Below are positions 1 through 38,754 of a DNA stretch of 38,754 nucleotides, piece by piece (positions within the stretch are counted from its first letter, which is position 1; each line of letters starts with the position of its first letter). The notes beneath the pieces were generated by a model. That model had not been told where the DNA came from. It did no database searches and was given only the letters and a program-made list of their open reading frames with translations. The position numbers and the translations under genes were made by a program. The DNA comes from Gammaproteobacteria bacterium (GTDB lineage Bacteria; Pseudomonadota; Gammaproteobacteria; Steroidobacterales; PWYM01), in NCBI GenBank assembly GCA_003567475.1, contig PWZL01000090.1, positions 1 to 38,754 of the forward strand. Reading direction: 5' to 3'.

Positions 1-353
1 AGGGCACTCATGTGCAGCAGCCGCCGGACGCCAGCCTCGCGGGCCGCGTGCACGACGGTGCGGGTGAACTCGGGATGCGCGCGGCGGAAGCCTGAGCCGT
101 CGCGGCCGCGTTCATTGAGGATGCCGACCAGATTGACCACCACGTCGCAGCCGCGCAGCCGTGCGACCAGCCGGTCCTGATCGTACGGGTCGTCCTGGAC
201 CAGCGTCAGGCTGGGCAGCACCAGGAGGTGACGGCCCCCTTCGCGATAGCGGCTCGGGACCAGCAGGCTGCGGCCGTCGCGTGCCAGTCGGGTGGCCAGC
301 CGGGTGCCGAGGAAACCCGTGCCCCCGAGAATGCAGATGGTGTTTTCAGACAT
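1..353 (-). CDS. NAD(P)-binding epimerase/NDUFA9-like protein, 3' part cut by window edge
   Basis: My own translation of the minus strand from the ATG at 353 gives about 117 residues before the window ends. The protein opens with a beta strand and the Rossmann dinucleotide motif GGTGFLG, followed by an Arg-rich segment and the strand 'VVNLVGILNE', typical of atypical short-chain dehydrogenases of the complex I NDUFA9/NAD-dependent epimerase group. The YxxxK catalytic region would lie outside the window, so catalytic competence cannot be judged. The start lies 7 bases after the slt stop, so the two genes are very probably cotranscribed. Members of this family often bind NAD(P) structurally or act in quinone or sugar metabolism; the substrate here is unknown. 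Confidence 0.8.
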   Translation of the reverse strand, partial: MSENTICILGGTGFLGTRLATRLARDGRSLLVPSRYREGGRHLLVLPSLTLVQDDPYDQDRLVARLRGCDVVVNLVGILNERGRDGSGFRRAHPEFTRTVVHAAREAGVRRLLHMSA

Positions 354-360
354 GGCGGAA

Positions 361-2328
361 TTATAAGCCAGCCGCAGGCACGTCGCGCATGATCTCGGCG
401 AGCGTCAGCTCCTCACCGGTCAATCGCCAGTGGAAGATCGCCTTGCTGGCCATGACCCGGTGGACATAGGCCCGTGTTTCGTCGAAGGGGATCAGTTCGA
501 TCCAGGCATCAGCCGGCAGCGGCGCCTCGGGCAGCCAGCGCTGTACCCGTGTCGGTCCGGCGTTATAGGCGGCGGTGGCCAGCACGAAATGCTGGTCGAA
601 GCGCGCCAGCATGCGCTCGAGATACCGGGTGCCCAGGCGGATATTGGTGTCCGGATCGACCAGTGTCGCCAGGCCCTGGAAGGGCAGGCGGAGTTCGCGG
701 GCGACTTCGCGACCGGTGGCGGGCATCAGTTGCATGACCCCGATCGCACCGGCCGGTGAGGCGATATCGGGCACGAACAGGCTTTCGTTCCGCGCCACGC
801 CGATCGTCCAGGGGCTCGGCAGGCGCGCCTGTGCAGCGGTTTCGCTGAAGCGATCCTGCCAGGCCAGCGGGTAGCGGATCTCGAGGTCATCCATCAGCCC
901 GGCCCGGGCCGCGGTCGCAATGGCGCGCGAGTGCCAGCCCCACTCATGGGCGAGCAGGGCGGCCTGCGCCAGCGCTTCAGGCGGGAGGTTGGCGATAGCC
1001 TGCGCCCACGCGCTGCGCCCGCGGCTGTCCAGTCCGACCTTGAACAGTTCACGCGCGTGAATGAACTCTGGACGCGCCTCCAGCGCCAGGCGCAACCGCA
1101 GATCGACCGGGGTCGGTCGATGCTGCAGAGCCTTGGGGCGGCCGCTGCGTTCGGCGGCGAGAAAACCGTAGAGGTTGCGCTCGTCGGCCACCTGCCGGAA
1201 GGTTGCGGCGGCCTGCTCGGGCTGCGCCAGTGCCTCCAGCGCCCGACCCCGCCAGAAGCGCAGTGTGGTGTCGTCCTCAGCGGTGGTCGTGGCGTCCAAG
1301 GCGCCGTCCCAGTCGCCTTCGCGCAGCGCGAGGCGCAGCTGCCAGTGGCGGACCTCGAGGTCGACGGCTGAGCCGGGCAGCGCCGCCAGCAGGGTGTCGG
1401 CCTGCGGGCGATTACGCCGTGCGCCGGCCAGCGCGATCCGCCGAGCGACCTCATCGGCCTCCGCATCAGCAGCGGGGTACTGGGGTGCCAGGCGCTGCCA
1501 GTGTGCGAAGGCCAGTGTCGCGTCGCGCGCCGCGAGCACCAGCAGGCCATAGCGCACGCGTGCCCACTCCGCCGCGCTGCCCGGCACCTCCGGATATCCG
1601 GCGAGGCGGGCGGCGGGGTCCTGCTGCATCGCCTCCCAGCGCTCGACGACCTGCAGATCCCGGGCGGGCAGTGAGCGCGCAAGAAACCGCGCAAGCTGGA
1701 ACTGCCGGGCCTCGATCGCCAGCGCCAGGCGTTCCCGCACGGTAGCTTCGTCCAGCTCACCGTCCCGGCGGAGCTGTGCGAACACCGGATCACACGCATC
1801 GGGCTGGCTGATGCCCACCCGCCACAAGGCCAGGGCACGCTCGTGCCAGCCCGTCGTCAGGCCGGTGGCGAGCTCGGCGCGTGCGGCCAGGCAGCGCAGG
1901 CGTGCGCTGTCCGAGCCGCCGAGGCGGTGATAGACCTCAAGATACCCCGGCCAGTCCTCGCGGCTTGCCAGCACCGCCAGCCAGCGCAGCATGAGCTCAC
2001 GACCGGAGGGGTGCTCCGGGTAGCGGTCCAGATAGGCGAACAGTTCGTCGCGACTGCGCTGGGCGACGGTGGCGCGCAGCCAGGCGCCGCGAAGCTCCGG
2101 ATACAGGACGTAGTCCTCGAGCAGCGGCAGACTCGGCTCGACCGGCGCCCACTGACCCCGCTCGGCATGCGGCCACGCGTCGCGGAAGGCGGCGCGCTGG
2201 GCCTGGAGCAGCAGCAGCGGGTCGGCGTCAGCCAGCGCCGGCGCCGCGGCCGGCGCACAGAGTACCCAGGCCGTGACCAGCAGGCCCAGGCGGCGAAAAG
2301 GCGGGGTGGCGTACCGTGACGCGTTCAC
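361..2328 (-). CDS. slt: Soluble lytic murein transglycosylase
   Basis: A 655-residue periplasmic enzyme that cleaves the MurNAc-GlcNAc bond of peptidoglycan with formation of 1,6-anhydro-muropeptides. It starts with GTG and an N-terminal signal peptide (hydrophobic 'LGLLVTAWVLCAPAAAPALA'). A long alpha-superhelical U/linker region fills about residues 40-480, matching the doughnut of Slt70. The C-terminal SLT domain has 'GVARNESLF' with the likely catalytic Glu515, 'SPAGAIGVMQLMP' and 'ATAAYNAGP', all signature motifs of the family. Its length is close to E. coli Slt70 (about 645 residues). It lies just downstream of degQ (41 bp) and 7 bp before the epimerase-like gene, so the three may form one transcript. 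Confidence 0.95.
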   Translation of the reverse strand: MNASRYATPPFRRLGLLVTAWVLCAPAAAPALADADPLLLLQAQRAAFRDAWPHAERGQWAPVEPSLPLLEDYVLYPELRGAWLRATVAQRSRDELFAYLDRYPEHPSGRELMLRWLAVLASREDWPGYLEVYHRLGGSDSARLRCLAARAELATGLTTGWHERALALWRVGISQPDACDPVFAQLRRDGELDEATVRERLALAIEARQFQLARFLARSLPARDLQVVERWEAMQQDPAARLAGYPEVPGSAAEWARVRYGLLVLAARDATLAFAHWQRLAPQYPAADAEADEVARRIALAGARRNRPQADTLLAALPGSAVDLEVRHWQLRLALREGDWDGALDATTTAEDDTTLRFWRGRALEALAQPEQAAATFRQVADERNLYGFLAAERSGRPKALQHRPTPVDLRLRLALEARPEFIHARELFKVGLDSRGRSAWAQAIANLPPEALAQAALLAHEWGWHSRAIATAARAGLMDDLEIRYPLAWQDRFSETAAQARLPSPWTIGVARNESLFVPDIASPAGAIGVMQLMPATGREVARELRLPFQGLATLVDPDTNIRLGTRYLERMLARFDQHFVLATAAYNAGPTRVQRWLPEAPLPADAWIELIPFDETRAYVHRVMASKAIFHWRLTGEELTLAEIMRDVPAAGL

Positions 2329-2369
2329 CCCGCCAGTGTAGCAGTGCCGCTGGCGCCGCGAGGCGGAAG

Positions 2370-3791
2370 TCAGCGGATGGGCACGAGCAGGTTCTGGTTG
2401 CCGCGTCGCACCCGCAGGATCACCGCCCCGGAACCCTCGATCGCCGTCTGCAGCTCACCCAGATTCCGCACCCGGTTGCGGTTCACGGCGAGAATGATGT
2501 CGCCGTTGCGCAGCCCTCGCTGGGCGGCAGGCGTACCGTCAGCCACTTCGGTGACCAGCACGCCGTCCTGCCCGATGTAGTTGGGGCGGGCGGAGGTGTA
2601 GTTCGAGAACTGTGCGCCCTCGAGCGCGGGGTCGATGCTGCCGGCGTCACCGCTCTCCAGCGCCTGGGTCCCGGCCTCCTGCAGCGTGGCGGTCAGGTTC
2701 ACCCGTTGTCCGTCACGAATGAGCCCCAGGCGCACCTCTTCGCCAACGCGCTTCATGCCGATCGTGTTGCGCAGCTGGTTCGGATCGTCGACCCGGCGGT
2801 CGTTGACCGCAATGATGACATCGTCGATCTGCACACCGGCCTGCTCGGCCGCCGACCCCGGGCTGACCTGGACGACCAGCGCCCCGCGGGCCTCGTCGAG
2901 GCCGTAGGCCTCGGCGGTGCTCTGGGTGACCGGGAAGATGTTCACGCCCAGCAGGCCGCGGCGGACTTCACCGAACTCGAGGATCTGGTCCATGATCGCC
3001 TGGGCCATGTTCGCCGGAATGGCGAAGCCGATGCCGATGTTGCCGCCACCACGGGCGGCAAAAATCGCCGTATTGATGCCGATCAGTTCGCCCCGCAGGT
3101 TGATCAGCGCACCGCCGGAGTTGCCAGGGTTGATCGAGGCGTCGGTCTGGATGAAGTCCTCGTAGCCTTCCGGGTTGAGCCCGGAGCGCCCCAGGGCGCT
3201 GACGATGCCGGAGGTGACGGTGTGGGTCAGGCCGAAGGGATTGCCAATGGCCACCACGAAATCGCCGACGCGCGACTCGTCGGAGTCGGCCAGGCGAATG
3301 GCCTTGAGGTCGTTGCTGTCGACCTTGAGCACGGCGATGTCCGACCCGCGGTCCGAGCCGACGACCTCAGCCTTGAGTTCGCGACCGTCGACCAGCGTGA
3401 TGGTGATTTCCTCGGCATTCTGGATGACGTGGTGGTTGGTCAGCAGATAACCCTGCTCGGCATCCACGATCACCCCGGAGCCGGCACTCTGGAAACGCCG
3501 CCGCTGACCCGGACCCTCTTCGGGTACGCCGAAGAAGCGCCGGAAAAACGGGTCCTCCATGAACGGATTGCGGACTTCGACGCTGCCGCGCACGGCAATG
3601 TTGACGACCGCCGGAGAGACGTCCTCGATCACCGGCGCCAGGCTGGGCAGGCGTTCGCCGGACACCTCCAGCGGCAACGCGGCGGTGGCCTGCGGGGCAG
3701 CCAGGGCGGCGCTGCCCGCGACCGCGAGGGCAATCAGCGGCAGCAGCAGACGGTTGGGGCGCGATCGGCAGGCGGTTGAAGCTGTGTTCAT
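2370..3791 (-). CDS. degQ: Periplasmic serine endoprotease of the DegP/DegQ (HtrA) family
   Basis: I place the start at ATG 3791 (473 residues) because an AGAGGG Shine-Dalgarno precedes it and a signal peptide (SRPNRLLLPLIALAVAGSAALA) follows directly. An in-frame start at 3824 would add 11 residues ahead of the signal peptide. The trypsin-like domain has a complete triad: His121 in 'LLTNHHVIQNA', Asp151 in 'GSDIAVLKV' and Ser225 in 'INPGNSGGAL'. Two PDZ domains follow, about residues 265-355 ('RRGLLGVNIFPVT') and 385-470. Two PDZ domains indicate DegP/DegQ/MucD rather than DegS. The protein handles misfolded envelope proteins. It is divergent from nrdJa, with a 592 bp intergenic region; a possible sigmaE-type promoter lies 74 bp upstream. 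DegP, DegQ and MucD cannot be told apart from sequence alone. Confidence 0.93.
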   Translation of the reverse strand: MNTASTACRSRPNRLLLPLIALAVAGSAALAAPQATAALPLEVSGERLPSLAPVIEDVSPAVVNIAVRGSVEVRNPFMEDPFFRRFFGVPEEGPGQRRRFQSAGSGVIVDAEQGYLLTNHHVIQNAEEITITLVDGRELKAEVVGSDRGSDIAVLKVDSNDLKAIRLADSDESRVGDFVVAIGNPFGLTHTVTSGIVSALGRSGLNPEGYEDFIQTDASINPGNSGGALINLRGELIGINTAIFAARGGGNIGIGFAIPANMAQAIMDQILEFGEVRRGLLGVNIFPVTQSTAEAYGLDEARGALVVQVSPGSAAEQAGVQIDDVIIAVNDRRVDDPNQLRNTIGMKRVGEEVRLGLIRDGQRVNLTATLQEAGTQALESGDAGSIDPALEGAQFSNYTSARPNYIGQDGVLVTEVADGTPAAQRGLRNGDIILAVNRNRVRNLGELQTAIEGSGAVILRVRRGNQNLLVPIR

Positions 3792-3864
3792 GGCAACCCT
3801 CTGGTGAAACGGCGGATTTGACACGGGCGGCGCAGACCTCCGTCCGACCGCTGCCCGTGGGAGT

Positions 3865-3893
3865 TCAGGACCGGGCCCGGGCGCATTAGTTCC
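3865..3893 (-). promoter_or_regulatory. Candidate sigmaE-type promoter of degQ
   Basis: On the minus strand GGAACT (3893-3888) is followed after 17 bases by TCCTGA (3870-3865). This resembles the envelope-stress sigmaE/AlgU pattern GGAACTT-N15-17-TCTGA. Transcription would begin near 3858, giving a leader of about 65 nt before the degQ ATG. degP/mucD genes are classical sigmaE targets, which makes the match plausible, but the -10 is imperfect. Confidence 0.4.
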
Positions 3894-4060
3894 GAGCGGT
3901 CGTGCCTCCGGTCCTGGGGGCAGTGGATGAGGCCGAGGCCGTCATGTTTCAACCCCAGGGGCGGCGCCCGGGGCTGTTGATCAGGCGGGCGGGCGCCGGG
4001 GCTGTGGATCAAGGTGTGGACAACCGGTGAGCGAGCGGTGGAGATCCTGTGGGTGGTCTG

Positions 4061-4076
4061 CCACAAGATATTGTGT
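4061..4076. promoter_or_regulatory. NrdR box 1
   Basis: The 16-mer CCACAAGATATTGTGT matches the palindromic NrdR-box consensus acaCwAtATaTwgTgt at nearly every position. NrdR is the nucleotide-sensing global repressor of ribonucleotide reductase genes. The box sits 308 bp upstream of nrdJa. A second box starts 179 bp downstream of it. Confidence 0.8.
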
Positions 4077-4166
4077 CTGGCAGCCCGGCTCGCGAGGTCC
4101 GTGGATAATTTCGAACAGACCGCAAAAAGACGTCTGGATGTAGCGTAATTATATGTTTTATATGGA

Positions 4167-4194
4167 ATAATAGGTATTCAAGCGGGTTTGACAA
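4167..4194 (-). promoter_or_regulatory. Possible minus-strand sigma70 promoter toward degQ
   Basis: On the minus strand TTGTCA (4194-4189) and TATTAT (4172-4167) are separated by 16 bases. The -35 overlaps a TTGACA on the opposite strand. If used, it would give degQ a leader of about 370 nt running through NrdR box 1, so its relevance is uncertain. Confidence 0.3.
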
Positions 4195-4199
4195 AAGCC

Positions 4200-4228
4200 T
4201 TGACAGGCCCCGGGTCGGGGCCTAAAGT
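4200..4228 (+). promoter_or_regulatory. Likely sigma70 promoter of nrdJa
   Basis: A perfect -35 TTGACA (4200-4205), a 17-base spacer and -10 TAAAGT (4223-4228) predict transcription from about 4235. NrdR box 2 then lies immediately downstream of the start site, a suitable place for repression by blocking polymerase. A second TTGACA at 4188-4193 has no -10 at a suitable distance. Confidence 0.6.
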
Positions 4229-4239
4229 TTGCGGACAGG

Positions 4240-4255
4240 GCACAACATCTTGTGT
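4240..4255. promoter_or_regulatory. NrdR box 2
   Basis: GCACAACATCTTGTGT agrees with the NrdR-box consensus at about 13 of 16 positions, keeping both CACAA and TTGTG half-sites. It is just downstream of the predicted nrdJa transcription start. With box 1 it forms the usual pair of NrdR sites, though the spacing (179 bp start to start, about 17 helical turns) is far wider than the roughly 30 bp commonly seen. Confidence 0.75.
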
Positions 4256-4314
4256 TCCAGGGGTCACCATAAAGAATCATCCCGCTCGCAGTGGCTTGAC
4301 GGTCGCGCGGGCAC

Positions 4315-4356
4315 AGCGGGACAACAGCCTGTTCCGCTGCCGGACGTCCGGTCCGG
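4315..4356 (+). other. Tandem hairpins in the nrdJa leader
   Basis: Two stem-loops stand side by side. The first has AGCGGGACA (4315-4323) pairing with TGTTCCGCT (4330-4338), 9 bp with one G-U pair. The second has CCGGAC (4340-4345) pairing with GTCCGG (4351-4356). The AGGGGAG ribosome-binding site lies directly after them, about 13 bases before the ATG. No U-tract follows, so they are not an intrinsic terminator. A role in translation or mRNA stability is only a possibility. Confidence 0.5.
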
Positions 4357-4383
4357 GCCAGCCAGGGGAGAAAGTGTCAAGCC

Positions 4384-7300
4384 ATGAAGATCGCCGTGAA
4401 GATGGATACGCCGCAGAGTGCCGAGATTCCGTTCCAGGAGGCCTCGCTCGACATCTGGGAAAAGAAGTACCGCCTGACCACCAAGGACGGGACCCCGGTC
4501 GACCGCAGCATCCAGGACACCTACACGCGCGTCGCCCGTGCCCTGGCAGATGTCGAGGCCCCGGAGGTGCGGGAATACTGGTATGAACGGTTTGTCTGGG
4601 CGCTGCAGCGCGGGGCGATTCCCGCAGGCCGCATCACGTCGAACGCCGGGGCGCTGGCGCACAAGCCGGCGACCTCCACCATCAACTGCACCGTCTCGGG
4701 CACCATCGAAGACTCGATGGACGACATCCTCAACAAGGTCCACGAAGCTGGTCTCACCCTGAAGGCTGGCTGCGGCATCGGCTATGAATTCTCCACCCTG
4801 CGGCCGCGCGGGGCCTATGTTTCCGGTGCCGGCGCCTACACCTCCGGGCCGCTGTCGTTCATGGATATCTACGATCGCATGTGTTTTACCGTGTCCTCGG
4901 CCGGTGGCCGGCGTGGCGCGCAGATGGGCACCTTCGATGTGGGTCACCCGGACGCCCTGGATTTCGTTCGTGCCAAGCGGGAAGACGGCCGGCTTCGCCA
5001 GTTCAACCTCTCGCTGCTGATCACCGATGAATTCATGCAGGCGGTGCGCGATGACCAGCCCTGGCGCCTGGCCTTTCCGGTCACCGAGGCGGAGGTGCAG
5101 CAGGAGTCGCTGGATCTCGCTGACGAGGAGACGTTCGTCTGGCGTGAGTGGCCGGGTGAAGATCGGCGTTACGCCCGTAACGAGGTCGGCCTGGTGGCCT
5201 GCAGGGTGTACCGCACGGTGCCGGCGCGGCGGGTGTGGGACGTCATCATGTCCTCGACTTACGACTTCGCCGAGCCGGGCTTCGTGCTGATCGATCGGGT
5301 CAACGAAATGAACAACAACTGGTGGTGCGAGGACATCCGCGCCACCAATCCCTGCGTCACGGCTGACACCTGGGTGAATACCGGCGAGGGCCCGCGGCAG
5401 GTGGGTGCTCTGCTGGGTCGCCGCTTCAGCGTGCGGGTCGACGGTCGGTTGCACGACACCACCGACGCCGGTTTCTTCAAGACCGGGACCCGCGATGTGC
5501 TGCGGCTCGAGACTGCCGAGGGGCATGCCTTGCGGCTGACGCCGGATCACCGCGTGCGTCGCGTGACCGGCTTTGAAGCCGGTCGACCGGTGACCGCCTG
5601 GTGCGAGGCCGGTGATCTGCGCGCGGGCGACCGGGTGCTGCTGCAGGATCATCGCCATAACCCACACTGGGCGGGTGAGCTCTCCGAGGATGAAGGCTAT
5701 CTGCTCGGCATGCTCGTCAGTCGCGGGCGCGTCGAGCAGGAGCAGGCATGGCTGTCACTGTGGCGGACGCCGGTCGCGGCGAATGCGCCGTATGCCGGGA
5801 TTGCCGGCAGCGTGCGCGGCATCATGGCCCGGGTGACCGAGGCGGCCAAGGCGCTGACCGGTGGTGCCGGTTTTGCCGGATGGCAGGAAATGCCGGAGCG
5901 CGGTGAGTACCGGCTGGCGGTGCCCGGGCTCTCGGGCCTGGCACGTCGTCTGGGGCTCACAGCCGGGAGCGCTGAGGTGTCGCCTGCCGCCGAACGCACT
6001 TCCAGCCGATTCCATGCCGGTTTTCTGCGGGCCTGGTTCGACGTGCGTGGCCGTCTCGAGGAACGCGACGGGCAGCTGCAGCTCGTGCTGCTGGGTGGCA
6101 GCGACGCCGTGCCCGGCCATGACGTCCCGTCGCTGGCCGCGCTGCAGCGAATGCTCCAGCGCCTCGGGGTGATTGCGTCTGTCGACGCACGTGCCGGCAG
6201 ACTGACGCTTGGCGGCAGCAATCTCGCGGAGTTTGCACGGCGCATCGGCTTCGCCGACACCGAACGCCAACAACGACTCGAGGCCTGGCTGGCCGCAGCC
6301 GGCGAGATGCTCTATCAGGAGCGCTTCATCGCCCGGGTCAGTGCCCTGGTCCCGGACGGCATTGCAGAGGTTTATGACGTCCAGGTGCCAGGGGTGAACT
6401 GCTTCGATGGCAACGGTCTGCACGCCCACAACTGCGGCGAGCAGCCACTGCCGCCATACGGCTCCTGCCTGCTCGGCTCGGTCAACCTGACCAAATTCGT
6501 CATTGATCCGTTCACGGACAAGGCGCGCTTCGACTGGGAGCAGTATCGCGACGTGGTCCGTGTGTTTACGCGCATGTTGGATAACGTCGTCGAGATCAAC
6601 GGCCTGCCCCTCGGCCGCCAGCGCGAGGAAATCACCCGCAAGCGCCGCCATGGCATGGGTTTCCTCGGGCTGGGCTCGACCATCACGATGATGACCATGA
6701 AATACGGATCCCGTTCCTCGGTGGCCTTCACCCAGAACGTCGCGCGCGAGATGGCTCTGGCGGGCTGGGAGACGGCCCTCGAGCTTGCCCGCGAAAAGGG
6801 GCCGGCGCCGATCATGCTGGAGGAGTTCATGGTCACCCCGGAGATGCTGCGCAAGCGACCGGAGATGACCAGGGATGGCTATCAGCCGGGCGATCGCATT
6901 CCCGGACGCATCCTGCATTCACGCTACAGCCGCTACATGCAGCGGGTGGCGGACGCCGCGCCCGAGCTGGTCGATCAGCTCGCCGAGGTGGGGGCGCGTT
7001 TCACCCACCACAGCTCGATTGCACCAACCGGCACGATTTCCCTGTCGTTGGCCAACAATGCGTCCAATGGGATCGAGCCGAGCTTCGCGCACCACTACTT
7101 CCGCAACGTGATTCGCGAGGGTCGCAAGACCAAGGAACGCGTGGATGTCTTCTCCTTCGAGCTGCTGGCGTATCGGCATCTGATCAACCAGAAGGCCATG
7201 CCATTCTCCAACACTCCCGAGGAGCAGCTGCCGGAGTACTTCACGGTGGCCGACGACGTCACGCCGACCCAGCATGTCGATATCCAGGCGGCTGCTCAGC

Positions 7301-7614
7301 TGTGGGTGGATTCTTCAATCTCGAAGACAGCCAACGTGCCGACAGACTACGACTACGAGGATTTCAAGGACATCTACATGTATGCCTACGAGCAGGGGCT
7401 CAAGGGCTGTACCACCTTCCGCTTCAATCCCGAGGCGTTCCAGGGCGTGCTGGTGAAGGAGTCCGACCTCAAGAACACCACCTACGTCTTCACGCTGGAA
7501 GATGGCAGTGAAGTGAAGGTCCGCGGCGACGAGGAGATCGAGTACGACGGTGAAGTGCATACCGCCGCGAATCTCTACGATGCGCTCAAGGAAGGGTATT
7601 ACGGCAAGTTCTGA
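4384..7614 (+). CDS. nrdJa: Class II (B12-dependent) ribonucleotide reductase large component NrdJa, with intein
   Basis: A 1076-residue precursor. Removing the intein (residues 324-683) leaves a 716-residue class II reductase that reduces ribonucleotides to deoxyribonucleotides using adenosylcobalamin. Active-site cysteines are in place: Cys102 (TINCTVSGT) and Cys695 (PPYGSCLLGS) as the redox pair, and Cys684 of CGEQPLPPYGSC as the thiyl-radical cysteine. The 11-residue spacing between Cys684 and Cys695 equals that of Thermotoga NrdJ C322 and C333. There is no N-terminal ATP-cone. The C-terminal Cys tail is missing and is supplied by nrdJb 35 bp downstream, as in Pseudomonas. I chose ATG 4384; ATG 4402 is an alternative because the Shine-Dalgarno (AGGGGAG) is far from 4384. 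Two NrdR boxes lie upstream. Confidence 0.95.
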   Translation: MKIAVKMDTPQSAEIPFQEASLDIWEKKYRLTTKDGTPVDRSIQDTYTRVARALADVEAPEVREYWYERFVWALQRGAIPAGRITSNAGALAHKPATSTINCTVSGTIEDSMDDILNKVHEAGLTLKAGCGIGYEFSTLRPRGAYVSGAGAYTSGPLSFMDIYDRMCFTVSSAGGRRGAQMGTFDVGHPDALDFVRAKREDGRLRQFNLSLLITDEFMQAVRDDQPWRLAFPVTEAEVQQESLDLADEETFVWREWPGEDRRYARNEVGLVACRVYRTVPARRVWDVIMSSTYDFAEPGFVLIDRVNEMNNNWWCEDIRATNPCVTADTWVNTGEGPRQVGALLGRRFSVRVDGRLHDTTDAGFFKTGTRDVLRLETAEGHALRLTPDHRVRRVTGFEAGRPVTAWCEAGDLRAGDRVLLQDHRHNPHWAGELSEDEGYLLGMLVSRGRVEQEQAWLSLWRTPVAANAPYAGIAGSVRGIMARVTEAAKALTGGAGFAGWQEMPERGEYRLAVPGLSGLARRLGLTAGSAEVSPAAERTSSRFHAGFLRAWFDVRGRLEERDGQLQLVLLGGSDAVPGHDVPSLAALQRMLQRLGVIASVDARAGRLTLGGSNLAEFARRIGFADTERQQRLEAWLAAAGEMLYQERFIARVSALVPDGIAEVYDVQVPGVNCFDGNGLHAHNCGEQPLPPYGSCLLGSVNLTKFVIDPFTDKARFDWEQYRDVVRVFTRMLDNVVEINGLPLGRQREEITRKRRHGMGFLGLGSTITMMTMKYGSRSSVAFTQNVAREMALAGWETALELAREKGPAPIMLEEFMVTPEMLRKRPEMTRDGYQPGDRIPGRILHSRYSRYMQRVADAAPELVDQLAEVGARFTHHSSIAPTGTISLSLANNASNGIEPSFAHHYFRNVIREGRKTKERVDVFSFELLAYRHLINQKAMPFSNTPEEQLPEYFTVADDVTPTQHVDIQAAAQLWVDSSISKTANVPTDYDYEDFKDIYMYAYEQGLKGCTTFRFNPEAFQGVLVKESDLKNTTYVFTLEDGSEVKVRGDEEIEYDGEVHTAANLYDALKEGYYGKF
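5353..6432 (+). mobile_element. Intein in NrdJa with degenerate LAGLIDADG homing endonuclease
   Basis: A 1080 bp in-frame insertion (residues 324-683, 360 aa) splits the reductase motif ATNP-CGEQPLPPYGSC between Pro and Cys. All splicing blocks are present: Cys324 opens block A (CVTADTWVNT), block B has TPDH (386-389), block F is VYDVQVPGVNCF, and block G ends HAHN with His682 and Asn683, followed by the extein nucleophile Cys684. The central domain has two LAGLIDADG-like motifs: LLGMLVSRG (5701-5727) and LRAWFDVRG (6025-6051). Both have Arg where the catalytic acidic residue should be, so endonuclease activity is probably lost while splicing is intact. GC and codon use look like the host gene, suggesting long residence. 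Confidence 0.95.
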
Positions 7615-7649
7615 TCGGCCGCGGCCGACAAGCAGGGGGAAGCGTTGCC

Positions 7650-8426
7650 ATGACGCGAATCAAGATCGACAGGAAAATCGTCAACTACGGCGTGCAGAAG
7701 CCGGAGACCGAGCAGGCGGCAGACAAGGCGGTGGCGGTGGACATCACTGCCAGTGCCGGCACGGTCGCCGTGGCCCCGGTTGCGGCCCCGGCGCCGTCCG
7801 CCCAGCCGGATGCACAGAAGGAGTCCGCCAAGGTCATCCGGATGCACGAAAAGCTCGAGCGTCCGGAAGTGCTCATCGGCTCGACCTACAAGGTCAAGAC
7901 ACCGGTGTCGGACCACGCCATGTACGTGACCATCAACGACATCATCCTTAACGAGGGCACCGAGCATGAGCAGCGGCGTCCGTTCGAGATTTTCATCAAC
8001 TCGAAGAACCTCGATCACTACCAGTGGATCGTGGCGCTCACACGCATCATGTCGGCGGTGTTCCGCAAGGGTGGCGATGTGACATTCATCGTCGACGAGC
8101 TCAAGGCCGTGTTCGATCCGCGCGGCGGCTACTGGCAGCCGGGCGGCAAGTTCATGCCTTCGCTGATCGCCGAGCTCGGGCATATCGTCGAGAAACACCT
8201 GATCACGATCGGGCTGTTGCGACCACAGGGGCTGGATGAACACCAGAAGCGCCTGATCGAACAGAAACGCCAGGAGTTCGAAGCGGCCACCAGCCAGCAG
8301 GATGCGTTTGCCAAGAGCGAGTTCCCCGAGGGTGCGCAGCTCTGCACCAAGTGCAACACGGTTGCGGTGGTCATGATGGACGGCTGCATGACCTGCCTGA
8401 ACTGCGGCGATTCGAAGTGCGGGTGA
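7650..8426 (+). CDS. nrdJb: Class II ribonucleotide reductase small component NrdJb
   Basis: A 258-residue protein matching NrdJb, the separately encoded C-terminal part of the class II reductase in Pseudomonas. After an Ala/Pro-rich linker (about residues 25-55) comes a conserved core ('HEKLERPEVLIGSTYKVKTP', 'FEIFINSKNLDHYQWIVALTRIMSAVFRKGGDV'). It ends in a Cys-rich ribbon with CTKC, CMTC, LNCG and KCG, which can bind zinc and carry the shuttle cysteines that re-reduce the active-site disulfide. The AGGGGGAAG Shine-Dalgarno is clear. The 35 bp gap to nrdJa means one operon. Without this subunit NrdJa has no C-terminal redox tail. Confidence 0.9.
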   Translation: MTRIKIDRKIVNYGVQKPETEQAADKAVAVDITASAGTVAVAPVAAPAPSAQPDAQKESAKVIRMHEKLERPEVLIGSTYKVKTPVSDHAMYVTINDIILNEGTEHEQRRPFEIFINSKNLDHYQWIVALTRIMSAVFRKGGDVTFIVDELKAVFDPRGGYWQPGGKFMPSLIAELGHIVEKHLITIGLLRPQGLDEHQKRLIEQKRQEFEAATSQQDAFAKSEFPEGAQLCTKCNTVAVVMMDGCMTCLNCGDSKCG

Positions 8427-8457
8427 CCTGACGCCGCTGGGCGTTCCCGGGCGCACC

Positions 8458-9741
8458 TTGCGCATTCTCTACATCACGCTGTCCTATCTGCTGACCCCGG
8501 TCCTGATCGGGGTCATTCTCTGGCGGGGACGGCGGAACAGGGGGTACTGGAAGCACCTGGGGCAACGTTTCGGCCTCGGCCGGCGGCTGGATCGGCCTGG
8601 TGCGATCTGGGTGCATGCGGTGTCGGTCGGCGAAGTCCAGGCCGCTGCGCCGCTGGTGCGAGCCCTCCAGCGTCAGTACCCGGAGCGGCCGCTGGTCATC
8701 ACCTCCATGACGCCGACCGGTGCGGATCGCGCCACCGCGCTGTTCGGCAGCAGTGTCGACCGTCGCTTCGTGCCGTATGACCTGCCCGGTGCCGTGAGCC
8801 GGTTCTTCGACCGGGTGCGTCCGGATCTCGCGATCATCATGGAGACAGAACTCTGGCCCAACCTGTTCAACGAGTGCGGGCGGCGTGGCACGCCCCTGGT
8901 GCTGGCCAGCGCCCGCATTTCACCGCGCTCGGTCGGGCGGTACCGGCGGCTGGTCAGTCTGTTCCGCGAGACCCTGTCGCACGGCATCGTCATCGCCGCC
9001 CAGAGCCAGGCCGATGCCGAGCGCTTCCAGTCGGTAGGCGCGCCTGCGGCGCGCACCCACGTGACGGGCAACCTCAAATTCGACTATGAACTGCCTGACG
9101 AGGTGCGCCGACTCGGGCATGAGTTCAGGGTGGCGCAGGCCGGCGAGCGACCCGTGTGGGTGGCCGCAAGTACCCATGCCGGCGAAGAGGCGATCGCGCT
9201 GGCCGCACATCGGCAGGTGCTGAAGCGGTTTCCGGATGCCGTGCTGGTGCTGGTGCCACGCCATCCCGAGCGCTTTACGCCGGTGGCGGAGTGGTTGGAG
9301 CGTGAGGGGATCGGGCATGTCCGACGCAGCAGTGGCCAGCAGCTGCGCCCGGACCATGCGGTATTCCTCGGTGACACCCTTGGTGAACTGATGACCTTCT
9401 ATGCCGCCTCGGACGTCGCCCTGGTCGCCGGCAGCCTGGTGCCGATCGGGGGGCACAACCTGCTGGAACCGGCGTCGCTTGGCCTGCCGGTGCTGGTCGG
9501 GCCGCACACCTTCAACAGCGAGGACATCGCGCGACAATTCCTCGCTGAAGGGGCGGCGCGCGAGGTTTACGATGCCGGCACACTGGCCGAAGCGGTCAGC
9601 GAACTGCTGGATGATCAGGTGGCCCGCGAAGCGATAGGCGAGCGGGGACGGGCCGTGGTGGAAGGGAATCGCGGCGCGCTGTCGCGTCTGCTCGAACTGG
9701 TCGAGCCGCTACTGGCGACAGCGCCGCGCCGCGACGTCTGA
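8458..9741 (+). CDS. waaA: 3-deoxy-D-manno-octulosonic acid transferase
   Basis: A 427-residue inner-membrane glycosyltransferase that adds Kdo from CMP-Kdo to lipid IVA, the first core step of LPS. The TTG start gives 'LYITLSYLLTPVLIGVILWRG', an N-terminal membrane anchor aligned with known WaaA proteins. The family landmarks 'IWVHAVSVGEVQAA' (catalytic Glu), 'PLVITSMTPTGADRA', 'METELWPNLF', 'GNLKFDYELP', 'VLVPRHPERF' and 'GGHNLLEPA' are all present in order. It starts 31 bp after nrdJb and may share its transcript, although the functions are unrelated. It converges on tolC with stops only 7 bp apart. Confidence 0.95.
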   Translation: MRILYITLSYLLTPVLIGVILWRGRRNRGYWKHLGQRFGLGRRLDRPGAIWVHAVSVGEVQAAAPLVRALQRQYPERPLVITSMTPTGADRATALFGSSVDRRFVPYDLPGAVSRFFDRVRPDLAIIMETELWPNLFNECGRRGTPLVLASARISPRSVGRYRRLVSLFRETLSHGIVIAAQSQADAERFQSVGAPAARTHVTGNLKFDYELPDEVRRLGHEFRVAQAGERPVWVAASTHAGEEAIALAAHRQVLKRFPDAVLVLVPRHPERFTPVAEWLEREGIGHVRRSSGQQLRPDHAVFLGDTLGELMTFYAASDVALVAGSLVPIGGHNLLEPASLGLPVLVGPHTFNSEDIARQFLAEGAAREVYDAGTLAEAVSELLDDQVAREAIGERGRAVVEGNRGALSRLLELVEPLLATAPRRDV

Positions 9742-9752
9742 GCACTGCTCAG
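9738..9752. repeat. Palindrome holding both convergent stop codons
   Basis: CTGAGCACTGCTCAG is a perfect inverted repeat (6 bp stem, ACT loop, or 7 bp arms around one base). It contains the TGA of waaA on the plus strand and the TGA of tolC on the minus strand. There is no T-tract on either side, so it is at best a weak bidirectional terminator. Confidence 0.6.
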
Positions 9753-11134
9753 CGTTCCAGCCAGCTGTCCACCTCTTCGAGGTCCTGCAGGGCGAGGATG
9801 CCGGAGGAGCGCTTGAGCCGAAGGACGTTGACGATGTAGTCGTAGCGGCTGCGGGCGTAGGTGGTTTCCGCGTCGAACAGGCGCCGACGGGCATCGAGCA
9901 CGTCGACGGTGGTGCGGGTGCCGACTTCAAAGCCGGTTTCAGTCGCATCCAGCGCGGTGCGTGATGAAGTCACCGCCTGCTCGAGTGCGCGCACCCGGCT
10001 GATCTCCGTGACCACGCCCATGTAGGCATCCCGTGCCTGGCGTTCGGTCTGGCGGGTGACGCGATCCACGGCTTCGCGCGCCGCGCGGTGACGGAATACC
10101 GACTCGCGCACCTGCGAGGAGGTGCCGCCGCCGCTGAACAGCGGTACGCGCAGCTGAATCGAAATGCTGTCGGATTGTGAGTCGCTGTCGAAGGGTGTCG
10201 TCGGCCCGCTGTTGTTGGATCGATCCGCGCGCGTGGTGACATCCGTGCGGCTGGCGACGAGATCGAGCGTCGGGTAGTGACCGCTGCGGCGGATGCGCAC
10301 GTCGTCGCTGGCGATCTCCGAGCCGATCCGGGCAGCCACGAGTTCGAGATTCTGCGCCAGGGCGGTGTCCACCCACGCGCTTTCCGACGCCGGTGAGGGC
10401 GGCACCAGCGGGAGCTGGTCACGAGGGGCTGCCAGGTCGGTCACGTGCTCGCCGGTGAGCTCGCGCAGCGCCTCACGTGCCGATGCCAGGACCCGCTGAG
10501 CGGCGATTTCATCGGCTACGGAACGGTCGAACGCAGCCTGCGCTTCCTGGACGTCCGTGACTGCGATCAGCCCGACCTCAAAGCGTGTCTGCGCCTGCTC
10601 CAGCTGCCGCTCGATGGCCCGCTGCGTTGCCTGGGCCGCGCCGAGGGTGTCCTGCGCCGCGAGCACCTCGAAATAAGCTTCCGACACCCGCAGCATCAGG
10701 TCCTGCTTCGCGGCCTCGAACTCGGTTTCGGCCCGGGCGATGCGCTTGTCGCTCTGGCGGAAATTGATCCACTGGTCCCAGCGAAACAGCGTCTGGCGCA
10801 ACTCGAGCTGCCAGTTGGTGGTGCGCGCGTCCTGCTCGAACGCGGTCTCGATGGTCTGCAGTTCGTTTTCGATCGGATTGAAGTTGAGAAAACGCTGGCT
10901 GCCGTCGGAATCGCTCCAGCTGCGCGAGGCGGTGCCGGTGACCTGCGGCAGCAGCGCGGCGCGCGCCTGCGGCCGCGTCTCGAGTTCGGCCTGGAAAATG
11001 GCTTCCGCTTCGCGGATGCGCGGGTCGCTCTGCAGGGCACGCTGGTAAATGTCCAGCAGGCGCTCCTGGGCCTGGACAGGCCAGGCGAACACGATCAGGG
11101 CGATGGCGACAGGGGCAAGGAGCCGGGACAGCAT
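9749..11134 (-). CDS. tolC: TolC-family outer membrane channel protein
   Basis: A 461-residue outer-membrane efflux protein with a signal peptide cleaved after about 'AWPVQA'. Two homologous repeats of coiled-coil helices carry TolC signatures: 'LLDIYQRALQSDPRIREAEA' at the start of repeat 1, 'QQ/AQ..FEVGLIAVTDVQEAQAAFD' and, in repeat 2, 'ATETGFEVGTRTTVDVLDARRRLFDAE'. The latter motif (GxRTxxDVLdA) marks TolC proper rather than NodT-type lipoprotein channels, and there is no lipobox. It forms the exit duct for tripartite efflux pumps and type I secretion. It follows the rhodanese gene by 66 bp, with an AGGA Shine-Dalgarno. The RND adaptor and permease at 15-19 kb are possible partners. Confidence 0.95.
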   Translation of the reverse strand: MLSRLLAPVAIALIVFAWPVQAQERLLDIYQRALQSDPRIREAEAIFQAELETRPQARAALLPQVTGTASRSWSDSDGSQRFLNFNPIENELQTIETAFEQDARTTNWQLELRQTLFRWDQWINFRQSDKRIARAETEFEAAKQDLMLRVSEAYFEVLAAQDTLGAAQATQRAIERQLEQAQTRFEVGLIAVTDVQEAQAAFDRSVADEIAAQRVLASAREALRELTGEHVTDLAAPRDQLPLVPPSPASESAWVDTALAQNLELVAARIGSEIASDDVRIRRSGHYPTLDLVASRTDVTTRADRSNNSGPTTPFDSDSQSDSISIQLRVPLFSGGGTSSQVRESVFRHRAAREAVDRVTRQTERQARDAYMGVVTEISRVRALEQAVTSSRTALDATETGFEVGTRTTVDVLDARRRLFDAETTYARSRYDYIVNVLRLKRSSGILALQDLEEVDSWLER

Positions 11135-11162
11135 GCGTGGTATCCTGCGTTTCAGGTGTTAT

Positions 11163-11191
11163 GGTCTACTATAACACTAGATCAGTAGACC
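11163..11191. repeat. Perfect inverted repeat upstream of tolC
   Basis: GGTCTACT (11163-11170) and AGTAGACC (11184-11191) form a perfect 8 bp inverted repeat around a 13 bp AT-rich centre, 29 bp ahead of the tolC ATG. On the minus strand a TATAGT lies inside it, so it may be an operator over an internal tolC promoter. It could also fold as a hairpin after the rhodanese gene, but no U-run follows. Confidence 0.5.
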
Positions 11192-11200
11192 GAAAAGGGG

Positions 11201-11530
11201 TCAGTACACGGTGAGTGACGGATCGAGCGTCTCGGCCCATTCATTGATACCGCCCGCGAGGTTGTAGATGTCCTCGAAGCCCTGCTGCTGGAGATACTGC
11301 ACGATCTGGCCGCTGCGTCCGCCGCTGCGACACAGCACGACCAGCGGGCGGTTGCGGTCCAGTTCGCTCACTCGCCCCGGCACTTCGCCCATGGGCATGT
11401 GGACCGCGTTGGGCAGCCGCGAAACCTCGAGTTCATGCGCCTCGCGCACGTCAATCAAGACGACACGCCCTTCACGTTCGTCGTCTTCGCTCCAGCGCTC
11501 GCGGTACTGGGCGGGGGTGAGTTCCTTCAT
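11201..11530 (-). CDS. Single-domain rhodanese-like sulfurtransferase
   Basis: A 109-residue cytoplasmic rhodanese domain. The motif 'VVLCRSGGRSGQ' has the catalytic Cys and a six-residue CRSGGRS active-site loop typical of thiosulfate or persulfide sulfurtransferases. 'VLIDVREAHELEVSRLPNAVHMPMGEVP' and 'GFEDIYNLAGGINEW' are the standard flanking segments. It lies 10 bp after the PCMT-like gene and 66 bp before tolC; the trio is a familiar gammaproteobacterial arrangement. The sulfur acceptor is unknown. Confidence 0.93.
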   Translation of the reverse strand: MKELTPAQYRERWSEDDEREGRVVLIDVREAHELEVSRLPNAVHMPMGEVPGRVSELDRNRPLVVLCRSGGRSGQIVQYLQQQGFEDIYNLAGGINEWAETLDPSLTVY

Positions 11531-11540
11531 GCGATGTCTC

Positions 11541-12191
11541 TCAGAACTGAAATCGGGGTGGACGCGGTGCGTTGTGCAGCGGCGGCACGACGGTTTCGAA
11601 CAGCGACTCCTGCAACCATTCGCCGGTGGCGGTCTTCTGGATGAGCCGCGCTTCCATCACCGGTGACTGGCCGACGATACAGAACAGTCGCCCGCCGGGG
11701 TTGAGCCAGTCGATAAAGCGCTCGTCGAACATGGGCAGCGATCCGGTCAGGGCAATCGCGTCGAACGTCTCGCTGGGTCTGAAACTGAAGACATCGGCGG
11801 TCTGCAGACGTGTGGTCGTCTCGCCGAGGGTGGCCAGCCGGTGGCCGGCTGCAATGATGAAATCATCATGGAGGTCCAGGCTCAGCACGACGCCCGCCAG
11901 TCTTGTCAGGCAGGCGGTGACGAAGCCACTGCCGGTGCCGACCTCCAGGACGCTGTCCTCTGGCGCCAAGGCCAGCGCCTGCAGCATCCGGCCCTCGATC
12001 TTCGGCGCCATCATTTCCTCACCATGCGCGAGGGGGATGGGCGCGTCGGCAAAGGCGAGGTCCTGATAAGCCTCCGGGACGAAGTGCTCGCGTGGTACGC
12101 TGCGCATCGCGCTGATCACGCGCTCGTCGAGGACTTCCCAGGCACGAATCTGCTGGCCCAGCATCTGTTCCCGGGCGAGCTCGATGGTCAT
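11541..12191 (-). CDS. PCMT-family (protein-L-isoaspartate methyltransferase-like) SAM methyltransferase
   Basis: I chose ATG 12191 (216 residues) because a GGAG ribosome-binding site precedes it; the longer frame to 12248 adds 19 atypical residues. The N-terminal 'MLGQQIRAWEVLDERVISAMRSVPREHFVP' and the SAM motif I 'VLEVGTGSGFVTA' identify the PCMT family. However, the canonical substrate-binding motif GQTIS of repair enzymes is replaced by 'LAHGEEMMAPK', so true isoaspartate repair is doubtful. It is first in the operon with rhodanese and tolC. A distinct substrate linked to this operon is possible but unproven. Confidence 0.85.
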   Translation of the reverse strand: MTIELAREQMLGQQIRAWEVLDERVISAMRSVPREHFVPEAYQDLAFADAPIPLAHGEEMMAPKIEGRMLQALALAPEDSVLEVGTGSGFVTACLTRLAGVVLSLDLHDDFIIAAGHRLATLGETTTRLQTADVFSFRPSETFDAIALTGSLPMFDERFIDWLNPGGRLFCIVGQSPVMEARLIQKTATGEWLQESLFETVVPPLHNAPRPPRFQF

Positions 12192-12468
12192 CGTGGTAAC
12201 TCCAGACACTGGATAAACGACCGCATAAGGGTACGGAGAACGCCGCACTGGTACAAGGCAGGGTGGTGCCTTCGGCCCTCTGCATTATGGTGAAAGCACA
12301 GCGCTCAACGGGCCACCTTCAGCTATTCTGCGTCGCTGGCCCGAATGCGTGCAGGCCCCGGTGTGGGGTGCTGCGGTATTCCGGGATACGCAGATCGCCG
12401 GTTCGCCGGCCAGACGGAACATTCTCCATGCCAGAGCGCCGGCGATCAGCAGCTGGGACAGGACCCGC

Positions 12469-14784
12469 ATGAGTGACGGGCCATTGCTCGCCTTGGCGGC
12501 GGGTGCCGGGCTTGTGGCCATCGGACTGGCCGTGGCCCTGGTCGTCTCGCGACGTCGCCGGCACGCCGATCTGGCGGCACTGGCGGCGGCGGCCGAGCGG
12601 GGGGTCGCAGGCGAGGGCGCGGCGATGCTGCGTCCGCGTGATGATCCCCCGTTCGATGCGGCAGTCGCGGCTTTGCAGCGGCTGTCCGCGCAGCGTCACC
12701 GCAGCGATGAGGCGGCACGTACCGCGGACTGGCGCACGCTCGAGCCCTGGCTCATGGCCCTGCCCGAAGTCGTGCTGGTGCACACCGAGGACAGCGTAGT
12801 CTTCGCCAACGAGGCGGCGAAAACTCTCCTTGGCGCAGACGTCGAGTCGCCGGTGGGTCGCGCGTTCATCGACCTGGTCCGGCCCGCGTGGCGGGCCTCC
12901 ACCCGGCGCCTGCTGGCCGAGCTGCCGGCGGCCAGCCCGGCGTCGGCCCCGCAGACACTCGAGGTGCAGCTCTCGGGCAGCGGCGATGAGCCGCTGACCG
13001 TGGAGTTGGCCTGCCAGCGGATCCTGCATGATGGGGCGCCGGCGGTGCTCACCGTGGCCCGCGACATCGGCTGGCGCAAAGGGCTCGATGCCGGGCTTCA
13101 GCGGGGCCGCCTGCAGGCCCGCCTGACGCTGGATTCGATCGGCGAGGGCGTGATCACGACGGATCCCGACGGACAGATCGTCTACATGAACGAGGCCGCC
13201 GAGCAGTTGCTTGGGCTTGCGCGCAGCGCCGCGGCCGGCCGCCGTTTGGTGGATCTGGTCGCGCTGATCGACGAGGTCGATCGCCAGTCGCTTGGGGATC
13301 CAGTGGCGCGCAGCCTCAGCGAGCGGCGGCGGGTCAATCTTGGCCGTCGCGCGGTGCTGTTGTCCAAGACCGGGACTCGCGAATGCTCCGTCGAACTGAC
13401 TGCCTCGCCATTGCGCGATCCCTCGGGTCAGCTCATCGGCTGCGTGGTGGTGTTGCACGACGTGACCGAGATGCGCGGCCTGACCCGCGAGATGTCCTAC
13501 CAGGCCAGCCATGACGCTCTGACCGGCCTGCTGAACCGCCACGAGTTTCAGCGGCGTCTGGAAGAGGCGCTGGTCTCGGCGCGCTCCGAGGACGGCTCGC
13601 ATGTGCTCTGCTATCTCGACCTCGACCGGTTCAAGGCGGTCAACGACACCTGCGGACATGTGGCGGGCGACAACATGCTGCGTGAGCTGGCCGGGCTGAT
13701 TCGTGAGGAGGTTCGTGACTCAGACTCGGTCGCCCGCCTTGGCGGCGACGAATTCGGCATGCTGCTGGTGGGCTGTCCGCTGGAGAAGGCCCGACAGATC
13801 GCCGACGATGTCTGCGCCGCGGTGGCCGGCTACCGCTTCGTCTGGCAGGACAAGATCTTCAACGTGGGTGTGTCGGTTGGACTGGTGCAGATCGGCAAGC
13901 AGAGCGGCACGCTGGAAGATGTCCTCTCGGCCGCGGACTCGGCCTGTTACGTGGCCAAGCAGCAAGGGCGCGGTCGCGTCCACGTCTACTCGTCGCGCGA
14001 CGAAGCGCTGGCCCGGCAGCGCGGCGAGATCCAGTGGCTGCAGAAGATCCAGACGGCGCTCAAGGAAGGCCGGTTCGAACTCTACACCCAGGCCATCATC
14101 GCCCTCGGCGGTCGCGTGGCGCAGGGGCCGGCGGTCGAGGTGCTGCTGCGTCTGCGGGACGACAGCGGCGCGGTGATTTCCCCCGGGCAGTTCATGGCCT
14201 CTGCCGAGCGCTACCACCTGATGACGCATATCGATCGCTGGGTGGTGCAGACCACGCTCGCGGCCATCGGCAGCGGCGCGCTGCGTCTGCCCGACCGGCG
14301 CAGCTGCAGCATCAACCTGTCCAGTCAGACGCTGGGCGACGAGGGGTTTCTGGAGTTCGTCGTGGAATGTCTCGACCACACGGGGGTTGCGCCTGAGCAG
14401 CTGTGCTTCGAGCTCCCGGAAATCTCCGTGATCAGCAATCTCGATCACGCCCGCCGTTTCATCAACGTGCTGCACGGTATGGGGTGTCGCTTCGCTCTGG
14501 ATGACTTCGGCAGCGGCATGGGCTCGTTTGCGAACCTGAAAAGCCTGTCCCTCGACTACCTGAAGATCGATGGTGCGTTCACCCGCGATCTCGACGAGGA
14601 CACCGTCCATCGCGCCATGATCAGCGCCGTCGTCGAGCTGGGGCGGACACTGCAGTTCCAGGTGGTGGCTGAGCAGCTGGAAGACCAGGAGGCCTTTGAA
14701 GCGGTGCGGCGGCTGGGCGTGGACTTCGCCCAGGGCTATATCGTCTCCCGGCCTGAGCCCATGGCCCGCGCTCCTGCAGCGTGA
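12469..14784 (+). CDS. Membrane-anchored PAS-GGDEF-EAL cyclic-di-GMP regulator
   Basis: I chose ATG 12469 (771 residues) since a GGACAGGA ribosome-binding site precedes it and a transmembrane helix (about residues 5-26) follows; an upstream in-frame start at 12349 adds 40 unlikely residues. Two PAS-like regions lie at about 100-205 and 220-335 ('LDSIGEGVITTDPDGQIVYMNEAAEQLLG'). The diguanylate cyclase domain has an intact GGDEF (425-429) and an RxxD inhibitory site (416-419). The phosphodiesterase domain has EVL (557-559) in place of EAL, ELPE for ExTE, DDFGSG (678-683), LKIDG and VAEQLE. Most metal and catalytic residues are kept, so it may be bifunctional. It stands alone, divergent from the PCMT-like gene. 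Confidence 0.93.
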   Translation: MSDGPLLALAAGAGLVAIGLAVALVVSRRRRHADLAALAAAAERGVAGEGAAMLRPRDDPPFDAAVAALQRLSAQRHRSDEAARTADWRTLEPWLMALPEVVLVHTEDSVVFANEAAKTLLGADVESPVGRAFIDLVRPAWRASTRRLLAELPAASPASAPQTLEVQLSGSGDEPLTVELACQRILHDGAPAVLTVARDIGWRKGLDAGLQRGRLQARLTLDSIGEGVITTDPDGQIVYMNEAAEQLLGLARSAAAGRRLVDLVALIDEVDRQSLGDPVARSLSERRRVNLGRRAVLLSKTGTRECSVELTASPLRDPSGQLIGCVVVLHDVTEMRGLTREMSYQASHDALTGLLNRHEFQRRLEEALVSARSEDGSHVLCYLDLDRFKAVNDTCGHVAGDNMLRELAGLIREEVRDSDSVARLGGDEFGMLLVGCPLEKARQIADDVCAAVAGYRFVWQDKIFNVGVSVGLVQIGKQSGTLEDVLSAADSACYVAKQQGRGRVHVYSSRDEALARQRGEIQWLQKIQTALKEGRFELYTQAIIALGGRVAQGPAVEVLLRLRDDSGAVISPGQFMASAERYHLMTHIDRWVVQTTLAAIGSGALRLPDRRSCSINLSSQTLGDEGFLEFVVECLDHTGVAPEQLCFELPEISVISNLDHARRFINVLHGMGCRFALDDFGSGMGSFANLKSLSLDYLKIDGAFTRDLDEDTVHRAMISAVVELGRTLQFQVVAEQLEDQEAFEAVRRLGVDFAQGYIVSRPEPMARAPAA

Positions 14785-14801
14785 CGTCTGAACCCTGAGT
14801 C

Positions 14802-15092
14802 TTAAAGCCGCTCCTCGACCGGCAGCACCACCGCCTCGGTACCGCGATGGGCCTCCCGGGCATCGCGAAACGCCCTGAGTGCCGTCAACAGCTCCGGGAG
14901 CGCCTCGTCTTCAACCAGTGCCTGTACGACGGTGAAATTGCCAGGGAACACCTGCGTACCGAAGTGCTTGCCACGCGGGTCGCGGCCGTGCACGCGCGGA
15001 TAGCGGGCGTAATTGCGGATGTCGTGCTGGTCCAGCAGCGCCTCGATCTCGTCCATGTATTCGAAGGGAAAGCTCAGGTGGACGAACTTCAT
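14802..15092 (-). CDS. Small PII-like transporter-associated protein (PG0541-like)
   Basis: A 96-residue protein with the beta-alpha-beta ferredoxin-like pattern of PII-superfamily proteins and the segment 'HFGTQVFPGNFTVVQALVED', resembling the PG0541 family of RND-transporter-associated proteins. It lacks the PII T-loop sequence and uridylylation Tyr. Its ATG overlaps the stop of the RND permease by 4 bases (ATGA), so translation is coupled. By analogy it may sense a ligand or regulate the pump. No direct functional evidence is visible. Confidence 0.75.
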   Translation of the reverse strand: MKFVHLSFPFEYMDEIEALLDQHDIRNYARYPRVHGRDPRGKHFGTQVFPGNFTVVQALVEDEALPELLTALRAFRDAREAHRGTEAVVLPVEERL

Positions 15093-18000
15093 GCGCCGGC
15101 TCCCTGCCGGGCGCCACCCGGCGGTGTTGTCATCCGCTTGCGCCAGCGGGCCTCGAATTGCCGCAGATAGGTGTAGAGCACCGGCACGACCACCAGCGTG
15201 AGCAGCGTCGAACTGAACAGGCCAGCGGCGACGGCCACGCCGAGCGGCGCCCTGACCTCACCGCCCGCGCCGAAGCCGAAGGCGATGGGCATCATGCCGA
15301 GGATGGTCGAGATCGCGGTCATCAACACCGGACGCAACCGGGTGGTGCCGGCCTCCAGTGCAGCTTCCATGGGGGCGCGTCCGCGGGCGACCAGCACGTT
15401 GGTGTAATCGATCAGCAGGATGCTGTTCTTGGTGACCAGGCCCATGAGCATGATGATGCCGATGAAGACGTAGACGCTGATCGGCATGCCGAGCAGCCAG
15501 AGCGATCCGAAGGCGCCCACCGTCGCCAGCGGCAGCGCAGCCATGATGGTCAGCGGCAGGGCGAAGGACTCGAATTGTGCCGCCAGCACCAGGTAGATGA
15601 AGACGATCGAGAGGGCAAAGGCGAGTGTCAGGTAGAAAAACGATTCAGCGAAATCCTCGGCCTGGCCAGAAAACGTGTACTCCACACCGATCGGCAGTTC
15701 ACGTTCGACGTACTGGGCCAGCACGTCGGTGGCATCGCCCAGTACCACCCCAGGCGGCGTGCTTGCGCTGATCGTGGCGGCGCGCATGCGATTGTAGCGG
15801 TTGATGGTGCTCGGGCCGACCGCTTCGGTAAGCGTCACCAGGTTGTCGATGGGCACCAGGCCCTCGCCGTTTCGCAGATAAATATTGCGGAGCACCTCGG
15901 GGGTCAGGCTGCCGCGACCGGCGACATCCAGAATCACGTCGTAGCGCTTGGCGTCGCGCTCGACCTGCGAGATCGGCCCCTCCGCCATCAGGTAGCGCAG
16001 GGTGTCGGCGACCTGCATGGCCGTGAGGCCGGCTTCGCTGATGCGGTCGCGGTCGAGATCGACCTGGATTTCCGGCGTGTTGAAGCGCAGGTTGGTGCGC
16101 ACGCCGACGAACTTGTCGCGACGTTCGCCCATCCAGGTCATCAACTGGTCCTGGGCGGTGCCGAGCACCTCGAGGTCCGGGTGCTGCAGGATCAGTTCAA
16201 TCGGCTGGCCACCGATGCCGCCTGGTCCGAACTCGAATACGAACGCCCGGCCGTCGGGAATGCGCGCCAGCCGATCGCGCATATCCTGCATGATCTCGAC
16301 CTGGTGGCGCTCGCGATCTTGCCGGGGTGTCAGGGACAGAAAGACCACCCCGGTGTTGGGACTGCCCGGGCCGCCGGCGCCCAGTCCGATGCCGACAAAC
16401 TGGTGCTGGACCTCGGGCATCTCCGCGAGCATGGCCTCGATGCGGGCGGCGAACCGGTCGGTTTCCTGCAGGGTGGCACCTTCCGGGGTTTCGAAGCTGA
16501 TGAGAAAGCCCGCCCGGTCGGGCGAGGGTGCGAATTCCGCGGGGCTGTCGATGAGCGCAGCGATGCCGACCACGAAGGCGCCGGCACCGATGGCGACCGT
16601 CAGGAGTCGACGACGCAGGGCGGCCGCGAGCAGGCGCGTGTAGCCGCGCTCCAGTTGTGCGAAGCGGCGTTCAGACCAGGCGAACAGCCCGCTCTGGGGC
16701 GGATTGCGGTCGAGCAGCAGCGCGCACAGCATCGGCGTCAGCGTGAGCGCCACGAAGGTCGAGGCGAACACGGTGGCGGTCACGGTAATGCCGAACTCGA
16801 GGAAAAACTGGCCGATGATGCCTCCCGAAAAGGCCACCGGCAGAAAGACCGCCGCCAGGGCCAGCGAGTTGGCGATGTTCGGGAACGCGACTTCGGTGGT
16901 GCCGATGCGCGCGGCAGGCTCGCGCTCCGCGCCTTCCTCACGGTGGCGCTGGGTGCGCTCGAGCACCACGATGGCATCGTCGACCACGATGCCCACCACC
17001 AGGATCAGCCCGAGCATGGTGACCTGGTTGATCGAGAAGCCCAGCGCGTTGATGACCGCGAATCCCGCCAGCAGCGCCGCAGGGATGGCCACGGCGGCCA
17101 CCAGAGTCCCCTTGAAGGTTCGCAGGAATATCAGCACCACCAGGATGACCAGGGTGGTGGCAAGGAAGATGGTGGCGATCAGATCGCGGATGCTTTCTTC
17201 GACGAACTCGGTATCGTCGCTGGAGATGGTGTAGCGCAGGCCCGCGGGGAACTCCGGACCAATCACCTCGAGTGCGTCGCGCACGGCGCGCGACATCGCC
17301 ACGGCGTTGGCGCCGGATTGCTTGATGATGCCCATGCCGACGGTCGGCTCGCCGGCAAACCGCGCGACCTGCCGGTCGTTCTGCACGTCATCGATCGCCT
17401 CGCCGACATCACTGATTCGCACGGGTGCGCCGTTGACGGTGGTGATCACCAGGGTGTTGATCGGGCCGGCATCCGAGAACTGACCACGGGTGTTGATGCG
17501 GAATTCCCGGGCTGCGCCCTGGACGCGGCCCGTGGGAATGCTGATGTTGTTGGCCTGGATGGTGTTGACCACATCCTGCACGGTCAGCTGATGGGCCGCC
17601 AGGCGCTCTGGATCGAGCCGCACCCGCGCGGCATAGCGGCGGGCGCCGCCGACGATGATCTGACCGACGCCCGGCAGGCTCTCGAGTCGGGCCTTGAGCA
17701 CATCTTCGGTGTAGCGGGTGAGCTGGACGCGGTCCCAGCGGTCGTCGCCCTGAATGGCCACCCACATGATGGGTTGCGCATCAAGGTCGAGTTTGCGGAC
17801 GATCGGCGCCTCGGTGTCGCGTGGCAGGCGCCGGCGCACGCGATCCACGGCATCGCGGACGTCTTGGGTGGCCAGCTCCAGATCCCGCGAGAGGTCGAAC
17901 ACCACCACGATGCTGCCGACGTCCTGCCGCGCTTCGGAGCGCAGCTGGCGGATGCCTTCGATGGTGTTGATCTCCTCCTCGATGATGTCGATGATCTCGC

Positions 18001-18178
18001 TTTCGATCACCTCCGGGGCGGCGCCGGGCAGGGCGACGTTCACGCTGACCACGGGAAATTCCACGTCCGGGTTTTCCTGGACCGGCATCTGCAGATACCC
18101 GTAGCCGCCGAAGATGGCCAGCACAAGGAAGATCACCGTCGTGAAGACGGGGCGCTTGATGCAGAAATTCCAGATCAT
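15089..18178 (-). CDS. RND efflux permease (AcrB/HAE1 family)
   Basis: A 1029-residue inner-membrane proton antiporter. It starts with the usual 'FCIKRPVFTTVIFLVLAIFG' TM1, has two periplasmic porter loops and twelve predicted membrane helices. The proton-relay residues are present: the Asp pair in TM4 'GIVVDDAIVVLER' and the Lys in TM10 'LMGLVTKNSILLIDYTN', so it should be functional. The profile fits drug/hydrophobic-compound exporters rather than heavy-metal CusA types, which carry extra Met residues. It follows the adaptor by 15 bp and overlaps the PII-like gene. No outer-membrane channel is encoded in this operon; the TolC at 9.7-11.1 kb could serve. Confidence 0.95.
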   Translation of the reverse strand: MIWNFCIKRPVFTTVIFLVLAIFGGYGYLQMPVQENPDVEFPVVSVNVALPGAAPEVIESEIIDIIEEEINTIEGIRQLRSEARQDVGSIVVVFDLSRDLELATQDVRDAVDRVRRRLPRDTEAPIVRKLDLDAQPIMWVAIQGDDRWDRVQLTRYTEDVLKARLESLPGVGQIIVGGARRYAARVRLDPERLAAHQLTVQDVVNTIQANNISIPTGRVQGAAREFRINTRGQFSDAGPINTLVITTVNGAPVRISDVGEAIDDVQNDRQVARFAGEPTVGMGIIKQSGANAVAMSRAVRDALEVIGPEFPAGLRYTISSDDTEFVEESIRDLIATIFLATTLVILVVLIFLRTFKGTLVAAVAIPAALLAGFAVINALGFSINQVTMLGLILVVGIVVDDAIVVLERTQRHREEGAEREPAARIGTTEVAFPNIANSLALAAVFLPVAFSGGIIGQFFLEFGITVTATVFASTFVALTLTPMLCALLLDRNPPQSGLFAWSERRFAQLERGYTRLLAAALRRRLLTVAIGAGAFVVGIAALIDSPAEFAPSPDRAGFLISFETPEGATLQETDRFAARIEAMLAEMPEVQHQFVGIGLGAGGPGSPNTGVVFLSLTPRQDRERHQVEIMQDMRDRLARIPDGRAFVFEFGPGGIGGQPIELILQHPDLEVLGTAQDQLMTWMGERRDKFVGVRTNLRFNTPEIQVDLDRDRISEAGLTAMQVADTLRYLMAEGPISQVERDAKRYDVILDVAGRGSLTPEVLRNIYLRNGEGLVPIDNLVTLTEAVGPSTINRYNRMRAATISASTPPGVVLGDATDVLAQYVERELPIGVEYTFSGQAEDFAESFFYLTLAFALSIVFIYLVLAAQFESFALPLTIMAALPLATVGAFGSLWLLGMPISVYVFIGIIMLMGLVTKNSILLIDYTNVLVARGRAPMEAALEAGTTRLRPVLMTAISTILGMMPIAFGFGAGGEVRAPLGVAVAAGLFSSTLLTLVVVPVLYTYLRQFEARWRKRMTTPPGGARQGAGA

Positions 18179-18193
18179 GCTGCCCCCCGCGGC

Positions 18194-19339
18194 TCAGCGG
18201 GCGCCGGCGGACGGGCCGCCGCTGACGACTTCGACCCGCGTGCCGTCACTGACGCGCTGATGGCCGAGGCGGATCACCTCCTCGCCAGCCTCCAGCCCTT
18301 CGAGAATGCTGACCACACCGTTATCGCGCAGGCCCGTGCGCACTTCACGACGCGAGGCCTGACCCGCCTCGACGACGAAGACGATAAAGCCGTCGCGGGT
18401 ACCGATCAGGGCCTCCTCGGGCAGCACCGGCAGGTCGTCCCGGCGCTCGATGATGACGCGTGCCGTGGCGAAACCGCCCGGACGCAGCCGCCCGTCGGGA
18501 TTGGCGATGGTGGCGCGCAGACTCACGGTGCGGCTGCGCTCGTCCACGCTGGGGCTGATCACATCGAGCTCTGCAGCGAACCGTTCGCCGGGGAAACTCG
18601 CGACCGAGAGTTCCACCTCATCCTCCAGCGAGACCCGGCCGGCATACCGCTCGGGGATGCTGAAGCTCAGGTGCAGGGGGTCGGCGCGGTACAGCGTCGC
18701 GATCCGCCGGCCCGCTTCCACGAACGCCCCCTCGTCGACCTGCTGCTCGGAGATCTCGCCGGCGAACGGCGCGCGCAGCGTCAGCTCGGCGATCTGCTCA
18801 CGCAGGGCCGCAATATCGGCTTCGAGGCCGCGGACATCCGCTTCGGCGGCCTGCATGTCAGTCAAGGCCTGTTCGTAGTCGCCTTCGGAAATCTGGCGCT
18901 GGGCGCGCAGGGTCTCCGCCCGAGCGTGAACCCGCGCGGCATTGCGGGCCCGGCTGGTGGCTGCCGCCAGCGCGGCTTCGCGCGAATTCAGCTGTTCGCG
19001 CAGACGCCCGTCCCGCAGTTCCACCAGCACCTGGCCCGCCTCGACGCGGCCCCCCTCACGGAAGCCCAGCAGGGTGATCCGGCCGCCCACCTCGGGGCTG
19101 ATGTCGATTTCCGCGCTGGCCCGCAGAGTGCCCACACCGCGGACCGCCTCGGTGATGACCCGCGTTTCGGCGCGCACCGTTTCCACCACGGCGGGCGGCG
19201 GCGCCCCATTCTGCGTGGGCTCGCCGCCACCCAGCCAGGCGCGAGCCACGATGACGGCAACAACCAGACCCGCGACGAGCGCAAGAATCAGGGGCCAACG
19301 GCGAGCGTTGGGTGTGGAGGTGTGGTGCTGGTTCGGCAT
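18194..19339 (-). CDS. RND efflux periplasmic adaptor (membrane fusion protein)
   Basis: I chose ATG 19339 (381 residues) because the membrane anchor 'RWPLILALVAGLVVAVIVARAWLGG' follows closely; the frame could extend to 19402. The architecture is standard: lipoyl half-motif ('VEAGQVLVELRDGRLREQL'), a coiled-coil hairpin (about residues 95-165, rich in Ala/Glu/Arg), second lipoyl half ('LRAPFAGEISEQQVDEGAFVEAG'), beta-barrel and membrane-proximal domains. It links the permease to an outer-membrane channel. It is uncleaved and anchored, with no lipobox Cys. First gene of the efflux operon; a run of eight G on the coding strand (19385-19392) lies in its upstream region. Confidence 0.93.
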   Translation of the reverse strand: MPNQHHTSTPNARRWPLILALVAGLVVAVIVARAWLGGGEPTQNGAPPPAVVETVRAETRVITEAVRGVGTLRASAEIDISPEVGGRITLLGFREGGRVEAGQVLVELRDGRLREQLNSREAALAAATSRARNAARVHARAETLRAQRQISEGDYEQALTDMQAAEADVRGLEADIAALREQIAELTLRAPFAGEISEQQVDEGAFVEAGRRIATLYRADPLHLSFSIPERYAGRVSLEDEVELSVASFPGERFAAELDVISPSVDERSRTVSLRATIANPDGRLRPGGFATARVIIERRDDLPVLPEEALIGTRDGFIVFVVEAGQASRREVRTGLRDNGVVSILEGLEAGEEVIRLGHQRVSDGTRVEVVSGGPSAGAR

Positions 19340-19384
19340 GCGTGACCTGCAAAGAATTAAGAGCGGCCGGAGACCGGCTGCGAA

Positions 19385-19392
19385 CCCCCCCC
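19385..19392 (-). repeat. Eight-base G tract upstream of the RND operon
   Basis: A homopolymer of 8 C on the plus strand (8 G on the coding strand) lies about 46 bp before the adaptor ATG. Such tracts can slip during replication. No clear promoter hexamers could be placed around it. Confidence 0.6.
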
Positions 19393-19535
19393 GGACCAAC
19401 ATACGCGTCCAGACAGGGTTGGGACGTCACGGGGATTGACAATTCTACCGCCGGGGCCGCGTGCCGGTCACGGACGCCTGCTGGATACGCGATCGCGGCC
19501 AGGCTGGATTCAGCCCGGCGACGTCCGTTCTCAGG

Positions 19536-20786
19536 TCAGCCGAGACGTCGGCGCACCGGCACGCCCTTGAGCGTGGCATAACGCGGCAGGCCGCGCCGGT
19601 AGGGCGGGTAGGCCTCACCGGCGATGAGCGGCGCGAGGTAGCGGCGGCAGGCGGCCGTGATGCCGAAGCCGTCGCGGCGGATGAAACTGCGCGGCAGCAT
19701 TTTTTCGCGGTTGGCCACGCGGGCGAGCGGAGCGACGCCGATCCGCCAGCGATAGGGCGAATCCGAGCGCCGCTCGATGGTTGGCATCACGGCAGTCTGG
19801 CCTTCAAGCGCCAGTTCCACGGCCGCCCGTCCCACCGCATAGGCCTGCTCTTCGTCTACGGCAGAGGCGATGTGGCGGGCCGAGCGCTGCAGGTAATCGG
19901 CGATCGCGTAGTGGTACTTGTAGCCCAGCTCGTCCTTGATCATCGCGGCAAGCACCTGGCCCACGCCGCCGAGCTGCACATGGCCGAACGCGTCGCGGGT
20001 GCCGGCGTCGGCGAGGAACCGGCCATCGGCATGGCGCGCGCCCTCGGAGGCCACGATTACGCAATAGTCGTTGCGCTCCACGCTCTCGCGGACCTTGGCG
20101 AGGAAGGCCGGCTGGTCGAAGGGCACCTCCGGGAAGAGAATGAGATGCGGCGGCTCGTCCCGGCCTTCGCCCGCCAGACCCCCGGCCGCGGCGATCCAGC
20201 CGGCGTGCCGGCCCATCACCTCGAGGATGAAGACCTTGGTGGAGGTACGCGACATGCTGCGCACGTCCATGGCGGCCTCCAGAGTCGAAATCGCGACATA
20301 CTTCGCCACCGACCCGAAGCCGGGGCAGTTGTCCGTAATCGGCAGGTCGTTGTCGACTGTTTTCGGTACGCCGATGCAGGCGATCGGATGGCCCAGACGG
20401 GGGGACAGCTGGCTGACCTTGTGCGCCGTGTCCATCGAGTCGTTCCCGCCGTTGTAGAGGAAGTAGCCGATGTCGTGTGCACGGAACACCTCGATCAGCC
20501 GCTCGTATTCGGCAGCACTCTCCTCGAGCCCCTTGAGCTTGAAGCGTGCGGAGCCGAACGCCGCGCCGGGGGTGTGGCGCAGGGCGGCGATGGTCGAGGC
20601 GCTCTCACGGAACACGTCGATCATGTCCTCTTCCAGCGCCCCGATGATGCCGTTGCGCCCGGCATAGACCCGACCGATACGATCGCGGTGTCGGCGGGCG
20701 GTCTCGATGACCCCGCAGGCGGTGGCGTTGATCACGGCGGTCGGCCCGCCGGACTGTGCGTAGAAAAGGTTCATTCGCTTGGCCAT
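19536..20786 (-). CDS. pfp: Pyrophosphate-type 6-phosphofructokinase
   Basis: I chose ATG 20786 (416 residues); an in-frame start at 20831 adds 15 residues without PFK features. The enzyme phosphorylates fructose 6-phosphate, very likely with PPi rather than ATP: the phosphate-donor motif reads 'YNGGNDSMDT', with Asp where ATP enzymes have Gly in GGDGS, and the catalytic motif is 'PKTVDNDLP', with Lys instead of the Gly in PGTIDND. 'VFILEVMGRHAGWIAA' is the F6P-binding segment. PPi-PFK is reversible and not allosteric. Divergent from adk. The Asn in GGND replaces the usual Mg-binding Asp; this may be a clade trait. Confidence 0.92.
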   Translation of the reverse strand: MAKRMNLFYAQSGGPTAVINATACGVIETARRHRDRIGRVYAGRNGIIGALEEDMIDVFRESASTIAALRHTPGAAFGSARFKLKGLEESAAEYERLIEVFRAHDIGYFLYNGGNDSMDTAHKVSQLSPRLGHPIACIGVPKTVDNDLPITDNCPGFGSVAKYVAISTLEAAMDVRSMSRTSTKVFILEVMGRHAGWIAAAGGLAGEGRDEPPHLILFPEVPFDQPAFLAKVRESVERNDYCVIVASEGARHADGRFLADAGTRDAFGHVQLGGVGQVLAAMIKDELGYKYHYAIADYLQRSARHIASAVDEEQAYAVGRAAVELALEGQTAVMPTIERRSDSPYRWRIGVAPLARVANREKMLPRSFIRRDGFGITAACRRYLAPLIAGEAYPPYRRGLPRYATLKGVPVRRRLG

Positions 20787-20877
20787 GGGCACACCGTTCG
20801 GTCTGAGGAGCGTTACCGGGACTCGGGTCACATGGTACCGAAACCGGCGGCCGCACCGCAGCCGGTGATCAGGAGGT

Positions 20878-20904
20878 TTGACCGTTCCGGCGGCACGCTA
20901 TAGC
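20878..20904 (+). promoter_or_regulatory. Candidate adk promoter
   Basis: TTGACC (20878-20883) and TATAGC (20899-20904) are separated by 15 bases, shorter than ideal; shifting the -35 by one base gives 16. A start near 20911 would leave a leader of about 53 nt. Confidence 0.45.
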
Positions 20905-20963
20905 CTTTGGCGCCCTCGAGGTGGTCACTCGGGCCTGTCGGCCTGTCCAGGGGTTACATCATT

Positions 20964-21611
20964 ATGCGTATCGTCATGCTGGGCGCGCCGGGTTCCGGCA
21001 AGGGCACCCAGGCCCAGAAGATCATGGCCGAGCGGGGCATCCCGCAGATTTCCACGGGTGACATGCTGCGGGCGGCCGTCGCCTCCGGCAGTGAACTCGG
21101 GCGCCGGGCCAAGGCGACCATGGATGCCGGCGAGCTGGTCTCGGACGACATCGTGCTTGGCATCATCCGTGAGCGCCTGAGCAGTCCCGACGCGGCCAAC
21201 GGGTTCATCCTCGACGGGTATCCCCGCAATGGCGCTCAGGCGGAGGCCCTGGACGGCGTGCTCCGGGAGATTGGCCAGGCGCTGGATGCGGCTGTCCTGA
21301 TGCAGGTGGATTTCGACATCCTGGTCAAGCGTGTGACCGGCCGGCGGACCTGCTCCAGGACGGGCAAGCTGTTGAACATCCACTTCTCGCCGCAGAGCGA
21401 GATCGACGCGTGTCTCGCGGCGGGCGGTGAGCTGCTGCAGCGGGCTGACGACAACGAGGACACCGTGGCGACGCGGCTCGAAGTCTACCGCTCGCAGACC
21501 GAACCCCTGATCGAGTTCTATCGTGGCAAGGGGCTGCTGCGCAGCGTCGATGCCGTGGGTGAGGTCGATGAGGTGTATCAGCGCGTGCTCGAGGCCGTGG
21601 CCAAGGGCTGA
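20964..21611 (+). CDS. adk: Adenylate kinase
   Basis: I chose ATG 20964 (215 residues) because it leads directly into '[20 protein letters not shown]', the Walker A loop, at the usual N-terminus; the frame could open at 20907. Adk interconverts ATP+AMP and 2 ADP. The NMP-binding '[12 protein letters not shown]', '[10 protein letters not shown]' (family: DGFPR) and long LID domain '[18 protein letters not shown]' are present. The LID tetrad positions are Cys130, Thr133, Cys150 and Ala153: half of a zinc-ligand set. Zinc-type LIDs have four Cys or three Cys plus Asp, whereas E. coli has H/S/D/T. It is divergent from pfp. Confidence 0.95.
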
Positions 21612-21667
21612 ACGACGGCGCCAGCGCCGCCGCGGGCGCGGGGCGCGCCAGGCCGGCGGGCTTCGAG

Positions 21668-22783
21668 TTAGAGGGCCTCGAGCAGCCGACGTCCGATCAC
21701 CTCCAGCCGCCAGCCCGTAAACGCTCGCCCTGAGGGCGCGCCGCGCACCGCGGAGGTGAGTTCGGCACGCGTGGCCAGGACCTCAGGCTCCAGGTCATGT
21801 TGCGCCGCGACCTCGCGCGCGAGGGCCGTGAGTCTCGCGAGGGTCTTCTTTTCGGCATCGTCGAGCGGCGCCGGGTCGATGTCAGGCACTGCGGTTTCAG
21901 GCACTTGGGCCAGGAGCTCGAGCAGCGCGTCGCCGCGGCGCCGGAGCAGTGCCGGCGGCAGGCCAGGCACGGCCTCCAGCGCGGCGCGACCGTCGGGCAG
22001 CGCATTGGCCAGCGCCAGCAGCTGCTCATCGCCGAGGACCCAGCGACGCGGTCGGTCCAGCTGCTCAGCGGTCACTTCCCGCCAGGCCGCCAGTGCGCGT
22101 GCTGCCGCGCGGGCACGCCCCTGCAGCCGTCGCAGGCCCTTGACGCGCTGCCAGGCCGTTTCGGGCGGATTCTCGTAGAGTGCGGGCACGAGCAAGGCGT
22201 TGCAGTCCTCCTCGGCCCAGGGGACCCGCCCGCGGGCCTCCAGCGCCCGGCCGAGCTGGGCGTGCAGTTCGGGAAGGTAGCGCACGTCGTCCGCGGCATA
22301 GGCGAGCTTTACCGGGGCGAGCGGGCGGCGTGACCAGTCGGTGCGGGCGTGACTCTTGTCGAGCCGCACGCCAAGCAGCCGCTCCACCAGCCCGGCGTAG
22401 CCGAGCTGGGCAGGATGGCCAAGCAGGGCGGCGGCGACCTGGGTGTCGAACAGGCTCGCGGGCAATGAGCCGGTGTGCTGTCGGATCAGCTCGAGATCCT
22501 GGCGGGCGGCATGCATCAGCATCAGTGGCTGCTGGCGCAGCACGATCTCCCAGAATCGGCCGAGATCGAGACCCGCCAGCGGGTCGATACAGGCCACCTC
22601 TCCGGGTATCCCGACCTGCAGCAGACACAGCTGCGCGAAGTAGGTCGACTCGCGCAGGAATTCCGTGTCCAGCGCCACCACGGTCGCGGCGTCCAGCCGC
22701 TCGACCAGCGACGCCAGCGCCTCCTGGGTCTCCAGCAGCGCAGGCGCGCTGCCAGGCGGGATGTTCTCAGGCGTCTCGGTCAT
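21668..22783 (-). CDS. rnd: Ribonuclease D
   Basis: I chose ATG 22783 (371 residues), since upstream codons to 22891 lie within the divergent gene region and have no family features. It is a 3'-5' exoribonuclease in tRNA maturation. The DEDDy catalytic motifs are present: 'VVALDTEFLRE' (Asp, Glu), 'LMLMHAARQDLE' (Asp) and 'YAADDVRYLPEL' (Tyr, Asp). HRDC domains follow, the first around 'LRRLQGRARAAARALAAWRE' to 'LALANALP'. The length matches E. coli RNase D (375). It is convergent with adk, with a 56 bp gap holding GC-rich inverted repeats but no T-tract. Confidence 0.95.
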   Translation of the reverse strand: MTETPENIPPGSAPALLETQEALASLVERLDAATVVALDTEFLRESTYFAQLCLLQVGIPGEVACIDPLAGLDLGRFWEIVLRQQPLMLMHAARQDLELIRQHTGSLPASLFDTQVAAALLGHPAQLGYAGLVERLLGVRLDKSHARTDWSRRPLAPVKLAYAADDVRYLPELHAQLGRALEARGRVPWAEEDCNALLVPALYENPPETAWQRVKGLRRLQGRARAAARALAAWREVTAEQLDRPRRWVLGDEQLLALANALPDGRAALEAVPGLPPALLRRRGDALLELLAQVPETAVPDIDPAPLDDAEKKTLARLTALAREVAAQHDLEPEVLATRAELTSAVRGAPSGRAFTGWRLEVIGRRLLEAL

Positions 22784-22859
22784 GCACTGCGCACTCTCGG
22801 CGGCCGGCGGGCGCGCTACGCTATCATGCGAACCCCCGCGGAAGACAGGCTCCCCCGGC

Positions 22860-23375
22860 ATGTGGCCACTGCTGCAGTTGTTCATCGACATCGCGTTTCA
22901 CCGGCGGGGGCCCGAGGATGTCCCGCCGGCACGGGTGCTGCTCGGACTCGTGCTGGCGAGCGCCACCGCCGTGCAGGTGATCTCGCTGATGGCGTTGGGT
23001 AACCCGTTGATGCGGGCCGTGGCCGAGACCGCCCTGCATCTGGCGCTCACCTTCGGCGCCTACGCGCTGGTGCTGTCCTGGCGGGGTCATGGCGCGCGTT
23101 TTCGCCAGACGGCCACGGCGCTGCTCGGCACGGCCACGCTGCTCGGGCTGGTGATGCTGCCGGTGGTGACCTGGCTGGATGCGGGCATCCGCGCCGAGGC
23201 CGTGCCACCGCTCGCCCTGCTGGCGTTCTTCGTGTTGCTGGTCTGGTCGATCGACATCACCGGCTTCGTGCTCGCGCGCGCGCTTGGGGCGCATTACACC
23301 GTGGGCGTGCTGCTTGCCCTCGCGGTCATCATCGTCGACGCCAGCGTGCGCCGCCAATGGCTGCCACCCGCCTGA
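22860..23375 (+). CDS. Conserved-type multipass membrane protein of unknown function
   Basis: I chose ATG 22860 (171 residues) because upstream codons back to 22665 run antisense through rnd. After 'MWPLLQLFIDIAFHRRGPEDVP' come four to five hydrophobic helices: 'VLLGLVLASATAVQVISLMAL', 'LHLALTFGAYALVLSW', 'TALLGTATLLGLVMLPVVTWL', 'PLALLAFFVLLVWSIDITGFVLA' and 'VGVLLALAVIIVDA'. The pattern is YIP1-like, but I do not recognise the family with certainty. It is divergent from rnd (76 bp) and 68 bp upstream of mpl in the same direction, so it may be cotranscribed with mpl. Confidence 0.75.
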   Translation: MWPLLQLFIDIAFHRRGPEDVPPARVLLGLVLASATAVQVISLMALGNPLMRAVAETALHLALTFGAYALVLSWRGHGARFRQTATALLGTATLLGLVMLPVVTWLDAGIRAEAVPPLALLAFFVLLVWSIDITGFVLARALGAHYTVGVLLALAVIIVDASVRRQWLPPA

Positions 23376-23443
23376 TACGCGGCGATTGACCTGGCCCCGG
23401 CCAGGCGGCAGTCTGCCAGCCTGCCATCGCGACAGGATTGCGC

Positions 23444-24844
23444 ATGCATCTGCATCTTCTCGGCGTCTGCGGCACGTTCATGGGTGGGCTTGCCGCGCTC
23501 GCCAAGGCCGCCGGCCATAGCGTCACGGGCGCCGACCAGAACGTCTATCCCCCGATGAGCACCCAGTTGCGCAAGCTTGGCGTGCGCATCCACGAGGGCT
23601 ACGACGCCGGCCAGGTGCCGGAGAGCGCCGAGTGTGTGGTGGTCGGCAACGTCATGCGTCGCGGCCAGCCGGTGATCGAGGAGTTGCTGGACAGTGGGCG
23701 GGCCTACGAGTCCGGTCCCGCGTGGCTGGCGCGTCACGTGCTCGCCGGGCGCTGGGTGCTCGCTGTGGCCGGTACGCATGGCAAGACCACCACGGCCAGC
23801 ATGCTCGCGTGGATTCTCGACTATGCCGGGTTGTCGCCAGGCTTTCTGATTGGCGGGGTGCCCCGCAATTTCGGGGTCTCCGCCCGGTTGGGAGAGGGAC
23901 GCTTCTTCGTGGTCGAGGCCGACGAGTACGACACCGCCTTCTTCGACAAGCGCGCGAAGTTCGTGCACTACCGGCCGCGCACCCTGGCCATTACCAACAT
24001 CGAGTACGACCACGCGGACATCTATCGCGACGTCGATGCCATTCTCTGGCAGTTTCATCAGCTGATGCGCACCCTGCCGGGCAGGGGGCTGGTGGTGGCC
24101 AACGCCGCTGACGCGAATATTCTGCGCATGCTGGAGATGGGGTGCTGGACGCCGCTGGAACGGTTTACCACCGAGCCCGGGCTGGCGGCCGACTGGCAGG
24201 GGGGCTACGAGCTGGTCGGGGCGAAATCCCGTTTCGCGGTCAGCGTCGCCGGCGAGGCGGCGGGCACGGCGGTGTGGGCGCTGGCAGGACAGCACAACCT
24301 GCAGAATGCCCTCGCTGCCGTCGCCGCTGCGCGCCATGCCGGCGTGCCCGTCGACACGGCGCTCAAGGCCCTGGCGGAATTCCAGGGGGTCCGTCGGCGA
24401 CTGGAGCGTCGCGGTCGCTTCCAGGGTGTGACGCTTTATGATGATTTCGCCCATCATCCTACGGCCATCCGCGAGACGCTGGCGGCCCTGCGCAGTCAGC
24501 AGCCGGACCGGCGCCTGGTGGCAGTATTGGAACCTCGCTCCAATACCATGCGCCAGGGCGCGCACGTCGGCGCGCTGGCCGCGGCCCTTGAGGCTGCCGA
24601 TCGGGTCCACCTGTACCGGCCGCCGGAGCTCTGCTGGGCGCCGACCGAGGTGCTTGCTGCGCTCGGTGAGCGTCTGGCAGTGACTGACGATGTCGATGCC
24701 CTGGTCGCGCGCCTCGCTGACGAGCTGGTGGAGGGCGATGAAGTGGTGATCATGTCCAATGGCGCGTTCGGGGGACTGCCCCGGAAGCTGGAGCAGGCCC
24801 TGAAAGGCCGCGCCGCGGTAGCCCCGAGTGGGCGGGAGTCCTGA
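23444..24844 (+). CDS. mpl: UDP-N-acetylmuramate:L-Ala-gamma-D-Glu-meso-DAP ligase
   Basis: A 466-residue Mur-ligase paralogue that re-attaches recycled murein tripeptide to UDP-MurNAc. ATG 23444 is preferred over TTG 23438 as AGGA lies 6 bases upstream. 'MHLHLLGVCGTFMGGLAALAKAAGHSVTGADQ' is the UDP-MurNAc-binding N-terminus, characteristic of Mpl (GVCGTFMG rather than GIGG of MurC). 'VAGTHGKTTTASML' is the ATP loop, 'ITNIEYDHADIY' is the central motif, and 'LYDDFAHHPTAI' belongs to the C-terminal domain. With slt in the same window this supports active murein recycling. Its TGA overlaps the next ATG (TGATG), coupling it to the LON-domain gene. Confidence 0.95.
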   Translation: MHLHLLGVCGTFMGGLAALAKAAGHSVTGADQNVYPPMSTQLRKLGVRIHEGYDAGQVPESAECVVVGNVMRRGQPVIEELLDSGRAYESGPAWLARHVLAGRWVLAVAGTHGKTTTASMLAWILDYAGLSPGFLIGGVPRNFGVSARLGEGRFFVVEADEYDTAFFDKRAKFVHYRPRTLAITNIEYDHADIYRDVDAILWQFHQLMRTLPGRGLVVANAADANILRMLEMGCWTPLERFTTEPGLAADWQGGYELVGAKSRFAVSVAGEAAGTAVWALAGQHNLQNALAAVAAARHAGVPVDTALKALAEFQGVRRRLERRGRFQGVTLYDDFAHHPTAIRETLAALRSQQPDRRLVAVLEPRSNTMRQGAHVGALAAALEAADRVHLYRPPELCWAPTEVLAALGERLAVTDDVDALVARLADELVEGDEVVIMSNGAFGGLPRKLEQALKGRAAVAPSGRES

Positions 24845-25434
24845 TGAGCGAACCTGAGATTCCGCTGTTTCCGCTGAACACGGTGCTGTTTCCCGGCGGC
24901 CCGCTGCCGCTGCGCATCTTCGAGCCGCGCTATCTGGACATGGTGAGCCGATGTCTCAAGGGGGGGCACGGCTTCGGTGTGGTCCTGATCCGGGAGGGCC
25001 GCGAGGCGGGCGGGCCCGCAAGCACCGCGGCGATCGGCACCATGGCGCGTATCGTGGACTGGGATCAGGGTGAGGATGGTCTGCTCGGTGTGACTGCGCA
25101 CGGCCAGGGTCGCTTCCGGCTGCACGGGGCACGGGTTCAGGACGACGGCCTCAACCTGGGGCAGGTCGAGTTCCTGGCGCCCGAGACGCGACTGCCGATC
25201 GCGCTTCGCCACGCGCGACTCGCGCGCCTGCTGGAGACTGTCCTGTCCGATCTCGGCCCCCTGTACGACGCCATCGAAAAGGACTACGAGGACGCGAGCT
25301 GGGTCGGCTACCGGCTCGCCGAACTGTTGCCCATCGCGATGCCGGACAAGCAGGCCCTGCTCGAACTCGAGGACGCCGAGGCCCGGCTCGACGCTCTCCT
25401 GCCGGTCGTCGCGTCCTTACAACGGGACGGTTGA
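24844..25434 (+). CDS. LON substrate-binding-domain protein
   Basis: A 196-residue protein consisting only of the N-terminal LON substrate-binding (PUA-like) domain: 'IPLFPLNTVLFPGGPLPLRIFEPRYLDMV' is the signature, with 'GFGVVLIREG' and 'IGTMARIVDW' next. It lacks the AAA+ and protease domains of Lon, as is normal for this stand-alone family. The start overlaps the mpl stop by one base. Function is unknown; protein or peptide binding is inferred from the domain. Confidence 0.92.
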   Translation: MSEPEIPLFPLNTVLFPGGPLPLRIFEPRYLDMVSRCLKGGHGFGVVLIREGREAGGPASTAAIGTMARIVDWDQGEDGLLGVTAHGQGRFRLHGARVQDDGLNLGQVEFLAPETRLPIALRHARLARLLETVLSDLGPLYDAIEKDYEDASWVGYRLAELLPIAMPDKQALLELEDAEARLDALLPVVASLQRDG

Positions 25435-25473
25435 CGCCCGCTTTAATTGTCCGGACAGATGAGCCTTGAATTG

Positions 25474-25521
25474 TGGTGCATACGCATCGTTTTGGTGCGC
25501 GATGGACCGGGGTATGCACCA
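25474..25521. repeat. 10 bp inverted repeat upstream of the TonB receptor
   Basis: TGGTGCATAC (25474-25483) and GTATGCACCA (25512-25521) are perfect inverted copies 28 bp apart; a partial TGGTGCG lies between them. They could be paired operator half-sites or the stem of a transcript hairpin after the LON-domain gene. No T-tract follows. Confidence 0.55.
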
Positions 25522-25590
25522 ATGTGGCTCATGCACTCGACTGCTCGCCGCGGCATCGGCCGCAGAAACGTTGTTTTTTCGCAAAACTGC

Positions 25591-25619
25591 TTGCAATCGG
25601 CGAATTGAAGACGTATCAA
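25591..25619 (+). promoter_or_regulatory. Candidate promoter of the TonB receptor
   Basis: TTGCAA (25591-25596), a 17-base spacer and TATCAA (25614-25619), each 4/6 to consensus. Transcription would begin near 25626, with about 140 nt of leader. Confidence 0.4.
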
Positions 25620-25767
25620 CGGATTCTGTGTCACGGGCCATGCGCCGGTCCTGCCGGGCAAATCCGGACACGACACCCAGGGGAGGATGCGGCATGACCG
25701 GACCATGCACGCATCCGCAGCGTAACCACAACGTCCTGTCTCAAGAGACTTCCGCGGAGGAACCAGC

Positions 25768-28700
25768 ATGGCCCCCACGTCCCATTCCCGCCTGCGGGCA
25801 CAGCAGCTTACCTATCGCCGGGCCGGTGCACCGGTCGCCGCAGCCGTCGCCACCGCGATGGCGATGATGTCGGTCCCTGCAGCCGCTCAGGAAACCGCCG
25901 GCGCGCCCCAGCTCCTCGAGGAGATCGTGGTCACCGGTACCCGCATTGCGCGTGACCCGAATCTGGCCTCACCAGTGCCGGTGCAGCTGGTCTCCGAGGA
26001 GGATATCCGTCTCTCCGGCCAGCCCAACATCGCTGACGTGCTCAACCGTGTGCCCGCCCTGCTGGGGTCCGAGAGTGCCGAGAACAACACCACGGGCACC
26101 AACGTGCTGAATCTGCGCGGCTTGGGGTCCACCCGGACGCTGACCCTGGTGAACGGCCGCCGCTATGTCGGCGGCGGGACCGAGGGCAGTGCGGCGGTGG
26201 ACATCAGTTCCATCCCCAATGCCCTGATCGAGCGGGTGGAGGTGCTGACGGGCGGTGCCTCCGCCGTGTACGGTGCGGATGCCGTCACCGGCGTGGTGAA
26301 CTTCATTCTCAAGGATGATTTCGAGGGCCAGGAACTCAACGTGCGCGGTGGCCTGTCGAGCCGTGGCGATGCTGAATCGCTTAACGTGGACTACATCGGC
26401 GGGCTGAACTTCGCCGGTGGGCGGGGCAACCTGGTGTTCGCGGCGGACTTCCGGCAGGACAATGCGCTGCGCACCGGCGACCGCGGCTGGTCGCGGAACA
26501 ACGGCATCGCCCGCGGCCAGGCCAACCCGGATCTGCGTTTCCAGAAGGGCGATATTTCGGCCTCGGCCACGCCGCTGTTCTTCGAGTTCTACAACAGCGA
26601 CGAATTCCGCTTCCCCTATGGCCTGTTCATCCCGCAGACGGCCGAGGACTTCCTCACCCGGTACAACACGGTCAACGGCACGTCGCTGACGGCTGCCGAC
26701 CTGTCACCGGCCGAGCGCGCGCTGATCGAGCGGCGCAATACCGCCCCCTCGCGGGCGATCCTGCCGCAGCCGACGTTCTCGATCAGTAACGCGCCGGGCA
26801 TCATCTCCCCGTTCAATCTCGACATCTTCCACGATGTCGATCTCGACGGCGACGGCACCCCCGACTGCGATCAGTCTTTCGTCGGCTTCAACAATCAGTT
26901 CTACCTGCCCTCGGTGCTCGGCGATCCGGGCTGGCAGCAGGACGGCATCTTCCGCTTCGACTACGCCGGCGGTTGCTGGACCCGCACCGGCGACGGCGAA
27001 CTGCGGCCCTACCAGGATGGTCTGGTGGTTGGCAGCTTCAACCAGTTCGGCGGGGATGGCGTGCCCGATCGCTACAATGCCGACTCGCTGTACCCGAAGA
27101 CCCGTCAGCTCACCCTCAACCTCAACGGGCGCTACGAGCTGACCAGCCGTATCAACGCTTTCGGTGAACTGGCTTACTCCCGCGGCGAAAGCCGCCGCAA
27201 CGTCATCCAGAACGGTTTCTTCGACCTGCTCTACGGCTCGCCGGAGAACCCCTTCCTGCCGCAGGAACTGCTGGGGACCAGCGCGGTCGAGCCTGGCGGG
27301 TTCGCCGGCGCGGTCACCGGCCTGCCCGGTGGCCTGTGGATCACCCGTGACCCGACCGACACCGGCGGTGTGCGCACCGACATCGACCGCGATACCGTGC
27401 GCGTGGTTGCCGGACTCGAGGGCGAGCTCGATAACGGCTGGTTCTGGGAAGTGGCCGCCAACGTCGGCAACTTCGACCGCAAGGACCGCTTCAACACCAT
27501 CATCCTGGACCGCTTCTTTGCAGCCATCGATGTGGTGACCGATCCGGCCACCGGTAACCCGGTCTGCCGCTCGGATATCGATCCGGATGCCGTGCCGTTC
27601 ACCACGTTGTTCGGCATCCCGGACTTCGACCCGGGTATCTACAGCTTCACCCCGGGCGACGGCCAGTGCGTGCCGGCCAACATCTGGGGCGGTCAGAACT
27701 CCATCGATCCCGCCGCAGCGGCGTTCTTCAACCCCACGCTGCGGGATGACTTCAAGTACCGTCAGCGTGTGTTCACCGCCCAGCTGGTCGGCGACACGGA
27801 GAATTTCCTGAACCTGCCCGCCGGACCGATCGGCTTCGCCATCGGCGGCGAACATCGCAGTGAGAAAGCCAGCACCCGGCGCGATCCGTTCCTGCAGGGC
27901 ATCCTGCCGCCGGGGTCACCGTTCCCTGCGGGCACCAACATCGCGGACGTGAGCGGCAACAACTCGCTGGGCTTTGACAATCTCTTCATCTACCGCGATT
28001 CCAGTGGTCGGATCGAGTCGACCGAGGCCTTCATCGAGATCGCGGTGCCGCTGGTCGCCGACCAGCGCTTTGTCCGCGAGCTGACCTTCGACGCGGCCTT
28101 CCGTTATGCCGACTACAACCGCATCGGCGGCGTGGACGCCTGGAAGGTCGGCCTGGTGTACACGCCCGTGGACGACATCAGTTTCCGCGGCACGATCTCG
28201 CGGGCGGTGCGTGCGCCGAACCTGCGTGAGACCTTCATCACCAACCCGGCCACTTTCCGGCCGGTGGATCCCTGCGATGCCGCGGAGATCGCCAATGCGT
28301 CGGATCCCGCCCTGCGCGCCGCCAACTGTCAGGCCGGTGCCGAGGCGGCGGGCCTGCCGTTGCCGGCACTGCCGCCCGGGTTCACGGATCCGCTGTCGGC
28401 CCGCTTCGGTGGGGTGCTCGGGGGCAACACGGAGCTCGAGGAGGAGACGGCCGATACCTTCACCCTCGGCTTCGTGCTGCAGCCGAGTTTCCTGCCCGGC
28501 TTCTCGCTGACCGTCGACTACTGGGATGTCGAGCTGAAGGACGGTATCGAGGCGATCACCGCCCAGGAGACCGTCGACAGCTGCTATGACGCGGCCGACT
28601 TCCCGAACAACGTGTTCTGCACCCTGTTCACCCGCGAGACCAACACCGCGAGCGCGCAGTTCGGCGGCTTCCGCTTCGTGAATCAGACGTTCGTGAACTT

Positions 28701-29184
28701 CGCTTCGCTGAAGGCCCGGGGCTACGACTTTGCTGCAGCCTATGCCTTCTCGCTCGGCGCCAATGATTTCAACGTCAGACTGATCGGCTCCAAGCAGGAG
28801 AAGCTCGACCGCTTCACCAGCCGGACCGATCCCACGGCGGTCGATCCGCGCCTGCGGGAGCGGCGCACGCCGAAGTGGAACGCGCAGGCCAGTCTCAACT
28901 GGCAGCGCGGGCCGCTGTCGGCGGGCTGGCAGACGCTTTACCAGAGCAGCCAGGCGCTGTTGCTGGGAGACGTCACGGTGACCCAGCAGCTCTACGGTGA
29001 TGCGGGCTTTACCGGAAGCACCTTCGTGCACAATATGAACGCCAGCTGGTGGTACAACGACGACCTGAGAATCTACGGTGGCGTCAACAACGTCACCGAC
29101 CGTCAGCCGTTCATCACCAACATTTCCTGGCCGGTCGGGCCGCGTGGCCGGTACTTCTTCCTCGGTGCACAGTTGAGCTTCTGA
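25768..29184 (+). CDS. TonB-dependent outer membrane receptor
   Basis: An 1138-residue receptor with an N-terminal signal peptide ('AAAVATAMAMMSVPAAAQ'). The TonB box 'EEIVVTGTRI' follows at about residues 51-60, then a plug domain ('NIADVLNRVPALL', 'NLRGLGSTRTLTLVNGRRYV', 'IERVEVLTGGASAVYGADAVTGVVNFIL') and a 22-strand barrel ending in 'RYFFLGAQLSF', with the C-terminal Phe of outer-membrane proteins. Two aspartate-rich loops resemble calcium-binding thrombospondin-type repeats: residues 356-368 (DVDLDGDGTPDCD) and 428-439 (GGDGVPDRYNAD). It is much longer than siderophore or B12 receptors (600-800), fitting receptors for larger substrates. The ligand is unknown, and no uptake partner genes lie beside it. 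Confidence 0.93.
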   Translation: MAPTSHSRLRAQQLTYRRAGAPVAAAVATAMAMMSVPAAAQETAGAPQLLEEIVVTGTRIARDPNLASPVPVQLVSEEDIRLSGQPNIADVLNRVPALLGSESAENNTTGTNVLNLRGLGSTRTLTLVNGRRYVGGGTEGSAAVDISSIPNALIERVEVLTGGASAVYGADAVTGVVNFILKDDFEGQELNVRGGLSSRGDAESLNVDYIGGLNFAGGRGNLVFAADFRQDNALRTGDRGWSRNNGIARGQANPDLRFQKGDISASATPLFFEFYNSDEFRFPYGLFIPQTAEDFLTRYNTVNGTSLTAADLSPAERALIERRNTAPSRAILPQPTFSISNAPGIISPFNLDIFHDVDLDGDGTPDCDQSFVGFNNQFYLPSVLGDPGWQQDGIFRFDYAGGCWTRTGDGELRPYQDGLVVGSFNQFGGDGVPDRYNADSLYPKTRQLTLNLNGRYELTSRINAFGELAYSRGESRRNVIQNGFFDLLYGSPENPFLPQELLGTSAVEPGGFAGAVTGLPGGLWITRDPTDTGGVRTDIDRDTVRVVAGLEGELDNGWFWEVAANVGNFDRKDRFNTIILDRFFAAIDVVTDPATGNPVCRSDIDPDAVPFTTLFGIPDFDPGIYSFTPGDGQCVPANIWGGQNSIDPAAAAFFNPTLRDDFKYRQRVFTAQLVGDTENFLNLPAGPIGFAIGGEHRSEKASTRRDPFLQGILPPGSPFPAGTNIADVSGNNSLGFDNLFIYRDSSGRIESTEAFIEIAVPLVADQRFVRELTFDAAFRYADYNRIGGVDAWKVGLVYTPVDDISFRGTISRAVRAPNLRETFITNPATFRPVDPCDAAEIANASDPALRAANCQAGAEAAGLPLPALPPGFTDPLSARFGGVLGGNTELEEETADTFTLGFVLQPSFLPGFSLTVDYWDVELKDGIEAITAQETVDSCYDAADFPNNVFCTLFTRETNTASAQFGGFRFVNQTFVNFASLKARGYDFAAAYAFSLGANDFNVRLIGSKQEKLDRFTSRTDPTAVDPRLRERRTPKWNAQASLNWQRGPLSAGWQTLYQSSQALLLGDVTVTQQLYGDAGFTGSTFVHNMNASWWYNDDLRIYGGVNNVTDRQPFITNISWPVGPRGRYFFLGAQLSF

Positions 29185-29210
29185 ACTCGGCATCAGCGGG
29201 AGTCCTTTCG

Positions 29211-29242
29211 GGGCCGGGACAGCATGTCCCGGCCCTTTTTTT
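29211..29242 (+). terminator. Intrinsic terminator of the TonB receptor gene
   Basis: GGGCCGGGAC (29211-29220) pairs perfectly with GTCCCGGCCC (29226-29235) around the loop AGCAT, followed by seven T. It lies 27 bp after the receptor stop and is a textbook Rho-independent terminator. Confidence 0.95.
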
Positions 29243-29277
29243 CGGCTCGCGCACTCTGCGTGGTGAAGTGCAGGCTT

Positions 29278-29307
29278 TTGTGGCCCCCCCTGCGTTCCGG
29301 CTATCAT
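29278..29307 (+). promoter_or_regulatory. Candidate promoter of glcB
   Basis: TTGTGG (29278-29283) and TATCAT (29302-29307) are 18 bases apart. The spacer begins with seven consecutive C (29284-29290). Transcription would start around 29314, about 28 nt before the ATG. Confidence 0.45.
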
Positions 29308-29341
29308 CCGCGTTCAAGGTCAGGGCGTGACAGGAGGTCAC

Positions 29342-31549
29342 ATGAGCGAACGCATCACCCGCGGGCGGCTGTCGGTGGCCGCCGGGCTGGTTGGGTTTAT
29401 CGAGCAGGATGCCTTGCCTGGCACCGGGGTCTCTCCCGAGCACTTCTGGGCCGGGCTCGATGCGCTGGTGCACGAGCTGACACCACAGAATCGCGCGCTG
29501 ATCCACGAGCGCGAGCGCCTGCAGGAGGCGATTGACCAGTGGCACCGTGAGCATCCGGGCGCCGTGGACGATATCGCCGCCTACCGTGCGTTTCTTGAAG
29601 AGATCGGCTATCTGCAGCAGGCCCCCGTCGGGGTAAAGGCCACCACCACCGACGTGGACGTGGAAGTCGCCCGACTGGCTGGCCCCCAGTTGGTGGTGCC
29701 GGTGAGCAATGCGCGTTACGCCCTGAATGCGGCCAATGCCCGCTGGGGGAGTCTCTACGATGCCCTGTATGGCACCGACGTGATCGGCGATGCCGACGGG
29801 GCCAGCGGGGCCGGCCAAGCGTACAACCCGGTCCGTGGTGCCCGGGTGATCGCGTTTGCGCGTGATGTGCTCGACCGGGTCGCCGGACTTGCCCACGGCT
29901 CGCATGCACAGGCCCGCGCCTACCGCGTGCGCGGCGGTACCCTGGAAGTCGACTGTGCTGATGGCTCGGTCACGACACTTGCCGAACCGACCCGCTTCGC
30001 GGGTTGGCGGGGTCCGGCGGAGTCGCCTGAGTGCGTGCTGCTGGTGAACCATGGCCTGCACCTCGAGATTCAGTTCGATCCGACCCATCCGGTCGGTCGG
30101 GACGATGCGGCCGGCGTCAAGGACGTGCTGGTCGAGGCGGCGGTCTCCGCGATCATGGATTGCGAGGACTCGGTCGCCGCGGTGGACGCCGCGGACAAGG
30201 TCGGGGTCTATCGCAACTGGCTGGGCCTGATGCGCGGCGATCTCGAGGAGCACTTCGAGAAAGGCGGGCGCAAGGTCATCCGTCGTCTGGCGGCGGATCG
30301 CGAGTATCAGGCGCCTGACGGTCAGACGCTGCGCCTGCACGGCCGTGCGTTGATGTTCGTGCGCAACGTCGGTCACCTGATGACCACACCCGCCGTGCTG
30401 GATGTCGACGGCAACGAGGTGTTCGAAGGGCTGCTGGACGCCGCCATCACCAGCCTCCTGGCACTGCACGATCTGCGTCGCGGCGAAAACGACCAGGGCG
30501 ACAGCGCGATCAGGAACTCACGCACGGGCTCGGTCTATATCGTCAAGCCGAAGATGCATGGCCCGGCCGAGGTGGCCTTTGCGAGCACGCTGTTCGCGCG
30601 TGTTGAGGACATGCTCGGGCTGCCCCGGGACACCCTCAAGATAGGCATCATGGATGAGGAGCGGCGGACCACCCTGAATCTCGCCGCCTGCATCGGCGCG
30701 GCCGCGTCACGCGTGGTGTTCATCAACACCGGCTTCCTCGATCGCACCGGCGACGAGATCCACACGGCGATGGCAGCCGGGCCGATGATCCGCAAGGGCG
30801 ACATGAAAACCGCCGCGTGGATCCAGGCCTACGAACGCAACAATGTGCGGGTCGGGCTGGCCTGCGGGCTGGCCGGGCGGGCACAGATCGGCAAGGGCAT
30901 GTGGGCGATGCCGGATCTGATGGCCGCCATGCTCGAGCAGAAGAAGGGTCACCCCGAGGCCGGGGCCAGTACCGCGTGGGTGCCCTCGCCGACGGCGGCT
31001 GTGTTGCACGCCCTGCATTACCACGAGGTTGATGTGGCGGCACGTCAGGCGGCAATCGCCGCCGAGCCGGATGATGCTTCGGTGCGCCTCGAAGCCCTGC
31101 TGAGCGTGCCGGTGGCGAGCTCGCCCGAGTGGTCGGACGAAGCCCGGCGCGAGGAACTCGACAACAACTGCCAGGGTATTCTCGGCTACGTGGTGCGCTG
31201 GGTGGAGCAGGGGGTGGGCTGCTCCAAGGTGCCCGATATCCACGGCGTGGGGCTGATGGAAGACCGGGCCACCCTGCGCATCTCCAGTCAGCACCTTGCC
31301 AACTGGCTGCGCCACGGCATCGTCAGCCGGGAGGAGGTGCGTGCTTCGTTGGCGCGCATGGCCAAGGTGGTGGACCAGCAGAATGCCGGCGATCCGGTCT
31401 ATCGGCCGATGGCGCCGGATTTCGAGGGCTCACATGCCTTCCGCGCGGCCTGCGATCTGGTGTTCGAGGGGGCAGCGCAGCCCTCCGGGTACACCGAGCC
31501 GCTGCTGCACGCCTGGCGGTTGAAATTCAAGCGCGAGGTCTGCAGCTGA
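29342..31549 (+). CDS. glcB: Malate synthase G
   Basis: I chose ATG 29342 (735 residues), with an ideal AGGAGGT five bases upstream; an ATG at 29327 lies ahead of that site. The enzyme condenses glyoxylate and acetyl-CoA to malate. Isoform G is shown by the length (A is about 540) and the inserted alpha/beta domain near residues 120-260. Active-site segments are '[16 protein letters not shown]', '[13 protein letters not shown]' (Arg for glyoxylate), '[19 protein letters not shown]' and '[16 protein letters not shown]' (catalytic Asp). No isocitrate lyase or glc regulator is in the window, so whether it serves the glyoxylate shunt or glycolate use cannot be said. Confidence 0.96.
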
Positions 31550-31557
31550 TACTGGCT

Positions 31558-31589
31558 GAGCCAAGGCGCTGAGCGCCGGGCTTGGGCTC
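31558..31589. terminator. Hairpin between convergent glcB and hemL
   Basis: GAGCCAAG (31558-31565) faces CTTGGGCTC (31581-31589) with one bulged G, enclosing an inner GGCGC-TGA-GCGCC stem. It lies in the 62 bp between the two convergent stops. There is no T-tract on either strand, so this is a possible but non-canonical bidirectional terminator. Confidence 0.45.
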
Positions 31590-31611
31590 GGCGATGGGCT
31601 GTCGTCCAGGC

Positions 31612-32886
31612 TTACAGGCTGGCGAACACGTCGCGCGCGGCTGCGATCGTCTCGCCGATATCCGCTTCCGTGTGGGCGCCAGAGACGAAGCCCGCCTCGA
31701 ATGCCGAGGGTGCAAGGTAAATCCCGCGAGCCAGCATGCCGTGAAAGAAGCGCCGGAAGCGTGCCTGGTCGCAGGCCACCACCTGCGCGTAGCGGGTAAC
31801 TTTCGGCGCGTCGGTGAAGAAATAACCGAACATGCCGCCAATCGCCTCCACGCACAGTGCAATGCCCGCCTCGTCGGCGGCGGCCTTCAGGCCGTCGACC
31901 AGCCCGCGGGTGCGCTCGGCCAGGGCTTCATGAAAGCCCGGACGGCTGAGCCCTTCCAGGGTGGCAAGGCCTGCGGCCATGGCCACCGGATTCCCCGACA
32001 GGGTGCCGGCCTGGTAAACAGGCCCCAGCGGAGCCAGCTTTTCCATGATGTCGCGTCGGCCGCCGAAGGCGCCCACGGGCATGCCGCCGCCGATGATCTT
32101 GCCGAGCGTGGTGAGGTCCGGGCGCACGCCGAGCAGTGCCTGGGCGCCGCCGCGATGGACACGGAAGCCGGTCATGACTTCATCGAAGATCAACACCACG
32201 CCGTGCGCATCGCACAGCCGCCGCAGCGTCTCGAGGTAGCCCGGCTCCGGTCTGATCATGTTCATGTTGCCGGTGATCGGCTCGATGATCACACAGGCCA
32301 GTTCATGACCACGCGCGCCGAACAGCTGCTCCAGCTGTTCGGCGTCGTTGAAGTCCAGGGTCAGCGTGTGGGCGGCCAGCGCAGCGGGGACGCCGGGAGA
32401 GCTGGGTACGCCGAGGGTCAGTGCCCCTGAGCCTGCCTTGATCAGCAGCGAGTCCGAGTGGCCGTGGTAGCAGCCTTCGAATTTCACGATGGTGTCGCGG
32501 CCGGTATAGCCGCGGGCGAGCCGGATGGCACTCATGGTCGCCTCGGTGCCGGAGCTGCACATGCGGGTGAGCTCCATCGAGGGCACGAGCTCGCGGATCC
32601 GACGCGCCAGCGTCGTCTCGGCCACGGTGGGCGCGCCATAGGACAGCCCCCGCGTGGCCGCGTCGCGGACCGCGTCGATCACCTCCGGATGGGCATGGCC
32701 AAGGATCATTGGCCCCCAGGAGCCAATATAGTCTATGAAGCGGCGGTCGTCCTCGCTCCACATATAGGCACCGCGCGCCTCGCGGATGAATACCGGGTCG
32801 CCGCCGACAGCGCCGAAGGCGCGAACTGGCGAGTTCACGCCGCCGGGAATGACCTCGCGGGCCTGTTCGATCAGTGTGCTGCTCAT
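31612..32886 (-). CDS. hemL: Glutamate-1-semialdehyde 2,1-aminomutase
   Basis: I chose ATG 32886 (424 residues), which gives the family-typical start '[29 protein letters not shown]'. The enzyme makes 5-aminolevulinate, the precursor of haem and also of the cobalamin used by NrdJ. It is a PLP class-III aminotransferase-fold protein: '[19 protein letters not shown]', '[13 protein letters not shown]' (PLP Asp) and '[19 protein letters not shown]' (Schiff-base Lys) are present. The length equals E. coli HemL (426). It is divergent from the rubredoxin gene with 122 bp between. Confidence 0.96.
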
Positions 32887-33008
32887 TGGGCGTCCTTGCT
32901 CCAGGATTGGACAGGCGGCTCGCCGCCGGGTTTCGGTCATCGACTATTTTGCCGGGTGTGCCAACGGTGGGACAATGCGCGCCTGATAATCAGACTTGCG
33001 GTGTCCCG

Positions 33009-33173
33009 ATGAAAACATGGATGTGCCTGATCTGCGGTTACGTGTACGACGAGGCGGAGGGCGATCCCGATGCCGGCCTCGCGCCGGGCACCGCCTGGGC
33101 CGACGTGCCTCTGTCCTGGCGGTGTCCCGACTGCGGCGCTGGCAAGGAAGACTTCGAGATGACCGAAGTCTGA
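33009..33173 (+). CDS. Rubredoxin
   Basis: A 54-residue electron carrier starting at ATG 33009; an upstream frame to 32874 overlaps hemL and is unlikely. The iron is bound by four Cys in '[16 protein letters not shown]' and '[14 protein letters not shown]', the classic CxxCG...CPxCG pattern, with the usual '[12 protein letters not shown]' between. Downstream within 25 bp lies the convergent TraB/GumN gene. Redox partners are not evident. In gammaproteobacteria a single rubredoxin divergent from hemL is common. Confidence 0.96.
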
Positions 33174-33198
33174 TCGACGCGCAGGTGGAGGAACCGCC

Positions 33199-34113
33199 TC
33201 AGAGGCGCCGCAGCGCGTGGCCGCGCGCCTCGAGCATCGCGACTACGCTGTCTTCACCGACCAGGTGCAGGGCGCCGACAACGACGAGATGGTTGCCCGG
33301 GCGCTCCAGCAGCGCCTCGATGGGGGCAAGCCACTCGCGATTGCGTTCAACCACGACCGCCTCGTAGAGTCCGGGCGATTCGCGCACCGAGGCCAGCAGT
33401 TCGGTTTCCATGCGCGCGATATCGCCGCTGCGCCAGGCGGAGACGATCATGTCGATGTCGTCGCGCAGCGTGATCGCATCGCCCAGGCTCTGCATCAACA
33501 GGTCGATCTGCTCATCGTTTGACAGGCTGGCGAAGAGGCCGATCTGCGCCTCGGCCGTCTCCAGTCCGCTGATCGGCTTGCCGTCGCGCACCGCCAGCCC
33601 CGTCAGCTGCACTTCGAGACCGAATTCCGGTGCCAGACCGAGCTGTGCCAGCCGCAGCTGGGTGATGGTGAGTGCGGCCAGCCAGGGTTTGACGTTGCCG
33701 AGCAGTGCGAGCTCCAGATCGATCTCGCGCGCCAGCGCCTGGGCCTCCTCCCAGCGGGCCTCGCCGAGACTGCCCGCCAGCGAGCCGCCCTGGGGCTGGC
33801 TGCCGAGCCGGTTCACCTCCCGCTGGAAGGCCACCGGGTCGAGCTGATCCATGGCCAGCTCCATGACCAGGGTGTCGGCCTCGTCGTAGAGTGTCCGCAC
33901 GCGTGCTGGCAGCTCGGCCATGCCCGGCGGCAGCAGATGGATGGACCCCAGCAGGATGACCCTGCTGTCGTTGCGCTCAAGGGTCCAGGCCGCCGGTTCG
34001 CCGGCGTCGGCCTGGGCTGCGCCAAGCCAGGGCAGCAGCAGCAGCAGCAAGATCGCGGCCGTGCCTGCCATTAAGCCGCGGGCCTGGGTGTGGATGCTCG
34101 CAGTGGAGGTCAT
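33199..34113 (-). CDS. TraB/GumN family protein
   Basis: A 304-residue exported protein with signal segment 'AGTAAILLLLLLPWLGAAQADA'. The core has the TraB/GumN motifs 'VILLGSIHLLP' near the start and 'HLVVVGALHLVGEDSVVAMLEARG' at the end, which contribute conserved Gly-x-x-His residues linked to a Tiki-like metalloprotease fold. GAGGA precedes the ATG. It starts 13 bp after the M42-like peptidase gene, so it is probably the last gene of the NAGGN operon. Its role there is unknown; peptide cleavage is inferred from the fold only. Confidence 0.88.
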   Translation of the reverse strand: MTSTASIHTQARGLMAGTAAILLLLLLPWLGAAQADAGEPAAWTLERNDSRVILLGSIHLLPPGMAELPARVRTLYDEADTLVMELAMDQLDPVAFQREVNRLGSQPQGGSLAGSLGEARWEEAQALAREIDLELALLGNVKPWLAALTITQLRLAQLGLAPEFGLEVQLTGLAVRDGKPISGLETAEAQIGLFASLSNDEQIDLLMQSLGDAITLRDDIDMIVSAWRSGDIARMETELLASVRESPGLYEAVVVERNREWLAPIEALLERPGNHLVVVGALHLVGEDSVVAMLEARGHALRRL

Positions 34114-34126
34114 CGGGGGGTCCTCG

Positions 34127-35257
34127 CTAGTCCGCGCCTTCGGCGCGTTTGACCGGCTGGTGGGTGAAGCCCTTGAGCGGCCCGAGTTCGATGGCGTCGC
34201 GGGCGATCTTCACCGGGCTCTGGGCATACAGGCCAACGAGCTCGGAAAGCGAGACCAGGGCATGCATGTGGATGCGCTCGTAACCATGGCTGGCGTCGAT
34301 ACCGAAGGTGATCAGCGCGGTGCGGATGTCGTTGCCGGCCTCAATGGCCGACGCGCTGTCACACCGATAGTACCGGAAAATGTCCTTGTGGTGACGGATG
34401 CCATAGTCTTCACACAGGTCGATCAGTTTGCGGGTGAGGTGATAGTCGAACGGCCCCGTCATGTCGGCCATGGCGACGGTGACGCCAAATTCGCTGGAGT
34501 TCTGTCCCGGTGCTTGCGTGCCGTTGTCGATCGTCACCATTGAGGCGATGTCGCCGTGCAGGATGGTGGACGCCCCGACACCCACCTCCTCGGCAATCGA
34601 GTACAGGAAATAGGTGTCTACCGGCAGCTCCAGAGCCGCCTCCTTGAGAGACTTGATGGCCGCGAACATCACCGCCACGCCGGCCTTGTCATCGAGGTGG
34701 CGCGAGTTGATGAAGCCGTTGTCGAGGAATTCCGGCTGGGGATCGATGGCAACGAAGTCGCCGATGGCAAAGCCGAGGTCGAACAGGTCCTTGCGCCCGA
34801 AGCACATCGCATCCACGCGCAGTTCGATGTGGTCCCAGGACACCGGCTGGGTGTCGATCTCGTCATTGAAGGTGTGGCCGGAGGCCTTCAGCGGGAGGAT
34901 GGTGCCGCGGTAAGCGCCCTGACGGGTAAACACCGTACAGCGTGCGCCTTCGGCAAAGCGCGATGACCAGTGTCCGATCCGGACCAGTGCCAGTCTGCCG
35001 TTATCCTTCAGGTCCTTGACCTGGGCGCCAAGGGTGTCGACATGGGCGATCAGTGCGCGGGCGGGGGTATGCACCCGGCCCTTGAGCACAGCACGGATGG
35101 CACCTCGCCGGGTCAGCTCGTAGGGCACCTCGAGGCGTTCGAGTTCTCGGCAGCAGAAGTGCACGATCTGGTCGGTATAGCCCGAGGGGCTTGGAATCTC
35201 CAGGAGTTTTTTGAGCGTTTTTTTCAGGTAGACGCTATCGATTTTAAGGCGTTTCAA
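34127..35257 (-). CDS. M42-like peptidase of the NAGGN osmolyte system
   Basis: A 376-residue aminopeptidase-like protein with a TTG start overlapping the ngg stop by 4 bases; AAGGGAG lies at proper spacing. The dinuclear metal ligands of the M42/M20 fold are visible: 'LIAHVDTLG' (His), 'SRHLDDKAGVAVMF' (Asp), 'YSIAEEVGVGAS' (Glu pair), 'MVTIDNGTQAP' (Asp) and 'GYERIHMHAL' (His). It belongs to the group consistently encoded with NAGGN synthesis genes. It may degrade or edit the dipeptide osmolyte; its exact substrate is unproven. Confidence 0.9.
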   Translation of the reverse strand: MKRLKIDSVYLKKTLKKLLEIPSPSGYTDQIVHFCCRELERLEVPYELTRRGAIRAVLKGRVHTPARALIAHVDTLGAQVKDLKDNGRLALVRIGHWSSRFAEGARCTVFTRQGAYRGTILPLKASGHTFNDEIDTQPVSWDHIELRVDAMCFGRKDLFDLGFAIGDFVAIDPQPEFLDNGFINSRHLDDKAGVAVMFAAIKSLKEAALELPVDTYFLYSIAEEVGVGASTILHGDIASMVTIDNGTQAPGQNSSEFGVTVAMADMTGPFDYHLTRKLIDLCEDYGIRHHKDIFRYYRCDSASAIEAGNDIRTALITFGIDASHGYERIHMHALVSLSELVGLYAQSPVKIARDAIELGPLKGFTHQPVKRAEGAD

Positions 35258-37041
35258 AGATGGCTCCCTTGATACTTGCGCAGATGCGTCGGGATGGATT
35301 GCGGGAAGAGCAGATCGACGAAGCGCTCGGCCGTGGGCTGCGGCTCGTGGTTGGCCAACCCGGGGCGTTCGTTGGCCTCGATGATCCAGTACTCCTCCCC
35401 GGCCGGGTCGGGCACCATGAAGTCCATGCCGACCACGGGAATACCCAGAGCGCGGGCGGCCTGTACGGCCGCCTGGACCAGCGTCAGGCTGAGCTCGTCG
35501 GTCACGTCGTGAATGGTGCCGCCGGTGTGCAGATTGGCGGTGCGGCGCACCTCGACGGCGCGGCCCTCTTCGGGCACATCGTCAAGCGTGAGACCTTCAC
35601 GGGCCAGGCAACGTTCCGTTTCGGCATCGATGGGGATACGCGACTCGCCACCGGTGGCCGCCTGCCGGCGACGGCTCTGGCGCTCGATCAGCTGGCGTAC
35701 CGTGTGCTGGCCGTTGCCGCGCACGCGTGGTGGGCGACGCACTGCGGCGGCGACCACGCGATAATCGATGACGATGACCCGCAGGTCCTGTCCGGCCACG
35801 AATTCCTCGAGCAGCACATCGGTGTCGACCTGGCGCGCGGCCGTGATGGCGGCCGCCAGTTCATCGACCGAGGTGATGTCGACACTGATGCCGCGCCCCT
35901 GTTCGCCCCGGGCAGGCTTGACCACCAGGCTGCCGCAGTTTTCGAGAAATGCGGCGTTGGCCTCGGCGTCGCCGGCGGCCTGCTGGCGCGGGACCGACAG
36001 GCCGGCGTCGGCCATGAGGCGCCGGGTCACCGCCTTGTCGTCACAACGGCTCATGGCGATCGCCGTGGTCAGCTCGGTGAGTGATTCACGGCAGATGATC
36101 GCCCGCCCGCCATGGCTCAGGCGGAAGTAGCCCGCCTGCGCGTCGAGCACCTCCACATTGATACCGCGGCGGCGGGCCTCGTCGACGATGATGCGTGCAT
36201 AGGGGTTCAAGGCCTCCTCAGGCGGCGGTCCCGAGAACAGCTTCTCGTTGATGGAATTGCGGTTTTTCAGCGCGAAGACGGGCACCCGCACGAAGCCGAG
36301 TTTCTCGTACAGGGCAATGGCCTTGTTGTTGTCGTGAAGCACCGAGAGGTCCATGTAATGGCAGCCGCGGGTCTGGAAATGCTCGGCGAGCTGGCGGACC
36401 AGCATCTCACCGAGGCGCGGATGCTGGGCCTGCGGATCCACGGCAAGACACCACAGCGAGGCACCACCCTCCGGGTCGTCGAACACCCGCCGGTGATCGA
36501 CGCCGGTGACTGCGCCGAGGATGTCGCCGTTCGCGTCGTCCTCGGCCACGAAGACGGTCAGCGCGCGGCTGTCACGCTTGGCCCAGAAGAACTGCGGGTC
36601 GACCTGCACCATGTGCCAGGCGGTGTAGATCCGGTTTACCGCTTCGGCGTCAGCCAGCGTGCACAGGCGACGGATATGGAAACCGGGGTGGCGCCCGCGG
36701 CTGGGCCGATAGGTGTGCAGGTCCAGTCGATAGGTGTGGGAGGGGTCCAGAAACACGTCCTGCGGGGCCTTGCTGAGGACCACGTGGGGATCGCGCACGT
36801 AGAAGGCGATATCGCGCTGATCGGGACGTTCGTTCTGCAGGACCCGGGTGAGGTCGGCGGCGTCCTCGAAGGTCTGGGCGAAGTGCAGTTTGCCCCAGCC
36901 GCAGTCGAGGCTGACGTTGCTCGGGGGCGTGCCGTCCTGATCGCGTGCCGCGCCTCCCGTAGGCCGCATGGTGCGCGCGCGTAACCGATCGATCCGGTAC
37001 TGCTGCGGGCGTTGCGGATGGCGGGGCCGGCGGTCGGTCAT
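35254..37041 (-). CDS. ngg: N-acetylglutaminylglutamine synthetase (GNAT-ATP-grasp fusion)
   Basis: A 595-residue two-domain enzyme. The N-terminal GNAT acetyltransferase (about residues 100-260) has 'SLWCLAVDPQAQHPRLGEMLVRQLAEHF' with the acetyl-CoA loop and 'AIALYEKLGFVRVPVF'. The C-terminal ATP-grasp ligase (about 320-585) has 'LVVKPARGEQGRGISVDI', 'LLEEFVAGQDLRVIVID' and 'WIIEANERPGLANHEPQ'. Together they acetylate and join glutamines to N-acetylglutaminylglutamine, which the upstream amidotransferase amidates to the osmoprotectant NAGGN. It starts 3 bp after the amidotransferase stop. The whole operon points to adaptation to high osmolarity. Confidence 0.93.
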   Translation of the reverse strand: MTDRRPRHPQRPQQYRIDRLRARTMRPTGGAARDQDGTPPSNVSLDCGWGKLHFAQTFEDAADLTRVLQNERPDQRDIAFYVRDPHVVLSKAPQDVFLDPSHTYRLDLHTYRPSRGRHPGFHIRRLCTLADAEAVNRIYTAWHMVQVDPQFFWAKRDSRALTVFVAEDDANGDILGAVTGVDHRRVFDDPEGGASLWCLAVDPQAQHPRLGEMLVRQLAEHFQTRGCHYMDLSVLHDNNKAIALYEKLGFVRVPVFALKNRNSINEKLFSGPPPEEALNPYARIIVDEARRRGINVEVLDAQAGYFRLSHGGRAIICRESLTELTTAIAMSRCDDKAVTRRLMADAGLSVPRQQAAGDAEANAAFLENCGSLVVKPARGEQGRGISVDITSVDELAAAITAARQVDTDVLLEEFVAGQDLRVIVIDYRVVAAAVRRPPRVRGNGQHTVRQLIERQSRRRQAATGGESRIPIDAETERCLAREGLTLDDVPEEGRAVEVRRTANLHTGGTIHDVTDELSLTLVQAAVQAARALGIPVVGMDFMVPDPAGEEYWIIEANERPGLANHEPQPTAERFVDLLFPQSIPTHLRKYQGSHL

Positions 37042-37044
37042 GGC

Positions 37045-38754
37045 CTACAGCCCCCGGGACTGGAGCCAGGTTTCCAACAGGGCGAGCTGCCAGAGCTTGG
37101 AGCCGCGCAGCGGCGTGATGTGTGCTTCCGGGTTGGCCAGCAGGGTGTCGACGTAGCGCGGGTTGAACAGCCCGCGCTCGCGGGCGCGCCTGTCGGTGAG
37201 CACGTCGCGCACCCGCTCGAGATACGGTCCGCGCAGGTATTTCAGTGCCGGCACCGGGAAGTACCCCTTGGGCCGGTCGATCACGCCGGCAGGAATCACC
37301 CGCCGGGCCGCCTCGCGGAGCACGTACTTGCCACCCTCCGGTACCTTGTGCTCGGCCGGAATCCGCGCGGCCAGCTCGACGACCTCGTGATCGAGGAAGG
37401 GCACGCGCGCCTCCAGGCCAAAGGCCATGGTCATGTTGTCCACCCGCTTGACCGGGTCGTCGACCAGCATCACCTGAGTGTCCAGGCGCAGGGCCTTGTC
37501 AATGGCCCGCTCGGCGTCGGGCAGGGCGAAATGGCGGCGCACGAACTCGCTGCTCTCGTCATCGCCATGGTGTCGCGGATCGAGGACCTCGAGCATCTCG
37601 TGGTGGTCGCGATCGAAGAACGCCGCGCGGTAAGTGGCCAGTGGATCACCGTCGGCCATCATGGGCGGGTACCAGTGGTAACCGGCAAAAATCTCGTCGG
37701 CGCCCTGGCCACTCTGCACCACCCGCACATGTTTCGAGACTTCCTCGGAGAGCAGATAGAAGCCGATGCAGTCGTGGCTGACCATGGGTTCGGACATCGC
37801 TGCGATGCAGTTCGGCAGCTCCGAGAGCGTGCGGCTGGCATCGATGAAAATCTGGTGATGGTCGGTGTCGAAGTGCTTGGCGATGATGTCGGAGTACTGG
37901 AACTCGTCGCCTTTCTCGGCGTCCACCGCCTCGAAGCCGATCGAGAAGGTCGCAAGCCCGGTCTGTCCGGCTTCGGCGAGCAGACCGACCACCAGCGAGC
38001 TGTCCAGCCCGCCGGAGAGCAGCACGCCCACCGGCACGTCGGCCACCAGGCGCCGCTCCACCGCGCGACGCATCACCGCAATCGTCTCGTCCTGCCAGTC
38101 CGCGAAACTGCGTTTCTCATCGCCCGGCTGCAGACCGAAGGCGGGCCGCCAGTATTCCTTCTCGCGGCTGCTGCCGTCGGCTTCGATACTCAGAATGGTC
38201 GCCGGCGGCAGTTTGCGCACGCCGGCGAGGATCGTTCGCGGCGCCGGCACCACGGAGTGGAAGCTCAGGTAATGATGCAGCGCGACCGGGTCGAGCGAGG
38301 TGTCGAGTCCGCCGCCTTCCAGCAGCGCCGGCAGGCTGGAGGCGAAGCGCAGCCGCTGGTGATCCAGGGCGTAATACAGCGGCTTGATGCCGAGCCGGTC
38401 GCGCACGAGGTGGGCGCGCTCGCCATGCTGTTCCCACAGGCAGAAGGCGAACATGCCGTAGAGGCGATGCACGCAGTCCGCGCCCCAGGCATGCCAGGCC
38501 TTGAGGATGACCTCGGTATCGCCGTGGGAGAAGAAGTGATAGCCCATCTGCTGGAGCTCGCGGCGGAGTTCCGGGTAGTTGTAGATGCAGCCGTTGAACA
38601 CGAGGGTCAGCCCGAGTTCGGGGTCGTGCATGGGCTGGTGCGCGGCGTCGGAGAGATCGATGATGCGCAGGCGTCGATGACCGAGCGCCAACGGCCCGCG
38701 GGCGAACAGGCCGTCGCCATCCGGACCGCGGGGCGTCATCTGTGCGGTCATCGC
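37045..38754 (-). CDS. asnO: N-acetylglutaminylglutamine amidotransferase (asparagine synthase family), 5' end outside window
   Basis: A 569-residue fragment running off the right edge. The first visible Met (38751) is internal: the glutaminase N-terminus with the Cys2 nucleophile should lie about 25 residues further upstream. Present are 'RGPDGDGLFARGPLALGHRRLRIIDL' and 'LVFNGCIYNYPELRRELQQ' of the class-II glutamine amidotransferase domain, and the PPi loop 'LLSGGLDSSLVVGLL' of the synthetase domain near 38005. The enzyme forms the C-terminal amide of NAGGN. It is the first gene of the minus-strand operon, followed by ngg and the M42-like peptidase. Confidence 0.93.
   Translation of the reverse strand, partial: AMTAQMTPRGPDGDGLFARGPLALGHRRLRIIDLSDAAHQPMHDPELGLTLVFNGCIYNYPELRRELQQMGYHFFSHGDTEVILKAWHAWGADCVHRLYGMFAFCLWEQHGERAHLVRDRLGIKPLYYALDHQRLRFASSLPALLEGGGLDTSLDPVALHHYLSFHSVVPAPRTILAGVRKLPPATILSIEADGSSREKEYWRPAFGLQPGDEKRSFADWQDETIAVMRRAVERRLVADVPVGVLLSGGLDSSLVVGLLAEAGQTGLATFSIGFEAVDAEKGDEFQYSDIIAKHFDTDHHQIFIDASRTLSELPNCIAAMSEPMVSHDCIGFYLLSEEVSKHVRVVQSGQGADEIFAGYHWYPPMMADGDPLATYRAAFFDRDHHEMLEVLDPRHHGDDESSEFVRRHFALPDAERAIDKALRLDTQVMLVDDPVKRVDNMTMAFGLEARVPFLDHEVVELAARIPAEHKVPEGGKYVLREAARRVIPAGVIDRPKGYFPVPALKYLRGPYLERVRDVLTDRRARERGLFNPRYVDTLLANPEAHITPLRGSKLWQLALLETWLQSRGL

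Follow-up and report, generated by a model that had tools for sequence, protein, structure and literature searches.

A central question raised by this locus is whether a small protein that is encoded immediately behind the permease of an RND efflux pump also acts on this pump and, if so, in which capacity. Discussions of how RND efflux is controlled usually centre on gene expression, and AcrZ is a known one-helix modulator. The gene studied here lies in what we call the window, i.e. the entire analysed stretch of 38,754 nucleotides, whose source contig is part of a 3.06 Mb draft genome. Its product belongs to the PG0541 family, whose association with transporters is already known, NCBIfam naming the family 'transporter-associated'; the founding member, PG0541 of Porphyromonas gingivalis, presumably adjoins the XepCAB pump. 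As far as its texts were accessible, open-licence PubMed Central yielded no study of the function, fold or partner of this family. PG0541 is listed as conserved hypothetical or hypothetical in the accessible parts of PMC1887533 and PMC4493947, its appearance in the available part of PMC12932480 is a chance string, and the excerpts at hand of PMC3973600 and PMC8277102 revealed no link between PII and RND proteins. What the present analysis contributes is the PII fold, a linkage that holds in both directions, its spread over several lineages of permeases and the comparable case of DUF3240.

The small gene and its position

The small gene (14802..15092, minus strand) encodes a PG0541-family PII-fold protein of 96 amino acids, as assigned from its NF045581 score, an AlphaFold2 (AF2) model and a structural match to CPII. 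The ATG of the small gene (15092-15090) and the TGA of the RND permease, also on the minus strand, have four bases in common, ATGA (15089..15092), and AGGGAG, a candidate ribosome-binding site, can be read on the minus strand seven bases ahead of the ATG (15100..15105). Reading frame and overlap thus exist as given in the preliminary description, to which sequence and ORF list add the minus strand as a correction. Judging from the four-base overlap, translation of the small gene may be coupled to that of the permease. The overlap is, however, ruled out as a family hallmark: among the best 80 of 329 relatives, an overlap of four bases is present in seven loci, including one (L027) with a mere permease remnant. 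In 73 of these best 80 loci, the permease ends within 200 bases of the small gene.

The protein scores above the NF045581 cut-off in all five scanned genomes of its genus, and Ka/Ks of its gene is 0.04-0.27 for the nine genus pairs with finite Ks, the tenth pair (G300-G301), with saturated synonymous sites, lying outside the range given. The small gene is under purifying selection. Because of the family score, the presence in five genomes and the Ka/Ks values, we regard it as a real gene; a chance ORF is ruled out on the same grounds.

On the opposite strand, a convergent PAS-GGDEF-EAL gene (12349-14784, plus strand) ends 17 bases from the stop of the small gene, and in two genus-mates (L019, L020) the ends of the two genes overlap by four bases. 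That an adjoining GGDEF-EAL gene might point to a nucleotide ligand is a remark only.

Fold and family

The NCBIfam profile NF045581 (PG0541_fam) matches the small protein with 64.3 bits against a curated cut-off of 45, residues 2-90 aligning to positions 1-90 of the 91 in the profile, and the gene lies in a transporter operon with permease and adaptor upstream. With this score above the curated cut-off, the PG0541 label proposed earlier is right. The AF2 model, calculated from a 53-row alignment (50 of the best 80 of 329 loci plus three genus proteins), has a mean pLDDT of 89.7 and predicts strand 2-9, helix 10-22, strand 28-34, a loop, strand 53-60, helices 65-78 and 80-84 and strand 86-91; this order, i.e. 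strand-helix-strand-loop-strand-helix-strand, is that of the beta-alpha-beta ferredoxin-like PII fold. The top Foldseek match of the model is CPII (5d4p, E 1.4e-5), and all among the 50 matches listed are PII or PII-like by title, with the Thermus TT1020 entries taken by us to be PII. In VIA-align, CPII again leads (5drk, Z 13.4, rmsd 1.5 Å over 84 aligned residues, 17% identity), followed by PotN (Z 12.2), DUF3240 (11.7), E. coli GlnK (11.3) and SbtB (11.3).

At the sequence level, 40 of the 53 aligned members are matched by Pfam P-II (PF00543) with E up to 1, the lowest value being 2e-8; the window protein itself gave no match to PF00543 at E up to 1 and no Pfam match of note. A search of the PDB with the family profile retrieved CPII and GlnK chains at E 5e-4 to 3e-3, CPII being the best match, in the false company of two designed repeat proteins (2e-3 and 4e-3). 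Taken together, predicted fold and sequence profile support the suggested PII-like identity well. The uridylylation motif and the C-terminal signature, in the form of patterns that we take to be the canonical GlnB/GlnK signatures, were each found in 0 of 98 rows, which represent about 84 different genes (13 rows are second reads of the same genes and one, L148, is in the wrong frame). Both patterns are matched by E. coli GlnK as positive control, and both are also absent from 27 PII-like hits below the family cut-off (see below). As judged from model and sequence, the small protein is a member of the PII superfamily by fold and a non-canonical PII. With the canonical motifs absent, nucleotide binding by the PG0541 family is therefore not to be assumed. 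The window's branch of the family is distinct, with 25-31% identity to the three Bacteroidota proteins compared.

The equivalent of the T-loop, residues 35-52 (14937..14990, minus strand), is modelled with low confidence, residues 48-50 having a pLDDT under 50, and contains the conserved residues G36, H43 and P50. In the first 53-row alignment, conservation of H43, G45 and P50 was partly imposed by the search motif, and our statement on conservation therefore rests on 24 sequences found by profile, i.e. 19 of the 22 survey members described below plus five genus members; L141 and L142, which yielded no reading frame, and L148, read in a wrong one, were left out. Among these 24, G36 and P50 are invariant and H43 is kept in 23, with Arg in the remaining one, and the position of G45 is occupied by G in 19 and by D in five; a second invariant His or any invariant Cys was not seen in this alignment. 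Averaged over all columns, conservation of the T-loop does not exceed that of the strands (mean entropy 1.45 versus 1.42 to 1.75).

The permease and its likely operon

The gene upstream (15089..18178, minus strand) encodes an RND permease of 1029 amino acids of the multidrug (HAE) type. PF00873 (ACR_tran) covers it at full length (920.6 bits, residues 3-1005), TIGR00915 scores 684 bits versus 377 with the CusA/CzcA model, and all residues matching AcrB D407, D408, K940, R971 and T978, which we take as the reference positions for the proton relay, are in place. Within the NCBIfam multidrug RND subfamilies, the permease stays below the cut-offs of NF033617 (899 of 1250), NF000282 (730 of 1250) and TIGR00915 (684 of 940). 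Of the drug efflux assumed in the preliminary description, the multidrug type is thus borne out by sequence; 'drug' as the actual substrate is a guess.

An RND periplasmic adaptor, i.e. a membrane fusion protein (18194..19402, minus strand; TIGR01730 265.2 bits, cut-off 94.9), is encoded by the first gene of the likely operon. A TolC-family outer membrane protein (9749..11134, minus strand; TIGR01844 341 bits, cut-off 225) is encoded 3.7 kb from the operon on the same strand and is a possible third component of the pump; a TolC-family gene is also found near the operon in three genus-mates (L018-L020).

Linkage between small protein and permease in both directions

A motif-based scan of genome contigs yielded 329 relatives, of which the best 80 were kept. 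In 75 of these best 80 loci, the L027 remnant included, a permease match precedes the small gene; three (L041, L073, L087) have no permease upstream, L073 with 816 bases of upstream DNA, and two (L054, L061), with less than 190 bases upstream, are too short for the presence of a permease to be judged. A motif-free, profile-based survey of 296 Bacteroidota and 149 Planctomycetota genomes found family members above the cut-off in 16 and seven genomes, respectively, each number including the centre genome, and one Planctomycetota genome contains two copies. With the two centre genomes left out, a permease lies directly upstream on the same strand in 21 of 22 survey members (Bacteroidota 15 of 15, Planctomycetota six of seven, the exception being L139), whereas 0 of 27 sub-cut-off hits, which we read as other PII-like proteins, have an RND match within their 1.5 kb flanks. 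The neighbourhood survey, which had been named beforehand as a possible refutation of a stable RND link, thus came out in its favour.

In the window's own phylum the family is rare, with one of 299 genomes above the cut-off, i.e. that of the window. According to record titles, it occurs in common gut bacteria such as Bacteroides, Parabacteroides and Alistipes; records of Bacteroides finegoldii and Parabacteroides distasonis contain an operon of the order tetR-tolC-adaptor-permease, followed by the PG0541-family gene.

In the reverse direction, with scoring limited to a few top candidates from each genome, permeases of at least 70% identity were found among 196 genomes of the order only in the five genus members, the next best having 39%. 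Of these genomes, 147 were scanned both ways: the same five contain permease (70-100%) and protein, and 142 contain neither (the other 49 were scanned for the permease alone and stand outside this two-way count). Likewise, relatives of the Bacteroides pyogenes (B-type) permease with 44-100% identity occur in five of 148 Bacteroidota genomes (next 36%), and all five also have a PG0541-family protein; in two more of these 148 genomes (G468, G493), the small gene follows a permease that is less closely related. The link with RND permeases is genuine and holds in both directions.

The PG0541-family genes without an adjacent RND permease (L041, L073 and L087 in Bacteroidota, L139 in Planctomycetota) are candidates for a stand-alone role or for recent loss of the pump. 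At L027 (1139-6291, Phycisphaerae), a short adaptor fragment, a minus-strand ORF of 1338 amino acids and a permease remnant of about 55 amino acids accompany an intact PG0541-family gene, and here the pump seems to have been lost and the small gene retained.

Evolution of the linked permeases

In a tree of 60 rows, the linked permeases form three clades with unlinked ones between them, and the unlinked label requires at least three changes. Clade 1, with the window, comprises, by record titles, Gammaproteobacteria, Desulfonatronovibrio and relatives, and Planctomycetaceae; the other two are a Bacteroidota clade with three Planctomycetota permeases beside it and a second Bacteroidota type. On a quick LG+G4 tree of 53 rows, from which seven long-branched unlinked permeases had been dropped, an AU test rejects a single clade of linked permeases (p 1.2e-58); the starred branches of this tree force at least two changes. 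Both trees include a subset of the linked permeases and a thin sample of unlinked ones (21 from four genomes plus four E. coli proteins).

Within each of the three clades, small-protein distances correlate with permease distances (r 0.86 for 11 pairs, 0.94 for seven and 0.94 for 57), with 0, 3 and 0 of 5000 permutations, respectively, reaching the observed r; this test was run without L018, L019, L021-L024 and permeases of 950 residues or less. Such co-divergence would also arise from linked inheritance alone. Nine residues are shared by the linked permease groups and seldom found in the others, and a topology that we assume for the permease places four of them in cytoplasmic loops; as a hint at contacts with the small protein, these residues are suggestive at best and too few to build on.

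In three linked permeases of Planctomycetota (L186, L187, L189), the residues equivalent to AcrB D408 and K940 are both Asn, and the proton relay of these permeases may differ. At L189, a second RND permease stretch (5004-6200) upstream of the adaptor suggests a two-permease operon.

As to habitat, six of the 15 loci in the window's clade bear dataset prefixes of the Kulunda soda lakes, as these prefixes are given in the accessible part of PMC6146748. Three more have the CSSed prefix from the same lake. Two further ones we take to be soda-lake samples. This hints at a horizontal spread of the operon among haloalkaliphiles of several phyla (L024-L038), a remark only, with no baseline to compare it with.

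A second PII-fold family behind RND permeases

DUF3240 (PF11582) was searched in 150 genomes of the window's phylum, with 21 hits in 20 genomes (L197-L217) and no member in the window's genome. Of the 17 hits with at least 40 bits, 13 immediately follow an RND permease; none of the four weaker hits does. All 13 DUF3240-linked permeases score far higher with E. coli CusA than with AcrB, MdtB or the permease of the window, and all 21 permease pieces upstream of PG0541-family genes score higher with E. coli MdtB than with CusA. It thus seems that PII-fold proteins became associated with RND pumps on more than one occasion.

Discussion

Overall, a fold typical of a sensor family and the company of a pump in several bacterial phyla lead us to propose that the small protein is probably a built-in regulator of its RND pump, by analogy with PII proteins at other transporters. 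The protein would serve the permease encoded immediately upstream as a dedicated partner in the cytoplasm and, as a homotrimer, could sit under the homotrimeric pump along a shared three-fold axis. Contacts with cytoplasmic loops would be made by the flexible T-loop and its conserved G36/H43/P50 set, and whether the pump is held back or released would depend on a small ligand bound between the subunits. Trimer, contact, ligand and direction of the effect are what we infer here, and we consider a trimeric partner that senses a ligand and gates a trimeric pump to be reasonably probable; the effect would presumably be inhibition rather than activation. According to the part of a review available to us, PII proteins acting on transporters seem restricted to trimeric ones (PMC10710835). 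AcrB-like RND permeases are likewise trimeric, and we therefore favour a trimeric cap. As for the ligand, bicarbonate and adenine nucleotides are reasonable candidates to start from, given the similarity to CPII, but no more than that.

Other roles have to be weighed against that of a regulator. A CutA-like cytoplasmic binder of metals or small molecules could serve the substrate side, capturing or buffering what is to be exported without any gating; the T-loop histidine kept in 23 of 24 profile-found members, the PII-fold DUF3240 behind CusA-like pumps and the metal sensing proposed, in the accessible part of PMC7726332, for PII-NG near CzcABC would all suit such an accessory. It is nevertheless unlikely, since all 21 linked permease pieces favour MdtB over CusA, and the 24 sequences include one with Arg in place of H43 and have neither a second invariant His nor an invariant Cys.

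Tight gene order and co-divergence would suit any obligate subunit, including a factor that assists folding of the permease or upkeep of its trimer without any signalling, and the missing canonical PII ligand motifs point the same way; yet the protein has the fold of a classical sensor, with a ligand-binding PII protein as its nearest match, and four genomes contain 21 full-length RND permeases that lack such a partner, which makes a pure assembly or stability factor quite improbable. Finally, the protein might regulate something else altogether and travel with the pump genes, as the three Bacteroidota loci and the one Planctomycetota locus without adjacent permease could indicate, but two-way co-occurrence in two phyla, with paired permeases that do not form one clade, leaves very little room for mere hitch-hiking.

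If the small protein is a regulator of its pump, the cell could switch RND pumps within seconds by means of a trimer that senses a ligand at their cytoplasmic face, and the PII principle would extend from uptake to efflux. In a wider form, which we put forward tentatively and with some doubt, RND pumps would repeatedly have been fitted with dedicated sensors, cytoplasmic PII-fold trimers that dock on the three-fold axis and switch the pump in response to a metabolite, a nucleotide or a metal: PG0541-family proteins in at least two lineages of the multidrug type, DUF3240 at CusA-like and PII-NG at Czc pumps. If true, this would amount to a general, fast and post-translational layer of efflux control beside AcrZ-like modulators. 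With family members in common gut bacteria, the question is directly testable.

Among known systems, the NF045581 family is the same as the window protein by curated score, its name stating an association alone. CPII of Thiomonas intermedia (5d4l-5ds7) provides the closest solved fold and the best PDB profile match; it binds ADP and bicarbonate and is encoded in a carboxysome context, but its identity to the small protein is 17%, and its entries are, by title, complexes with ADP, AMP or bicarbonate. DUF3240 (3ce8) shares with the small protein the PII-like fold (Z 11.7) and the position directly behind an RND permease, but is a separate Pfam family and accompanies CusA-like permeases. A link between PII proteins and RND pumps, earlier called little described, is already in print for PII-NG, which, in the part of the paper at hand, is encoded with CzcABC in Geobacter (GSU2134-2137) and thus, like the window protein, with an RND pump (PMC7726332). 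PII-NG, however, is a PF00543 protein that starts a heavy-metal operon, whereas the window protein, without PF00543 match or canonical motifs, follows a multidrug-type permease. A precedent for our proposal is offered by GlnK-AmtB and SbtB-SbtA, in which, according to the available part of PMC10710835, a PII-fold trimer binds and controls a trimeric transporter; these systems, in contrast to that of the window, belong to other transporter families and serve uptake rather than efflux.
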